A DNA stretch of 37,119 bases from Hyphomicrobium sp. (GTDB lineage: Bacteria > Pseudomonadota > Alphaproteobacteria > Rhizobiales > Hyphomicrobiaceae), in contig NZ_JAIELN010000015.1 of NCBI RefSeq assembly GCF_019753045.1, forward strand, positions 1-37,119, written 5' to 3'. A model generated the notes under the pieces. It had not been told where the DNA came from. It did no database searches and worked only from the letters and a program-made list of their open reading frames with translations. The position numbers were made by a program, and so were the translations under genes. Positions 1 through 37,119 of this stretch are shown here, in pieces; within the stretch, counting starts at the first letter, position 1, and each line of letters opens with the position of its first letter.

Positions 1-978
1 CTGACGGAAAGCGGATTATCGATCACGGAGTGGCAGCCGCTTCTCGGCGCATTCCCGCCGCTCACCGAAGCCGATTGGATGACGGCCTTCGAGAAATACA
101 AGCTGATCCCTCAGTACACGGCGTTGAACCACGGCATGTCGCTCGAGGAGTTCAAATTCATTTATTGGTGGGAGTGGAGCCACAGGCTTCTTGGACGCCT
201 CATCGGCGTCGTTTTCGCTTTGCCGCTCGTATTCTTCTGGTGGACCGGCCGGCTCGATCGCGGGACGGGAATGAAGTTCCTTGGCATCCTCGCTCTCGGC
301 GCGCTTCAAGGTGCCATCGGCTGGTACATGGTGAAGTCGGGTTTGAGCGACCGCATCGAAGTCAGCCAGTATCGTCTCGCCTTGCATCTCACGACGGCCT
401 TCATGATCCTGGGCCTGCTTGTCTGGCTCGCGCTCGATGAGTGGCCGGCCGAGCCGTACGTCACAGGCGAAATTGCAACGCCGCTCATAAAGCGGATGGC
501 TTCGATCATCGTCGCCGCTGTTCTCGTGCAAGTGGTTCTCGGAGCGTTCGTCGCGGGCCTCAGAGCCGGGCTCATTTACAATACGTGGCCGACGATGGAC
601 GGGCAGTGGTTCCCGAGCGACTATTGGATCAACCCCGCATACCTAAGCTTTTTTGAAGGCCATGCCGCCGCTCAGTTCAACCACCGCTTGGTGGCCTACC
701 TCGTCACCGCACTCGTGCTGGTGCAAGTCTGGTTGACCTATCGGACGCCCGTCGACGACCGCATTCGCCTCAGTGCGCTTTGGCTCGGCGGCGCGGTCAT
801 TCTCCAGGCCGTGCTTGGCATCGCGACGCTTCTCGCGCACGTGCCGCTTCATCTCGGTCTATTGCATCAGGCTGGCGGAGCGGTCGTACTCACGGCGGCA
901 GTTGTGCACCTTTATGCGACGCGGCGAGCGGGAATAGTGCCGCGAGATTTCTCTAGTCGAGGCCGAGCATCGGCTTAG
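1..978 (+). CDS. ctaA: Heme A synthase (COX15/CtaA type), 5' end cut by window
   Basis: The frame is open from base 1, so the true start lies upstream; the visible part is about 325 residues. The protein converts heme O to heme A in the inner membrane for aa3-type cytochrome oxidases. The opening LTESGLSITEW...FEKYKLIPQY segment is characteristic of alphaproteobacterial CtaA, followed by an IYWWEWSHRLLGR segment with a putative heme-ligand His, several hydrophobic helices, then QFNHRLVAYL and LLHQAGGAVVL with two further conserved His. Family assignment rests on these motifs and the membrane pattern. It converges on argC and ends about 80 bases before it. A 17-base stretch at its 3' end is nearly repeated at the 3' end of argC. 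Confidence 0.95.
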   Translation: MTESGLSITEWQPLLGAFPPLTEADWMTAFEKYKLIPQYTALNHGMSLEEFKFIYWWEWSHRLLGRLIGVVFALPLVFFWWTGRLDRGTGMKFLGILALGALQGAIGWYMVKSGLSDRIEVSQYRLALHLTTAFMILGLLVWLALDEWPAEPYVTGEIATPLIKRMASIIVAAVLVQVVLGAFVAGLRAGLIYNTWPTMDGQWFPSDYWINPAYLSFFEGHAAAQFNHRLVAYLVTALVLVQVWLTYRTPVDDRIRLSALWLGGAVILQAVLGIATLLAHVPLHLGLLHQAGGAVVLTAAVVHLYATRRAGIVPRDFSSRGRASA

Positions 979-1016
979 CCGGCAATCATCCGCGCGGAGA
1001 GGGAAGAGCTTGAATT

Positions 1017-1039
1017 CCCCTCCCCTTGGCGGGGAGGGG
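1017..1039. terminator. Perfect 9-bp hairpin between convergent ctaA and argC
   Basis: CCCCTCCCC and GGGGAGGGG pair perfectly around a 5-base loop. It lies between two convergent genes, so a bidirectional terminator is likely, but neither side has a run of T, so it may act only as a 3'-end stabiliser. Confidence 0.5.
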
Positions 1040-1055
1040 TCAGCGGTCGGGTGCT

Positions 1056-2006
1056 CTAATTTAGGCCGAGCATCAGCTTGATGTTCTGAACTGCTGCCCC
1101 CGCGGCGCCCTTGCCGAGATTGTCCAGCCGCCCGACGAGCACGGCCTGATTGAGTTCGGGCTTTCCGAAGACGAAAATTTCGAGCCGGTCGGTGCCGTTC
1201 AAGGCTTCCGCTTCAAGCCGACCGGCCTTTGCGGCAGGGCCTGTAACGACGCTCACGAGTTCCGCCGATTTATAGTAATCCGCGAGCACGGCTTCGATAT
1301 CGGCGAGGCTCGGGCGGCCGCTCAGCGTATCGAGGTGCAGCGGCACGGATACGAGCATGCCCTGACGGAAGTTGCCGACGCTCGGCACGAAGATCGGCCG
1401 GCGCGTCAGGCCCGAATACTTCTGCAGCTCCGGAACGTGCTTGTGCTCGAGACCGAGGCCATAAAGCTCGAACCGCGGCGCCGTTCCAGCCTCGTAGGCT
1501 TCGATCATGGTCCGGCCGCCGCCCGAATATCCCGACACCGCGTTGACGGTGATGGGGTAATCCGGCTCGATGATACCCGCCTCGACGAGAGGCCGAATGA
1601 GCGCGATCCCGCCCGTCGGATAACAACCGGGGTTGGCGACGCGAGCCGCAGTTCTAATGGCGTCGGCCTGCCCGGGCGCCATCTCGGCGAAGCCGTAAAC
1701 CCAGCCGTCGGCAACGCGATGGGCGGTCGAGGCGTCGACGATCTTCGGAGCATTCGGGCCAAGCTCGTTGGCAAGCGCCACGGTTTCCCGAGCCGCGTCG
1801 TCTGGCAGACAAAGCACGACGAGATCGACATTGCTCAGCATTTCGGCGCGTGCGGCGCGGTCCTTCCGCTTCGCCGGGTCGATGCTCTTGACGTCGATAG
1901 CCGTAACGCCTGCGAGCCGCTCGCGGATTTCGAGACCCGTCGTGCCGGCCTCGCCGTCGATGAAGACGCTCGCAAGTTTGGTTTTCGTTGCTGCCATTGC
2001 CGTCAT
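1056..2006 (-). CDS. argC: N-acetyl-gamma-glutamyl-phosphate reductase, type 2
   Basis: Third step of arginine biosynthesis: NADPH-dependent reduction of N-acetylglutamyl phosphate to the semialdehyde, in the cytoplasm. The N-terminus has the short type-2 signature (FIDGEAGTTGLEI) and the catalytic cysteine sits in ANPGCYPTGG. I chose the ATG at 2006 (316 residues), which follows the terC stop directly and has TTTGGCGG upstream; ATG at 1997 is also possible, and the frame stays open to an ATG at 2030 inside terC. It is the last gene of the leftward group rplM-rpsI-terC-argC; close linkage of argC to rpsI is common in this order of bacteria. Confidence 0.93.
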   Translation of the reverse strand: MTAMAATKTKLASVFIDGEAGTTGLEIRERLAGVTAIDVKSIDPAKRKDRAARAEMLSNVDLVVLCLPDDAARETVALANELGPNAPKIVDASTAHRVADGWVYGFAEMAPGQADAIRTAARVANPGCYPTGGIALIRPLVEAGIIEPDYPITVNAVSGYSGGGRTMIEAYEAGTAPRFELYGLGLEHKHVPELQKYSGLTRRPIFVPSVGNFRQGMLVSVPLHLDTLSGRPSLADIEAVLADYYKSAELVSVVTGPAAKAGRLEAEALNGTDRLEIFVFGKPELNQAVLVGRLDNLGKGAAGAAVQNIKLMLGLN

Positions 2007-2007
2007 A

Positions 2008-2769
2008 TTAACCGCCAAACAAGAGGCCAAGCCGATGCTTGATGCCCTGGATGATCGTTTCCGAACAACCGATGCCGTAGGTCTCGCAGAAGATGCGATG
2101 GCTGTCGCGATAGATCATATCGGCTGCCACGTAGAGAATGATAACGAGGCCAATCCAGGCAATCCAAGGATACTTCGCGAGAAGCTTGGCGATAAACGTC
2201 GAGGCGACGGCCATCAGGATGATGGCGAAACCGAGCCCGATGACCAGGACCAGCGTGGATTCGCCCGCCGCACCCGCAACCGCCAGCACGTTGTCGAGCG
2301 ACATCGAGAGGTCGGCCAGGATGATCGTCCAAAGCGCACTCCAGAAGCTCGTCTCGTTGGGATGAGGGACATTGGAGGCGAGGTTCTTTTCCACCTCATG
2401 GATCGAGTGCGTGTCCGCCTCGACGATCTGCTTGTACATCTTCCAGCAGACGAACAGCAGAAGAATGCCGCCGGCCAGCGTCAGGCCGATCACCTGCAGC
2501 ATCTGTTGTGCGATGCTCGAGAAGATGATCCTGAGGAGAACCGCCCCGAGGATGCCCCAGAAGATCACCTTGGCCCGCATGGATTTTTCAACCCGCGAAG
2601 CCGCCATGCCGACGACGATCGCGTTGTCGCCCGCGAGCGTCAGGTCGATCATCAGGATGTTGAAGAGTGCGACGGCATGCGTGCGCCACCAATGGGGCGA
2701 TACGAGATAGCCGATGTCCGTAACGAGTGTCGAATACAGCTCATGCAAGCCGTTCAGAAGCCAATCCAT
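2008..2769 (-). CDS. TerC family integral membrane protein (YjbE-like)
   Basis: A 253-residue polytopic membrane protein. Two acidic helix motifs typical of TerC, DLTLAGDNAIVVG (about residue 42) and DLSMSLDNVLAVA (about residue 153), sit in hydrophobic segments; TerC-family proteins are linked to metal efflux (often Mn) and tellurite resistance, though the substrate cannot be read from sequence. The middle has a hydrophilic loop (about residues 113-140). The start has GGGAT/CGGGAT upstream. It is placed between rpsI and argC and abuts argC by one base, so it is probably co-transcribed with argC. The gap to rpsI holds a strong terminator hairpin, so it likely has its own promoter. Confidence 0.9.
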   Translation of the reverse strand: MDWLLNGLHELYSTLVTDIGYLVSPHWWRTHAVALFNILMIDLTLAGDNAIVVGMAASRVEKSMRAKVIFWGILGAVLLRIIFSSIAQQMLQVIGLTLAGGILLLFVCWKMYKQIVEADTHSIHEVEKNLASNVPHPNETSFWSALWTIILADLSMSLDNVLAVAGAAGESTLVLVIGLGFAIILMAVASTFIAKLLAKYPWIAWIGLVIILYVAADMIYRDSHRIFCETYGIGCSETIIQGIKHRLGLLFGG

Positions 2770-2871
2770 CGTATCCCGAATCCCTCATAGCGACGGCCTA
2801 GCCGCGCTGGCACATGGAGCCGTATGTGGCACTGGGGCGGCAGGTCCGCAACCCGTCTGCAACACGAAATG

Positions 2872-2900
2872 AAACAGCCCGCCGGTTGGGCGGGCTGTTT
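2872..2900 (-). terminator. Intrinsic terminator after rpsI
   Basis: A perfect 12-bp stem (arms 2872-2883 and 2889-2900) with a 5-base loop lies 24 bases beyond the rpsI stop. The stem is GC-rich in its core and ends in A/T runs on both sides, so it could work in either direction; for rpsI the outer arm supplies TTT. Confidence 0.8.
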
Positions 2901-2924
2901 TTTGTCTCAGTGTATCCGAAGCGG

Positions 2925-3404
2925 TTAGCGCTTCGAGAACTGGAAGGACTTGCGCGCCTTGACCTTGCCGTACTTCTTACGTTCAACGACGCGGCTGTCG
3001 CGGGTCAGGAAGCCCTGCTTCTTCAGGACACCACGAAGGTCCGGCTCATAATAGGTGAGCGCCTTCGAGATGCCGTGACGAACCGCACCGGCCTGACCCG
3101 AAAGTCCGCCGCCTGCGACCGAAATACGAATGTCGTATTGCGTCGAGCGGTTGGCGAGGTTGAGCGGCTGCTGCAAAAGCATCTGCAGCACGGGACGGGC
3201 GAAATAAGCCTTGAAGTCCTTGTTGTTGACCGTGATGAGGCCCTTGCCGGGCTTCAGCCAGACGCGGGCAACGGCGTTCTTCCGCTTGCCGGTTGCGTAA
3301 GCGCGGCCAAGCTTGTCGAGCTTCTGCGTCCGGACAGGCGCTGCCTGCGGCTCGGCGCCCTTGACGGTGGCAAGATCGGCCAGGGTCTTTGTTTCAGTAG
3401 CCAT
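2925..3404 (-). CDS. rpsI: 30S ribosomal protein S9
   Basis: 159 residues; a core component of the small subunit whose C-terminal tail reaches the P-site tRNA. The signature [21 protein letters not shown], the [15 protein letters not shown] segment and the basic C-terminal end RKSFQFSKR are all present. The roughly 30-residue N-terminal extension before the core is usual in alphaproteobacteria. It starts 5 bases after the rplM stop, so the two form one transcription unit. Confidence 0.98.
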
Positions 3405-3409
3405 GGATC

Positions 3410-3871
3410 TCAGACCCTCACATTCTTACGGTTGAGCTTCGCGACATCGAGCTTTTCCGGGTTCTGCGCCTCATGGGGATGCGCGCCGCCCTTATAAACT
3501 CGGAGGTTGCGCATGATCTCACGATGCAGAGGACCGCGTGCGAGCATGCGCTCGACGGCCTTCTCGATGATCCGCTCGGGATGCTTGCTGTCGAGGATCT
3601 GGCGCGGCGTGCGCTCTTTGATGCCGCCCGGATAGCCGGTGTGCCGGTAATAGACTTTGTCTTCACGCTTGGCGCCGGTGAAGACGACCTTCTCGGCGTT
3701 GATGACGACGATGTTGTCGCCGCAATCGACGTGAGGCGTGTAAATCGGTTTGTGTTTGCCCTTGAGGCGCGTCGCGATGAGAGCAGCAAGTCGGCCGACA
3801 ACGAGCCCTTCGGCGTCGATGAGAACCCACTTCTTCTCCACCGTGGCCGGCTTGGCGACATAGGTAGACAT
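3410..3871 (-). CDS. rplM: 50S ribosomal protein L13
   Basis: 153 residues, an early-assembling large-subunit protein. The [18 protein letters not shown] motif, [16 protein letters not shown] and the [15 protein letters not shown] segment are diagnostic. The start is fixed by AAGGAG at 3880-3885, 8 bases upstream. First gene of the leftward operon with rpsI. Confidence 0.98.
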
Positions 3872-4044
3872 TATTGAAGCTCCTTGGCGGATGGCTGCGC
3901 ACGCTTCAAACGTCTACTGCGCGCTGCATTCCGAGAAGCGGCGTGCATACGCGAAAACACGAGCGCGAAGCAAGAAGAATTTTCATTCGCCAGGAATATT
4001 GTTCAGAATCAATGAATTAGCTTGTGTGGTAATATTCTACCGCC
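3872..4044 (-). promoter_or_regulatory. rplM leader and presumed promoter region
   Basis: 173 bases separate the rplM start from the left edge of transposon 1. The Shine-Dalgarno site (AAGGAG) is clear; an A/T-richer stretch at about 3970-4040 is the likely promoter area, but I find no convincing -35/-10 pair. The transposon has cut this region off from whatever lay upstream. Confidence 0.4.
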
Positions 4045-4052
4045 AAGGGTCA
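4045..4052. repeat. Target-site repeat, copy 1 (left of element 1)
   Basis: AAGGGTCA, one mismatch from the AAAGGTCA copies at 6569 and 9593. It directly precedes the left inverted repeat of element 1. IS1595 elements are known to make 8-bp target duplications. Confidence 0.75.
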
Positions 4053-4076
4053 GAGGATTGTCGGCTTTACAAACCC
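4053..4076 (+). repeat. Left inverted repeat of element 1
   Basis: Begins GAGGATTGTCGGC and matches the reverse complement of 6545-6568 except at positions 3, 8 and 16. Position 16 lies in what is the -35 box (TTGACA) at the right end; here it reads TTTACA. Confidence 0.8.
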
Positions 4077-4130
4077 AAGCGGGTTTTCAACCTCCGAGCG
4101 CATGGAGGCCGCCCGATGACAGGCGCAGCC

Positions 4131-4310
4131 TTAGCGTTTGGAAGAGGGCTTCTTGGCTGGTGTCGGCTTTGCTGGCGCAGCCTTGGCTATCGCACCCAGG
4201 GCGCGGTCAAAAGCTTCTGGCCGGTCGTCAGTTTCAAGTTCACGCGCTTTGTCGATGAACTTCTGGCGTTGGGTGCGTGTGTCGGGCTCTGCGGCTTTGG
4301 GTTTGCTCAT
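4131..4310 (-). CDS. Small basic cargo protein of element 1 (59 aa)
   Basis: A 59-residue open frame from ATG at 4310. It begins MSKPKAAEP and ends in a Lys/Ala/Pro-rich tail. I believe it is real because element 2 encodes a similar 53-residue protein on the same strand: both share the pattern R..Q...F...A followed by F..A(L/M)..IA.A and a basic C-terminus. No function is known to me; size and charge would fit a nucleic-acid-binding or transposase accessory protein, which is a guess. Its start is 43 bases from the divergent nuclease-like gene. The Shine-Dalgarno is weak. Confidence 0.7.
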   Translation of the reverse strand: MSKPKAAEPDTRTQRQKFIDKARELETDDRPEAFDRALGAIAKAAPAKPTPAKKPSSKR

Positions 4311-4353
4311 GGCTTAAGTCTACACTGGTTCGTGGCGTGCCGGGAGGTGTGCC

Positions 4354-5532
4354 ATGAATGAACCTGGGTATGCGCCCCTTATTCCAAGCCTTCCTGAGGG
4401 AGTGGCGATCCTCCGATGGCTTGCGCTCGGTGCTGAACTGCGCCTTAGCGATAAAGGCTGGTACTTCTCAGATACAAAACCTGCGCATTGGAAATCGATC
4501 ACGTTTGCAAAATCTTCGCTACAATCCTTGCAAGAAGACCATCTAATTGAATGGCTGCTAGAGGACGGATTCGCCTCTCAGGAAGAAGCGGGCACGAAAA
4601 TTGGCATCGTCGAGCGCGGCAAGCGCTTCCTATCGAAGATCGATTTTTCAAGACGGCACTTTGGAGGCTCGATGTTAAGCCCCCAAAAGAGAACAGTCTT
4701 GGCCGAATTAATAGCAGACACAAAGCAGGAAAATCCGAGCGATGACTACTTCACTGTTGCTCAGATCGTCGCCCAAAAACTCTTGATCGTCATCTTCGGC
4801 CACGACTGGCACCAGCGACACATAGTTGCCGACCGTGCCCCAACCAACTTTTTCAGGAATGCCGGGACCAGCGACCGAGATAATACGACTGGCGGAATGA
4901 GAGTTATCCAACTCGCCGAGATGATCATGAATCTTCAAGATGTTCCTGGTCTCGAGAAGAGCGTTGAGATGATAAGGGACGGCGACATCGAAAGCGGCTT
5001 TGCAGAGATTGAGGTCGGTCGGCTTTTGCATGTGAACGATTGTGATTTTCGCTTCGTTGTTCCGAGGGGAACGAAGGGCGACGACTATGATCTTGAGATC
5101 ATGTTCCAAGAATCGACTGTCTGCGGCGAAACAAAATGCAAAATCGAAAGCTCGCAGATGTCCGAGAAGGGACTGATGAACGCTTTGAGGGCTGCGCGAG
5201 GACAACTTCCGGCAGACAAACCTGGAATTATTTTTGCCGCTATTCCTCAGACGTGGAACGAGCCGGTTGCCGAGCTAGGTCCCTTCCTGAAGACGGTAGC
5301 AGAGAAGTTTCTTCAGGGTACGCAGCGCGTCGTTGCAATCAAGTTTTATACGAGCGCATTGCTTGCTACGGAGACAACGTGGGCGCCCAGAGTGTTTCTG
5401 TTAGAAGTGAATAATCCAAAGCACCGCTTCGATACAAATGCGAATTATGACATCTTTGCCGAGATGGATAAGATGCCGGATCACTGGGTCAGCCTACTCG
5501 ACGAATGCTCCAAAACAGAAGAGGAAGTCTAA
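4354..5532 (+). CDS. PD-(D/E)XK nuclease-like cargo protein of element 1
   Basis: 392 residues; start supported by GGGAGG six bases upstream. I do not recognise a named family. The N-terminal ~95 residues look like a winged-helix region (LRWLALG..., LSDKGWYF..., GIVERGKRFL). In the C-terminal half a pattern fits the restriction-endonuclease fold: an acidic helix (E213-E220, IESGFAEIEVGRLL), D246 in YDLEI and E259-T-K261 in CGETKCK, then a helix and a hydrophobic strand (PGIIFAAIP). This is the classical D...ExK arrangement, so a nuclease or a decayed one is the best reading. It converges with the transposase, 9 bases apart. Restriction or element defence is possible; no methylase partner is seen. 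Confidence 0.75.
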   Translation: MNEPGYAPLIPSLPEGVAILRWLALGAELRLSDKGWYFSDTKPAHWKSITFAKSSLQSLQEDHLIEWLLEDGFASQEEAGTKIGIVERGKRFLSKIDFSRRHFGGSMLSPQKRTVLAELIADTKQENPSDDYFTVAQIVAQKLLIVIFGHDWHQRHIVADRAPTNFFRNAGTSDRDNTTGGMRVIQLAEMIMNLQDVPGLEKSVEMIRDGDIESGFAEIEVGRLLHVNDCDFRFVVPRGTKGDDYDLEIMFQESTVCGETKCKIESSQMSEKGLMNALRAARGQLPADKPGIIFAAIPQTWNEPVAELGPFLKTVAEKFLQGTQRVVAIKFYTSALLATETTWAPRVFLLEVNNPKHRFDTNANYDIFAEMDKMPDHWVSLLDECSKTEEEV

Positions 5533-5541
5533 CGCTTCCCC

Positions 5542-6498
5542 TTATGTTTTGGCGGTCGACTCTCTGTCAGGCTGTCGATACGTCAACCGCTTGCCCTTGA
5601 TACCCAGGAGCGCTTTCACGGTCCGCTCGGCATCGTCAACGCCAAGCTTCACGCGATTGCTATAGCGGAAATCGAATTCCGCCAAATACCGGTGCAAGTG
5701 CTTTTCTGAACAGTGCTGATAAACGCCCTTCATTCCCCGCTTGAAGATCGAGAAGTAGCCTTCAATCGTGTTCGTGTGGATCTCGCCACGGCCGTACTGA
5801 CCAGCCGAGTGATTGACGAACGCGTGTAGGAATTCCTTGTCCAGGTTGCGGTAAACGCCGGCATCGTCCGTGATCACCTTCGCCTCTTGTGCAAGGTTCT
5901 CGCGAATGATCGGCAGAATGTTCTGCTGGTTCGCTTCGTCGATGTGGAAGCTGCGGGCTTCGCCGTCGCGGCTGACGAGCGTCAGGATGGCGCGCTTGTG
6001 CGCCGTACCAGCCTTGCGGACCTTGCCCTTGTTGCCGATGAACGTTTCATCGATCTCCACGATCGAGCCGCCGCCGCCCATCGGAGGCAGCAAGCCGCCA
6101 GAGCGCATCGCTTCGCGAATGCGGTGGCTCATGAACCAAGCGGCCTCGTAGTTGATCTCCAAGGTGCGGTGCAGCTGATGGCTCGAAATGCCCTTCTTGG
6201 ACGAGCACATCAAATGCACGCCCTGGAACCACTTGTGCAGCGGGATGTGGCTGGACTCGAAAACCGTGCCGACCCGGACCGTGAACTGCTTCCGGCAATG
6301 GCCGCACTTCTTGAGACCCGGACGCTCGACGCCTTCCGGGTTTTTCTTGCTCGGCTTCGTACGGACGCCGCTCAACTTATAGATGCGCTCGTTGCCGCCG
6401 CAGTGGGGGCAAACCGGGCCGTTCGGCCAGATTAGGCTCTCCAGCTTTTCGAAAGCCGCAGTTTCGTCGTGGAAATGAGCCTGATTGAGCACCGACAT
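5542..6498 (-). CDS. tnp: IS1595-family transposase (element 1)
   Basis: 318 residues. N-terminal zinc ribbon with C30-x2-C33 and C65-x2-C68, then HRTLEINYEAAWFMSHRIREAM, then the catalytic core of the ISXO2/IS1595 type: D150 (VEIDETF), D211/D212 (VITDDAG), and N243/E246 in the HTNTIEGYFSIFKRG block. All expected acidic residues are present, so it looks active. It is clearly homologous to the second transposase at 8622-9527, especially in the core, but not a recent copy: the zinc-ribbon loop and both ends differ. Translation starts after a sequestered Shine-Dalgarno (see hairpin). Confidence 0.95.
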   Translation of the reverse strand: MSVLNQAHFHDETAAFEKLESLIWPNGPVCPHCGGNERIYKLSGVRTKPSKKNPEGVERPGLKKCGHCRKQFTVRVGTVFESSHIPLHKWFQGVHLMCSSKKGISSHQLHRTLEINYEAAWFMSHRIREAMRSGGLLPPMGGGGSIVEIDETFIGNKGKVRKAGTAHKRAILTLVSRDGEARSFHIDEANQQNILPIIRENLAQEAKVITDDAGVYRNLDKEFLHAFVNHSAGQYGRGEIHTNTIEGYFSIFKRGMKGVYQHCSEKHLHRYLAEFDFRYSNRVKLGVDDAERTVKALLGIKGKRLTYRQPDRESTAKT

Positions 6499-6506
6499 GA
6501 CAAAAT

Positions 6507-6526
6507 CCCTTCGATTCTACGAAGGG
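6507..6526 (-). promoter_or_regulatory. Shine-Dalgarno-hiding hairpin of transposase 1
   Basis: On the transposase strand CCCTTCG (6526-6520), loop of 6, CGAAGGG (6513-6507). The 3' arm contains the Shine-Dalgarno AAGGG, 8 bases before the ATG at 6498, so the hairpin would block initiation. The 5' arm lies just after the -10 box, so a transcript from the element's own promoter would lack it. Confidence 0.65.
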
Positions 6527-6555
6527 CTATAGGGCCTTAGGGACGGGTTTGTCAA
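6527..6555 (-). promoter_or_regulatory. Transposase 1 promoter inside the right inverted repeat
   Basis: TTGACA (6555-6550), 17-base spacer, CTATAG (6532-6527). This matches the housekeeping consensus with the CTATAx -10 usual in rhizobia. The -35 is inside the right inverted repeat. The predicted start is around 6520. Confidence 0.65.
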
Positions 6556-6568
6556 GCCGATAATCGTC
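6545..6568 (-). repeat. Right inverted repeat of element 1
   Basis: Reads GACGATTATCGGCTTGAC inward and pairs with 4053-4076 at 21 of 24 positions. Contains the -35 box of the transposase promoter. Confidence 0.8.
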
Positions 6569-6576
6569 AAAGGTCA
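6569..6576. repeat. Target-site repeat, copy 2 (between the elements)
   Basis: AAAGGTCA. It is the only sequence between the two transposons and is shared as right flank of element 1 and left flank of element 2. Confidence 0.85.
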
Positions 6577-6603
6577 GGCGATATTATATTTCCCGTACCC
6601 AAC
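6577..6603 (+). repeat. Left inverted repeat of element 2
   Basis: Begins GGCGATATTATA and matches the right end except at positions 13, 16 and 17, which fall in or next to the -35 box carried only by the right end. Confidence 0.88.
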
Positions 6604-6678
6604 ACAAACGCATGGTGTTAACCTATGAAGACAGGGACACCAAAGCTGCCTAGGTGGCTTGCGAAACGGGGTACAGAC

Positions 6679-7509
6679 ATGACGGTTTGCATTGCTTTAG
6701 TCGCAGGTGGCGGTCGCCACGGCAAGATCGTCACCTGCTACGACACACTGGCGAGTTCCTCCCTCGGAACGAAGTCAATAATGTTGAAGGATAGGGCAGT
6801 TGGATTTGATTGGAGATGTCTAACGGCGGGGAATGAGGAAGAGATCAACGCTTTTGTTCCTCTTCTGTCGGCTTCCATGATGCAAGCAAAAGAGCTTGAT
6901 GAAGTGACTGCGGTCCCTCTCATTCAAGATGTTTTAAAAAAGCGAAAAACGCAGTTGGCCGACGAACTGACGCTATCAAAATGGGGGCTGTCGTTTCAGG
7001 AATTCCGACAATCTCGCGCGCAATTCCCCGACCAGATTTATCAGCAGCATTTTGACGAGGTGCAGCGGCTCCCCTTGCGCGCTGAATTTATCGTCACTGG
7101 ATTTCAAAAAACCAAGGGCGTCAGTTACGGGCCGATGATGATCGTGGTCCGCTCAGACTGGTCCGTAAGCATACAAGAAGATTTCTGCGCGATAGGGGAG
7201 GGGTCGTATCTTGCCACGGCATCTCTCATGAGACGCCATTACAGCGATGTGAAAGCGATAAATTTCGGAATTTATTGCGCTTACGAAGCAAAAAAATATG
7301 CGGAGAGCGTCCCTAGCGTTGGGACCACGACGGGATTGGCTATCTACTCTTCGGACGGTCCGGATAAGACGATAAATTCTGGCGGATTTGCGGAACTCGA
7401 TAAATTGTTCTCTGCGTATGGCCCTCGGGACGTCGAAGCGGATCTGAACTTGAAAGCTAAAATGAATGTATGGTCAGGAGACAAGTTTAAGATCGAAGGA
7501 GAAAACTGA
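6679..7509 (+). CDS. Proteasome/HslV-like Ntn-hydrolase candidate, cargo of element 2
   Basis: 276 residues from the ATG at 6679 (GGGG nine bases upstream); an ATG at 6625 would add 18 residues. With the chosen start, Met removal would expose Thr1 (MTVCIAL...), as in HslV. The layout follows proteasome-type subunits: a strand after Thr1, D22 in VTCYDT (equivalent to Asp17), K37 about 15 residues later (equivalent to Lys33), a hydrophobic turn ending LTAGNEEE, and near residue 173 GEGSYLATA followed by AYEAKKYAESVPSVGTTTGLAIY, resembling the GSG helix and last strands of the fold. Pairing of residues was done by eye, and the family is inferred. No ATPase partner lies in the element. It converges with the small ORF, 2 bases apart. 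Confidence 0.65.
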   Translation: MTVCIALVAGGGRHGKIVTCYDTLASSSLGTKSIMLKDRAVGFDWRCLTAGNEEEINAFVPLLSASMMQAKELDEVTAVPLIQDVLKKRKTQLADELTLSKWGLSFQEFRQSRAQFPDQIYQQHFDEVQRLPLRAEFIVTGFQKTKGVSYGPMMIVVRSDWSVSIQEDFCAIGEGSYLATASLMRRHYSDVKAINFGIYCAYEAKKYAESVPSVGTTTGLAIYSSDGPDKTINSGGFAELDKLFSAYGPRDVEADLNLKAKMNVWSGDKFKIEGEN

Positions 7510-7511
7510 GC

Positions 7512-7673
7512 CTATTTAGGTTTCTTATGATCCCTCGATGTCGCGGCGGCGATCTTTTTCATTGCGCTGGCAAATGACTTTCCGCTCACATCAGCACCGC
7601 TTTTCTTCGCGGCCTCTTTGAAAATCCGCTCTTGCTCTTCTCTGCTTCGCTCTGGCTCTTTGCGTTTGGGCAT
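7512..7673 (-). CDS. Small basic cargo protein of element 2 (53 aa)
   Basis: 53 residues, beginning MPKRKEPERSREEQ and ending in DHKKPK; very rich in Lys, Arg and Glu. It starts 3 bases after the KilA-N gene stop, with GGAAG upstream, so the two are probably translated from one message. Its pattern (Q..IF...A, SFASAMKKIAAAT, basic tail) aligns without large gaps to the 59-residue protein of element 1. Function unknown; conservation across two otherwise different cargoes suggests a role for the element itself. Confidence 0.7.
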   Translation of the reverse strand: MPKRKEPERSREEQERIFKEAAKKSGADVSGKSFASAMKKIAAATSRDHKKPK

Positions 7674-7676
7674 CTG

Positions 7677-8507
7677 CTATGCTTCCGGTTTCTTACGAGC
7701 GGGACGCTTGGTGGGTTTTGGTGCGGGTTCCTCTGGGGGTGCCAGCCGCGCGGCCCTTTGATCGTCAATCAGTTTGCGTACCGCCGTGCCGCTACGTTTT
7801 GACGACTGGTAGCACTCTGAGTGGCCCTGCCGATTAGCGTCCCGTATGTCTTCTGTGGCTAACGCCTCACTCAACATGACGCCTGTGAGGTCGACAAAAT
7901 TCATCTCATCGCGAAGGTTTGCGCTCGCAGGTAGATTACGATTTTTTAGTTCCTCCTTGGTCGTTCGACCTAAGAAGCCTCGGTAGATGCCGTCTGTGCA
8001 TTGTCCCATCGCCCGGCTGGACGAAACGCCATGATCTTGAAGCGTTGCTGTAAATTCCTTTCTGAGAACGCGCGACATGGCGCGCTGTGCGGCCCATCTG
8101 TTTGCATCGCCGCCAGCTTTTTGAAGTGTTTCGTCAGCTAAGAGTGGGTCTCCGCCACGAAACCTGAGATACACTTCGCGGACTTCAACGCCGAGAGATG
8201 GTTCCAAATACTCGGCGTACGAAAGCGCGATAACGGGATGGGCGTACGTGCCGCCACCCTTTCCACTCTTGGAGTAAACTACTGACCCGTCTTCGCTTTT
8301 CGCTTTAACATGGGATTTTCCCATGTTTTGGAGGGCCGCCGCGATGAGTTCAAGCGTGGTTGGTAGGCGCCGCCATTGAGGAGGAGCCTTGGACGCGGGT
8401 TCGCCGACCAAGCGCCACATGTCATTCAGGCTTAAGAAGCCGTTGCCGTCGTCTGCAATCGTGTGGCCTCGAACCGTGAGGGCATCGCCTTTTGATGCTT
8501 CGTCCAT
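7677..8507 (-). CDS. KilA-N domain protein, cargo of element 2
   Basis: 276 residues from the ATG at 8507, which has CGGAG at a 7-base distance; an ATG at 8552 would add 15 residues but has no ribosome site. The N-terminal half carries the phage KilA-N DNA-binding domain: NGFLSLNDMWRL..., PPQWRRLPTTLELI, then GKGGGTYAHPVIALSYAEYL and VREVYLRF. The middle (NRWAAQRAMSRVLRKEF) is helical, and the C-terminus ends in a Pro/Lys/Arg tail. KilA-N proteins are typical of phages and large DNA viruses, often as regulators or antirepressors. It lies 114 bases downstream of the transposase on the same strand and may be expressed from the same promoter. Confidence 0.82.
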   Translation of the reverse strand: MDEASKGDALTVRGHTIADDGNGFLSLNDMWRLVGEPASKAPPQWRRLPTTLELIAAALQNMGKSHVKAKSEDGSVVYSKSGKGGGTYAHPVIALSYAEYLEPSLGVEVREVYLRFRGGDPLLADETLQKAGGDANRWAAQRAMSRVLRKEFTATLQDHGVSSSRAMGQCTDGIYRGFLGRTTKEELKNRNLPASANLRDEMNFVDLTGVMLSEALATEDIRDANRQGHSECYQSSKRSGTAVRKLIDDQRAARLAPPEEPAPKPTKRPARKKPEA

Positions 8508-8621
8508 AATGAAGCTCCGCGAATCAATATTCACCTGCACTTTATCATGCATCGCGCAAGCGTCCCGCAGTAGCTTTCTTGTCTCTTTTTGACTGACGTT
8601 CCAACTGTTGGGAGTCGGGAG

Positions 8622-9527
8622 CTATATCGCCTCCCGATATGTCAGCCGCTTGCCGGGGGCCCCCTTGATTGCCCGTGTCGCGCGCGCTTCGTCGTTCACA
8701 CCCAGTTTGACCCGGTTTGAATACCGGAAATCGAACTCTGCCAGATAGCGATGCAGGTGCCTTTCCGAGCAATGCTGGTAGACGCCCTTCATGCCGCGCT
8801 TGAAGATCGAGTAGTAGCCTTCGATGGTGTTGGTGTGGATGATGCCACGACCATACTGACCCGCTGAATGGTTGACGAAGGCGTGCATATATTCCTTGTC
8901 GAGGTTCCGGTAGAAGCCCGCGTCATCCGTGACGACCTTGGCTTCGCTCGCAAGATTGCGCCGGATGATCGGCATGATGCTTTCTTGGTTGGCTTGGTCG
9001 ATGTGGAAGCTTCGCGCTTCGCCGTCGCGGCTGACGAGCGTCAGTACGGCGTTCTTGTGTGCGTAGCCGCCGACGACCTTCGGTGCCTGCACCTTTTTGC
9101 CGATGAAGGTCTCGTCCACTTCGACGATGCCGCCCCCACCACCCATTGGTGCGAGCGAGCCTGATCGCATGGCTTCGCGGATACGATGCGACATGAACCA
9201 AGCGGATTTGAGCGTCACGCCCAAGGCCCGATGGAGCTGGTTTGAACTCATGCCCTTCTTGCTGGACGACAGCAGGAAGATCGCCTGGAGCCAGATCCGC
9301 ATGGGGATGTGGCTCGCCTCAAAGATCGAGCCGATCTTGACGGTGAAGGGCTTGCGGCAGGCGTAGCACTTATAGGTGCCGATCCGGGTGGACTTGCCCT
9401 TCATCTTGGAGATGCGGGCCTTCTCCATGCAATGGGGGCATACCGGGCCCTCTGGCCAGATCAACGCTTCGACGAAATCGTATGCTTTGGCTTCGTCGTG
9501 GAAGTGCTCTGCGCTCAAAATGGACAT
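8622..9527 (-). CDS. tnp: IS1595-family transposase (element 2)
   Basis: 301 residues. Zinc ribbon C30-x2-C33 and C54-x2-C57, SNQLHRALGVTLKSAWFMSH, then D138 (VEVDETF), D201/D202 (VVTDDAG) and N233/E236 in HTNTIEGYYSIFKRG. All catalytic positions are intact. It is a diverged homolog of the element 1 transposase, most similar over the last 200 residues. Start fixed by AGGAG seven bases before ATG 9527; this site lies in a hairpin. Confidence 0.95.
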   Translation of the reverse strand: MSILSAEHFHDEAKAYDFVEALIWPEGPVCPHCMEKARISKMKGKSTRIGTYKCYACRKPFTVKIGSIFEASHIPMRIWLQAIFLLSSSKKGMSSNQLHRALGVTLKSAWFMSHRIREAMRSGSLAPMGGGGGIVEVDETFIGKKVQAPKVVGGYAHKNAVLTLVSRDGEARSFHIDQANQESIMPIIRRNLASEAKVVTDDAGFYRNLDKEYMHAFVNHSAGQYGRGIIHTNTIEGYYSIFKRGMKGVYQHCSERHLHRYLAEFDFRYSNRVKLGVNDEARATRAIKGAPGKRLTYREAI

Positions 9528-9534
9528 GGCCCGT

Positions 9535-9561
9535 CTCCTATCTGTCTCGAATATATAGGAG
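9535..9561 (-). promoter_or_regulatory. Shine-Dalgarno-hiding hairpin of transposase 2
   Basis: On the transposase strand CTCCTAT (9561-9555), loop of 13, ATAGGAG (9541-9535). The 3' arm is the ribosome-binding site. The 5' arm overlaps the -10 region, so a transcript from the own promoter cannot contain it. Sequence is unrelated to the element 1 hairpin but the design is the same. Confidence 0.65.
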
Positions 9562-9579
9562 AAAAGTTGGGTACGTCAA
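9550..9579 (-). promoter_or_regulatory. Transposase 2 promoter inside the right inverted repeat
   Basis: TTGACG (9579-9574) followed by a TATATAT stretch; candidate -10 boxes are TATATA (9557-9552, spacer 16) or TATATT (9555-9550, spacer 18). The -35 occupies the same position in the inverted repeat as in element 1. Confidence 0.55.
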
Positions 9580-9592
9580 GTATAATATCGCC
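9566..9592 (-). repeat. Right inverted repeat of element 2
   Basis: Reads GGCGATATTATACTTGAC inward; 24 of 27 positions match the left end. Confidence 0.88.
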
Positions 9593-9600
9593 AAAGGTCA
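9593..9600. repeat. Target-site repeat, copy 3 (right of element 2)
   Basis: AAAGGTCA, identical to the copy at 6569-6576. Confidence 0.9.
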
Positions 9601-9799
9601 CCTCTCGCGTAACGGTTCCAGCTTGTTCATTGGCGATAAATCCAGCATGCGATAGACCTCGGGACGAATTCGAGGCGACACCCTCCCGGAAATCGGAAAG
9701 ACGAGGTGTGCAACGTTTCTTATTCTTGTCTTAGTCGGCGTATCAGGTTCGAACGGTAAATCTCGCTCGCGGGCTGCGAGCGCAATGTGGAGCAACACG

Positions 9800-10396
9800 A
9801 TGGCGGTCTCTCTGACCCGTACGGCGGCTGGCGTTATCATCGGAGCATTTGGCCTATGCGCGGCGATCGCGATGGCATCGGCTCAGGACGCGGCCGCGCC
9901 GCAAGGCGCACCGGCCGAGCAGGGCGCGCCCGCTGCGGCCGGCGGCAATCCGCCCTCGCAGGATGACGTGAAGCAGATCAAGCTGACGGAGGAGCAGGTG
10001 ACGCATTTCATCGCCGCTCAAAGCGATCTCGCATCCATCGCGTCGAAAATTCAGTCGGCTGGCGACAAGCCCGACCCCGCGCTGCAGGCTGAACTCGAAA
10101 GCATCGCGACGAAGCACGGCTTCGCCAACTTCGCCGAGCTCGACGACGTCGCGGCAAACATCTCGATCGTCATGGCAGGGCTCGACACCACGACCGGAAA
10201 TTTCGTCGACCCCGTTGACGCGCTGAAGAAGGAGCGCGACGACGTTCAGAAAGACAAGAGCATTCCCGATGCCGACAAGAAGCAGCTCCTCGACGAGTTG
10301 AATGAAGCGATCAGCACGACGCCGAACCTCAAGTTCAAGGAGAACGTCGAGTTGGTGAAGGCACACCGCGCCGAAATCGAGAAGGCGTTGCAGTAG
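9800..10396 (+). CDS. Secreted helical protein of unknown function
   Basis: 198 residues from the ATG at 9800 (GGAG seven bases upstream); an ATG at 9785 has no such site. A clear signal peptide (basic start, hydrophobic core, cleavage near ASAQ-D) is followed by an Ala/Pro/Gly-rich linker and a helical domain with LTEEQVTHFIAAQSDL and a KHGFANFAELDDVAANI motif. Similar exported proteins of unknown function are widespread in this order, with this 'GF.nf.el' pattern; I cannot name the family. Before the transposons arrived it was probably the neighbour diverging from rplM. Confidence 0.8.
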   Translation: MAVSLTRTAAGVIIGAFGLCAAIAMASAQDAAAPQGAPAEQGAPAAAGGNPPSQDDVKQIKLTEEQVTHFIAAQSDLASIASKIQSAGDKPDPALQAELESIATKHGFANFAELDDVAANISIVMAGLDTTTGNFVDPVDALKKERDDVQKDKSIPDADKKQLLDELNEAISTTPNLKFKENVELVKAHRAEIEKALQ

Positions 10397-10442
10397 TTAA
10401 GACAAGCGCGCGCCTTGCGGCGGTGAGGTGGCCCCCAAAATT

Positions 10443-10458
10443 GGCCAGTATACTGGCC
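10443..10458. promoter_or_regulatory. Perfect 16-bp palindrome upstream of the crotonase gene
   Basis: GGCCAGTATACTGGCC is its own reverse complement and lies 21 bases before the ATG at 10480. A GTATAC core is common in operators of GntR/FCD-type regulators, so an operator is plausible; no regulator gene is next to it. Confidence 0.45.
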
Positions 10459-10479
10459 TGAGAAATTGTGAGTCCCCTC

Positions 10480-11295
10480 ATGCAAGATCTTTCGCCAGCC
10501 GGCGCGCCATTGCTCCTGACCGACGTCGTCGAGCCGGGCATTGTCCGCCTGACATTGAACCGGCCCAAGGCGCGCAACGCTCTTTCGCGCGCTTTGCTTG
10601 ATGAAGTGCGTGCGGCGATCGTTGAGCTGGGTCGGGACAAGACGGTCGCAGTCATCATCCTTGCCGCCGCGGGTAAGGTCTTTTCGTCCGGTCACGACCT
10701 GAAGGAAATGACAGCGCACCGCACGGACGCCGATGGCGGCGAAGCTTTCTTTCGCGATACGATGAACGCATGCTCGGCAATGATGCGCGCCATCGTCGCC
10801 TGCCCGAAGCCGGTCATCGCCGCCGTCGAGGGACGCGCGACCGCGGCGGGCTGCCAGCTCGTCGCCACCTGCGATCTGGCCGTTGCCGCCACGACTGCGG
10901 ACTTCGCAACGCCTGGCGTCAACATCGGGCTGTTCTGCTCGACGCCCATGGTCGCGCTCTCCCGAAATGTTTCCCGGAAGCGCGCAATGGAAATGCTGCT
11001 CCTCGGCGAGGCGATCTCGGCGACCGACGCGGTGGCCTACGGTCTCGTCAACCGCGTCGTTCCGGATGCCGATGTGATGCAAGAAGCACTGAGTATGGCG
11101 CGCGCGATAGCATCGAAATCGAAAGCGACTGTCGCGATCGGCAAGGCCGCTTTCTATAGGCAAGCCGAGCTGCCGCTCGATGAAGCATACGCTTACGCCA
11201 GCGAGGTGATGGTCAAAAATATGATGGAAGCGGACGCGGGTGAGGGCATCTGTGCGTTCCTCGAAAAGCGCACGCCCGAATGGAAGGACCGTTGA
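10480..11295 (+). CDS. Enoyl-CoA hydratase/isomerase family protein (ECHDC3-like)
   Basis: 271 residues from ATG 10480 (GTG at 10468 is an alternative). Crotonase fold: substrate-binding/oxyanion segment FSSGHDLKEM and second segment RATAAGCQLVATCDLAVA, then FATPGVNIGLFCSTP. In active hydratases the first catalytic Glu follows the Cys of the second segment and the second is in a PE motif; here they are Gln and Gly. The same pattern is, to my recollection, found in the mitochondrial ECHDC3 family, so the protein likely does not hydrate enoyl-CoA and its reaction is unknown. It is followed with 1 base between by the VOC gene. Confidence 0.9.
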   Translation: MQDLSPAGAPLLLTDVVEPGIVRLTLNRPKARNALSRALLDEVRAAIVELGRDKTVAVIILAAAGKVFSSGHDLKEMTAHRTDADGGEAFFRDTMNACSAMMRAIVACPKPVIAAVEGRATAAGCQLVATCDLAVAATTADFATPGVNIGLFCSTPMVALSRNVSRKRAMEMLLLGEAISATDAVAYGLVNRVVPDADVMQEALSMARAIASKSKATVAIGKAAFYRQAELPLDEAYAYASEVMVKNMMEADAGEGICAFLEKRTPEWKDR

Positions 11296-11296
11296 A

Positions 11297-11728
11297 TTGG
11301 AGCCGCGACTTTCGTTTGTCACGCTTGGTGTCGCCGACGTCGGAAAGGCTCGCGCGTTCTATGAAGCGCTGGGCTTTCGTGCGTCTGCCGCAAGCAAGGC
11401 TGAGGTCGCGTTCTTTGACCTTGGCGGAATAGTTCTTTCGCTGTTCGGCCGCGAAGCCTTGGCCGATGACGCACACGTCCCCGCCAGTAAGCCAGGATTT
11501 TCCGGGATCTCTCTCGCTCACAACGTCAACTCGGAAGCCGAGGTCGATCAGGTTCTGAACGAAGCTGTTTCCGCGGGGGCCAAACTGTTGAAGCCCGGCC
11601 AGAAGGTTTTCTGGGGCGGTTATTCCGGCTACTTCGCCGACCCGGACGGCCACCTTTGGGAGGTTGCCTACAACCCCTTCATGGCGCTCGATGCTGAGGG
11701 CCGGGTATCCATTCCGGCACCCGCATGA
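11297..11728 (+). CDS. VOC (glyoxalase/bleomycin-resistance) family protein
   Basis: 143 residues with a TTG start at 11297: GGAAGGA stands 8 bases upstream and the next in-frame choices would remove the first beta strand. Two beta-alpha-beta modules: LSFVTLGVADVGKARAFYEALGF at the start and GYFADPDGHLWEVAYNPF at the end, the latter with a metal-ligand-like Glu. Family members bind a divalent metal and act on many substrates; none can be chosen here. The 3' end overlaps the next gene by 4 bases. Confidence 0.85.
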   Translation: MEPRLSFVTLGVADVGKARAFYEALGFRASAASKAEVAFFDLGGIVLSLFGREALADDAHVPASKPGFSGISLAHNVNSEAEVDQVLNEAVSAGAKLLKPGQKVFWGGYSGYFADPDGHLWEVAYNPFMALDAEGRVSIPAPA

Positions 11729-12168
11729 TGACCATCGACGGATTGAGCGACGACGAAATCCGCGGCCTCCTGAAGCGCGTGAAAACATTCGCCGTCGTTG
11801 GTGCGTCGCAAAAGCCCGAGCGTCCGAGCAACGGCGTCATGCGCTTCCTCATCGGCGAAGGCTATGTCGTTAAGCCCGTCAATCCCGGCGTTGCAGGCAA
11901 AACCATACACGGCCAGACGGTTTACGCGAGGCTCGCCGACGTGCCTGCACCCATCGACGTCGTCGACGTCTTTCGGGCGTCGGAAGCAGTGACGGACGTC
12001 GTTCGCGACGCGATCGCGGTCAAGGCAAGCACGGGCGCAAGCGTGGTTTGGATGCAGCTCGGCGTGATTAACGAACAAGCTGCAGCGATGGCGCGTGCCG
12101 CCGGCTTCACCGTCGTGATGGACCGTTGCCCGAAAATAGAAATCGCCAGACTGATGCCGAGAGACTGA
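11725..12168 (+). CDS. CoA-binding domain protein (CoA_binding_2)
   Basis: 147 residues forming a single Rossmann-like CoA-binding domain: KTFAVVGASQKPERPSNGV near the N-terminus, GYVVKPVNPG, VDVVDVFRASEAV, and VVMDRCPKIE at the end. This is the family of E. coli YccU. Its ATGA overlap with the VOC gene points to translational coupling, so all three genes (crotonase, VOC, CoA-binding) probably serve one acyl-CoA-related task. Confidence 0.88.
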   Translation: MMTIDGLSDDEIRGLLKRVKTFAVVGASQKPERPSNGVMRFLIGEGYVVKPVNPGVAGKTIHGQTVYARLADVPAPIDVVDVFRASEAVTDVVRDAIAVKASTGASVVWMQLGVINEQAAAMARAAGFTVVMDRCPKIEIARLMPRD

Positions 12169-12288
12169 TGCGAGGCCGGAAATTTATTAGGGAAGCCTCT
12201 TAGAAAGTGGACGGCGGCCGCGGCATCCTGACATTCTAAATCTTCGGGTGGAGCATGCCTAAGTAAACGCCTCGGCAGACACAATGCG

Positions 12289-12325
12289 GCTCGGCTGTTC
12301 CCTTAGGAACATCGCTGGGCCGAGC
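12289..12325 (+). other. Two-tier hairpin upstream of ribA
   Basis: GCTCGGC (12289-12295) pairs with GCCGAGC (12319-12325), and inside it TGTTCC pairs with GGAACA around a 4-base loop. It lies between the CoA-binding gene and ribA. There is no T run. The FMN riboswitch core is not present. It may be an end-of-transcript structure or a leader element. Confidence 0.4.
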
Positions 12326-12397
12326 AGAGGTACGAGACTTTGCGTTCCCTCGACAAATGAGGCATATGCCTTTGAAGACCCCGGAGCCACGGTAACA

Positions 12398-13039
12398 ATG
12401 AAGTCGGGTACCTTGACGTCTGTAAAACTGCCAGCGGATTGGTCGGTGGAAACCATTCTCCCGATCGAATTCCAGGGACAAGAGCTGATGCTCGAAGCCC
12501 ATGCCTATCGCGGCGAGACCGATGAAGAGCAGATCTTGGCGCTCGTGCATCGCGATGCGGCCAAGTTCAATGGTTCTGCGCCGACCCCAGTCGTTCGCGT
12601 TCATTCCGGCTGCGTGACGGGCGACATCTTCCACTCATTGCGCTGCGACTGCTACCAGCAACTCCAGGCCGCTTTGAAGATCATCAGCGACGTCCCCTAT
12701 GGCGCAATCATTTACGTGCCCTACCACGAGGGGCGTGGCATCGGCCTGTTCAAGAAAATCCAGGCCTATGCGCTGCAGGACCAGGGGTTCGATACAGTCG
12801 AAGCCAACATCGAGGTTGGCGCACCGATCGATAGCCGCGATTATGGCCTGACCGCGCGCGTGCTGGCTGACCTCCAAATGCCGGAGATCAAACTCCTGTC
12901 GAACAACCCGGCAAAGGAGCAGGCGCTCAAATCGCACGGCATCCGCGTCGTCGAGCGGCTGCCCATCGTCGCCATGCCGAACAAGTTCAACGAGCGCTAT
13001 CTCGCAACGAAGCGCGCCCGCATGGCCCACAAGCTCTAG
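12398..13039 (+). CDS. ribA: GTP cyclohydrolase II
   Basis: 213 residues from ATG 12398; the frame is open further upstream to 12284 but that part shows no family similarity. The enzyme opens GTP to 2,5-diamino-6-ribosylamino-pyrimidinone phosphate, first step of riboflavin and some other pathways. Zinc ligands C72, C83 and C85 are in SGCVTGDIFHSLRCDCYQQ; the GTP/catalytic region EGRGIGLFKKIQAYALQD and DTVEAN follow. It is stand-alone, without the RibB domain. About 1.9 kb downstream lies a lone RibD reductase domain, which suggests a second use of the RibA product. Confidence 0.92.
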   Translation: MKSGTLTSVKLPADWSVETILPIEFQGQELMLEAHAYRGETDEEQILALVHRDAAKFNGSAPTPVVRVHSGCVTGDIFHSLRCDCYQQLQAALKIISDVPYGAIIYVPYHEGRGIGLFKKIQAYALQDQGFDTVEANIEVGAPIDSRDYGLTARVLADLQMPEIKLLSNNPAKEQALKSHGIRVVERLPIVAMPNKFNERYLATKRARMAHKL

Positions 13040-13049
13040 GCAGCCGGCG

Positions 13050-14825
13050 CTAAACGACCGGCTCGCGTGGCTTCTCTGTTGTCTTCGGAACGGTGAACCC
13101 GCCCTCGGCGACGAGGCGCGAGAAGAGGCCGCCGCTTTCCGCAAGTTCGACGAATTGCCCGCGCTCCACGATTTTTCCCTGATCGAGCACCAGGATCTGA
13201 TCGGCATCGGCGACGGTCGAGAGCCGATGCGCGATGACGAACGTCGTGCGGCCCTCGCGCAGCGTATCGAGTGCCCGCTTGATTTTCGCCTCAGTCTCTG
13301 AATCGAGCGCGCTCGTCGCCTCATCGAGAATGAGGATCGGCGCATCCTTCAGAATGGCGCGCGCAATTGCTATGCGCTGACGCTCGCCGCCCGATAGGGA
13401 CAAGCCGCGTTCCCCTATTACGAAGTCATACCCACCGGGCTTCCGCATGATGAAGTCGTGCGCCTCGGCGAGACGGCTCGCGTGCTCGACCTCCGCATCC
13501 GTCGCACCGGGCCGGCCGATGCGAATGTTTTCGCCGATGGAGCGATTGAAGAGCCCGGCGTCCTGAAAGACGACGGCAATCGCGCCTCTCAGCGATTGCA
13601 GGGTAACCCCTGCGATATCCTGATTGTCGATCAGGATGTGCCCGGATTTTGGCTTCAGGAAACGTTGCAGCAAGCCGATTGTCGTCGACTTGCCCGAGCC
13701 CGTCGGGCCGACGAACGCAATCGTTTCTCCTGCCTTGACTGCGAACGAAAGATCGCTGATGCCCTGCGATGCGCCCTCGTAGCGAAAGGTCACATCATCG
13801 AATGTGACCGCGCCATCGACGGTACGAAGCGGCTTGGCGCTGGGCGCATCGACAGGCGCGCCCGCTTCATCGATGAGCCGGAACAACGCCGTGAGCGTCG
13901 GAGCCTGCTGGTCGATCCGCACCGCAAACCCCGATAGCGCATCGAGCTTCGATATCAAGAGCCCCGCGAAGGCGACGAAACTGACGATCTCGCCGACGGT
14001 GAGCTCGCCCCGCCCGGCGAGGACCGCGCCGGCTGAGAATATGATGACCATCGTCAAGGTCGCGGCCGAGCGCTGTAGGACGGTCAGCACGCCCCACCAC
14101 GTCAGCACCGGATATTGAGCGGCAAGAAGATCCTTCGCCAATCCTCTGAGCGCATCGGCTTCGGCCTTGAGACGTCCATAACTCTGCACGACGGTCACGT
14201 TTCCGATGACGTCGACGACGCGGCTGGAAAGTGCGGTCTCGTGCTCCTCGACGGCCGCTTGGCCAACGGCCGTACGTTTGACCACGACCACGTGCATCAG
14301 CGTGTAAACGGCAGCAAGCGTGACCAGAATGACCGACATCCGGACGTCCATTGCGAACGCCGTCGGCACCAGCAGGATGATACCGAAAACGGTCGCGAGC
14401 TGCTCGCGCATGACGCCGAGCCAGAGCCAAAACAGCGCACTCATTCCGGACAGGATCGTCCGTATGGTCGCCCCCGACCCGCGTGTGGCGTGTGAACTTT
14501 GCGGCAAGGCAATTGTTTTTTCGAAAATGCTTGCGAGGTGAGCCAGCTTCTGGCGATGCGCGAGGCGATCCGCGTTTATCCCGACGATGACACCGGCGAA
14601 GATCCCGAAAAGACCGAGAAGCGCCCAAAGTCCGATGTAGAAAAATGCGCTTTGACCTTTGCTCAGGGCATCCACAACCCGTCCGAACAGGATGGGTTCG
14701 GCAAGTTGGGTAACAGCAATCACCACGCCTGCTGCTGCGAGCCCCATGGCGAGGTATTTTTCGGGAGCTAAAAGAGCGAGCGCACGCGTATAGATTGCAA
14801 TAAGGCCAAGCGGCTTCGAATTCAT
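13050..14825 (-). CDS. ndvA: ABC exporter, NdvA/ChvA (cyclic beta-glucan) type
   Basis: 591 residues, the usual length for NdvA. An N-terminal six-helix exporter domain (about 20-310) is fused to an ATPase (about 340-575) with Walker A GPTGSGKST, signature LSGGERQRIAIARA, Walker B ILILDEATSALD and the switch His in IAHRLST. The N-terminal ...YTRALALLAPEKYLA and VALSKGQ-like segments match the glucan exporters of rhizobia, which move cyclic beta-1,2-glucan to the periplasm as a homodimer. No NdvB synthase is in the window, while an OpgH synthase is, so the substrate may differ. It converges with ribA, 10 bases apart. Confidence 0.87.
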   Translation of the reverse strand: MNSKPLGLIAIYTRALALLAPEKYLAMGLAAAGVVIAVTQLAEPILFGRVVDALSKGQSAFFYIGLWALLGLFGIFAGVIVGINADRLAHRQKLAHLASIFEKTIALPQSSHATRGSGATIRTILSGMSALFWLWLGVMREQLATVFGIILLVPTAFAMDVRMSVILVTLAAVYTLMHVVVVKRTAVGQAAVEEHETALSSRVVDVIGNVTVVQSYGRLKAEADALRGLAKDLLAAQYPVLTWWGVLTVLQRSAATLTMVIIFSAGAVLAGRGELTVGEIVSFVAFAGLLISKLDALSGFAVRIDQQAPTLTALFRLIDEAGAPVDAPSAKPLRTVDGAVTFDDVTFRYEGASQGISDLSFAVKAGETIAFVGPTGSGKSTTIGLLQRFLKPKSGHILIDNQDIAGVTLQSLRGAIAVVFQDAGLFNRSIGENIRIGRPGATDAEVEHASRLAEAHDFIMRKPGGYDFVIGERGLSLSGGERQRIAIARAILKDAPILILDEATSALDSETEAKIKRALDTLREGRTTFVIAHRLSTVADADQILVLDQGKIVERGQFVELAESGGLFSRLVAEGGFTVPKTTEKPREPVV

Positions 14826-14942
14826 GATGGGATGCTATGTAAGATGAGAGGAAACGAATGCCCTTAGCGAGGAGTGCGAAATCCCGATGGCGGCCCGAGG
14901 GCGTTACGATCATTCGACTGCGTTATATCACTCCGAGAACTC

Positions 14943-15698
14943 ATGACATCCGGCAAAATTAGTAATGAAGCTTCTGCACCGGGCCGTGGCGGCAAACCCG
15001 CGCGGGCGGGCGGGTTGCCGCAGTCGATTTTCGATCCCATCGCCAACGCGCCGGGGGACCGGCCGTTCATCATCGCGCAGCTCGGCCAGTCCCTCGACGG
15101 ACGAATTGCGACAGCGAGCGGCGACTCGCACGGGATTAACGGTGCCGCCGCCCTGGATCACCTGCATGGGCTGCGGTCCAAGGTCGACGCCGTCATCGTC
15201 GGGATCGGAACGATCATAGCAGACGATCCGCAGCTCACCGTCCGACGCGTCGACGGCCCGCAACCGGTCCGTGTCATCATCGATCCGAGAGGACGGCTTC
15301 AGCCATCCGCACGCTGCCTCGCGACGGGGGAAAGCGCCTGTCTCGTCGTGACGAGCAGCGAAGGGCTCGTGCCGAAAGGCGCCGAGGGACTCGTCATAAA
15401 TGCCACCGCGCAGCGGATCGAGCCGGCCGACATCGTAGAAGAGCTTTTCAAGCGAGGGCTTAAGAAGATCCTGGTGGAGGGCGGGGGAACGACAATATCG
15501 CATTTCATCAATGACGGAATGGTGGACCGGATTCATATCCTCGCCGGTCCACTGATCCTGGGTTCCGGAATTCCCGGACTTTCACTAACGCCGATCGGCA
15601 GCGTCGACGAAGCGTTAAGGCCGGAAACGGCAGTGCACGTTCTTGACGGCGGCGATGTGCTGTTCGATTGTGATTTGAGGCATCAGCGGCGAGGCTAG
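14943..15698 (+). CDS. RibD C-terminal-type pyrimidine reductase, stand-alone
   Basis: 251 residues from ATG 14943; a GTG at 14874 in the same frame has no well-placed ribosome site. The reductase fold is seen in FIIAQLGQSLDGRIATASGDSHGINGAAA, LRSKVDAVIVGIGTIIADDPQLTVR, KILVEGGGTTISHFI and IHILAGPLILGSG. These bind NADPH and the ribosylamino-pyrimidine in RibD. The deaminase half is absent. Together with RibA upstream this points to reduction of a GTP-derived pyrimidine, but DHFR-like side roles cannot be excluded. It is divergent from the exporter gene and followed after 3 bases by the cytochrome b561 gene. Confidence 0.88.
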   Translation: MTSGKISNEASAPGRGGKPARAGGLPQSIFDPIANAPGDRPFIIAQLGQSLDGRIATASGDSHGINGAAALDHLHGLRSKVDAVIVGIGTIIADDPQLTVRRVDGPQPVRVIIDPRGRLQPSARCLATGESACLVVTSSEGLVPKGAEGLVINATAQRIEPADIVEELFKRGLKKILVEGGGTTISHFINDGMVDRIHILAGPLILGSGIPGLSLTPIGSVDEALRPETAVHVLDGGDVLFDCDLRHQRRG

Positions 15699-15701
15699 AG
15701 C

Positions 15702-16301
15702 ATGGCTCAAGATCCCAAGTACGATCTCCCGACGTACACGCCAACTGCCCGTGGCCTGCATTGGCTGATAGCCTTGCTCATTCTTATTCAGCTGCCGCTC
15801 GGCTTTTACATGACTTACCGGGGCAACGAGATGCCCGGCGTCAATGAAAAGGGCGAACCCGTCAAAGGCGTCTGGGATGCGCTGACAAACACTATGTACA
15901 GCTCGCATAAGGTCATTGGGCTGACGATACTGCTCTTCGTCGTCCTCCGGCTGCTCTATCGTTTGACCCGTGGAGCACCGCGCTCCGACCCGACCGTTCC
16001 GCCCGCACTGACGGGCGTCAGTCATCTCGTCCATTGGAGTTTATATGCGCTGCTGATCGCGGTTCCGGTCATCGGCTACACGGCGATTTCATACGGCAAC
16101 TATCTGGACGTCTTCGGCGTCCACCTTCCGGCCATCACCCAAAAGAACGAAGACATGTCGAAGGAAGTCTTCGAGTGGCACGAGACCGGCGCAATCCTGA
16201 TCATCGTATTCGCCACGATACATATTGCTGCCGCAGTCTATCATCGGTTCATTCGCAGGGACCGGGTCGTCGAGCGAATGATCCCGAAGCGGGCAGCCTG
16301 A
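15702..16301 (+). CDS. Cytochrome b561 family membrane protein
   Basis: 199 residues, four membrane helices. Likely heme-ligand His occur in ARGLHWLIALLI (helix 1), SSHKVIGLTILL (helix 2), HLVHWSLYALLI (helix 3) and the last helix IHIAAAVYHRF. Bacterial members carry two b hemes and oxidise quinol, or pass electrons to periplasmic partners. Between helices 1 and 2 is a 25-residue loop. It is three bases after the reductase gene and probably co-transcribed, though no functional link is obvious. Confidence 0.9.
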   Translation: MAQDPKYDLPTYTPTARGLHWLIALLILIQLPLGFYMTYRGNEMPGVNEKGEPVKGVWDALTNTMYSSHKVIGLTILLFVVLRLLYRLTRGAPRSDPTVPPALTGVSHLVHWSLYALLIAVPVIGYTAISYGNYLDVFGVHLPAITQKNEDMSKEVFEWHETGAILIIVFATIHIAAAVYHRFIRRDRVVERMIPKRAA

Positions 16302-16316
16302 CCGCCAGCGCCGGTT

Positions 16317-17150
16317 TCAGGGTGGAGCAGCGAAGACGTCGGTGTGTCCGACAAACGCCGCGGTCCGCGTAACGTTCACCCAACCGACAACGGCCTTCGC
16401 ATCGACGCCGCCGCTTTCAGTCACGGCGACCGCATGTCCGCGTATCAATTCGTCTATCAGCATCCGGTCGTTGCGCTCGAGCCGCCATGGGCTTTCGCCC
16501 TCGACGACCACGTGCCCGTTGATGCGGAATTGATCGACAAGGTGCGAAGCTGCGAGCGGTCCCGCAGCGGGACCAAAACCTTTGTCCTGCATCTGGTGAC
16601 GTTGAAAGGCTGCCGTCATTTGATTGTCGGCGGGCCGGTGCGGCGTCCATTTTTGCAGGCCGTTGTAGGTCAGCGTCGCGTAGAACGCCGCGCCCGCAGC
16701 AGCAACGGCTTTCGCCAGCATCCGTATGTAGTCTTCCGACGTTAGATCGAAGAAGGCTGACGCCGTGACCAGATCAGGCTTCTCGTCGAGAAGCATTTGC
16801 GTGTCGCGGGCGAGATCGGCGGTCTTGAAAGCGACAGTGATCCTGAGACGGCCCTTTTCGAGCTGCAATGTCTCGCCGGTTTCCTCATGGCGGTCCGCCC
16901 ATTGAATGAGCTTGGCCTTCGCCACGTCTAATAAGGCCGGGTCGTGGTCGACGAGCGTCCATGTCTGCCGCTCCGGCAGTAAAGCCGACGTCGCACGCAA
17001 ATTGGCGCCGGTGCCGGCTCCCAAATCGAGAATGCGGAGATCGTTTCTGAGCGCAAAGCGTGCGGCCACCGCATTGGCAACGCTCGTGTTGCGCGCGCGC
17101 GCGTCGGCGGCTTCGCGCAGGTCAAGCCATTCGGGCGAGAAATCGCTCAC
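16317..17150 (-). CDS. Class I SAM-dependent methyltransferase
   Basis: 277 residues. The SAM-binding motif LRILDLGAGTGANL (about residue 38) and the acidic motif WTLVDHDPALL (about 65) are clear; later DLVTASAFFDLTS and AFYATLTYNGLQKW fit a small-molecule methyltransferase. Its start overlaps the glycosyltransferase stop by 4 bases, making it the last gene of a four-gene leftward operon. The acceptor is unknown; the operon suggests a pterin- or sugar-containing small molecule. Confidence 0.88.
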   Translation of the reverse strand: MSDFSPEWLDLREAADARARNTSVANAVAARFALRNDLRILDLGAGTGANLRATSALLPERQTWTLVDHDPALLDVAKAKLIQWADRHEETGETLQLEKGRLRITVAFKTADLARDTQMLLDEKPDLVTASAFFDLTSEDYIRMLAKAVAAAGAAFYATLTYNGLQKWTPHRPADNQMTAAFQRHQMQDKGFGPAAGPLAASHLVDQFRINGHVVVEGESPWRLERNDRMLIDELIRGHAVAVTESGGVDAKAVVGWVNVTRTAAFVGHTDVFAAPP

Positions 17151-18193
17151 GGGCGTAATCCAAGAATGACGGCTGCAATGCGCCGCGCCGTTTCGTGCCA
17201 GGTCGGCAAGGTGCGACCCGCTTCCCAGGCCGCATCGGCAAGCCGGTCGCGAAGCTTCTTATCGGTCAACGCGCGCTGCAGCGCCGACGTGAGCTGGCCG
17301 ACATTTCCCGCCTCGACGTGAAGCGCCGCGGCTTCGCCAGCCGTATCGGCAGCAGCGCCCCCGGCAGCCAGCACGATCGGCAGACCGCGAGCCATCGCTT
17401 CGGCGAGGACCATGCCGTATCCTTCGAACAACGACGCCGAGACGAAGAGATCGGCACTATCGTAAAACCGCTCGAGCGTCGCCGGCACGACTTTGCCCGC
17501 GAGCGTGACCCGGTTTTCAAGGCCATGCTTGGCTATTGCGTTTTGCACGGCTTCGACCGCCTCCGGATGACGGTCGAGCGCGCCTGCGATCGTCAGTCGC
17601 CAATCGATTGTGTCGAGTGGTGCTAGAGCTTCGACGAGAACGTCATAACCTTTGCGCGGCATGACGGCGCCGACGGCCAGAATCTGCAACGGCGCTCCCG
17701 TGCCGGTCGCCCGCTGCGCCGGGTCCGTTCCAGGCTCCGCAATCGTGATCTTATCGGGCGAAATCGCCATGTGCTCGGTGAGGATGCGCTTCGTTGCGCG
17801 GCTCGTCACGATGATGTGGTTGGCGCGCTGAAGTGCTCGTTCTTCGTTGGCTTTCAGCTCGACCTTGCGCGAGTGCGGCAGCCCGGTTTCAAGAAACAGC
17901 GGATGATGGACGAGGCCGATGACGCGTCCCCGAATTCCGTCGAGGATCTTGTCGGGAAAAGCGCCGAAGGCGAGGCCGTCCACCAGAAGCACCGAGTCCG
18001 CATGCCGCGTCTCGAGAATGTGGCGCGTTTCGTCGAGATCGTTCGCATCCGGATTTGGAAAGGAGCCCGGCAGCGAGAGAACCGATACGGGAACGCCGAA
18101 CGCAGGCAAAAGCTCGATCACGCGGCGATCGTAGGCATAGCCTCCGGTCGTCGCTTTCAGATCTCCCGGGATGGCGAAAACGGCTTCAGCCAC
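17147..18193 (-). CDS. GT4-family glycosyltransferase
   Basis: 348 residues, GT-B fold. N-terminal glycine-rich acceptor region (PGDLKATTGGYAYDRRVI), then donor domain with AVGAVMPRKGYDVLVEA (start of the second half) and the retaining E-x7-E motif in SLFEGYGMVLAEAMARGLP. GT4 enzymes use nucleotide-activated sugars and keep the anomeric configuration. Overlaps the upstream gene by 8 bases and the downstream one by 4, which implies translational coupling with a pterin-synthase homolog and a methyltransferase. Confidence 0.9.
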   Translation of the reverse strand: MAEAVFAIPGDLKATTGGYAYDRRVIELLPAFGVPVSVLSLPGSFPNPDANDLDETRHILETRHADSVLLVDGLAFGAFPDKILDGIRGRVIGLVHHPLFLETGLPHSRKVELKANEERALQRANHIIVTSRATKRILTEHMAISPDKITIAEPGTDPAQRATGTGAPLQILAVGAVMPRKGYDVLVEALAPLDTIDWRLTIAGALDRHPEAVEAVQNAIAKHGLENRVTLAGKVVPATLERFYDSADLFVSASLFEGYGMVLAEAMARGLPIVLAAGGAAADTAGEAAALHVEAGNVGQLTSALQRALTDKKLRDRLADAAWEAGRTLPTWHETARRIAAVILGLRP

Positions 18194-18590
18194 CGATTGG
18201 TCCCTCGTAGCTGGCGCGCGCCAAATCGGTTTCCGACAGCGTCACGCGCATTCGTGAAAGCGTTTTTCCGTCTTCGCCAAGCGCACCGGAATTCGCGGCC
18301 TTGGCGATGCGGTCGAAAATATATTTGCATAGAAATTCGGTTGTGGTGAGCGCGCCCTTGAATTGCGGAAGCACGTCGAGGTTCTGATAGGCAAGCGGTT
18401 GCAGCGTCGAGCCGAGCACGCTCAAGGCCGCGCCGATATCGACGACGACGTTCTGCTCCGTCAGCTTTTCACGAAAGAACGCAACGTCGACGACGTAGGT
18501 CGCGCCGTGAAGGTTCTGCGCCGGTCCGAAAAAGGGATTGGGCAGCGAATGGGCGATCATGATGCGGTCGCGAACTTCGACGGAGTACAT
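18186..18590 (-). CDS. 6-pyruvoyl-tetrahydropterin synthase / QueD family, atypical
   Basis: 134 residues from ATG 18590; the frame extends upstream but the family begins at MYSVEVRDRIMIAHSL. Conserved features: first zinc His (H14), VVVDIGAAL, LD.LPQFKGALTTTEFLCKYIF and a C-terminal LSETDLARA with the usual Glu. But the catalytic Cys, four residues before the HGH motif, is Ala (A24), and HGH itself reads HGA, so one of three zinc ligands is missing. It therefore may not perform standard QueD or PTPS chemistry. It overlaps the GT4 gene by 8 bases. Confidence 0.85.
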   Translation of the reverse strand: MYSVEVRDRIMIAHSLPNPFFGPAQNLHGATYVVDVAFFREKLTEQNVVVDIGAALSVLGSTLQPLAYQNLDVLPQFKGALTTTEFLCKYIFDRIAKAANSGALGEDGKTLSRMRVTLSETDLARASYEGPIGG

Positions 18591-18612
18591 GGATGGCTTC
18601 AACCTGTGAGAA

Positions 18613-19638
18613 TTAATAGCGGACGATGGGCGGAAGGTCGGATGATGACCAGATTCTCGGAAGCGCCGTGGGCAGATCCTCGAAATTGACGGCATCGGCA
18701 ACGAGCGCATCTAGACGGTCGTCGTCGAGCATGGCAATCGCCCGTTCGAGGCGGTCTTTGTGTTTCAGTTGGCTGCGGTGGAGAGGTGCCACGTGCCCCA
18801 CCTGCGATGAGATGATCTTGAGGCGGCGGCTGTGGAATGCGCCGCCGAGGTTCACGGTCACGGGGTTTGTCCCATACCAGCTCATCTCGATCACGCTGCC
18901 CTCGAACGCGCAAGCGTTGATAGCGGTCTCGAGACCACCTGATGTGGCGCTTGCGTGAAACACGATGCGGTTGCTGGCGGGGACGTCTGTGCCGGACACG
19001 AACTTGATCCCGAGCTTCTCGGCGTACTTCGCCCGCGCCGGATTGATGTCGGTAATCGCGACGTCCGTTCCCGCAATTCGTCTCGCGAGATACGCCGTCA
19101 GCAATCCGACGATGCCGGCGCCGACGACGAGAACACGGTCGCCGATCGTCGTACCCGCATCCCAATGGGCGTTGAGCGCCGTCTCCATATTGGCCGCGAG
19201 CACGGCGCGGCGCGATGGCACGTTGTCCGGAAGGATCGCGAGCAGCGCTTCCGGAGCATGAAAATGATCTTGGTGTGGGTGCAACACGAAGACGCGTTTG
19301 CCGAAAAATTTCTCGGAACCCGCCGTCACGACCCCTGTCGCGGAATAGCCGTATTTGACGGGAAAGGAGAAATCTCCGGCTTGCAACGGGGCACGCATTC
19401 GTGCCCATTCGCTTTGAGGGACTTCGCCAAGCGCGACCATGCGTTCGGTGCCGCGGCTGATTGCGGAATACTCCGTCGCGATGCGTGCTTCACCCGGTGA
19501 AGGCGGAGAGAGGCGTTCGGGTCGAACTTCCGCAATGCCGGGTTTGACGTACCAGAGGGCTCGGGCGACCACGATCTGGCCTTGGCTGCGCCTTAAGCGC
19601 TGGGCATTGGAGTCGAATCTGCTCTGCGGGTCACTCAT
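18613..19638 (-). CDS. Medium-chain dehydrogenase/reductase (BchC-like, no zinc cysteines)
   Basis: 341 residues from ATG 19638; the open frame runs on upstream into the opgH gene. MDR fold: N-terminal catalytic domain (SAISRGTERMVALGEVP, VKYGYSATGVV, RVFVLHPHQDHF) and nucleotide-binding domain with GDRVLVVGAGIVGLLTAYLARR and DINPARAKYAEKLG. The usual catalytic-zinc Cys and the four-Cys structural lobe are absent (a single Cys overall), as in BchC-type members. First gene of the leftward operon with the PTPS homolog 22 bases downstream. Presumably it oxidises or reduces an intermediate of that pathway. Confidence 0.85.
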   Translation of the reverse strand: MSDPQSRFDSNAQRLRRSQGQIVVARALWYVKPGIAEVRPERLSPPSPGEARIATEYSAISRGTERMVALGEVPQSEWARMRAPLQAGDFSFPVKYGYSATGVVTAGSEKFFGKRVFVLHPHQDHFHAPEALLAILPDNVPSRRAVLAANMETALNAHWDAGTTIGDRVLVVGAGIVGLLTAYLARRIAGTDVAITDINPARAKYAEKLGIKFVSGTDVPASNRIVFHASATSGGLETAINACAFEGSVIEMSWYGTNPVTVNLGGAFHSRRLKIISSQVGHVAPLHRSQLKHKDRLERAIAMLDDDRLDALVADAVNFEDLPTALPRIWSSSDLPPIVRY

Positions 19639-19657
19639 TGCGAAGGATGGATCCGTA

Positions 19658-21454
19658 ATGACGATCGGTGCCGAGCACGACGGGGTGTCGGACATTAACA
19701 GAACGATTGTCGTCGAGGCCCCAAGCCTTACGACTCCCGCAGGCCTGGACGCAATAGCCACGCTGAACAAGCGGCGGCGCGTCGTCCTTTTTCTCAATCT
19801 TGCGACGTGGCTTCTCATCGTGCTCGTCGCCGGCGCGATTTTCACGAGCGGCGGCTGGACTGTGGTCGGCCTCACGATGGTCATTTGCTTGGCACTCGGC
19901 GCTCCTTGGCCGGTTCTTGGTTTCTGGAATGCTGTCATCGGCCTGTGGCAGCTTCATGGGACGAAAAGAACGCACGCCGAGCCGTATTACGAAACGAAGG
20001 GCGATCAGTCGCCCCTTACGGTTAATACAGCAGTCTTGATGACGTTGCGTAACGAGGATCCGGCACGGGCGCTGCTGCGTCTGAAAACCGTGAAGGCAAG
20101 TCTGGACCGGATGGCGGAGGGAGGTCGCTTCTCCTATTTCGTGCTGAGCGACAGCGATCAGGGTGAGATCATCCAGCGCGAAGAAGCGGAAGTCGCTGCG
20201 TGGAAAGAAGCCGACCCGGATCCCGACCGCATCGTTTATCGTCGGCGAATTGGCAATGCGGGTTTCAAAGCCGGCAACGTCCGCGAGTTCGCCCTGCGCT
20301 GGGGTTCCGATCACGAGTTCATGCTGCCGCTGGATGCGGATAGTCTGATGACGGGCGAGGCCATCGTGACCCTCGTGCGCATCATGGAGAAGCATCCTCG
20401 CATAGGCATTCTGCAAAGCCTTGTCGTCGGCACGCCGTCCTCGTCGGCGTTCGCGCGCATTTTCCAGTTCGGCATGCGGCTCGGTATGCGGACCTACACG
20501 ATGGGGCAGGCCCGGTGGGTGGGAGACTGCGGACCGTTCTGGGGTCACAACGCTCTCGTTCGCATCGCGCCCTACGTCGAGCATTGCGCAATGAAGGGTC
20601 TGTTGAAGAGCGAGACGATCTTATCGCACGATCAGGTCGAAGCCGTTCTCATGCGCAAGGCGGGCTACGAGGTGCGCGTGCTGCCGGTCGAAACGGGTTC
20701 CTACGAGGACAATCCGCCCGACGCGCTCGAATTCATGCGCCGTGACGCGCGCTGGTGTCAGGGCAACATGCAGTATCTGCGTCTGATCGGAATGCCCGGC
20801 ATCGAGCCCGTGAGCCGCTTTCAACTTTTCTGGGCAGTCCTGATGTTTCTCGGTGTTCCAGCATGGACGCTGCTCGCCGCCATTCTGCCGCTCGCCATGC
20901 TGAGCGCGGAACACCAGAACGATTTCCCCTGGTTTGCCGTCGAGGCGATATACGGCATCCTTTTGTTGATGCATCTCGCGCCAAAGCTTGCGGGGATAGC
21001 GGACGCCATCCTGACGCCGGGCGAGATAAGCCGCTTCGGTGGCCGCGTGAGATTTGCATCGAGCGCGATCATCGAGATCTTGTTCTCGCTCATTCTCGGC
21101 GCGGTGACGACAATCCGAACATCGATTTTCATGGTCGGGCTATTGTTCGGCAGAACAATCGTCTGGAACGGCCAGCGCCGCGACGGTGCCGGCGTGGCAT
21201 GGGGCGACGCCATAAGGTGGCTTTGGCCGCAACTTCTCTTCGGCATGCTGCTCTACGTTGCCGTCGCGCTGGTTTCCCCTGCTGCGCTCCTTTGGAGTTT
21301 GCCGCTGACGGCGGGTTATGGGCTTGCGATTCCCTTCGTCGTTTTCACCGCGAGCCCTGCCGTCGGCCGCTTTTTCCGCCGTCATGGCATAGCGGGAATC
21401 CCTGAGGACTTCGCGCCGCCCGCCGAAATCCGAGCCGTTCAGGCGGGGATCTGA
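19658..21454 (+). CDS. opgH: Glucans biosynthesis glucosyltransferase OpgH/MdoH
   Basis: 598 residues from ATG 19658 (AAGGA upstream); the frame is open from 19439 but the extra part overlaps the divergent dehydrogenase. OpgH polymerises beta-1,2-linked glucose from UDP-glucose at the inner membrane to build periplasmic glucans. Two N-terminal helices precede a GT2 domain with LMTLRNEDPARAL, SDSDQ, AGNVREF, the metal motif LDADSLM, LSHDQVEA and RRDARWCQGNMQY, followed by about five C-terminal helices. Its partner OpgG is not in the window. The FkbM gene begins 4 bases after its stop. Confidence 0.93.
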   Translation: MTIGAEHDGVSDINRTIVVEAPSLTTPAGLDAIATLNKRRRVVLFLNLATWLLIVLVAGAIFTSGGWTVVGLTMVICLALGAPWPVLGFWNAVIGLWQLHGTKRTHAEPYYETKGDQSPLTVNTAVLMTLRNEDPARALLRLKTVKASLDRMAEGGRFSYFVLSDSDQGEIIQREEAEVAAWKEADPDPDRIVYRRRIGNAGFKAGNVREFALRWGSDHEFMLPLDADSLMTGEAIVTLVRIMEKHPRIGILQSLVVGTPSSSAFARIFQFGMRLGMRTYTMGQARWVGDCGPFWGHNALVRIAPYVEHCAMKGLLKSETILSHDQVEAVLMRKAGYEVRVLPVETGSYEDNPPDALEFMRRDARWCQGNMQYLRLIGMPGIEPVSRFQLFWAVLMFLGVPAWTLLAAILPLAMLSAEHQNDFPWFAVEAIYGILLLMHLAPKLAGIADAILTPGEISRFGGRVRFASSAIIEILFSLILGAVTTIRTSIFMVGLLFGRTIVWNGQRRDGAGVAWGDAIRWLWPQLLFGMLLYVAVALVSPAALLWSLPLTAGYGLAIPFVVFTASPAVGRFFRRHGIAGIPEDFAPPAEIRAVQAGI

Positions 21455-21458
21455 CCTC

Positions 21459-22202
21459 ATGGCGTCACAGGCTCTCGAAGGCGTATTCCGATCGCTGCGG
21501 ATCTATCTCGGACCCGAGGCTCCGCGCAGCGCCATGGACGCACTCTATCGCCGTTTCGTCGAACCGGGCGATCTCGTGTTTGATGTCGGCGCCCATGTCG
21601 GTGATCGCGTATCTTCATTTCGCCGGCTCGGCGCCCGCGTCATCGCGATCGAGCCGCAGCCGCTGCTCTTCTCCGCGCTTACCCACATCCACGGGCGAGA
21701 CCCCTTGGTCGAGATCATCGACCGTGCAGTCGGCGCAGAAGCAGGCACCCGCGAGCTTTTCATCAACACGGCAAACCCGACCGTCTCCACGTTGTCCGCA
21801 GAGTTCGTTCACCAGGCGGAGGGCGCAAAGGGCTGGGAAGGCCAGATATGGGACGGTCAAATTCCGATCGAAGTCGTGACGCTCGACGGCCTCATCGCAC
21901 GCTACGGAGCGCCGTCGTTCGTCAAGATCGACGTCGAAGGCTTCGAAGACGCGGTGCTGCGCGGCCTGTCGCGGCCAATAAAAGCTCTGTCCTTCGAATT
22001 CACGACGATTGCACGCGATGTCGCGATGGCCTGCTTCGACCGGATGTCTGCTCTCGGCGTCTATGGCTACAACGTCGCGCTGGGAGAAAATCAGACTTTG
22101 TCATTCGATCGCTGGCTTTCTGATGCAGAGATGGCCGGCTATCTCAGCAATCTGCCGCACGACGCGAACTCGGGCGACATCTATGCTGTGCTTCAGCCGT
22201 GA
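21459..22202 (+). CDS. FkbM family methyltransferase
   Basis: 247 residues. SAM-binding motif LVFDVGAHVGDRVSSF (about residue 35), acidic motif VIAIEPQPLLF and the FkbM signature FVKIDVEGFEDAVLRGLS (about 155) are clear. FkbM enzymes O-methylate sugars or polyketides. Four bases after opgH, it could methylate a periplasmic glucan or its precursor; that is inference from context. Confidence 0.9.
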   Translation: MASQALEGVFRSLRIYLGPEAPRSAMDALYRRFVEPGDLVFDVGAHVGDRVSSFRRLGARVIAIEPQPLLFSALTHIHGRDPLVEIIDRAVGAEAGTRELFINTANPTVSTLSAEFVHQAEGAKGWEGQIWDGQIPIEVVTLDGLIARYGAPSFVKIDVEGFEDAVLRGLSRPIKALSFEFTTIARDVAMACFDRMSALGVYGYNVALGENQTLSFDRWLSDAEMAGYLSNLPHDANSGDIYAVLQP

Positions 22203-22277
22203 TAGACTCGGCACGCACGAAGCGGGTCGCGCCAAACGCGTTTCACGAACACTGGATGAATTGAATTGGAGTGGGGA

Positions 22278-23291
22278 ATGCCCTTGTACGTCCGTCTGAT
22301 CGCCACCGCGCTGCTGCTCATGGCGGCGCCGCTAATGCCCGCGCGCGCCGCGTCGTTGGACGGTCTCGCCGTCGACGTCGTGAACGAAAGCGAGCCGGTG
22401 CTTTGTGCTGAGAAGGACAACGTCGCAGTCTCGTTTTCCAACAAGAACGTGCGAGCATTTCGCATCGAAGCGGCTCACCCGGTTTATCTGACCCCCGACA
22501 TGCGCGCGAACGTCGAAGCCGACTGGACCGCGTGCGATATGGCGTCGGACCCGAGCTATGCGCCGCCGAACCCGCCCAAAATGGTGACGCTTTATGAGGA
22601 CACCAAGCTTTGGGTCGTCGGTTTCACCTATCCCTCCTTCTGGCGGCCCGCAGTGACGACCGTGCGTATCGGTGATCATGTCGAAAGCGGCCTGCACCTG
22701 TTGCAGGTCTGGTTGAAGCGCGACGATGGCGCCGAAGAAGTGCTCGTTCTCTACCCTCAGGACGGCTACTGGCGCGCCCGCCCACTGACCCCTTCAAGCA
22801 TGCGCAATACCGCCTATGGCTCGTCTTTTATCGTCGGCCCCATCGAGCACGACGGCCGGCCGCTGGTCAAAATAAAGGAAGTTACGTTCGATCCCGCGAT
22901 GCGCGCATTCAATCTCGAATTCGAGAAAGGTGGCTCGGCATCCGTACGTATCGCCTCCATTGACGCCAACCGCCAGGCCATCGACGTCGTCTTTGATCAC
23001 GGGATCAGCGGCGGCCCGTTCGCAATGTTGAGATCGATGTACATAACCGAATTCAACAACGATACGGCGCGCATCGCTGTCCGCGAGCAGGGAGCCAAGG
23101 GCTGGCGCGAGGACAACATCATGAAGTTCGATCACGCCCGCGCAACCGACATCTGGATCGGCCGGCTCGTGCCGTCCCAGCACAACACGACATCGCCCGA
23201 TGTCGTGTTCAACAGCTTCTCGGATGGCCCGACGCCGAAGCGCCCGAAAAGCGAGCCGCCGCCGCCGCTCCCGGTAACGAAAGCCGAGTGA
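22278..23291 (+). CDS. Exported protein of unknown function next to opgH
   Basis: 337 residues from ATG 22278 (GGAG six bases upstream; the in-frame TTG at 22266 overlaps that site). N-terminal signal peptide, probable cleavage after ARA-A. Two Cys (in VLCAEKD and WTACDMA) about 45 residues apart could form a disulfide. The rest is beta-rich without repeats, ending in a Pro/Lys-rich tail (KRPKSEPPPPLP). I do not recognise the family. Position and strand suggest co-expression with opgH and the methyltransferase, hence a periplasmic role. Confidence 0.8.
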   Translation: MPLYVRLIATALLLMAAPLMPARAASLDGLAVDVVNESEPVLCAEKDNVAVSFSNKNVRAFRIEAAHPVYLTPDMRANVEADWTACDMASDPSYAPPNPPKMVTLYEDTKLWVVGFTYPSFWRPAVTTVRIGDHVESGLHLLQVWLKRDDGAEEVLVLYPQDGYWRARPLTPSSMRNTAYGSSFIVGPIEHDGRPLVKIKEVTFDPAMRAFNLEFEKGGSASVRIASIDANRQAIDVVFDHGISGGPFAMLRSMYITEFNNDTARIAVREQGAKGWREDNIMKFDHARATDIWIGRLVPSQHNTTSPDVVFNSFSDGPTPKRPKSEPPPPLPVTKAE

Positions 23292-23300
23292 GCGGAACAG

Positions 23301-24206
23301 TTACCAGGCGAGTTCCAGCATGGCGCCGAGAGCTGGCGGCGCGCCTGGTCCGAACAAATCGCTAAGCTTCGTTGCCGAGAGATCGAGCCCATCCACGGTC
23401 TCATGGCGATGAATGCCGGAGGCAATGAAGAGCGCGTCGCAACCATAGTTCTGCGCGCCCTTCAGGTCCGTTCGTAGCGCGTCGCCGATGACCAGAATCT
23501 TGGACCGCTCGACGTTGGCGTTCCGATGCGCTTCCGCCTTTTGATGCGCCGTCTCGTACGTGTTGAGATAAGGCTTTCCGGCCCAGAAGACTTCGCCGCC
23601 CATGTGGACGTAAAGATCCGCGATGGCCCCCGCGCAATAGAGAAGAGTTCCGCCGACGTCGACGACGAGATCTGGATTTGCGCAAACGAACGGCAAGCGC
23701 TTCGTAAGCGCATCTTCGAGAAGCGGCCGGTAATCGTCGGGCGTCTCGTTCCGGTCGTCGTTGAGCCCAGTGCAGATGATCGCCTCCGCCTCCGCGAGCG
23801 GAACGGAGCGGGCGCGAAGCGCCGAGAACAGAGCTTGATCGCGATCCTGAGGGCCGATGCAGTGCAGAGCTTGAAACCCGCGCGCGGTCACATGGTCGAG
23901 TGCAAGATCGCCTGATGAAACAATATCGTCCCAAGCCTTCGCCGGAACTTTTCGCGCCGCGAGCATATCGGCAACGCGCTGCTTGGGAACCGGCGCATTC
24001 GTCACGAAGATAACCGTGCCGCCGCCGTCACGAAACTTCTCGAGCGCCCGGCAGGCCCCCTCGAATGCCGTATGGCCGTTATGGACGACCCCCCAGACAT
24101 CGCAGAAAATCACGTCGTAACGCGTCAAAATCGGGCCGGCATGCGTCAAGATCGACGGAACGTTGGCCCCGAGGCGGGACGAAGATGCTGACAAGCTTTG
24201 TCTCAT
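23301..24206 (-). CDS. HAD superfamily class IIA phosphatase (TIGR01459-like)
   Basis: 301 residues from ATG 24206; the frame is open 32 codons upstream without family similarity. The nucleophile motif FCDVWGVVHNG (about residue 33), VTNAPVPKQRV, and C-terminal AGKPYLNTYETA and ILVIGDALRTDLKGA match the NagD-like HAD-IIA group. Relatives dephosphorylate sugar phosphates; the substrate is unknown. It converges with the exported-protein gene, 9 bases apart. Confidence 0.9.
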   Translation of the reverse strand: MRQSLSASSSRLGANVPSILTHAGPILTRYDVIFCDVWGVVHNGHTAFEGACRALEKFRDGGGTVIFVTNAPVPKQRVADMLAARKVPAKAWDDIVSSGDLALDHVTARGFQALHCIGPQDRDQALFSALRARSVPLAEAEAIICTGLNDDRNETPDDYRPLLEDALTKRLPFVCANPDLVVDVGGTLLYCAGAIADLYVHMGGEVFWAGKPYLNTYETAHQKAEAHRNANVERSKILVIGDALRTDLKGAQNYGCDALFIASGIHRHETVDGLDLSATKLSDLFGPGAPPALGAMLELAW

Positions 24207-24540
24207 ACATGTGCTGGCGTGAGGTGAACTAGACACGCGGTTTTGATTGGTTGGATTGGAGCAGAAGGGATAGCCGTGAGTTAAAGGCCATCGAGTTCGC
24301 AATCAAGTTCATTCAGATGAGCCGATCGAACCGGTTGCCCGGCAGCTCATCCCCAAGGCTCGAAAGCAGCCGCCTCGCGAAACGGGCAAACCCTGCGGCA
24401 TCGAGCATAACCTTATGCCGCGATATGACTGGCTAAAGCGCCAGTAGCTGCATGACTCGCGTGCACACAACATATGCAAAATTATCGTTTCATTTGCATG
24501 CTGACGAATTCTCGAAGGCGCGATTTCTCGGATTAATTTG
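24207..24540. other. Intergenic region between HAD and GGDEF-EAL genes, with inverted repeat
   Basis: 334 bases without a gene I can support. It holds a 7-bp stem GCGGCAT/ATGCCGC at about 24389-24415 with a long loop, and an A/T-rich inverted repeat ATGCAAA (24474-24480), 12-base gap, TTTGCAT (24493-24499), about 42 bases before the GGDEF-EAL start. The latter is the best candidate for an operator; promoters for both divergent genes must lie here. Confidence 0.4.
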
Positions 24541-26376
24541 ATGAAGCCCGGCGGCCGTCCGTCCTCTAAGCCTGTTACGCCACGCCACGCTAACATCCCT
24601 TCCCGTCCGAAAGCCTCCAAAGCTAGAGCGGCGCCTGGGTTCTCGAGGCCGGGGAAACAGCGAATCGAAAAACCGAGCGGGCTCTTCGTCCGCGCCATCA
24701 ATACCATGGTCCGCGGGTTGTCGATGTTCGACAAGGATCAGCGGCTCGTTGTCTGCAACAACGTCTATCGTGAGCTTTACGATTTGCCGGATGCGGTGAC
24801 GGAGCCGGGGACGGCATTTGCCGATATCGTCGCCTATGTCGTGTCGAATGAAACCGGTCATACCGCAAAGGAAGCTCGCGCAATCCGAGAGCAACGGATC
24901 AACGATCATCTGGCCGCTCTCGCAGAAGGCGAATCTTTTTCCGAGGTCAGACATCTGAAGAACGGCCGGATAGTCCTCGTCACAAGTCAGCCTTTGTTGG
25001 ACGGAGGCTGGATCGGAATACACGAGGACATCACCGACGAGCGGCAAGCCGAAAAAAGGATCGAATGGCTTGCTTGCCACGACACGCTGACTGAACTCTA
25101 CAATCGTGCTTACTTCCACCAACAGCTTCGGGGCGCTCTCTCAAGCCGCAGCGAAATTGCCGTTCTCTGGGTCGATCTCGACGGCTTCAACAGCGTCAAT
25201 GACACGTTCGGTCAGCCGGTCGGCGATGCGTTGCTTAAGAGCGTCGCAAGGCGCTTGATCAGGGTCGTTCGCAAAGCCGATATTTTGGCACGGCTCGGCG
25301 GCGACGAGTTCGCGCTGATAAGGTTCGGCGCGGCGACGCACGAGCAATTGGAACGCTTGGCGCAGCGGCTGCTGGCGACGATCGGCACCGAGCACAGGCT
25401 TCTGGGCCGCAAGGTCCATATCACTGGATGCTTGAGCATCGCGCACGCCCCGGACCATGGCCGCACGCCCGATACCCTCATGAAACATGCGGATCTGGCA
25501 CTCCATTATGCCAAGACATCGGGGCGCGGCAGCTACGCATTTTACGATCCGGAACGTGATTACGAGAGCGGCCGCGTGAAGCGGCTCGATGCCGATTTGA
25601 AGCTCGCATTGAAGAAGAAGCAATTCGAGCTTCATTACCAGCCGATCGTCGACTTCCATGCCCAACGCGTGAGCGGCTTCGAGGCGCTGATACGCTGGCG
25701 CCATCCCGAGCGCGGCATGATTTCGCCGGCTGATTTCATTCCATTCGCGGAGGCGAGCGGGTGGATCGTCGAGATCGGCAACTGGGCTCTGATGCGCGCG
25801 TGCAAAGATGCGGCGGCGTGGCCGGCCGACACAAAGGTCGCCGTCAATCTGTCTTCGGTTCAGTTCGAGAAGGGTGATCTCTACGGCGCTGTTGTCGGCG
25901 CACTTTCGGCATCCGGTCTCCCGGCGGAGCGGCTGGAGCTCGAGATAACGGAATCCGTCTTGCTGAGGGATCATCCGAAAACGCACGATCTCCTGCATCG
26001 GATTCGCGCACTCGGTATCAAAATCCTGCTTGATGATTTTGGAACCGCCTACGGCGCGCTCAGCTATCTGCGGAGCTTTCCGTTCGACAAGCTCAAGATC
26101 GACCGCTCCTTCGTACGGGATTTTGGAACGCCCAATGAGCGCGATTGCACAGCGATCGTCCAATCCATCGCCGAACTCGCCAAGCGCCTGCACATGACGA
26201 CGATCGCAGAGGGCGTGGAGACGAGAGAGCAGCTCGCCATGGTCACGAACGCGGGTTGCGAAGAGGTCCAGGGGTTTTATTTCAGCAAGCCGGTCCGTGT
26301 CGGCGAAATAGCCGCGACGATCACCCGGGTTCGCCAAATTTTCTCCCGGGCGCTCGAAAAGAGCGCGTGGAGGTAG
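24541..26376 (+). CDS. PAS-GGDEF-EAL cyclic-di-GMP enzyme
   Basis: 611 residues from ATG 24541 (TTG 24538 adjacent; a later start is possible because the first ~50 residues are basic and low-complexity). PAS domain at about 55-165 (MVRGLSMFDKDQRLVVCNNVYRELY). GGDEF domain about 175-340 with intact GGDEF (253-257) and the inhibitory RxxD site (R244-D247) five residues before. EAL domain about 355-600 with EAL (381-383), EITES, DDFGTAYGALSYL, KIDRSFV, AEGVE and QGF all present. Both synthesis and hydrolysis of c-di-GMP appear possible. No membrane helices, so it senses in the cytoplasm. Confidence 0.93.
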   Translation: MKPGGRPSSKPVTPRHANIPSRPKASKARAAPGFSRPGKQRIEKPSGLFVRAINTMVRGLSMFDKDQRLVVCNNVYRELYDLPDAVTEPGTAFADIVAYVVSNETGHTAKEARAIREQRINDHLAALAEGESFSEVRHLKNGRIVLVTSQPLLDGGWIGIHEDITDERQAEKRIEWLACHDTLTELYNRAYFHQQLRGALSSRSEIAVLWVDLDGFNSVNDTFGQPVGDALLKSVARRLIRVVRKADILARLGGDEFALIRFGAATHEQLERLAQRLLATIGTEHRLLGRKVHITGCLSIAHAPDHGRTPDTLMKHADLALHYAKTSGRGSYAFYDPERDYESGRVKRLDADLKLALKKKQFELHYQPIVDFHAQRVSGFEALIRWRHPERGMISPADFIPFAEASGWIVEIGNWALMRACKDAAAWPADTKVAVNLSSVQFEKGDLYGAVVGALSASGLPAERLELEITESVLLRDHPKTHDLLHRIRALGIKILLDDFGTAYGALSYLRSFPFDKLKIDRSFVRDFGTPNERDCTAIVQSIAELAKRLHMTTIAEGVETREQLAMVTNAGCEEVQGFYFSKPVRVGEIAATITRVRQIFSRALEKSAWR

Positions 26377-26495
26377 CTTGCCGGACGATTCGCCGAATTA
26401 TCGCTTCGGCGGTCGTAAGGAAGCGGATCTCGCGTTAGCGTGCGATTCATCGGGGAGGTTCGGCGCCATGCCGGACTGGGATGAAAGGGAGCGCC

Positions 26496-26879
26496 ATGCT
26501 GGTCGTGACAACGAATGACATTCCAGGTTACCGCATTGTCCGTCATTTGGGGCTTGTACGCGGGCTGACGGTCCGCTCGCGCAGCGTCGTCGGCAACATT
26601 GGCGCGGCGATCCAAATCTTCTTCGGCGGCAATATCTCGGTTTATACCCGGCTTGCCGAGCATACGCGCCAGGAGGCGTTCGACCTGCTCGTCGAGCACG
26701 CCCAAAGCATGGGCGCCAACGCGGTCATTGCGATGCGATATGACGCCAACGAGATTGCCGCGGCAGTGACGGAAGTTCTGGCTTATGGCTCGGCCGTCGT
26801 CATCGAGCCTATCGCCGGTTCGGGCGCGACTTCGAGCGATTCTGGAGGACCCTGGACAGCCCCGCGGACGGTTCGATAG
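26496..26879 (+). CDS. YbjQ/UPF0145 family protein
   Basis: 127 residues from ATG 26496 with GGGAG four bases upstream. The whole protein is one YbjQ domain: IPGYRIVRHLGLVRGLTVRSR at the start, a long middle helix (RQEAFDLLVEHAQSMGANAVIAMRYD) and YGSAVVIEPI at the end. Family members form beta-barrel oligomers; function remains uncertain. Confidence 0.9.
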   Translation: MLVVTTNDIPGYRIVRHLGLVRGLTVRSRSVVGNIGAAIQIFFGGNISVYTRLAEHTRQEAFDLLVEHAQSMGANAVIAMRYDANEIAAAVTEVLAYGSAVVIEPIAGSGATSSDSGGPWTAPRTVR

Positions 26880-26980
26880 AAAAAAGGCGTCGCCGGGGCT
26901 GACAAGGTCGAAAACATCAGTTAAGGGTGCACGCCCCGAAAGAGGCTGCTCGGCGGTCGGGTTTTTGCTCGTATCGCGTT

Positions 26981-27056
26981 AGGGGTGTAGCTCAATTGGT
27001 AGAGCGTCGGTCTCCAAAACCGAAGGTCGGGGGTTCGAGACCCTCCGCCCCTGCCA
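26981..27056 (+). tRNA. trnW: tRNA-Trp (anticodon CCA)
   Basis: 76 bases including an encoded 3' CCA. Acceptor stem AGGGGTG pairs with CGCCCCT, D-arm GCTCAATTGGTAGAGC, anticodon CCA at 27014-27016 and T-loop TTCGAGA are all in place. A tRNA-Trp directly before secE is the usual order in alphaproteobacteria. Confidence 0.97.
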
Positions 27057-27148
27057 GCCTCGTGACGGTTTGATCTGCCGACCGACCCGGTAAAAGACCG
27101 CGGTCGGGTGCGGCATGTTGTCGCTTATGCGCACGGAAAGCGGTTTTG

Positions 27149-27346
27149 ATGGCGAAGTTCAATCCCATAACCTTTATGCAGGAGGTTCGGCAGGAAGTCG
27201 CAAAGGTTACCTGGCCGACTTGGAAAGAGGTGTGGATCACGACTTTGATGGTGCTCATCATGGTCGCGCTCGCCTCTGTTTTCTTTTTGCTCGTTGATCA
27301 AGCGTTGAGCTACATCGTGCGTTTCGTTCTAGGGGTGGCCAGCTGA
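27149..27346 (+). CDS. secE: Preprotein translocase subunit SecE
   Basis: 65 residues from ATG 27149. The single-helix short form: amphipathic FMQEVRQEVAKVTWPTWKEVW, then one membrane helix (LMVLIMVALASVFFLLVDQAL). It clamps SecY in the inner-membrane translocon. It is followed 50 bases later by nusG, the standard arrangement. Confidence 0.97.
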   Translation: MAKFNPITFMQEVRQEVAKVTWPTWKEVWITTLMVLIMVALASVFFLLVDQALSYIVRFVLGVAS

Positions 27347-27396
27347 AAACCGGCTCGCAAATTCGATTTGAGTGACGCGCCAGAGGGCCTTTGAGA

Positions 27397-27972
27397 ATGG
27401 TTGTCGCGCAAGAACGCGAAGATAAAGGTACGGTTACCGGTACGCGCTGGTACATCGTACATGCTTACACGAATTTCGAACGCAAGGTCGCGGACGCTAT
27501 ACGCGAGCGGGCCAAGGCGGGCGGTCTCGATAATCTCTTCGAAGAGATCGTCGTGCCGACGGAAGAAGTCGTCGAGATCAAGCGCGGCCGGAAGATCCCG
27601 ACCGAGCGCAAGTTTCTGCCGGGCTACGTGCTCGTCAAAATGAAGATGACCGACGCCGCGTTCGTCATGATCAAGAACACGCCCAAGGTGACGGGCTTCC
27701 TCGGCGCGGACAACAAGCCGATGCCGATCCCTGAAGCCGAGGCGATGCGCATCTTGAATCAGGTCAAGGAGGGCGTCGAGCGGCCGAAGCCGACGATCAC
27801 TTTCGAGATCGGCGAGAACGTCAAGGTGGCCGACGGCCCGTTTGCCTCGTTCACCGGCATCGTCGAAGAGGTCGACGAGGAGCGTTCGCGCGTCAAGGTC
27901 GCGGTTTCGATCTTCGGGCGTCCGACGCCCGTCGAACTCGAGTTTACGCAGGTTGAGAAAGTGGCAGCCTGA
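27397..27972 (+). CDS. nusG: Transcription termination/antitermination protein NusG
   Basis: 191 residues from ATG 27397 (TTG at 27391 is the alternative). NGN domain begins RWYIVHAYTNFERKVADAI, with FLPGYVLVKMKM; the KOW domain is at the C-terminus (GENVKVADGPFASFTGIVEEV). It binds RNA polymerase and links it to Rho and ribosomes. The 184 bases to rplK show no gene. Confidence 0.98.
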   Translation: MVVAQEREDKGTVTGTRWYIVHAYTNFERKVADAIRERAKAGGLDNLFEEIVVPTEEVVEIKRGRKIPTERKFLPGYVLVKMKMTDAAFVMIKNTPKVTGFLGADNKPMPIPEAEAMRILNQVKEGVERPKPTITFEIGENVKVADGPFASFTGIVEEVDEERSRVKVAVSIFGRPTPVELEFTQVEKVAA

Positions 27973-28156
27973 CGTCGCCGTTTCGGTGTCGCAGGCAAGA
28001 GAGTTCCGGCGCAGTGCCGCCGGAAACCGCATCGGGATTTGAATTCCGGAGCGGTGACGTGCGGGAGGACAGGTCATCCGTTGCGGAGGCCGGTCCGTTT
28101 GACCGCTAACCCTGAGCCCGGCCATCCGGTGCGGGCTCTAACGCTGAAGGGGAACT

Positions 28157-28603
28157 ATGGCGAAGAAAATAGACGGCTTTATCAATCTTCAAGTACCGGC
28201 TGGGGCGGCCAATCCGTCGCCACCGATCGGTCCCGCGCTTGGCCAGCGCGGCGTCAACATCATGGAATTCTGCAAGTCCTTCAATGCGAAAACCAAGGAC
28301 CTCGAGCAGGGTACACCGATTCCCGTGAAGATCACGGTCTACTCCGACCGTTCATTCACATTCGAGATGCGTCAGCCTCCGGCGACGTACCTGATCAAGA
28401 AGGCCGCCGGTCTGCGCCCAACGGGCAAGGGTGGCCAGGGCTCGAAGGAGCCGGGCCGTATCGTTGCCGGTCAGGTGACGATCGCTCAGCTGAAGGAGAT
28501 TGCCAAGGGCAAGCTCAAGGACATGAACACCGACGACCTCGACGCCGCCGCCCGCACGCTTGCGGGTAGTGCGCGTTCGATGGGTCTCAAGGTGGTGGAG
28601 TAG
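28157..28603 (+). CDS. rplK: 50S ribosomal protein L11
   Basis: 148 residues; GAAGGGGA upstream. N-terminal [30 protein letters not shown] and C-terminal RNA-binding segment GTARSMG-like ([13 protein letters not shown]) are diagnostic. Part of the GTPase-associated centre of the ribosome. Five-base class gap to rplA. Confidence 0.98.
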
Positions 28604-28607
28604 TCCG

Positions 28608-29357
28608 ATGGCAAAAGCTCAAATCAGCGCTGAGAAAATCAAGCAGACGCGCGATGCCGGTGGCAAGCGCATGGAAGCGATCAAGCAGGGTCTCCCGGCT
28701 GGCAAGTCTTACGGCGTCGACGAAGCCGTGAAGATCATCAAGGAACGCGCCAAGGCGAAGTTCGATGAAACGATCGAGGTTGCAGTCAACCTCGGCGTCG
28801 ATCCGAAGCATGCCGATCAGATGGTTCGCGGCGTCTGCAACCTGCCGAACGGTTCGGGCCGTACGGCTCGCGTTGCCGTCTTCGCGCGCGGTGCCAAGGC
28901 TGAAGAAGCCAAGGCCGCCGGAGCCGACATCGTCGGAGCCGAGGACCTCGTCGAGATCGTCTCGAAGGGCACGATCAATTTTGATCGCTGCATCGCGACG
29001 CCGGACATGATGGGCCTCGTCGGCCGCCTCGGTAAAGTGTTGGGCCCCCGCGGCCTGATGCCGAACCCGCGCGTCGGCACGGTGACGATGGACGTCGTGG
29101 GCGCCGTCAAGGGTGCGAAGGGCGGCTCGGTGGAGTTCCGCGTCGAGAAGGCCGGCATCGTTCACGCTGGCGTCGGCAAGGCAAGCTTCACTCAGGAAGC
29201 TTTGGTCCAGAACATCAAGGCGTTTGTCGATGCGGTCGTGAAGGCCAAGCCGACGGGCTCGAAGGGCACGTACCTCAAGAAGGTTTCGCTGTCCTCGACG
29301 ATGGGGCCGGGATTGAAGCTCGATACGGCGACCGTCGCATCGGGACCAGTCGTCTAA
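28608..29357 (+). CDS. rplA: 50S ribosomal protein L1
   Basis: 249 residues from ATG 28608, 4 bases after the rplK stop. Conserved [54 protein letters not shown] and the C-terminal [19 protein letters not shown]1 stalk protein that also represses its own rplKA message in many bacteria. Confidence 0.98.
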
Positions 29358-29685
29358 GTTTGAAGAATTCCGGGGCAACCCGGAAAACCCTGAACCGGGG
29401 CTTCGCGCTTCGGTTCAGCACTGTCCGAGATTGCGGGTGCCATACCGGTTCGCCGGGAAGCCTAAGTCTCTCTTTCTAGAGAGCCTGCATGAGACAGAAG
29501 TTGATCGGATTTGAGGCGAGAGCCTGAAGTTCGGTTTGAACCTTCTGGGTCAGCACCGTGCCGCTCTCACACGCGGTCCACGGGAACGAGGACAGACTAG
29601 AGTCGCCCGATCCTGAACGGAGACGGCGGCAAAGGTGCAACCCGCGGGGCTTCGTAAATGAAGCTTCGCAGCAAGGAGACGAGAC
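29358..29685 (+). promoter_or_regulatory. Structured rplJ leader (L10-type autoregulation candidate)
   Basis: 328 bases without a gene. Hairpins seen: TTCCGGG-GCAA-CCCGGAA (29368-29385, a GNRA tetraloop), CTGAACCG...CGGTTCAG (29390-29418), CTCTC...GAGAG near 29470, and a small GCTTC...GAAGC stem just before the ribosome site. In many bacteria L10 in complex with L12 binds this leader to repress rplJL; which stem would be the site is not decided here. Confidence 0.5.
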
Positions 29686-30207
29686 GTGGATAGAGCCGCG
29701 AAACGTGAGCTCATTGATCATCTCCACACAGAGCTGAAGAGCACTGGCGTGGTTGTGGTCGCCCACAACACCGGCATGGTGGCTGCTCAATCCGCAGAGT
29801 TCCGCAGGCGCGTCAAAGACGCAGGCGGCTCTGTGAAAGTGGCCAAGAACAAGCTGGCACAGCTCGCGCTCAAGGATACCGACGCCGAAAAGCTTTCAGA
29901 TCTTTTGAAGGGGCCGACCGTGTTGGCCTTCTCGAAGGACCCGATCGCCGCGGCCAAGGCGGCCGTCGCTTATGCCAAGGGTAACGACAAGCTCGTGATC
30001 CTCGGCGGCGCGATGGGGAAAACGATCCTTGACGCAAAAGGTGTGCAAGCCCTCGCCGATCTGCCGTCGCTTGATGAACTGCGCGCGAAGATCATCGGTC
30101 TCTTGAATGCTCCGGCGACGAAAATCGCCCGGACCGTCAAGGAGCCCGGTGCCAAGCTCGCACGCGTCATCCAGGCGAAGGCGTCGAAGGAAGAGGCTGC
30201 TGCTTAG
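29686..30207 (+). CDS. rplJ: 50S ribosomal protein L10
   Basis: 173 residues with a GTG start; AAGGAG lies 8 bases upstream and decides it. The N-terminal RNA-binding part (RAAKRELIDHL...VVVVAHNTGMVAAQSAEFRR) and VKVAKNKLAQLAL are typical. The Ala/Lys-rich C-terminal helix carries the L12 dimers. Confidence 0.98.
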   Translation: MDRAAKRELIDHLHTELKSTGVVVVAHNTGMVAAQSAEFRRRVKDAGGSVKVAKNKLAQLALKDTDAEKLSDLLKGPTVLAFSKDPIAAAKAAVAYAKGNDKLVILGGAMGKTILDAKGVQALADLPSLDELRAKIIGLLNAPATKIARTVKEPGAKLARVIQAKASKEEAAA

Positions 30208-30314
30208 CCGAAGCCGAGTTGTGGGGCTTTTGAGCCCTCGAAACCCACACGCAGCACGGCCCAAAGGGGGTGCTGCAATTCAACCTCTAGGTTCAAACCG
30301 TAAGGACACTATAT

Positions 30315-30692
30315 ATGTCTAAGATCGAGAAAATCGTTGACGACTTGTCGAGCCTGACCGTGCTCGAAGCTGCAGAGCTTGCCAAGGCTCTGGAAGAGAA
30401 GTGGGGCGTGTCGGCTGCAGCAGCAGTCGCAGTTGCCGCACCTGCCGCTGGCGGCGCTGCCGCTGCACCGGCTGAAGAGCAGACCGAGTTCACCGTCATC
30501 CTGAAGTCTGGCGGCGACAAGAAGATCAACGTCATCAAGGAAGTTCGCGCGATCACGGGCCTCGGCCTGAAGGAAGCCAAAGACCTCGTCGAGGCCGGCG
30601 GCAAGACCGTGAAGGAAGGCGTCTCGAAGGACGAAGCCCAGAAGCTCAAGAAGCAGCTTGAGGATCAGGGCGCAGTCGTCGAGGTCAAGTAA
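30315..30692 (+). CDS. rplL: 50S ribosomal protein L7/L12
   Basis: 125 residues; AAGGA upstream. N-terminal dimer domain ([21 protein letters not shown]), an Ala-rich hinge, and the C-terminal domain with EKTEFTVIL-like strand and [24 protein letters not shown] that contacts elongation factors. It is followed by a strong hairpin before rpoB. Confidence 0.98.
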
Positions 30693-30698
30693 TCGACG

Positions 30699-30734
30699 AT
30701 CGGCACCGGCCAGGACCTCCTGGCCGGTGCCGAT
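30699..30734 (+). terminator. 16-bp perfect hairpin between rplL and rpoB
   Basis: Arms 30699-30714 and 30719-30734 pair perfectly around a 4-base loop, 7 bases after the rplL stop. No T run follows, so it is more likely a partial terminator/attenuator or RNA-processing site that lowers rpoBC relative to rplJL, as known at this junction in E. coli. Confidence 0.6.
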
Positions 30735-30821
30735 GCGTGCTTCCCGCCCGGCGGCCGGGCGTGACTGACATACCGCGCTTTCCGGCCGTCTCCCTGCAGG
30801 GAGGCGGAAGGCGCAAACAAG

Positions 30822-30910
30822 ACGGTTTTCCGGAGGGTCCCGGGGTTCGCCAGAACCTCAAAAGGACCTTCCGGTGAACCGTTTCAAGAGGTCCCGGTTT
30901 TCCAGGGACC
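30822..30910 (+). other. Structured rpoB leader
   Basis: ACGGTT..CCGGAGG pairs with CCTTCCGG..AACCGT (30822-30882), and GGTCCC pairs with GGGACC (30890-30910). They lie 60-150 bases before rpoB. Function unknown. Confidence 0.4.
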
Positions 30911-30971
30911 CTGAGCGCGTCGAATTTGAATCGCGGGTCTGCCCCGCAAACGAGAGCACGAAGGGACCGAC

Positions 30972-33900
30972 ATGGCTCAAACCCTCACCAGCCGTAAACG
31001 CCTCCGGAAGCAATTTGGACACCTCGGAGAAATCGCGAGAATGCCGAACCTCATCGAGGTTCAGAAAGCATCCTACGACGACTTCTTGATGGTCAAGGAA
31101 CCTCCGGGCGGCAGGCTGGACGATTTCGGACTGCAGTCGGTTTTCAAGAGCGTGTTTCCGATCTCCGACTTCGCCGGCAAGTCGACGCTGGAGTTCGTGA
31201 GCTACGAGTTCGAACCGCCGAAATTTGACGTCGACGAGTGCATGCAGCGCGATATGACATTCGCAGCGCCGCTCAAGGTCAAGCTGCGCCTGATCGTGTT
31301 CGACGTGAACGAAGAGACCGGCTCGAAGTCGATCAAGGACGTCAAGGAGCAGGACGTCTACATGGGCGACATGCCCTTGATGACGTTGAACGGCACCTTC
31401 ATCATCAACGGCACCGAACGCGTCATCGTCTCGCAGATGCACCGTTCGCCGGGCGTCTTCTTCGACCACGATCGCGGCAAGACCCACTCGTCGGGCAAGC
31501 TGTTGTTCGCAGCTCGCATCATTCCCTACCGCGGCTCGTGGCTCGATTTCGAGTTCGACGCGAAGGACAACGTCTATGTCCGTATCGATCGCCGGCGCAA
31601 GCTGCCGGTGACGACGATGCTGTATGCGCTCGGCCTCGACGACGAGGAAATCCTCGCGCACTTCTACAAGCACATCCCGATCAAGGAATCGAAGCGCGGC
31701 TGGAAAATGCCGTACCTCGCCGAGAAGTTCCGCGGCGTGACTCCGCAGTCGGATATCGCAGACGCCAAGACGGGCGAAGTCATCGCGCGTGCGGGCGAGA
31801 AGATCACTGCGCGTCGCTCGCGTGAAATCGCCGAGAGCGGCGTCAAGGAAATCCTGATCTCTGCCGAAGATCTCTCCGGCCGCTTCATCGCCGAAGACAT
31901 CGTCGATCTCGAGACGGGCAAGATCTTCGCCGAAGCCGGCGACGAGCTCGATGCCGAGCTCCTGGCCGAGCTCAAGGAGCAGAAGGTCAAGGAATTCCAC
32001 ATCCTCGACATCGACTACGTCAATACCGGCGCGTTCATCCGCAACACGCTGAACATCGACAAGAACGCCAATCAGCAGGAAGCGCTGATGGACATCTACC
32101 GGGTTATGCGCCCGGGCGAGCCGCCGACCATCGAAGCGGCAACCGCGCTGTTCCAAGGCCTGTTCTTCGATCCCGAGCGGTTCGATCTCTCGGCCGTCGG
32201 CCGCGTGAAGATGAACATGCGTCTTGAACTCGACGCGCCCGACACGATGCGCGTGCTCCGCAGGGAAGATATCCTCGCGGTCGTGAAGACGCTTGTCGAT
32301 CTGCGCGACGGCAAGGGCGAGATCGACGACATCGACCATCTCGGCAACCGCCGCGTTCGCTCTGTCGGCGAGCTGATGGAGAACCAGTATCGCGTTGGTC
32401 TGCTTCGCATGGAGCGCGCCATCAAGGAGCGCATGTCGTCGGTCGATATCGACACCGTCATGCCGCAGGACTTGATCAACGCCAAGCCGGCGGCCGCTGC
32501 AGTGCGCGAGTTCTTCGGATCCTCGCAGCTTTCGCAGTTCATGGACCAGACGAACCCGCTCTCCGAGATCACCCACAAGCGCCGTCTTTCGGCACTTGGA
32601 CCGGGCGGCTTGACGCGCGAGCGTGCGGGCTTCGAAGTCCGCGACGTGCATCCGACGCACTATGGCCGTATCTGCCCGATTGAGACGCCGGAAGGCCCGA
32701 ACATCGGTCTGATCAACTCGCTCGCGACCTTCGCGCGCGTCAACAAGTACGGCTTCATCGAGAGCCCGTATCGCAAGGTCGTCAACGGGCGCGTGACCGA
32801 CGAGGTCGCCTACCTCTCGGCCATGGAAGAGATGCGCCATCACGTGGCGCAGGCCAACGCCGTGATCGACGCCAAGGGCAAGATGACGGAAGATCTCGTC
32901 ACCGTCCGCCACAACGGCGACGTGATGCTCGTGCCGACGGATAAGGTCGACTACATCGACGTTTCGCCGAAGCAGCTCGTGTCGGTCGCGGCCGCGCTCA
33001 TTCCGTTCCTCGAGAACGATGACGCGAACCGCGCTCTGATGGGCTCGAACATGCAGCGTCAGGCCGTTCCTCTGATCAAGGCGGAAGCGCCGCTGGTCGG
33101 AACCGGCATGGAAGAGCGCGTTGCGCAGGACTCAGGTGCTGCGATCGCGGCGCGCCGGACCGGCATCGTCGATCAGGTCGATGCAACCCGTATCGTCGTT
33201 CGCGCAACGGAAGAGCAGGACCCCTCGAAGCCGGGCGTCGACATCTATCGTCTTCGCAAGTTCCAGCGTTCGAACCAGAATACCTGTATCAACCAGCGGC
33301 CGCTGATCAACGTCGGCGACATCGTGAAGGCCGGCGACATCATCGCGGACGGTCCGTCGACCGAGCTCGGCGAGCTCGCGCTCGGCAAGAACGTGCTCGT
33401 CGCGTTCATGCCGTGGATGGGCTACAACTTCGAAGACTCGATTTTGATGAACGAGCGCGTCGTCTCTGAAGACGTGTTCACCTCGATCCACATCGAGGAA
33501 TTCGAGGTCATGGCGCGAGACACGAAACTCGGGCCTGAGGAAATCACGCGCGATATTCCGAACGTCTCGGAAGAAGCGCTGAAGAACCTCGACGAAGCCG
33601 GCATCGTCTACATCGGCGCCGAAGTCCACCCGGGCGACATCCTCGTCGGCAAGATCACGCCGAAGGGCGAAAGCCCGATGACGCCGGAAGAGAAGCTCCT
33701 CCGCGCCATCTTCGGTGAGAAGGCGTCCGACGTGCGCGATACCTCGCTCCGTCTGCCGCCGGGCGTTTCGGGAACGATCGTCGAAGTCCGCGTCTTCAAC
33801 CGTCACGGCGTCGAGAAAGACGAACGTGCGATGGCGATCGAGCGCGAGGAGATCGAGCGGCTCGCGAAGGACCGCGACGACGAATTGCAGATCCTCGACC

Positions 33901-35129
33901 GTAACGTCTACGCGCGCCTCAAAGACGCGCTGATGGGCAAGGAAGTCGCCAAGGGTCCGAAGAATGCTCGCAAGGGCACCGTGATCGACACCGCGATCCT
34001 CGACGATATCCCCCGCAGCCAGTGGTGGGAAATCGGGCTCGCGAACGAGAAGGCGCAGGCCGAAGTCGAAGCGATCCAGAAGCAGTACGAAGACGCCAAG
34101 AAGGGCTTGGGTCTGCGTTTTGCCGACAAGGTCGACAAGCTTCAGCGTGGTGACGAGCTGCCGCCGGGCGTGATGAAGATGGTCAAGGTCTTCGTCGCCG
34201 TGAAGCGCAAGATCCAGCCGGGCGATAAGATGGCCGGCCGTCACGGCAACAAGGGCGTCGTCTCGATGATCGTCCCGTCGGAAGACATGCCGTTCCTCGA
34301 GGACGGTACGCCTGTCGACGTCGTTCTGAACCCGCTCGGCGTGCCTTCTCGCATGAACGTCGGACAGATTCTCGAAACGCATCTTGGCTGGGCGTGCCGC
34401 GGTCTTGGCCGCATGATCGATGACGCAATTCATCAGTTCCACGAGAGTGGGCAGGCGAAGGCGCTTCGCGATCAGATGACGAAGGTTTACGGCGCTGAAG
34501 TGATCAAGCCGTCCATCAAGGACGAGGAGCTCGTCAGCATCTCGGAGAACCTCAAGACCGGTGTTCCGATCGCGACACCCGTGTTCGACGGCGCACGCGA
34601 GAAGGACATCGTCGAGATGTTGCAGCTTGCGGGCTTCGATACCTCGGGCCAGTCGACGCTGTTCGACGGGCGCACCGGCGAACCTTTCGATCGCAAAGTC
34701 ACGGTTGGCTACAAGTACGTCTTGAAGCTGCATCATCTTGTCGACGACAAGATTCACGCTCGCTCGATCGGTCCGTACTCGCTCGTCACCCAGCAGCCGC
34801 TGGGCGGTAAGGCGCAGTTCGGCGGACAGCGTTTCGGCGAAATGGAGGTCTGGGCACTCGAAGCTTACGGTGCCGCCTACACGCTTCAGGAAATGCTCAC
34901 CGTCAAATCGGACGACGTGGCGGGCCGAACCAAGGTCTACGAGGCGATCGTCAGGGGTGACGACGCATTCGAGGCTGGCGTTCCGGAAAGCTTCAACGTG
35001 CTCGTCAAGGAAATGCGCGCTCTCGGCCTCAACGTCGAGCTCGTCAACAGCGAAGCGCCTCCGATGATCGAAGCCGAAGTCGCGCCTGAGGAGCCACCTC
35101 AGGCCCAGCTGCCGCCGGCGGCCGAATAA
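30972..35129 (+). CDS. rpoB: RNA polymerase beta subunit
   Basis: 1385 residues, the usual length in this order; AAGGGA upstream of ATG 30972. Start [42 protein letters not shown], the rifampicin region [35 protein letters not shown], the catalytic-cleft [12 protein letters not shown] and the C-terminal [23 protein letters not shown] are all present. The rifampicin pocket looks wild type apart from Thr in place of the Asn found in E. coli (DQNNP). Complete, with an acidic/Pro-rich tail. Confidence 0.99.

Positions 35130-37119
<1,990 letters not shown>

Follow-up and report, generated by a model that had tools for sequence, protein, structure and literature searches.

The window analysed here, 37,119 nt of a Hyphomicrobium contig, carries a gene (6679..7509, +) whose product almost certainly belongs to the proteasome-like family by its fold and catalytic residues, and which lies inside an IS1595 transposon. 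We tentatively interpret this protein as a stand-alone N-terminal-threonine hydrolase of predicted proteasome-beta fold, which travels as a passenger of the transposon and may be kept as defence- or addiction-type cargo.

The element is bounded by a 27-nt terminal inverted repeat (6577..6603, +) that is 89% complementary to its partner (9566..9592, -). A search of the genome for the 9566-9592 repeat, with up to three mismatches allowed, finds the two element ends and nothing else. The target duplication AAAGGTCA is found on both sides (6569..6576 and 9593..9600, both +), its left copy doubling as the right duplication of a neighbouring element (element 1). Between the repeats lie the Ntn gene, a small basic ORF, a gene for a KilA-N protein with a DinD-like C-terminal half (7677..8552, -; PF04383, 41.7 bits with a cut-off of 23.8) and an IS1595-family transposase, Tnp2 (8622..9527, -; PF12762, 108.5 bits with a cut-off of 27; NF033547, 185.7 bits with a cut-off of 75). 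The KilA-N protein also matches PADLOC PDC-S13 (3.3e-16) and, far under its cut-off, PRK11525 (2.4e-7). With its transposase, inverted repeats, target duplication and passenger genes, this is a passenger-carrying IS1595 transposon. Elements of this kind (tIS), such as tISCpe8 and MTnSag1, are described in the available text of PMC5704250, and resemble ours in having an IS1595 transposase, inverted repeats of ~25 bp, a target duplication and passenger genes. The cargo of tISCpe8 is lincomycin resistance according to the same text, unlike the proteasome-like enzyme and linked small basic ORF carried here. An earlier note had proposed, from the letters of the window, a peptidase-like gene carried with a KilA-N gene in an IS1595 element, and had known of no such arrangement; the repeats, duplication, transposase and PF04383 match bear out the arrangement, and the literature searched, which did not extend to the founding IS1595 paper (Siguier 2009), describes neither an insertion sequence with a proteasome-like passenger nor a linked small basic ORF in IS1595 passenger elements.

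The predicted structure of the window protein is a proteasome-type Ntn fold. Thr2 corresponds to the catalytic Thr1 of the proteasome, Asp22 to Asp17 and Lys37 to Lys33. Asp22 and Lys37 align to the beta-chain Asp and Lys and are invariant among divergent homologs, window included (12/12 rows in one alignment, 13/13 in another), while the equivalent of Gly47 is present in 10 of 12 rows, with Ala in L047 and in L057 3765-4568. Thr2 is kept in all ten proteins found without selection for Thr (those of the window, G003, both G255 elements, G028, G070, G078, G056 and G090, and the second gene of L057); most viral-contig rows had been retrieved by a pattern that demanded Thr and required ATG, and were left out of the Thr2 and start-codon tallies on that account. 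The codon preceding Thr in these ten is ATG six times, GTG three times and TTG once. Because Thr directly follows the start codon in every case, translation very probably starts there, and Met removal alone would expose Thr1. Removal of the start Met ahead of a small residue is established. The fold and the conserved catalytic triad predicted by the earlier note were thus recovered.

Several other readings of the gene were considered and set aside. A start at 6625, which would add a propeptide, is not favoured given the start codon before Thr in 10/10 unselected proteins. Lys32 is ruled out as the catalytic lysine, being Ser in P0003 whereas Lys37 is invariant, and a chance ORF or misread fold is ruled out by conservation together with the structural model.

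The PF00227 profile gives no match to the window protein at E up to 1; its cut-off is passed by five of nine relatives scanned (P0003, L006, L004, L053 and L059) and missed by L042, L047, L033 and L057. At E up to 0.1, no PADLOC family matched the enzyme of the window, of P0003 or of L042, and at E up to 0.01 ten relatives had no PHROGs family. The element contains no ATPase gene, as expected of the stand-alone enzyme that had been proposed, and no AAA+ ATPase or alpha subunit gene that would make an HslV or 20S partner adjoins the enzyme gene within it. Two further proteasome-family genes lie elsewhere in the source genome, and another member of the family was found elsewhere in each of six genomes scanned. 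By the features tested, the enzyme is not HslV, not a 20S subunit with its partner, and not connectase.

The available text of PMC8665760 (Fuchs, Alva and Lupas 2021) divides the proteasome-like family into proteasome beta, HslV, Anbu, BPH, connectase and 22 other subfamilies. With the exception of proteasome beta and HslV, members are described there as free of a propeptide, and for the 22 prokaryotic relatives the authors saw nothing in the gene neighbourhood that pointed to a particular function. The window enzyme is like this family in its Ntn fold, its Thr1/Asp17/Lys33 equivalents, its want of a propeptide and of an adjoining dedicated ATPase, and its low sequence similarity, so far as that text describes the family, and our placement is at family level. 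Unlike the family as described in that text, the genes examined here recur in transposons; the main text of PMC8665760 contains no word starting with 'transpos', 'insertion sequence', 'plasmid' or 'toxin'.

Comparison of elements suggests that the enzyme changes while the transposase half stays. In a genome of the same genus (G003), the flanking DNA is ~91 to 94% identical and a single IS1595 element occupies the same place. Its transposase is 96.7% identical to that of the window and its small protein 80%, the Ntn proteins being 38% identical. The slot of the KilA-N gene holds a DinD-like gene in G003 (PRK11525, 233.4 bits, just below the cut-off of 242), and the gene beside the enzyme there matches PADLOC PDC-S13 at 1.5e-79. 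The two elements of G255 have transposase halves 95.6% identical over 1170 bp and Ntn proteins with 23% identity over 143 aligned residues. Near-constant transposase halves combined with strongly diverged enzymes in both pairs indicate that the enzyme gene has been exchanged or is evolving very fast. The transposase of the G255 C14 element (L019 5900-6876) is broken across frames, by decay or assembly error, and the C43 copy is intact. A KilA-N or BRO-type N-terminus joined to a DinD-like C-terminal region occupies the same slot in the window (7677-8552, -) and in L002 (16-1248, +), both matching PDC-S13.

The proposal that homologs regularly stand beside IS1595 transposases held in part. Five of the eight uncut Ntn genes of sampled genomes lie in IS1595 elements (window, G003, two in G255, and G028), all five with inverted repeats and an 8-bp duplication that is exact in four and 7/8 in G003; the G090 copy, cut by a contig end, is outside this count. 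No transposase was detected near the Ntn genes of G070, G056 and G078. On viral contigs, retrieved by the start pattern and thus a set that may over-represent mobile DNA, an IS1595 transposase stands beside the enzyme in L084, while four contig loci have IS1-like sequence instead. In three of these (L042, L047 and L053) an IS1-like transposase lies tail to tail with the enzyme; L042, L044 and L048 represent one locus, as do L041 and L053. The fourth, L057, is a viral contig bearing a tandem pair of proteasome-like (Ntn) genes of divergent sequence (3765-4568 and 4893-5699, -); one of the pair has an IS1-like fragment next to it, and an IS1595 piece lies where the contig ends. The profiles used detected no transposase at six readable loci in all, those on viral contigs being L112, L059 and the phage operon group of L070. 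In L070 a proteasome-like relative (3044-3904) sits in an apparent phage operon, and the same is seen in L078, L101, L103, L104, L106 and L108.

Taken together, 10 of 16 loci with a readable 3' side have an IS1595 or IS1-like transposase (L076, L051 and G090, cut at that side, are excluded), and in all ten the genes are tail to tail with the enzyme 3' of the transposase. No inverted repeats were found around L044, L048, L047 and L084 (searched without the far end) or around the chromosomal relatives, so that the IS1-like units are only putatively complete elements. Their transposases fall below the NCBIfam IS1 cut-off, and the partial L053 copy fits the IS6 model slightly better than IS1; the Pfam IS1 cut-off is reached by L047 and L053 and narrowly missed by the partial copy of L042. 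An 18-protein tree requires three changes of the IS1595 label, at least two of them forced by well-supported branches, and two of the IS1 label, both forced in this way; gains and losses are indistinguishable in this tree, and many of its forks are weak. As label changes are forced but forks are weak, repeated capture of the enzyme by transposons appears likely rather than proven.

Few of the genomes sampled have a match, indicating that the enzyme is rare: 6/199 relatives, 3/397 of the order, 7/103 of the family and 1/28 of the family of G255. In the class (1/385) and phylum (1/398), which were covered by sampling only, the source genome was the sole match. Scans of the viral_contigs set with the protein or the alignment gave no match, phages gave none, and plasmids gave only one weak partial match (E 0.6). 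The genome_contigs search returned one locus, from a Bauldia MAG, which is the G255 C14 element.

The small basic ORF (53 aa; 7512..7673, -) and the Ntn gene converge tail to tail, their ends 2 bp apart. Homologs occur in G003, in both G255 elements, in element 1 of the window and in five of the six plasmid IS1595 loci opened (from 159 records with a related transposase), although these five loci contributed to the small-ORF profile. All five further loci retrieved by the small protein itself have an IS1595 transposase 5' of it. Relatives of this ORF accompany IS1595 transposases with widely differing cargo. They are basic proteins of ~50-70 aa with a pattern near RFxEAAREL (window 7512-7673 and 4131-4310, both -; L022-L026; L034-L038). 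The search found none at G028, at L084 or at the IS1-like loci, and G028 carries a different 53-aa ORF in that position (L032 6976-7137). A role as dedicated antitoxin is unsupported, given its presence with other cargo and the loci where it went undetected. It is probably an accessory gene of the transposon group and not a partner of the enzyme, which has no constant partner gene of the kind that marks a two-gene toxin-antitoxin system.

Element 1 (4053..6568), immediately left of the Ntn element, is a second IS1595 element at the same site, separate from the first and with different cargo. Its repeats (4053-4076 and 6545-6568) are 21/24 alike, and its target duplication, AAGGGTCA/AAAGGTCA, matches at 7/8 positions. 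It encodes a transposase (5542-6498) 67.5% identical to that of the Ntn element, a small basic ORF (4131-4310, -) and a 392-aa ORF of unknown family (4354-5532, +) that had no Pfam or PADLOC match. A stretch of the latter, YDLEI...CGETKCK, resembles by eye a PD-(D/E)xK nuclease motif. The window holds two passenger-carrying IS1595 elements stacked at one site, with the middle copy of the target duplication common to both.

Among the products of genes that accompany related transposases are PIN proteins, a HigB-like toxin paired with an HTH protein, and a nucleotidyltransferase; a DUF3800 protein and a protein matching HEPN below threshold also occur. This is a company of toxin-antitoxin and defence genes. 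Repeats enclose the cargo set in five of eight loci tested (L026, L034, L035, L036 and L038) and were not found for L022, L024 and L037; the test left out L023, L025 and L039. The tail-to-tail slot is filled by the protein with the sub-threshold HEPN match in L024 (2532-3356) and by the DUF3800 protein in L026 (5498-7168, -). KilA-N/DinD-like neighbours accompany the enzyme only in the window and G003, and are absent at G028, both G255 elements and the IS1-like loci; since the enzyme occurs without such a neighbour, it is not tied to that gene.

We hypothesize that methionine aminopeptidase strips the start Met, which would make Thr1 the nucleophile without a propeptide, and that Thr1, aided by Lys37 and Asp22, would attack an amide bond. 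In this way the enzyme may cleave (or transfer) an amide bond in one particular protein, with no AAA+ ATPase dedicated to it; because none is encoded, that protein is probably unfolded or flexible, or else docks in a specific manner. The target could be a protein of an invader or competitor, the enzyme being kept as defence- or addiction-type cargo. Distant versions in similar elements suggest use by transposons, perhaps in defence or in transposition control. A defence or addiction role is possible and is the one we favour, over a role in transposition and then over plain cargo. For it speak the toxin-antitoxin- and defence-type cargo of related transposases and the PDC-S13 match beside the enzyme in the window and G003; against it, the enzyme itself has no PADLOC match and the DinD/KilA-N neighbour is inconstant. 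The phage-operon relative of the L070 group and the transposase-free relatives (G070, G056 and G078) fit a wider role.

Rather unlikely, in our estimate, is that the enzyme serves the transposon by limiting, maturing or timing the transposase or a host transposition factor, as an accessory that the IS1/IS1595 group has retained or has taken up repeatedly. Its recurrence with two related transposase types, 3' and tail to tail in 10/10 linked loci, would agree with this, as would its direct adjacency to the transposase in L042, L047 and L053 and the retention of a proteasome-like gene by near-identical transposase halves despite great sequence difference. However, unrelated genes fill the same tail-to-tail slot in other IS1595 elements (L034, L026), so this placement does not single out the enzyme; moreover, the enzyme is missing from most IS1595 loci examined, and its chromosomal and phage relatives have no adjoining transposase.

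It is improbable that the gene is an ordinary hitch-hiker on mobile DNA, coding for a general protease or amidase from the wider family with no defence- or transposition-tied role. The wider family does occur off transposons (G070, G056, G078, L112 and the L070 group), and passenger genes are known in IS elements (available text of PMC5704250 and PMC12888890). Yet genomes have only 0 to 7 IS1595 matches each (seven genomes), and recurrence is far above chance, at 2e-9 for 4/7 genes with the window excluded and 1e-6 for 3/6 with G003, which shares the site, also excluded, in a rough estimate that assumes random placement within 4 kb and serves as a guide only. That the enzyme is a sequence-specific protein ligase is very improbable, for although connectase is a monomeric ligase with the same catalytic fold, it has, according to the available text of PMC8665760, neither H1 nor H2, the helix pair that follows the Gly47 strand, whereas the window model has long helices (53-69 and 75-102) directly after that strand.

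TnpB/IscB of IS200/IS605 elements offers a parallel, as an accessory enzyme gene that turns up with several transposases and has no evident part in transposition. The Ntn enzyme differs in the kind of enzyme and in the transposases concerned, and its carriage is rarer. By this analogy, proteasome-fold threonine hydrolases might be a recurrent accessory of IS1/IS1595 transposons, captured more than once, swapped on a constant transposase half and serving the element through transposase control or addiction, a generalization that we regard as doubtful. The repeated, structured link to IS1595 elements and IS1-like transposases gives one proteasome-like branch a testable context, in which protection of the host can be weighed against control of transposition, with a system of two to four genes in which to study a proteasome-fold enzyme without its own ATPase, and with a transposon whose mobility genes persist as its enzyme gene is exchanged. 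If the accessory-enzyme reading is true, this proteasome relative would do its work within the life cycle of the mobile element that carries it.
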